A DNA stretch of 20,435 nucleotides, taken from positions 1-20,435 of the forward strand of contig FMBT01000074.1 in the NCBI GenBank assembly GCA_900095095.1, written 5' to 3'. This document shows, piece after piece, positions 1 to 20,435 of the stretch. Made by a program: the position numbers and the translations under genes. The first letter of the stretch is position 1, and the number at the start of each line of letters is the position of its first letter. A model generated the notes under the pieces. It was given only the letters and a program-made list of their open reading frames with translations. It was not told where the DNA came from and did no database searches. The DNA is from Fragilariopsis cylindrus CCMP1102. Taxonomy: Eukaryota > Bacillariophyta > Bacillariophyceae > Bacillariales > Bacillariaceae.

Positions 1-1439
1 ATGATCCAGCAGAACCAATTTGGTGAACGAGTGAGGCTTGACACGTTCCATCACTTCTTGAACCGTTGAATGATGCCATTCAAAACAGCCAGCATTTTCA
101 CGTAACGCGTCGAAATGCTCCTCCATAAGTGTTCGGGGACAGCAGGATTGGTCTTTGTATCCCTTATCAAGGTAGAATCGGTAAAAGTAATTTGAGCTGC
201 CAAATTCTGGATCCATGAAAATTTCTTTCAAAATTGTCTCGTAAAATTCAACCGTGTAAAATTCTGGTCCGATTTGGTTCGGTGGTACTCCGGCGAACGG
301 TGCAATGATACGAGGAAAGAGGCGACGCATCCACCAAGCAGATCGTTCGATGAGATGGTAGTTACCTTGGATGTAGTCGTGAGAAAATCCCTTTTCGGCC
401 CACTCCTTCAAATTGAATCCGACAGAGTACATGAGGAACGGAATGAGGAATTTTGCACAAAAACCGGTCGATCCCGTAGTTCCAAATCCCTGGCGGAAGA
501 CGCGGTCGATACGTCCATCCCACCATTTGCGTCCATCTGCCGACATAGTGTGTCTCATTCGTTTCCAAACTTTCATAGCAACCGACACATCGGAACTACC
601 CCAAATACTCCACCATTCTTCATATGTTAGATTTTGGTCACGGAGCATGCGTATTTTGAGTTCAAAGAGCCACAATTGATGCTGATTCATGTCGCAAATA
701 ACAATTTTAGATGGTCCCTCGATAGCGTAATCGAGGACGATATCTCCAGCAGAACAAATTCGAAATATGACATCATCAGGAGTGATTTTTAAGATTTGAT
801 GGTCGACGGCTGGATCTTCCCAACAAATGTTGTAGATGTAGGTTCTGTTACAAATTGTATCAATCATGTTGAAGGACTTCTTAACAATGACTTTTCCTAT
901 GTAAAATCCTAAAACAGCCCCAGCTGTCCACGCATACGTCGAGTTACTAGTGAGCTCGACCTTAGAGATCTTATTAGAGACTGTAGTCATTGTCGATACA
1001 GCCGCATTGCTCACGGCAGCGGTCAATTTGTCGACCGAAGCTTTGTTAACTATAAAAGAAAATGGTGGAAGTAAAATAGGTGTGAGAGAAAAATACAAAT
1101 GACAATAAGGAGTATACTGGTATATTTAAACTATACAAGGAAAAAACGGCGACGACCGACCGACCGACGAATTGCTATTCATGTATGTATGAGAAAATGA
1201 TAATACTCTCAAAACAAGAAAAAATGCCGCATTAAACAACAATAGTTGATCAAAATAATTAGTGATCGTTTTATTGTAGTTGTCATCTTGGCATTAAAAC
1301 ATACTGTATGAGCATTTTAATTGATTCGATTCGATTTGACCAATTATGACTTTTTTTTTTTAAAACACTCTCAGATCTTTTGGATATTTATTCTTGGTTT
1401 TTCTCTGCCTGAACATTAATCGTCTTACTCACACATCAT
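1..1439 (-). CDS. BTA1: Betaine-lipid synthase, BtaA (DUF3419) domain, partial
   Basis: The minus strand is open from 990 (ATG) to the window edge, giving 330 residues with no stop; the 3' part lies outside. BtaA transfers the 3-amino-3-carboxypropyl group of S-adenosylmethionine to diacylglycerol, the first step of DGTS betaine-lipid synthesis at the ER. Counting from the ATG at 990, a hydrophobic segment (about 20-36) precedes the family core: ICSAGDIVLDYA at 78-89, an acidic/Asn site ICDMNQHQLWLFELK at 98-112, and near the edge KLVLLDH, which matches the KxVLLDHMDW region of the family. Order and motifs fit PF11899 well. The N-terminus is unsure. The frame stays open upstream to a good 3' splice site (pyrimidine tract, then TATAG, ending at 1050). 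A 7-nt coding exon ATGATGT at 1439-1433 followed by donor GTGAGTAAG (1432) joins to it in phase, giving an N-terminus MMFNKASVDKLT. Whether a BtaB N-methyltransferase domain follows cannot be seen. Divergent from the PEMT-fusion gene. Confidence 0.85.
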
Positions 1440-2559
1440 GATTACCACCACCGATTTCCGCAAATAGTTACGGTATTTATATTGTTTACTTGTTACTTGT
1501 TACCAAAACAAAACAGCGACAAAACAACAAAATAGTAATCAATTGAAGGAAGTAATGGTAGGAAGAAAAAGAAGTATATTGTAGCAATGCTTTAGAATTA
1601 ATTTTATGGAAAATAAAGTTTAATGTCGTTTGTACGGTATGAGGCGGAAGCAAGATTCATTTTATCGTGTGTTCTGGTGGGGTGGCTGAGATTCGATTCG
1701 AAAATTCGAAAGGATATATTGTTATCACTTGATTGTTAGGCGACGTCGTTTCATTCGAGTAAGTTAGGGTTAGAGTTCGGATTTTCAGATTCGCTATTTG
1801 ATATTTGTGCGAGGAAAATGAAAATAAAATAAAATGACAAATCGAAACCTACCAATACTCACGTTAGTATCGAATGATGAATCATCAAGCAAAGCATGAA
1901 ATCGAATGAATGAAGGAATTCGAATCTTCCTTCAACAAATTATTTTGATCCACCATCAGTAAAATATAACAAATACACAGAAACACCCGTAACACCCGGC
2001 CTTAATTTCAAACATGGAAAAATTAATGAAAACCGCGCGACAGTTGTTCTATTAATTATAATGAGGTTAAAGAAAATCGCGAATACCGAAAAATATATTT
2101 AAATCGTACTTATAGCCTAATTGTTACCCCCTTAACCCTCAAATAAAATTTTCACACGGCGACTTTGGATAAACATTGGAGGCATAAGTAAATTAATTAT
2201 TGCGAAATATAATATTTTTTATTACAAAGATTAAAAAAAATCGAACTATAAGCCCTGTTAATTCATTTCCCTTTGGAGATTAAAATGAAGTGGATCGCGC
2301 GAATTTTATGAAACCGGGGTGCTAGGGGATCACACAGAAATCAAAAGACAGCTCATCGATCATTTCAACTCTTTTAAAATATCTATTATTTCAATTTTTC
2401 TTCTTCAACTTTTATCACAATCATTTTACGGTACCTGGTACATACTTGAAGTAGTAACTAAAGTCATTGTTATCATTCTACAAGTAAACGATATTATTTT
2501 CTGATTTGCGAACAACAATAATCCAAGAAGAAGAATAAAAGACAACCATCGATTCGAGA
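1051..2559. other. Divergent 5' region between BTA1 and the lipid methyltransferase fusion
   Basis: This AT-rich stretch of about 1.5 kb separates two head-to-head lipid genes. It probably holds both promoters and the first intron of the betaine-lipid synthase (1050-1432 in the proposed model). A second minus-strand donor-like sequence, GTGAGTATTGG, begins near 1866 and could mark a 5' UTR intron. A short CGAC-rich tract lies at about 1148-1170. The only ORF (2319-2504 plus, 61 codons) has no recognisable feature and is probably chance. No RNA gene or clear transposon was seen. Confidence 0.5.
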
Positions 2560-4762
2560 ATGGCGTCGAGCAAGAGCAGCAACGATGACTCTAACCAAAA
2601 GCATGATTTAAAATCTATCTTTTATAATAAATCATCTTATAATCATTTCGCTCAATCTTTTCATCCTTTCCACAGGCACGATTTGAATTGCCTGTTTCAT
2701 GTCGGCACTACGGGATTGGGTATGTGGGGTGCTATTCAAATGGCGGTAGAGTTCAATGCAATTTCTATTGTCTATGCATATGCTGCTGTCATTGCATTGA
2801 CCACACCTGTCGTGACAGCGCTGTTCCACACTGCCTTTGTTTACGGATGTTTGCTACTTCCCGTAACGGATATTATGTCCGCAGTAACTGTCGAGAGTTT
2901 TCCTGGTGGCACCATATGGTTTTGTTTCCTTACTATAATTGCAGGATACGGCTTACAGGATCTGGTTCATTGGCTATGTCAAGAACCGACAATGATGTCA
3001 TCGTATATAGAAACCGATCCATATTTACTGATCGTTCATACTCTCTGGTTAATGCCGTTAGGTATCGATACCGTATTGATGCGTCACTTCTTCATCCCTA
3101 AGTTGTTCGTTTCACGCAATCGTAATATATTTTGCAAGGTTGCGTCGCGAAAGGCCGTGGAAGATCTACGTGAATGGATTAACCAAGAGGTTCCGGAAAA
3201 ATCGGTAAGTCGTTTGTTGTATTACTACAATTATTATTATTATCTTGTACAACGTAGGGTGGAGTTTTTCGCTTCGTTTTTTTATATCCACGCGTCTGAC
3301 CAACCTACTACGAATTCTCGCTACGTTCGAAGGAAACGACGCATTTGTGGCCTCATAAGCAGGAAGGCACCGATGATCCAGTGACCAAGTTGGAAAACGA
3401 CGCAGCTATCATGGCGGGATTTCGCAAGATCTTCGCTGCACATCATTTTGATGTCCGTCCCGTTGTGGAGATGAATGAAATTTACATTACGGCTGTTGGT
3501 GCAATCAAAGAGATCACCTCGGATGCAGTTTTCTACACACCTCACACGGATGGACCCTTCTGGTGGTTGCCTGGAGCTTCACTTTATCGTGTTTTAATCG
3601 GTGTTACGCCGAACAAAATGGTACGAACAAACTTCAGTCTTCAACATATTTCTGAGGACAAAACTGTCAATATGTATGATGCCTTAGGATTTGACTACAA
3701 CCGAGAATTGCATTGGATCGACCATGCACCAGGACAGACAAATACCGAACGTCGATCATTATTAAAGCTTCACTACGTGGTTTATCCAAAAGGTACGATA
3801 TTTACACGTATGATGTATGATGTATGATTTATAATGTATGAACTCGTAATTATCACTTTACGATACTAGCAAGTTATAAATTACCATCTCATCTCACCTG
3901 CCTATTTAATTTCAATATATCATGATAGGTTGGCATAACTATGGCAAACTTTGTGCCTACTTCAACAAGTCATATAGTAAGTAAAGAGTACAGTACAATA
4001 CTAATACGAAAGAAATAATACGTCGCGTTGATCGTTAATTGAATTTTTCTCTTATCTTCTAAATATTGTTAAAAAACTTCAAAAAACGGTGGTTTCTTCT
4101 AAATGTTGTTCTCTTAAGATACTTGGGCCCGTGGAAACTTCCTGGCAACACTTCGTCCCGTGACGTTGTATGAACAGGCCGTTGCATGGTGGATTTGGAC
4201 TACAACAACGTCCAATGCGATGTGGGAATTGCACATTGGCTGGCCAAATCTTGTGTACGTTATCGCAGCCTATTTGATGGGTGATACACCTTTCTTGATC
4301 TTGACTTCCTTTCGGCATTATTGCATTTATATATCTACTTTTGCATATCGCGCCCCAGCAGTTTCACACGGTTTTTTGATGCGAGATTGTAAATTTTACA
4401 AGACATTAGCGTTAATGCATTTGTCTAAACGTATCTTGCCCCTGGTGCAACTACCGGATGATCTTCCAGGCATAGCTCTCGCTCTCTCAGGTTTTTCCAT
4501 AACTATATTAGCCACAATGCAACTGGGCATGGTCCGTACCTATTTCGGAAGTGAGTTAGGGTTTGTAAAACCGAAGTGGGTCAGTGGATTTCCGTACAAT
4601 ACTATACCCCATCCAATGATTGTTGGTCAGCTTTGTGCTTATTCTAGCATTTTATTTTGGTGGAAAGATGACATGCATTTGGAAACTAAGTTGTTGGTTG
4701 CCGGTCATATGTCATTTTATGTCATACATATGTTACAAGAAATGTTAACTTCCAGCTATTGA
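2560..4762 (+). CDS. Mpo1/DUF962-like, dioxygenase-like and PEMT-type methyltransferase fusion
   Basis: Four exons, 2560-3204, 3333-3792, 3929-3976 and 4119-4762, join in phase to 598 residues; all introns are GT-AG. Residues 1-180 are membrane-spanning and carry FHRHDLNCLFH (H38, N43, H47) and Q133-x3-H137. These match the HxxxxNxxxH and QxxxH pattern of Mpo1/YGL010w (DUF962), the Fe-dependent dioxygenase that shortens 2-hydroxy fatty acids. Residues 270-370 contain HTDGPF (286-291), YRVLIGVTP, GFDYNRELHW and ERRSLLKLHYVVYP, an HxD...H layout like aspartyl/asparaginyl beta-hydroxylases; this assignment is weaker. Residues 395-598 hold several membrane segments ending in YFGSELG...GFPYNTIPHPMIVG (526-554), the signature region of phospholipid methyltransferases (PF04191, PEMT), with a late HMLQE (588-592). 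It is probably an ER membrane enzyme that oxidises and/or N-methylates a lipid. Substrate is unknown; phosphatidylethanolamine derivatives or betaine lipids are both possible. Intron 3 (3977-4118) is the introner-like element described separately. Confidence 0.8.
3977..4118 (+). mobile_element. Introner-like intron, copy A (intron 3 of the PEMT-fusion gene)
   Basis: This spliceosomal intron (GTAAGT...TTAAG, 142 nt) must be removed to join KSY to TWARGNF in phase 1. Its first 111 bases (3977-4087) match intron 8360-8250 of the unrelated bestrophin gene at 106 positions without gaps, starting exactly at the 5' splice site. The five differences are at intron positions 32, 69, 87, 88 and 111. At position 111 the acceptor G of the other copy is C here, and splicing appears to have moved 31 nt downstream, where CTTCTAAATGTTGTT partly repeats CTTCTAAATATTGTT from upstream. 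No terminal inverted repeat or obvious target duplication was seen. Confidence 0.8.
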
Positions 4763-4796
4763 AATTGATCAAACCAAGAGAAGAGAAACATCTTAC

Positions 4797-5001
4797 TACT
4801 TCCTCCAGCAAGCGCTAATTTAGTGAAGAGTTTTGCGCCTCAAATTTCACGCCACAAAGCACGGAGATTGAGTGAATTCAAGTGAACGCTTTCAATTTGA
4901 ATTTAAATTTTTTTAGTTCTTTCCCTCAAAAACTTTGCCTTTGCGTCTTAATTTTTATCGCGCAAAACTCCTAACTAAATTAGCGCTCGCTGGAGGAAGT
5001 A
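4797..5001. mobile_element. Stowaway/mariner-like MITE, 201 bp with TA target duplication
   Basis: The 42-bp ends 4797-4838 and 4960-5001 are inverted copies of each other, identical at 39 of 42 positions. Each begins TA then CTTCCTCCAGC and ends GTTTTGCGC. If the outer TA is the target duplication, the element is 4799-4999 (201 bp). Short length, long terminal inverted repeats, no coding capacity and a TA target are typical of Tc1/mariner-derived MITEs; the CTTCCTCC terminus resembles Stowaway ends (CTCCCTCC). It sits between the convergent 3' ends of the PEMT-fusion gene and DPH7, 35 bp past the stop of the former, so it may lie in that gene's 3' UTR. No transposase is present in the window. 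Confidence 0.85.
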
Positions 5002-5421
5002 TGAAGGAGTAATTACTCTGTGCGTGAAAATAAATAGAAACACAAGCGTAGGCTTCTACTGATACTAGTATTAGGAATATTAAATCATCAAAAAAAAATA
5101 TCTGAAGGTGTGCTATTACCACTAATTAATTGTCATTCAAATATTTATTCCAATCAACCCCAAGAGGAGTGAACACGCAAGCATTGAATAGTAAATGGAA
5201 ACACCGAAATCAACCGTTAGTTCTTATTCCATTGCTCAGCCAGCTGAGTAGTAATTAATACTGTGTACTACTGTGTACCAAGATAGGACACGGTAGGTAG
5301 AGCGATCAATTGTATTTAATTTTAAAAAAACGCGCCAATCAACTCCTACTATAGACTTTGACACACTTAAACTCCACGTGTTATATCGACTTAACTAGAC
5401 TGTAATGAAGGCTGTTCTTAT
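5002..5421. other. Convergent 3' intergenic region
   Basis: This AT-rich spacer runs between the MITE and the stop codon of DPH7 and presumably holds the 3' end signals of both convergent genes. A short local repeat, CTGTGTAC(CA/TA)CTGTGTACC-like, occurs near 5261-5280. No ORF, RNA gene or mobile element was recognised. Confidence 0.4.
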
Positions 5422-6777
5422 TTAATCCCAAATGAATGCTTGGCAATCATAGAAACTACAGCTTGCAGCAGCCTCAAAATCTCCGTTCTCACCGCAGATC
5501 CAATCTGCGCCATACGCCATAGATTTGTGCTCCGTAAATTCCTTTACGATATTCATCTTGAATTCGGTATGATCTGATACTAATGAAGATATTGACGGCA
5601 ATTCAATATTCGGAACATCTACCAGCCTACAACCCCCATGCATAGCACCAACCAGCATCCGACTAGCATCTTTAGGATGCCATTTTATGCGCCATACTCC
5701 ACCTCCAACATTCACTTTCCCTAATGGTTCTCCACTTAACTTTCTCATATCGTATATTCTCACTTCTTCATCGTAACTCCCAACCGCAAAAATATGTTCC
5801 AATGAAGGATGATATGTCACAGCAGTGACGCCAGCTTCAAAACCAGTTTTCACGGTGACAGGCTTTGGATTGCTTATGCCACATAATCTCACATCCCATA
5901 ATTTCATTTTGCAATCGTCCCCACCACTAATAACTGTATCTGCATATGTATTGTAATGACAGTTACTCGCAAAGCACACAGTCCATACTTCGGCCGGACA
6001 GCCGAATAGTTCATGAGCGTTCCATCGATGCGTTTCTTCGATTTCCAAGGCACTGCTGTTACTATTTGTATCAACATCAATATCAGTATTAACATTGACA
6101 TTGTGCAGTGCTAACGTTCCTTTTGAATAGGAGGAAACGATCCGAGTACTGGTCACTCCTGTTTGATTACTAGAGAATAACGATTCGTCCCATGCAAGTG
6201 ATAGGGCAAGGCCGATTTGATCAACGTCATCAACTTCAGATGATCTAACATGAGCCAATTGTAAATTTGACTCATCTGGATCGTCTCCATCGTCCCCATC
6301 GTCAAGAAGCTGATATACATTTATGGCTCCAGATGCGTTGGCAGTAGCATACATGTAGAATTCGGAAATATGTGATTCTTTCATTCTATCATCACTATGG
6401 GAATCACGAGTATGAAATGAAAGTCTTCCACTCTGAAGCCATTTCCCATCTAATACACCGCTGTCTGCAGACAGTGAACCCTGCCGCTGCTTTCCGAATT
6501 TTAGTTCTTGATTGATAGAATACAGTATCAACTCTCCACTCCGTGAAGCTTTGGCTTTCTCTTTACAAATCTGATCATTATTATCATCATCTTGGTCAAG
6601 ATTTTGTTTACCGTCATGATCAGGTTCTTGTTCCTCTACCGTCGACTCGTTAAGTTGATAGCATCCGATGATTACAGGGTAACTATTATTTTTCAGTGGT
6701 GTGTAGAGTGTTTCAAGACTGCATGCATTTAGGCTGGTTTCAAGGCGATCAATCCATGCATCCTCATTTGAAGTCAT
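5422..6777 (-). CDS. DPH7: Diphthine methyl ester hydrolase DPH7 (WDR85), WD40 protein
   Basis: A single exon encodes 451 residues. DPH7 removes the methyl ester from methylated diphthine on translation elongation factor 2, allowing the final amidation to diphthamide in the cytosol. The C-terminal half is a WD40 propeller with diagnostic stretches: SGGDDCKMKLWDVR, then GVTAVTYHP, FAVGSYDEEVRIYDMR, GGGVWRIKWHP, MLVGAMHGGC, and YGADWI near the end. These follow the order seen in animal and fungal DPH7. The N-terminal part has the typical PVIIGCYQLNE strand, then an acidic Asp/Gln-rich insert (about residues 45-75) and further low-complexity inserts that lengthen it relative to compact homologues. 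The ATG at 6777 is chosen because the homologous N-terminal strand begins shortly after it and stops lie upstream. It is convergent with the PEMT-fusion gene. No link to the neighbouring lipid genes is implied. Confidence 0.9.
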   Translation of the reverse strand: MTSNEDAWIDRLETSLNACSLETLYTPLKNNSYPVIIGCYQLNESTVEEQEPDHDGKQNLDQDDDNNDQICKEKAKASRSGELILYSINQELKFGKQRQGSLSADSGVLDGKWLQSGRLSFHTRDSHSDDRMKESHISEFYMYATANASGAINVYQLLDDGDDGDDPDESNLQLAHVRSSEVDDVDQIGLALSLAWDESLFSSNQTGVTSTRIVSSYSKGTLALHNVNVNTDIDVDTNSNSSALEIEETHRWNAHELFGCPAEVWTVCFASNCHYNTYADTVISGGDDCKMKLWDVRLCGISNPKPVTVKTGFEAGVTAVTYHPSLEHIFAVGSYDEEVRIYDMRKLSGEPLGKVNVGGGVWRIKWHPKDASRMLVGAMHGGCRLVDVPNIELPSISSLVSDHTEFKMNIVKEFTEHKSMAYGADWICGENGDFEAAASCSFYDCQAFIWD

Positions 6778-7676
6778 TTTATCTAGCTAGATATGTACTG
6801 TCTGCGATTACTAATAGTAGTACTTGAGCATGTTTGATATCGAATGGAAAGATGAATTAAGAATTGAGAATGTGATGAAATGTTTTTATTTTAAAATTTA
6901 GACAAAAATACCGGGGGTAATTGAGTGATTCGTGTCAATTCGGGGGAGGTAGGAGTCCTACGTCTTATGCTTCTCTTATATCTTATATAAAGGGGCATAC
7001 TCAAAACTAGCATCCTTATAAATAATATATTTGTGCTACGGATGGCATGTGGCATCAGCCCATCTTCTTGATTTGATCTTCCCACATAACTTATGCTTGA
7101 GGAAAATCAAATAAGACAGGGTATTATCTTGACCAATCAGGCTCTCACTATTGAATTCCTTTACAGTTATATTCTAGCACCCTTCCCCAAATTTTGTAGC
7201 CCCCTCCTAAAATATCTTAAAGAAACCAAAGAAGATGTAGCTAGAAAAATAACAAGTTATATATAGATAATATAGAGCAATTGTGTTTCTTAAGTTCTAT
7301 ATCACTATGAACATAAAAGACCACGCCATGAAGGTATGTGATCTGATCGCAAACCAAATTAATAAACAGTAGACAAATAATTGTTTGAGGGACTGAAATA
7401 AGTCATTCTTATATATTTTTCAAACTATCAGAAAAAACCAGCTAGTTCTTAAATTTTACGACTCTAAAAATCTGCTACAAATACTGTTATAACAAGTGTA
7501 GGCTGAAGGTCTTTTAAACCGTGGACTTTAAGAGAGAGAAAGAGACTGGTTAAACCCTATTATTGCACCAGGGACGACTACGAAGTCGGCGTCACCCCCC
7601 TCTCTCCGACCACGCTACGACACGAATAACTTTTAGCAACTACAAAAAAGGTTTGGTTCGATCTACAATAATTTAG
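6778..7676. other. Intergenic region upstream of DPH7 and downstream of bestrophin
   Basis: About 900 bp without a supportable gene. It should contain the DPH7 promoter next to 6778 and the bestrophin 3' UTR next to 7676. A small imperfect hairpin (GACGACT, loop ACGA, AGTCGGCGTC) lies at about 7573-7592, beside a pyrimidine-rich CCCCCCTCTCTCC tract. The 64-codon minus-strand ORF at 6891-7085 has no recognisable features. No tRNA cloverleaf was seen. Confidence 0.35.
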
Positions 7677-10600
7677 CTATTTAATGCTGCCATCAACAAT
7701 CGAGTCATCCTCGTCGTCGGTATTTTCCGGAACAGAATTTTCCTCCTGTCCTTCGAGGAAGATAGGTTGTATTTTATCTTTCCCGCTATCCTTAGTGGTG
7801 TCATCATCACTGCTAGATTCTGCTTCAAATGACTGTACAACGGAATTGCTTTCAGGATCCTTCCTACTATCATCTTCCCTGTCGTCTTTTGAAGAGATGT
7901 CTACTGGAATTTCGACGCTGTCTGTTTTAGACGTATTTGATATCGGGGCGACGTGTTCCTCTTCAAGTAAGGTTGATTCTGCCCAATCATCTCCTCCTGC
8001 TTGGGCACAGTTGGTATCACTGTTGGTATCACTGTTGGTATCACTGTTGGTATCGTCATCAGCGTTATCTAGGCCGCCCTCAATTTCCACGTCCATTTCA
8101 AGAACAGCCAGGTCTGCATCTTCGATGAAGGTTTTGTTTTTCATTTCATTTTCGTTTACAATTTCATCCCCATCTTCGATCTCATCGGTGTCTTCGGCAA
8201 TTGAAGTATTAGACATAGGTGTCAGTTGCTCGTCATCGTAATCCCATCCCTTTTTTGAAGTTTTTTAACAATGATTAGAAGATAAGAGAAAGATTCAATT
8301 AACGATCAACGCGACGTATTATTTCTTTTGTATTAGTATTGTACTGTACTCTTTACTTACCACAGGATCCTCCCCCGGCTTCGAGAGTAAGATAGCTTCC
8401 GTCTCTCGTAATTCTTCTTCTGCTTGCGTAATTATTTCTTCTACTTGTTTATTGTAGTCCTCTATTGTCATGGGTGTTGTCTCATCGGCAGATTCGATAG
8501 CCCATTCTTCGTCCGCAAGCATTTCACTAAGTCTATATTCTTTTTCATCGTGCCAAGGAAGACTAGCAAAAGATCCATTTTCATCGTCACTATCTTCTTT
8601 GTCCAAGTTTGCACCTTCATCGACAGTTGTCTCATTCGAAGAAGCTGTGTCTGTTTGTGGATCATCAATATCATATTGAAAATCGTTTGTAGATCCCCAA
8701 AGCTCAGATATTCCCGCAAAAGATCCCATCCCAGCTATTTCACTCTCATCCGGTCTTCTATTTTTATTAATAGTACTCGAATCATCAGATAACCCGCTTC
8801 CTTCTCCTCCCCAAAGCTGAGAAACAGAGCTGAAATCAACATCATCAATTTTTTCTGGCGGCTCGTATTCACTCAGTGCAGATGGGTCTTCAGGTGGGAG
8901 ACCCCAAAGCTGCGAAATACCGTCGAGTCGGGTCTGATCATAAATTGGATCAATTTTCTTTTTTCGTTCTGTGACAGTGTACAGATTTTCACCCGTCTCG
9001 GCACCTGGAATCGCACTTAAAATCTCTATGGTCTCTTTTAATTCATTCTCGGCGTTCTCTTCGATTTCCTGTAATCTGTCTTCATATTCTTCTCTCGTCA
9101 TATTCTTAACTTCGATATCATCTGTCTCAACTACCCAACCTTCATCAGCCAGTTGCTGACTTAAACGGAATTCTTGGCCGTCTATACCAACTTCGTCAAA
9201 CCAAGGTAAATCTTCGTATGCTTCCAGATCGACCATTTCCGAAGCAAAATCATTCTCATCCAAATCGGCGGCAGCAAGAAGTGACTTGATTTTTTCATTC
9301 TGTTTTTTCAGAGTAACGAGATAATTGCTTGTTTGCATACCTGTTGGCACCGGCTCTTCGCGAAATGATTTGATCGTCTCCATGGGCTTGAATGACGAGA
9401 TCAGTGAGCCATCAGTGGCGAGTGTTGTGACCGTATGAACAGGCCTAGTTTCTTCTGGAGAGCTACTGCTTGTCACATTTGGTGCAGCATTGCTTTCAGA
9501 TGAATAAATTTTGGATATGTTAGACGACGTTGAGACATTTTGAAATGTCTCGGGAATAGAAGAGGAAAAGTTGTCTTCTAATTCTACAATTGTTTTGTTT
9601 CCATCTGTAGCGGCACTTTCTACTGTATTAATAGTGTTAGATGCGGTCTCAAGTATCGGGGTGATGTGAATTCTGTAACTGCTATCTCGGCGTTGTTTTC
9701 ATCGTTGAAAGAATAAATGTTATCGTCATCTACATCCCTTTTATCTGTTATTTCGTCGATCTCAGTTTCTTCTGCTTCTGCTTCTTCCCAAACTCGCTCC
9801 GCCTCGGCGGCGGCAGCAGCCTCCTCGTCCTCCCTTTTTCGTTGCTCTTCTAGCTGCTTTTCTCGTTCGATCTTTTCCTCTTCCATCTGATCAAGTTCCT
9901 CGACGGAATAACCTCGTACTGGAAGCAAATATTCGTAGAGCTCGCCGTCATTCAGCCGTTGTGCCGAAAAAGGCAGTTCTTCAAATCCGTAAAGCCATCG
10001 GATTGACCCTGCGTTCGTTTCGGCGATCAGTGTATCGACGCAGAGGGGATCCTCGCCTCGACCGTAGCTTTCGTTATCGTATGGGTCTAAGAATTGCTTT
10101 GCTAAATCGAAGAGACCCTGGTAGCTGATAGTTAGCAATCCCGATCCAACAACAACCAGCAGTGGCGACATATCAATTGAAAATGCCATAAAAGGGAACA
10201 TCCATAAGATTAAATCTACAAGAACTTGGACTATGTGAGCGTAGGCTAAGGGCATGCGTCCCTGTAACTCATCGCCAATAGCCCCGTACTGTTTGTGGAA
10301 GAAATAAGATTGAGTGGTGAGCATTATATTGACTAGTCCTTTTGATCCTGTATCGTTATTTTACGGTATAATTAATGGATACCATGCAATCGTACACACT
10401 TACTTGGGACCGAATTATGTGAAATTTGTGCATCGTTTCCGATTCAAAACCATGACCTCCTTGGATATGTCCCGATCCCCGGCCCTCTACGAAAAGGCGT
10501 ATCATCCACATCAGTACGACGCTGTGTCGTTGCGTGGCCGGGATGGCCGCGTCGACCAAGACCTCTCGTTCTGTTGCCGTCATCAGTCCTCGCTCAACGA

Positions 10601-11700
10601 GTCGTCGCAACCCTCTTGGTGTCAATATCGGACGATGTGATCGTGTGAAGGACGCGTATGTTAGTAGATTGAACAAACGTGTGTAACGACTCATAAGCTC
10701 AAGAATTTGCCTTGACGAGACAGTATATGTCGATTTTTCATTGGGATTAGAAGGTATCTTGCGCGCAGCATGAGAGGCCATGTTCATATTGACATCGTGC
10801 AGTCTCCCTTTTGTATTTATAATTGGAATGTGGACGGTTCATTCGGTTGCGAAACGAGTTGAAAAACATATAGCGAGTCGAAATATATAGAAACAAACAA
10901 ACAAAAGAGGGAGAGAGTCAGTTGCAATCATTTTCGTCCACGAATAAAGGCCTCTTGTTTGGGAGGTAAATTTCGTAACGGATGAGATAATGTAACGAAC
11001 CTTGAAGCCGACGACTAAGTTCCATGCACTTTCTCCACAAACTGTAAGATTGATTGACGAAGAAGGTCAAAGTAAATGTAGTCACCGATAATAACTGTCC
11101 CCACTTTAGGCAGAAAAAATATCAGAGACAGACGTGAGGGGAAGATGAGTGAATTAGAAGCTTAAATATGGTACAATGTATAGAAGCATTGCTATGATAC
11201 ATATCACTTACAAGGATGTTGAATCCAGAGAGATTGCTTTTGATGAGCGTTGGATATGAGCGGTGGATCAAATAGATGGCCATAGCAAAAAGCATATTCC
11301 TAGCTGCGTAAATAATGAAAGATCAAAATAAGAGAATGACGAGTGAGATTGATTCCATTTCAGATCAAAATGACACCAACAGATAAGGAGAATAAAACCA
11401 AACACCAGTCGATTCATAGAGTCGATGCAAAATTATATACTATAGTTAAAAAGACTTACCGCAAGAGATCCATGTCTCGGCAAATACTGTACCCTTCCAC
11501 CGCCGCCAAATCCAGCCACTTGAGGGATCGAATTGCATCATGATGGGTCGCCGTGCGCTGGTCCGTACGCTCTCGTTAATAAGGTCATCTAACAGATTCA
11601 CCGTAGAGGCTTGTTCGATAATAGATTCTGGTGTGGTCAAAACCATATGCAGGGCCGTAGAAGAAGACGAATAGGACGACAGCGGAGAAGAAGAAAACAT
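7677..11700 (-). CDS. Bestrophin anion channel with long acidic repetitive C-terminal tail
   Basis: Seven coding segments on the minus strand: 11700-11460, 11303-11212, 11103-11001, 10807-10404, 10288 to about 9620-9760, then onward to 8361, and 8249-7677. The first five join in phase. Bestrophins are pentameric anion (Cl-/HCO3-) channels; algal ones often sit in thylakoids and feed bicarbonate to the carbon-concentrating mechanism. Family marks in order are WIWRRWKGTVFAETW (63-77), TLTFFVNQSYSLW (122-134), RYTRLFNLL, LVERGLMTATER, QYGAIGDELQGRMPLAYAHIV, and DLAKQFLDPYDNE in the calcium-clasp region. A Glu/Ala coiled coil follows, then a Ser/Asp/Glu-rich tail with two related 60-70 residue modules, three (I/V)S(Q/E)LWG motifs and a (DTNS)4 repeat. 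Two uncertainties exist. The start could lie upstream of 11700, since the frame is open to about 11850 and no clear signal peptide is visible. The frame also changes between about 9760 and 9620, so the tail could instead be a separate gene. Confidence 0.75.
8011..8054 (-). repeat. 12-bp coding minisatellite (DTNS repeats)
   Basis: The plus strand reads TTGGTATCACTG three times in tandem plus a fourth partial copy (TTGGTATC). On the minus strand this encodes DTNS repeated within the last exon of the bestrophin-tail gene. The copies are perfect at the DNA level, which points to recent slippage and probable length polymorphism. Confidence 0.9.
8250..8360 (-). mobile_element. Introner-like intron, copy B (last intron of the bestrophin gene)
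   Basis: This 111-nt intron begins GTAAGTAAAGAGTACAG and ends CTTCAAAAAAG. It carries an in-frame TAA, and its removal joins ...GEDPV to GWDYDDEQLTPM in phase 0. It matches the first 111 bases of the intron at 3977-4118 at 106 positions without gaps. The match covers the intron from donor to acceptor, while the flanking exons are unrelated, so the intron itself is the duplicated unit. Both copies lie in sense orientation of their host genes although those genes are on opposite strands. CTAAT near position 84 could be the branch point. Confidence 0.85.
8373..9209 (-). repeat. Degenerate protein repeats in the bestrophin tail
   Basis: Two related modules occur in one reading frame. At 9209-9003 the protein reads LPWFDE...EFRLSQQLADEGWVVE...MTREEYEDRLQEIEENAENELKET...P. 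At 8558-8373 it reads LPWHDEKEYRLSEMLADEEWAIE...MTIEDYNKQVEEI...AEEELRET...P. Between them lie three short motifs, ISQLWG (8918-8901), VSQLWG (8822-8805) and ISELWG (8711-8694), spaced about 32-37 residues apart in Asp/Ser-rich sequence. The DNA copies have diverged, so conservation of the protein pattern suggests selection on binding motifs. Confidence 0.8.
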
Positions 11701-12649
11701 ATTTGAAAATTGTCGACCACGCTTTTGAGCTTGTTCAAATGTATCCCTCTTGGATTTTGAACTCGCCTGGAACTTATATATTAATTTTGTGGGCAAATAG
11801 TGGGTGGGACGCACCCTTCGAAGACGAAGACGACGAAAATTTTATTCTCTTATCCGGACTCATTCCTCTGAGTATTGTTGGTGCTGTTGTTAGCGCAAAA
11901 GCAGCATATGGAATAATATCTCGTTTTTGCGAACAATCATCTTGTGGATTATTCAGCATTAATATCAGTGTCAACACTAACTTTATTATTATTGTGTCGA
12001 CCGATCGTCGTCTTGTTGTAGCTTGAGACTGACGGCGTCGGCGTCTATGGAACGGTTTTGAATCGAGGAACTCCAAACATATCTCTTCTTCTACCGGGGT
12101 TTTCATTTTTGTGTGGATGGAATTTATACAAAGAAATAAAAGGCATCGATGGCCTAGCCGTTTTTGCGGTTAAGGTGTGTGTTACAGTTGGTTTTCTTTT
12201 TCCTTCTTACTTCTCTCTTTAGCTTTTGAAATTATATCAGGTCACAGCGCACCGTAGGATGATATCGTTATATCTGTAGCAACAACGATGTACTTTTTAT
12301 TGAAATATGTAAGATCGATGTCGGCCAACACAAACAACGATTAGTTGGATTACTCTGCAGCATTAATACAAGCCTAGCTTTGTTAAATGTGTTTTGTCGA
12401 AACTCGATAATATTTGAATATTATTTTTTGATGCGTTGTCTAAAAATGCCGATGTATTGATGGATGTAGTTTTGTACGGTAGAAATGGAGCGAAATACAT
12501 AATTCCTATCCCCCCCCCAAAAAAAATATATTATGGAATGATATTAATAATCTAGTAAAATTTAGTCTTGGTTTCTATATTATGATAGAGCCAACTGTTA
12601 ATTGTTCTATTAAATGTATTTCATTAGTTTCATATATCGGGTATCATGT
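11701..12649. other. Upstream of bestrophin; competing ORFs on both strands
   Basis: This stretch lies between the bestrophin start and the stop of the DUF4460 gene. Two overlapping open frames occur. The plus-strand one, 11703-12026, contains the acidic stretch DAPFEDEDDE followed by a plausible transmembrane helix (LLSGLIPLSIVGAVVSAKAA). The minus-strand one, 12106-11774, is Arg-rich with a hydrophobic stretch. Neither is recognised as a family, and at most one is likely real. A C9/A8 homopolymer run is at about 12510-12527. The remainder (12107-12649) shows nothing supportable. Confidence 0.3.
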
Positions 12650-13858
12650 TTAGATTATTGTCTCTTGTCCGAACATTGCGGCGTAATAATCACCGTCCAG
12701 ACCACTGCCTTGAGTTTGTATGAAATCAGACATGTTCCGTTGTAGTTCATCTTTCAATTCGTTGTTCTCAAAATCTACAGGAATGGAAAGAGTTACCCGA
12801 TTGTTATGATGAATAGTAAAGCAGTATCCTGTCTCTAAGTTCTGGTTTTTCTTACGCCGTTTCCGTAAGGCTGACGACGAAAGATTATAGGGTCGTGGTT
12901 CCGTTACTAGTATAGAAATTTGCTCCTCATAAAACTTCCCCATATCTTCCAAACGTAAATCGTCAAAGTTTTCATCCAAGAACCGCAAGAATCTCCGATA
13001 TGCAACCAATCTTTCCAACGGTGAGATTATTTCTTTAAATTTAATGTTGGACAATACGTTTGCTAGTAGCTTCTGCCGCAATCTTGGGTTGTCACGAATC
13101 CAGTGACGAGTCTGAAGATGGATCTCAGCGTCCTGGACAGCCTCACGATAAACCTGATTGAATTTCATAAAATCAAAATTACGATTGTGTCTCTGCCAAA
13201 AACGATCCCTAGACGCTTCCCAGGGAGTCATCTTTCGATGCTGTCGTTGTTTCGGGCTTTCATTGGTACTACTATTCATATCGTAGGCCCTACTTGTACT
13301 TCTACTATTATTGTCATGGTTTCTATCATCATCATTGTCGTCTTCCTCATCATAAAGGGATAGTGAGGTTGGAACCGGCAAATCGGAGATTCGTAAGAGC
13401 CGAAGGAACTGACGTGTGACGTGATGTTGTACCGAAGTAGATGACATGGTCATCGGCGGAACTCTCAGTTCTAATTTCCGACGGCTAGTAGAGACGTTGG
13501 GTTGATTTTTATTCCCCACTTGTGATGATTGTATCGTCCCCTCTTGGTTCTGGTTTTTCGACATCACAAATTCGATTTCAACCGTGTGTTTGTCGTTTGG
13601 AAAAGGGTATTTGTATTCATTGTTTTTTTTAATCAATTTTTTCACACCATCGATGTAAGAATTCAGATTCTGAATGGCAGCGAGGTTGATCTTTTGGGCT
13701 GAATCAGGTAGGCCTTGTTGCCGTGCCATATCTGGGTGACATTTAACAATAAAGGGCTTTATCAACCGTTTCAACGAAAACGACGACGACGACGACGAAC
13801 ATCGAGATAAGAATACGAATGTCTCTACCCTTTGTCGCTGCGATAAAGACCTCAGCAT
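12650..13858 (-). CDS. DUF4460 (TCAIM-like) J-domain-related protein, probably mitochondrial
   Basis: A single exon encodes 402 residues. The N-terminus (MLRSLSQRQR... then a Ser run) is basic and poor in acids, as in mitochondrial presequences. Residues 28-75 (LKRLIKPFIVKCHPDMARQQG... then INLAAIQNLNSYIDGVKKL) match the DUF4460 pattern of TCAIM-type proteins: a helix ending in HPD (41-43), then an NxxxLxxLNxYID helix. HPD is the J-domain signature, so DUF4460 is thought to be J-like. The middle contains Asn/Gln and Asp-rich low complexity and a repeated basic region (RxxFWQRHNRNFD). The C-terminus (CFTIHHNNRVTLSIPVDFENNELKDEL) resembles the end of TCAIM-type proteins, but less clearly. Exact function is not known. 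It is divergent from dephospho-CoA kinase across about 400 bp, so the two may share a promoter region. Confidence 0.6.
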   Translation of the reverse strand: MLRSLSQRQRVETFVFLSRCSSSSSSFSLKRLIKPFIVKCHPDMARQQGLPDSAQKINLAAIQNLNSYIDGVKKLIKKNNEYKYPFPNDKHTVEIEFVMSKNQNQEGTIQSSQVGNKNQPNVSTSRRKLELRVPPMTMSSTSVQHHVTRQFLRLLRISDLPVPTSLSLYDEEDDNDDDRNHDNNSRSTSRAYDMNSSTNESPKQRQHRKMTPWEASRDRFWQRHNRNFDFMKFNQVYREAVQDAEIHLQTRHWIRDNPRLRQKLLANVLSNIKFKEIISPLERLVAYRRFLRFLDENFDDLRLEDMGKFYEEQISILVTEPRPYNLSSSALRKRRKKNQNLETGYCFTIHHNNRVTLSIPVDFENNELKDELQRNMSDFIQTQGSGLDGDYYAAMFGQETII

Positions 13859-14257
13859 CTTGTGTTTTTCTCCTCTACTATCCTGCTGTTTCTACTCGAC
13901 TACTAATAGTAATAAATTTGTAAAAGCAAAAGAAAGTTGTAAGTTTAAAAGTTACTCTATTATTATGGCATACTTGTACAACTTGTACGGTAACGTTAGA
14001 GTGAAAGAGAAAAGAGGCTCATGACGAGAGTCGAGTGAGTCAAGAGATAGAAAACTGATAATCGTGAATTGAGGAATGAATCAATCAAACAATCGAGACA
14101 TACTTAGTCCCATAATTGAAGATTTGAATTATCGGCGACAATAAAAATTCGAGTGTCACACACTTTTTACTTTGTTGTCGATTATTTGCTACTTTTTACC
14201 GTACGGTAGTACTCATGTATCAACAACACAACACAATAGAGATAGGAAGAAAGCCCA
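13859..14257. promoter_or_regulatory. Putative bidirectional promoter, DUF4460 gene / dephospho-CoA kinase
   Basis: A 399-bp AT-rich gap separates two divergent start codons, so both promoters must lie within it or overlap the genes. It contains palindromic ACCGTACGGT (about 14198-14207) and a related TTGTACGGTAACGTTA near 13982. No TATA box could be assigned with confidence. Confidence 0.4.
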
Positions 14258-15214
14258 ATGTTATATTGTACCATATCTACTCGTAGCCCGATATATATTA
14301 TCTTAGTTCTAGCTGTTTCCGCGTGTAGTGCATTTTTCTCTTCAAATTTAGCACTTTCTCGTCGAAGATACTGTTACGAAAAGTGTCGTTATCGCCAGTT
14401 CAATTCCCCTTCCGGAACGACAGAAAGTGGTGAAGCTGTGATGGGTAGCGATGAAGAGGATAAGTCTATTGTGATAGAAGAATCAAGAGAAGGATACAAT
14501 AATTCCAATGAAAAATTTAAAGTATTAGGTTTATGTGGAGGAATTGGGTCTGGCAAAAGTTCCGCGTCAAAACTTCTAGTATCATCATGCAATTGCCTTA
14601 AACACATAGATGCAGATTCTGTTGCCCATTCGATTTATACACCGGGATCACAGGCGGTTCTGAACGTTGTGGATGCTTTCGGCAAGGACATTCTTGTTCA
14701 ACAAGACGATGGAGAAGAAGATAGTACTGCTCCAATGGAAATTGATCGAAAGAAACTTGGTGAGATTGTCTTTGCTGAGCGATCTGCCATGGCCAAATTG
14801 GAAGCGATCGTCTGGCCTCACGTAAAGACGCTCATCACCGATGAGATTGATATACAACGACAGAAATGGACCAAAGAATGTATCGCCTCAAACAAACGTC
14901 CGATCGTAGTTCTTGAGGCTGCTGTTCTCCTTGACGCGGGATGGGACGACCTCTTGGATGGAGTGTGGGTAGTCACTACACCAAGAGATGTTGCCTTAGC
15001 ACGGCTTATAGAAACACGGGGATTGACTATAGAAGAAGCCAATAAACGAATTGACGCTCAAGAATCCCGACGAGGAATTGGAAATTTGCAACAAGAAATC
15101 GACTTTGGGCTTATAACTGGCGAAATCAATAATGATGGCAGCTTAGACGCTTTAACGAGGTCTTTGAGTAGATCATTAGACGATCCCAAGTTTTGGAAAC
15201 GTGATCGCACTTGA
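14258..15214 (+). CDS. coaE: Dephospho-CoA kinase, predicted plastid-targeted
   Basis: A single exon encodes 318 residues. The enzyme phosphorylates the 3'-hydroxyl of the ribose of dephospho-CoA with ATP, the last step of coenzyme A synthesis. The catalytic domain starts at about residue 87: Walker A GGIGSGKS (94-101), IDADSVAH (117-124), KKLGEIVFAE...LEAIVWPHV, VVLEAAVLLDAGWDDLLDGVWVV, and RLIETRGLTIEEANKRIDAQ. All are standard CoaE motifs in the usual order. The first 86 residues are extra. Hydrophobic residues 12-24 form a signal peptide, followed by SACSAFFSSN with a CSA/F junction, then a Ser/Arg-rich stretch. This is the bipartite ER-then-plastid signal with an ASAF-like motif found in diatoms. 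It implies that a late CoA step occurs in the plastid or its surrounding compartments, where fatty-acid synthesis needs CoA and 4'-phosphopantetheine. The ATG at 14258 is supported by the complete signal peptide. Confidence 0.93.
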   Translation: MLYCTISTRSPIYIILVLAVSACSAFFSSNLALSRRRYCYEKCRYRQFNSPSGTTESGEAVMGSDEEDKSIVIEESREGYNNSNEKFKVLGLCGGIGSGKSSASKLLVSSCNCLKHIDADSVAHSIYTPGSQAVLNVVDAFGKDILVQQDDGEEDSTAPMEIDRKKLGEIVFAERSAMAKLEAIVWPHVKTLITDEIDIQRQKWTKECIASNKRPIVVLEAAVLLDAGWDDLLDGVWVVTTPRDVALARLIETRGLTIEEANKRIDAQESRRGIGNLQQEIDFGLITGEINNDGSLDALTRSLSRSLDDPKFWKRDRT

Positions 15215-15522
15215 TACGGATGTGGTGATGTTTTATTTAACTTATCACATAATTTCGATTGATTGAATGGCCATGAACTGACGAATAACTTATTATGCTA
15301 CTAGAGAAGGAGAGACATACAAGGTGGAAGCGGTTATGATTATATATGTGATAATCCGGATTAATGATTATCACTGCATTGAATATCATCGTTGTCATGA
15401 ATGCCTCATTTACAACTTCAGAACAAGTTTACTTTCAATTAAAAAACATCAACACTACACTAAATTTGTTGAAGTATTGGTTTAGATAAGATCAATCCAA
15501 TTATATACAATGAGAATTTAGA
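15215..15522. other. Convergent 3' intergenic region
   Basis: This 308-bp AT-rich gap lies between the 3' ends of dephospho-CoA kinase and the bromodomain gene. A short inverted motif, TGATAATCCGGATTAATGATTATCA, centred near 15357, could fold into a small stem, but no function can be assigned. Nothing else was recognised. Confidence 0.4.
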
Positions 15523-18500
15523 TTAGCAAATCTCTACAGAATCTTGAAGTGGTTCATCCTGAACAATTTCATCTTCTTGACTTTTTTCAGCGACACTAGT
15601 AATCTTTTTCGTATCGTTAACCCTCTTCCTTTTCTTCCCTGCCAAAGGATGAGGCTTCTTCGATTTTTTCAAAGGATTCTCACGAGCGAGCTTGTCATCT
15701 TCTATAATGCTATCATTCATCTTTACCACTTCCTTCCGCACAACTCTCAAACGCTCCACACGCCTCTCCTTCGATGCCTTCGCGAGCTGAATTTCCCTTT
15801 CTAGAAGTTCAATTTGTTTCTTCAAACAGGTAGACCTCTCCGCGGATGTCTTTTTCCCCTTCAGTCTGATGGTATCCCATGGGTTTAGAATAATTTTTCC
15901 GGGAGCCCCCGTATCTTGCTTTGGCATCGGAATTAGACCAGCAGATGCACGAAAGGCCAGAGCCATGCCACTCAAATTGGTTGAATCAATCAAAGAGGAT
16001 TGGATCCATTTTTGATCTCCACCCAAACCTAGGGGCTTGTAGTCCCCGTTTTTTGATGCTCGACTGACATAACCACTAACTATTGCTGATGCACGTTCTC
16101 GTTTAGATACAATTAAATGACGTCTCCCGGGAGCTGGATCAGAAAGCTTCCGCTTCTTCTTTTGATGTTGAACTCCCTTGAGAGCCTTTTCTCTTTCTCT
16201 CATGCGCTTTCTCCGCTTCTTTTCCAGATCTCTCGTCTCTTGACGTTTTTCTTTTTCCTTCAACTTCACATCCTTTGCCTTTTTTGCTTTATCAGCTCTC
16301 ACTTTCTTCGCTTTAAGAGTTTTTTGCTTTTTTTCCGCATCAAGCTTCTGCTGTTTTATGATCTGAGCTCGTTTTTTTCGTCCGGCCATGGAAAAGTCCA
16401 AAAGTCCATTGGATGCAAGCAATTCATTGCACTCATCCATATCTAAATCTTCACTAGTAAGATCGTCATCATCAGTTTCGCCATCTGCCTCATCGTCCGA
16501 CTGAGACAAAACACTATAGCTGTATCCCTCTTCTTCATGCTCTTCTTCGTCCTCCTCTTCCTCTACAGGACCTCCAATGTCTTGCAGCTGAAGCTCAAAC
16601 TCTTCCAGAGCCCATTGAGCTTCCTCTATGGCGTTCGCATAGGTTTTTGAACCAAGAATGTTCGCTAGACTTTTGCGTGAAACTTTTTTCGTACGATGCC
16701 CTGAGACATCCTTCTTGTTGGGATCGTCTGCTGAATTGAAATTCTCAACAATGTCTGCCTCCCGAACCCAGATGAACTCGTGCGAGCCAAGAAATTCCAC
16801 CAGGAAGAAACTCTGGGGGTCTGCTTGACCTAGGCTTTGTCGCTTAACAGCTTGTTCAGCTTTGCGTTTTCCAGTAAGTAACTGAGATTTGAGCTTTTCT
16901 GGTAATCTAGCCTCGTTTCTTTCGGTTAAAAATTTGTGCCAATCTTCTTTCTGGTCTGAGGGTGCGATAATTCCCAATACTAAAGCCGGCCAAAAAGGTT
17001 TCTTGCTCGACTCTCTCGCCCATACTGCTGCTGCCATACAACCCCAAATACTCGATTGGCTTACTCCTCGACAGGTTGCTTCGTGAATGGGTACGACTAA
17101 TTGACCGAGATACCGATCCATCCTACTTGCGATCCTAATTCTAAGCGAAGTATTCATAGTTTCGAGTCCATCTCCTTCTGTATAACACTTTCGCACATTT
17201 GCTTCAAGTTCGTCTACTCCCAGCTCTTCATTATTAGCCACGATTTCTCGGAGGGACGCTTCTAACTTTCTGAATTTTTCTAGAACAACCTCCAAATCAC
17301 CTTCATCGTCATCATCTAACATGACACCTTCTCCCCAAATGGGTTGTGTATCTAAAGGATCCACAAGCCCGCCATTCTCAATAAGGTCGTGTAAAGCTTC
17401 CGCAGCCCTTTCTAAACATTTTCCAGCCATAACGGACAAGCCCGAAACAATTAACCGCCTTTTTCGGTACTGTGCACGTTCTTCCATCGCAGATCGTATG
17501 GTTGCGTGAGGATCTTGGGTTTTCGATCGTCCTCCTCCAGAGCCTGTAGGTGGTGGCGGAGGGAAGTCTGATCCAAGCATGTGTTCTTGCCACAAATCGT
17601 TAAATAGATCTCGTAAATGTAAGGCAATCGATACGAATGATGGAACGGCATCCTTGTTGCTGGGATGAGAATGGTATTTGAAACAATTCGCGAAAATCCT
17701 CCATGCATCGAGGCGGACATCACGTAAGTTTTCATATTGGCGACGACGGATTTTGCGACATACTTTTCCTAGATCAACAGGATGATCAACAATCTTCGTG
17801 TACACGTTCATAAGCTGTGGGTATCGTACACGGTAGTGTATAAAAGAACAAACATAGGAATGAATTGTTATTTATTTAAACGAATCGATGAGTAAGCACG
17901 ATGCGAAAACGAGGGAAATACTGATGACAACAGAAACATTTATCTCCATCTCACATCACATTACGTACCTCAGGATGCAATAGCGCCACAGGTCGACTAA
18001 ATTCGGCCAAGAGTGGTACTCTACAAAATTGTTCCATCAGGGCCTCCAGTTTCCCGTATTCTGTTTCTGTTATGGGTGATTGAGGATCGTCCATAGTCGG
18101 AACCGACAGTCTACCAGCAGTCCCGTTGTTGGATTTGCGATTACCAACATCGACAATTTTCTTACCGCTGCCAGTGTTGCCGCTTTTATTTATCTTCTTC
18201 TTTCTTGCAGAATTTGGCATCGTCTTCTTCTTTTTCGAAGCCGGGGGAGGTGCTGAAACCAAATTTGGCGTGGATGTTTCCGAAGAAATTGCGGAATCCG
18301 CTACCGTTCCTGCTTGTATAGACTTGTTCTTTTTCGGTTTGTTGTCATTATTGTCCCCTTCTTCACTCTTGCTACTTTTTGCATTAGCCTTAGACGCAGT
18401 CTCTTGTTCTTGTTTTTGTTCAGCCTCCAGTTCCTCGAGAATTACTTGACGTCGAACAGCAGAGGCTAGTTTCTTTGCCATTGCTTCTGGCTTACCCCGC

Positions 18501-19183
18501 GGTTGCGGTTGCGGTTTTGGTTGCGGAGGAGAAGGTTGGGACTGAGCTGAATCAGTATCCCCCTCGTCGTCTTCACCACCATGCGCTTCTTGTATCGACG
18601 TTGCTTCGTTGTCTTTTTCCTCATCTTTGTAAGGTCGTATTTGCAACTCTGGGTTGTTATTCACGTCGTAGTCGTCGTCATGATCGTCATACGCTGCCGC
18701 GGCACCAGCAGTAGCGATGGTAGATTGCGGTGCGAGTCGTTGAAGTTCATGCAGAGCTGCTTGCTGTTGTTGCTGATGATGCAGCGCTTGTTGCTGCTGC
18801 TGCTGATGCAGCGCTTGTTGTTGTTGTACTCGAGCAGCGGCGGTTGCAAGGGCAATATTCGTGTTGCGTTCTTCCTGAAGCGCCACGGCAAGGGCTAAAC
18901 GATCTTCAGCCGTCGTAGCTCCTACTCGCTGATGTGCGTAGTAGGCGGCGTTTGGGTTATTTCCTTGTTCTGCCATCAAGTTCATGTGTAAACCCGAGAG
19001 ACGATGTTCCTGCTGATTCCGAGCAGCGGCGTTAGCTAAGAGATATGCTAGCTGAGAGTCCTGATGTTGTTGATGTTGTTGCTGTTGTTGCTGCTGGTAA
19101 CGAGCATACTGAGGAGGAATGGACGGATGTTGACCTGCAGGCGGGCCGGGGGGGAATTGCCCGTTCTGGTTGTCGTTGTTCAT
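15523..19183 (-). CDS. PolyQ bromodomain / PWWP-like chromatin reader
   Basis: Two exons, 19183-17969 and 17814-15523, join in phase 0 to about 1168 residues; the intron (17968-17815) runs GTACGT to CCACAG. The ATG at 19183 (MNNDNQNGQFPPG) is the first after an upstream TTG-started extension. Residues 1-150 are Gln-rich with CAG/CAA runs. A basic, Lys-rich nuclear-type stretch follows. The splice junction lies inside a bromodomain (about 375-480): TEYGKLEALMEQFCRVPLLAEFSRPVALLHPE joins LMNVYTKIVDHPVDLGKVCRKI, then the QYENLRDVRLDAWRIFANCFKYH helix. Further on (about 650-770), AAAVWARESSKKPFWPALVLG and SFFLVEFLGSHEFIWVREADIVENF form a PWWP-like fold that reads methylated histone and DNA. Acidic and long Lys/Arg coiled-coil regions complete the protein. 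It probably recognises acetylated and methylated chromatin; partners are unknown. It is divergent from the exocyst-like gene. Confidence 0.8.
18755..18840 (-). repeat. CAG/CAA triplet tract encoding polyQ
   Basis: The plus strand shows interrupted TTG/CTG triplet runs that encode Gln-rich blocks with Ala-Leu-His interruptions, in the bromodomain gene. A second similar tract lies at about 19060-19100 (QQQQQQQHQQHQ). Such tracts are prone to length change. Confidence 0.85.
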
Positions 19184-19672
19184 GATGAAAATCAACAAAG
19201 TCAGTGATAAATAATAGTCTCTACTATCGAACTAGGCAGTACGAAGAAAGCCTGATGACCAATCTTAAACACCACAACAATAAAAATTATAAAGTGTATG
19301 ACTTCGAGAGTGTAATAATTATACCCGCAAAACAAGTTCCATAAGCACTGTGCAAGCACGGCACAACACGCGCATATCAACTTCTACATGGTAATTTTGT
19401 TGCATCTTCTCATCAATATCACTTCGTCGGAATATCATCAAGACAAGTTTTATTTTTCGTGTCTTTCCACGGTATCCATGCGGTTGCGCACGTGAATAAA
19501 TGACAACAGATAAATTTAAATTTTTGTTTTCCCACAAGCTCCTTGCGAGAAAATAGTTGCTGAGACTTTTAAACTTTATATTTCAACATTTCAACATACA
19601 GTATCAACTTTAAAACTTATAGGACCTAACATTAAACATGTTGTAACAAAACAAACCGAGTACAATAAGACC
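19184..19672. promoter_or_regulatory. Putative bidirectional promoter, bromodomain gene / exocyst-like gene
   Basis: A 489-bp AT-rich region separates two divergent genes. No RNA gene was seen. Minus-strand ORFs at 19319-19537 and 19610-19894 have no recognisable features, and the latter overlaps the downstream gene antisense. No specific promoter element is claimed. Confidence 0.35.
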
Positions 19673-20435
19673 ATGGTGACCGAAGAATCTGAACTCTCGA
19701 CGGAAATCGTCTCCCCTCAAAGAAATAACAGTGACCATCTGGGTGACGTATCTGGGAATCCTGCTAATACTACAAGCAGCATTACTCCGTCGAAACTTTC
19801 TCCCAATAAACAACAGCAAAACCTTGTGAACGTTACAGCTCGTGCAAGTCGTCGTCGTCAAGAAGCTGTACGAAGGTTGGTTGCCGACGTTCAAGCTCGT
19901 CCGGATCGAAAACTAGCCTCCAATTCTGGGATTGGAGTGGGGGTAACTGGCGATGGGACGACCAAAGAATCACAGGATTGGATTATTGCGAGCACAGTAG
20001 CAGCGTCACTTGAACGAGGGTTGGATAGAGAACTGCACCACGAATTGGTGCAAGAAGCCAAAGAAAACTCAGGTCGTATTGGACAAGTATGTCACGATCA
20101 TTCAGATGTCTTTTTGGCTTCTGTAGGGAAAGTTGTTGCCTTGGGAAATCCCTCGTCGGATTTAGCGTCTAAGTTAAGCACGGCACAAGACGAACTAGAA
20201 CAGAAGACCTCTGGACCCATGCAACAAGCGGCGATGCTGTGGGAAGAGGCCACCGCTTCACACGCTAGAGCAAGAGCTCTGTATATTATGGTACAAGAAT
20301 TTCATAAAGTGGCAATTTATCTAGAAAAAGCACGGAAACAAGCTGCATTAGGGCGGCCCCGAGGAGCGCTCGGTAAGTACATACTAAAAGGATAATGATA
20401 TACTTCGAAGTAATAATGATTAGATCCTTGATCTT
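19673..20435 (+). CDS. Coiled-coil protein, possible exocyst subunit (Sec15/EXOC6-like), first exon
   Basis: The first exon, 19673-20372, ends with CTCG then donor GTAAGTAC (20373), in phase 1 after 233 codons; the gene continues past the right edge. The N-terminal 50 residues are Ser/Asn-rich and disordered, followed by an Arg-rich helix (ASRRRQEAVRRLVADVQ). Residues about 150-233 are helical: a GKVVAL..., LSTAQDELEQ..., WEEATASHARARALYIMVQEFHKVAIYLEKARKQ region ending in LGRPRGAL. This is the kind of N-terminal coiled coil found in exocyst and other tethering-complex (CATCHR) subunits, with the rod's first 'x-YxxAL'-like step beginning where the exon ends. The Sec15 assignment rests on general resemblance only and could be wrong within that superfamily. 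The ATG context (ACCATGG) is favourable. Confidence 0.45.

Follow-up and report, generated by a model that had tools for sequence, protein, structure and literature searches.

How did a near-identical intron come to lie in two unrelated genes of a diatom? The origin of new introns is still disputed, and well-supported introns derived from another intron are few. In the 20,435-nt stretch of Fragilariopsis cylindrus DNA analysed here (the window), the pair in question and its host genes are as follows.

2560-4762, plus strand: host gene of intron A, whose product has 598 aa and matches Pfam PEMT close to the C terminus; introns at 3205-3332, 3793-3928 and A
3977-4118, plus strand: intron A, a phase-1 intron of 142 bases in the PEMT-type gene; the part similar to intron B is 3977-4089
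7677-11700, minus strand: host gene of intron B, bestrophin family, its protein carrying a long acidic tail; besides B it has introns near 11459-11303, 11211-11104, 11000-10808 and 10403-10289
8360-8250, minus strand: intron B, a phase-0 intron of 111 bases, where the bestrophin gene encodes its acidic tail; the part similar to intron A is 8248-8360

Results

An earlier note on this DNA had described a near-identical intron in two unrelated genes, in sense orientation in both and bounded by splice sites, and our alignments bear this out. A and B align without gaps over 113 columns with five mismatches, approximately 96% identity (3977-4089 on the plus strand against 8360-8248 on the minus strand), and genome searches with A and with B gave cross-match E-values of 1.6e-45 and 1.3e-45. 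The similarity starts at the G of GTAAGT in both introns and reaches B's acceptor, while A extends 29 bases past the match and is in total 31 bases longer than B. All five mismatches lie inside B's 111 bases, the last being the G of B's 3' splice site against a C in A; the two G's that match past B's end are a trivial part of the alignment. The 60-base exon flanks are unrelated (13/60 identical on the 5' side, 12/60 on the 3' side), and the host proteins show no significant mutual similarity by BLASTP and are thus not paralogous. Each intron lies in the sense of its own gene; the genes are on opposite strands, and the two copies are inverted and 4.2 kb apart.

Excision of A yields FNKSYNTWARGNF, a junction read through by 120/120 homologues listed, from a search that keeps proteins of 0.55-1.75 times the query length and in which fragments stopping at A could not appear. 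Excision of B yields SKPGEDPVGWDYDDEQ, and this junction is read through by P0241, an MMETSP-named protein, and by P0242-P0244. Either excision leaves the conserved protein unchanged. Our home-made gene finder recovered B exactly and fused A with the intron before it. That both A and B are spliced we infer from their homologues, the reading frame and the splice signals.

The longer copy also contains an internal repeat, made up of two segments.

4055-4070, plus strand: branch-site-like segment TCTTCTAAATATTGTT in A, source of the repeat
4095-4110, plus strand: second copy of this segment, in the tail found in A only, 15/16 identical

On the strength of its motif, we take the segment at 4055-4070 to have a putative branch-site role. 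An equal repeat score was reached in 1 of 2000 shuffles.

Genome searches covering 67.9 Mb, with A, B and two sub-patterns allowing up to three mismatches as queries, returned at least two loci, just A and B with their counterparts in the near-identical contig C299, where each locus recurs; these counts are lower bounds. The earlier note had proposed an introner family and had itself named two copies genome-wide as the outcome that would speak against one; within the reach of these searches the family proposal is unsupported. The matches, taken on both strands, included no antisense or intergenic copies. As an exact pattern the element core had 0 matches in viral_contigs and 0 in genome_contigs, A as a query had no match in the phage collection, and an Rfam search of the window gave no match. 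The longest candidate TSD was a flank match of 0 (A), 1 (B), 2 (C108), 2 (C299:464701) and 2 (C303) bases, and there was no terminal inverted repeat (TIR) in these five introns, their TIR scores being matched by 30-83% of shuffles. Fold z-scores were 1.61 for A, 1.52 for B, -1.13 for the C108 intron and 0.00 for the C303 intron, with no stable fold of the fungal kind in any of the four. A 9.9-kb query returned solely a MITE at 4797-5001 of the window; this search is treated as incomplete, the window itself not having been returned, and all later natural-stretch queries returned themselves.

The note's claim of recent movement is probably right, at least for B. The protein frames of P0242 (91% identical) and P0243 (88%) cross site B uninterrupted, as do those of P0270-P0272, P0285 and P0287; the N termini of all of these are internal, as expected of frames called on DNA. 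Since the reading frames of relatives are uninterrupted there, B is probably a recent gain, an empty-site argument that rests on protein frames. Ten of the 120 bestrophins listed (source 'ena', 98-99% identical) are raw reading frames that run from inside intron 4 into B and stop in B; one of these, P0247, differs from the rest by an Arg in place of Gln, as would result if the codon had A's base at one A/B difference. In P0255 (97% identical) site B carries another donor-like sequence, lying one base further on (DPVGKYI, i.e. GTGG/GTAAG), and near relatives appear to hold two different introns at this site, B and that of P0255. A search with bestrophin P0245 gave 94 pattern stretches in genome_contigs and 19 in viral_contigs, none from a relative. 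For A, the Nitzschia sp. Nitz4 orthologue of the host spans, by its header, 1758 nt for 585 aa and so has no intron there; A was probably gained as well.

Fifteen control introns were chosen by eye for coding sequence on either side, and the stretches holding them were searched: bestrophin introns 1-4, PEMT introns 1-2 and C299:430920, 433469, 463829, 464401, 464701, 465225, 467118, 468641 and 469985. Real-looking introns also lie outside this set (e.g. window 17815-17968, C299:425424 and 435194), and the gene finder's raw output of 150 introns over the two strands was mostly noise. One of the 15, C299:464701, had a genome-wide partner, in C108 (1/15, 95% interval 0.2-32%), and none at E<=0.01 was found for the other 14. 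An 80-base repeat at C299:431881-431969 had 38 further matches, outside the two control introns of that query.

This second pair, C299:464701-464992 and the 111-base intron C108:244906-245016, again joins unrelated genes and has a different sequence with the same architecture as A/B. The first 110 bases of the C299 intron are approximately 93% like the C108 intron from the donor onward, and 104/112 bases are identical from AG/GTAAGT, ending at the C108 acceptor. By the in-frame model the C299 intron has 292 bases against 111 in C108, and its tail holds no internal repeat (167/500 shuffles scored as high).

A further sequence concerns the two haplotypes.

1-1125, minus strand: DUF3419 gene, uninterrupted at 606/607 in the window; 111-base insertion there in C299

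The insertion in the one haplotype is approximately 81% like an intron on C303; its junctions are ambiguous, and it was rejected as a third clean splice-to-splice pair. The uninterrupted exon in the window reads GTGGAGT at the insertion site, so what looks like the insertion's donor may in part belong to the target; several 1-base differences also mark the C299 allele. Both this third sequence and that of the second pair are unrelated to the A/B sequence.

Discussion

We are highly confident that the A/B pair is a recent duplication of one spliceosomal intron in two unrelated genes. Recent copying, not membership of a large mobile family, is its probable origin. From the second pair it seems that new introns in this alga are sometimes copies of existing ones; of the earlier idea that the lineage is a source of new introns, it supports introns made from introns, and the introner family stays unsupported. 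That the duplication went through RNA we regard as an even chance, and we give the same even weight to the statement as a whole, namely that A and B are recent copies of one intron and that single introns are occasionally copied into other genes, most likely via RNA. Ordinary introns would be copied occasionally and one at a time, the excised intron entering another transcript by reverse splicing. Alternatively, template switching by reverse transcriptase would link the two. A cDNA carrying the copied intron would then recombine with the gene. The longer copies are assumed to have grown later, which A's internal repeat fits. Against simple reverse splicing, which copies the whole intron, A exceeds the shared part by 29-31 bases, and the intron C299:464701-464992 has 292 bases to its partner's 111. 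The 14/15 control introns that found no partner at E<=0.01 likewise argue that intron copying is not general at that sensitivity.

Copying at the DNA level is in our judgement unlikely. Here a break would be repaired from a template close by, through templated insertion, synthesis-dependent annealing or ectopic gene conversion, and splice signals would by chance lie within the tract copied. The inverted positions of A and B just 4.2 kb apart would suit it, but their closeness is largely ascertainment, as a reader of one 20-kb window sees close pairs alone, and the second pair sits on different contigs. Direct repeats of the kind left by break repair amount here to flank matches of at most 2 bases and the one internal 15/16 repeat in A; the latter speaks for this reading, such repeats being reported in 55/90 new Daphnia introns and attributed to breaks in the cited part of PMC4202315. 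P0255's different donor-like sequence would also agree with it, in that B might have overwritten an earlier intron. A random tract, however, would rarely run exactly from the donor to the acceptor of the shorter copy, as both clear pairs do, and would rarely leave the conserved protein unchanged on excision, as A and B do.

A small or decayed introner family from a non-autonomous transposon, with two recognisable copies left, is likewise improbable. Splice-to-splice similarity in unrelated genes is an introner signature, aquatic protists commonly have introners, and TSDs and TIRs are both missing from some families, according to the sections of PMC9860276 cited here. But decay has not hidden remaining copies, given that the two loci found still agree at 96%; there is no TIR and no TSD beyond 2 bases; and with the second and third sequences unrelated to the first, three separate families would be needed in approximately 60 kb. 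Artefact or ordinary inheritance, be it misassembly, paralogous genes or converged old introns, is hardly credible. Contig C272 is a near-duplicate of C299, and the two share a 1-base frameshift near 9655 in the bestrophin gene, probably an assembly error; yet the A/B pair is in both contigs, B also occurs in other samples, in 10 independent protein clusters, the host proteins are unrelated, and convergence falls far short of explaining 96% identity over 113 bases.

Among known systems, a table in the 2012 review PMC3443670 lists 14 unambiguous intron-transposition events, in Mycosphaerella and Oikopleura. As that portion of the review describes them, they share with our case a homologous intron in an unrelated gene and splice signals; in both A/B and the second pair an intron has its homologue within the genome in a gene of a different kind. 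Their sites have no intron in relatives, as may also hold for ours, given the protein frames across site B and the Nitz4 header for A. They differ in that our host is a diatom, the RNA intermediate is one we infer, and one partner per pair is longer, which whole-intron transposition does not predict: the whole donor would have been copied solely if the longer copies grew later. Our literature search found no diatom case of intron transposition. The survey PMC9860276, in the parts cited, kept families of at least four introns (reporting 5 to over 2,000 per family) and required that the similarity of both introns start and end close to the exon-intron boundary, at first no more than ten intronic bases away. 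Like its introners, A/B are similar introns bounded by splice sites, in an aquatic protist and in genes that are not paralogous. They differ in having two loci with C299 counterparts, in lacking the TSD of 3-9 bases or the TIR of DNA-transposon introners (as do all five introns tested), and in that the similarity, at the 5' boundary in both introns and the 3' boundary in B, stops 29 bases short of the acceptor in A. Fungal introner-like elements, as excerpted from PMC4457414, are also sense-oriented without TSD or TIR and show parallel gains at one site, comparable to site B and P0255, but number hundreds of near-identical copies against two here; they fold stably according to the same portion of PMC3443670, unlike the introns A, B, C108 and C303. 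The new introns of Daphnia pulex, in the cited part of PMC4202315, are likewise recent gains, with internal direct repeats as in A and a possible haplotype presence/absence difference, but are attributed to break repair, whereas the source here is another intron.

Two unrelated young pairs in one small genome stretch, with a possible haplotype difference, would make intron origin testable in diatoms, a group with cultured and transformable members. Pairs such as these would have gone uncounted by the broad 2022 survey with its families of at least four (PMC9860276, as cited), which constitutes a blind spot. It is doubtful, though conceivable, that introns are being born actively in this diatom lineage at present, with ordinary single introns copied via RNA into many two-copy pairs by no dedicated mobile element. 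If so, intron transposition would be going on now and could be followed between haplotypes, and many two-copy intron pairs would be passed over by surveys requiring at least four copies.

Results

Intron A (3977-4118, plus strand, in a PEMT-type methyltransferase gene) and intron B (8360-8250, minus strand, in the acidic tail of a bestrophin-family gene) form an ungapped 113-column alignment that contains 5 mismatches, column 1 being the first base of both. Flanking exons are unrelated (identical at only 13/60 and 12/60 positions), as are the host proteins. The earlier note's claim of a near-identical intron in two unrelated genes, matching from exactly the 5' splice site, is thus upheld. B, the shorter copy, ends at column 111; A runs on to base 142. 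Removal of A restores FNKSYNTWARGNF, read through by 120/120 listed homologues in a length-limited search where frames stopping at A could not appear. Removal of B restores SKPGEDPVGWDYDDEQ, a stretch that is continuous in the MMETSP-named bestrophin homologue P0241 and in P0242-P0244; left unspliced, B terminates the protein after VSKEYSTILIQKK. A and B are very likely real introns, and judged from sequence the pair is a real, recent intron duplication. Since the A-only tail (4095-4110) repeats A's own branch-site-like segment 4055-4070 at 15/16 bases, a score reached in 1/2000 shuffles, A may have started out like B and lengthened afterwards or, alternatively, B may be a shortened copy of A.

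Using A, B and two patterns (25 and 28 bases, up to 3 mismatches), we searched the 67.9 Mb genome (818 contigs). All four queries find the same two loci, each repeated in contig C299, and these counts are lower bounds; reversed-pattern controls for both short patterns gave 0 matches. The C299 copies represent alleles or assembly duplicates, because C299:443k-464k is nearly the same sequence as the window's contig, C272 (1888-20435: 99.9%). The proposed introner family was therefore not borne out, and A/B is not one by the published threshold.

To gauge how unusual A/B is, natural stretches with 15 other introns were also searched in the genome; a partner was found for one and was absent for the other 14. 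This intron, C299:464701-464992, matches an intron in an FAD-binding oxidase gene (C108:244906-245016, 111 bases) at 104/112 columns, from AG/GTAAGT to just before the C108 acceptor. The host proteins are unrelated to each other, and this intron pair shows no relationship in sequence to A/B. At 292 bases (in-frame model) the C299 member extends past the shared part, the C108 partner being the shorter copy, as is B. Past the shared part, C299:464813-464992 opens with a stretch reading KRLPLPLDGTAVGMKI* in one frame, which may be an alternative terminal exon.

The neighbourhood includes two head-to-head genes, perhaps a lipid gene pair, the DUF3419 family being presumably a BtaA-like betaine-lipid synthase:
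1-1125, minus strand, DUF3419 gene
2560-4762, plus strand, PEMT-type methyltransferase gene

The DUF3419 gene is uninterrupted at 606/607 in C272; opposite, C299 carries a 111-base insertion (443890-444000), for which the only match found is a 150-base intron, C303:267617-267766 (102 columns, 81% identity). The difference is a possible polymorphism with putative splicing and ambiguous junctions, since GTGGAGT already stands in the empty exon at this point and the C299 allele departs from C272 at several single bases. No terminal inverted repeat was found in the A, B, C108, C303 and C299:464701 introns, whose flank matches span just 0-2 bases; RNA folds of the first four were unremarkable.

Between the host genes of A and B lies a 215-base inverted-repeat element (4792-5006; arms 4792-4859 and 4939-5006, 79% complementary), probably a MITE since 4797-5001 has at least 35 matches on at least 26 contigs. 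An 80-base repeat at C299:431881-431969 has 38 further matches, which are spread over many contigs and occur in either orientation. The bestrophin frame is broken at 9640-9700 (minus strand; SPR versus SPPIL in P0245), identically in C299, probably by one base missing from a run of C. Best named relatives of the window's dephospho-CoA kinase are the pennate diatoms Nitzschia inconspicua, Pseudo-nitzschia multistriata, Cylindrotheca closterium and 'Bacillariaceae sp.', so that the source alga probably belongs to the Bacillariaceae.

Among the 120 listed bestrophins, ten (P0245-P0254, 98-99% identical) start with MLTTQSYFFHKQ, the translated end of intron 4, and finish with VSKEYSTILI[QR]KK, the translated start of B. 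They are frames called on other samples' DNA, and those samples therefore carry B. Nine of them have Gln at a position where P0247 has Arg, as A's base at column 32 would predict; one A/B difference is therefore variable in the population. The end of P0255 (97%), DPVGKYI, implies exon GTGG/GTAAG, with the donor-like site shifted one base onward and another sequence after it, so that in this relative a different intron seems to begin very close to site B. P0335 (46%) likewise ends near site B with differing sequence. Site B is crossed by P0242 (91%) and P0243 (88%), which start directly past intron 4, and by P0270-P0272, P0285 and P0287, whose starts are internal; the ends of these proteins suggest frames on DNA without an intron there. 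For A's host, the orthologue from Nitzschia sp. Nitz4 has 1758 nt for 585 aa according to its header and hence no intron.

Discussion

Individual introns may have been copied one by one into other genes. This is a better fit than one transposon family, a poor source for three mutually unrelated sequences at two loci each. Both clear pairs start exactly at the donor, which argues for a copying step that would recognise splice sites, hence at the RNA level; against it, the longer member of each was not copied whole. DNA templated repair is a serious rival, though the closeness of A and B lends it no strong support, because reading a single window can reveal close pairs only.

We draw on intron-gain and introner sources (PMC3443670, PMC9860276, PMC4202315, PMC4457414). 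Titles and abstract beginnings in our literature search mentioned neither introners nor intron copying for any diatom; 'introner' in passages of PMC10716250 concerns dinoflagellates, and 'diatom', 'Fragilariopsis' and 'Bacillariophyt' have 0 occurrences in the main text of PMC9860276. The existence of a second pair lifts A/B above a curiosity.
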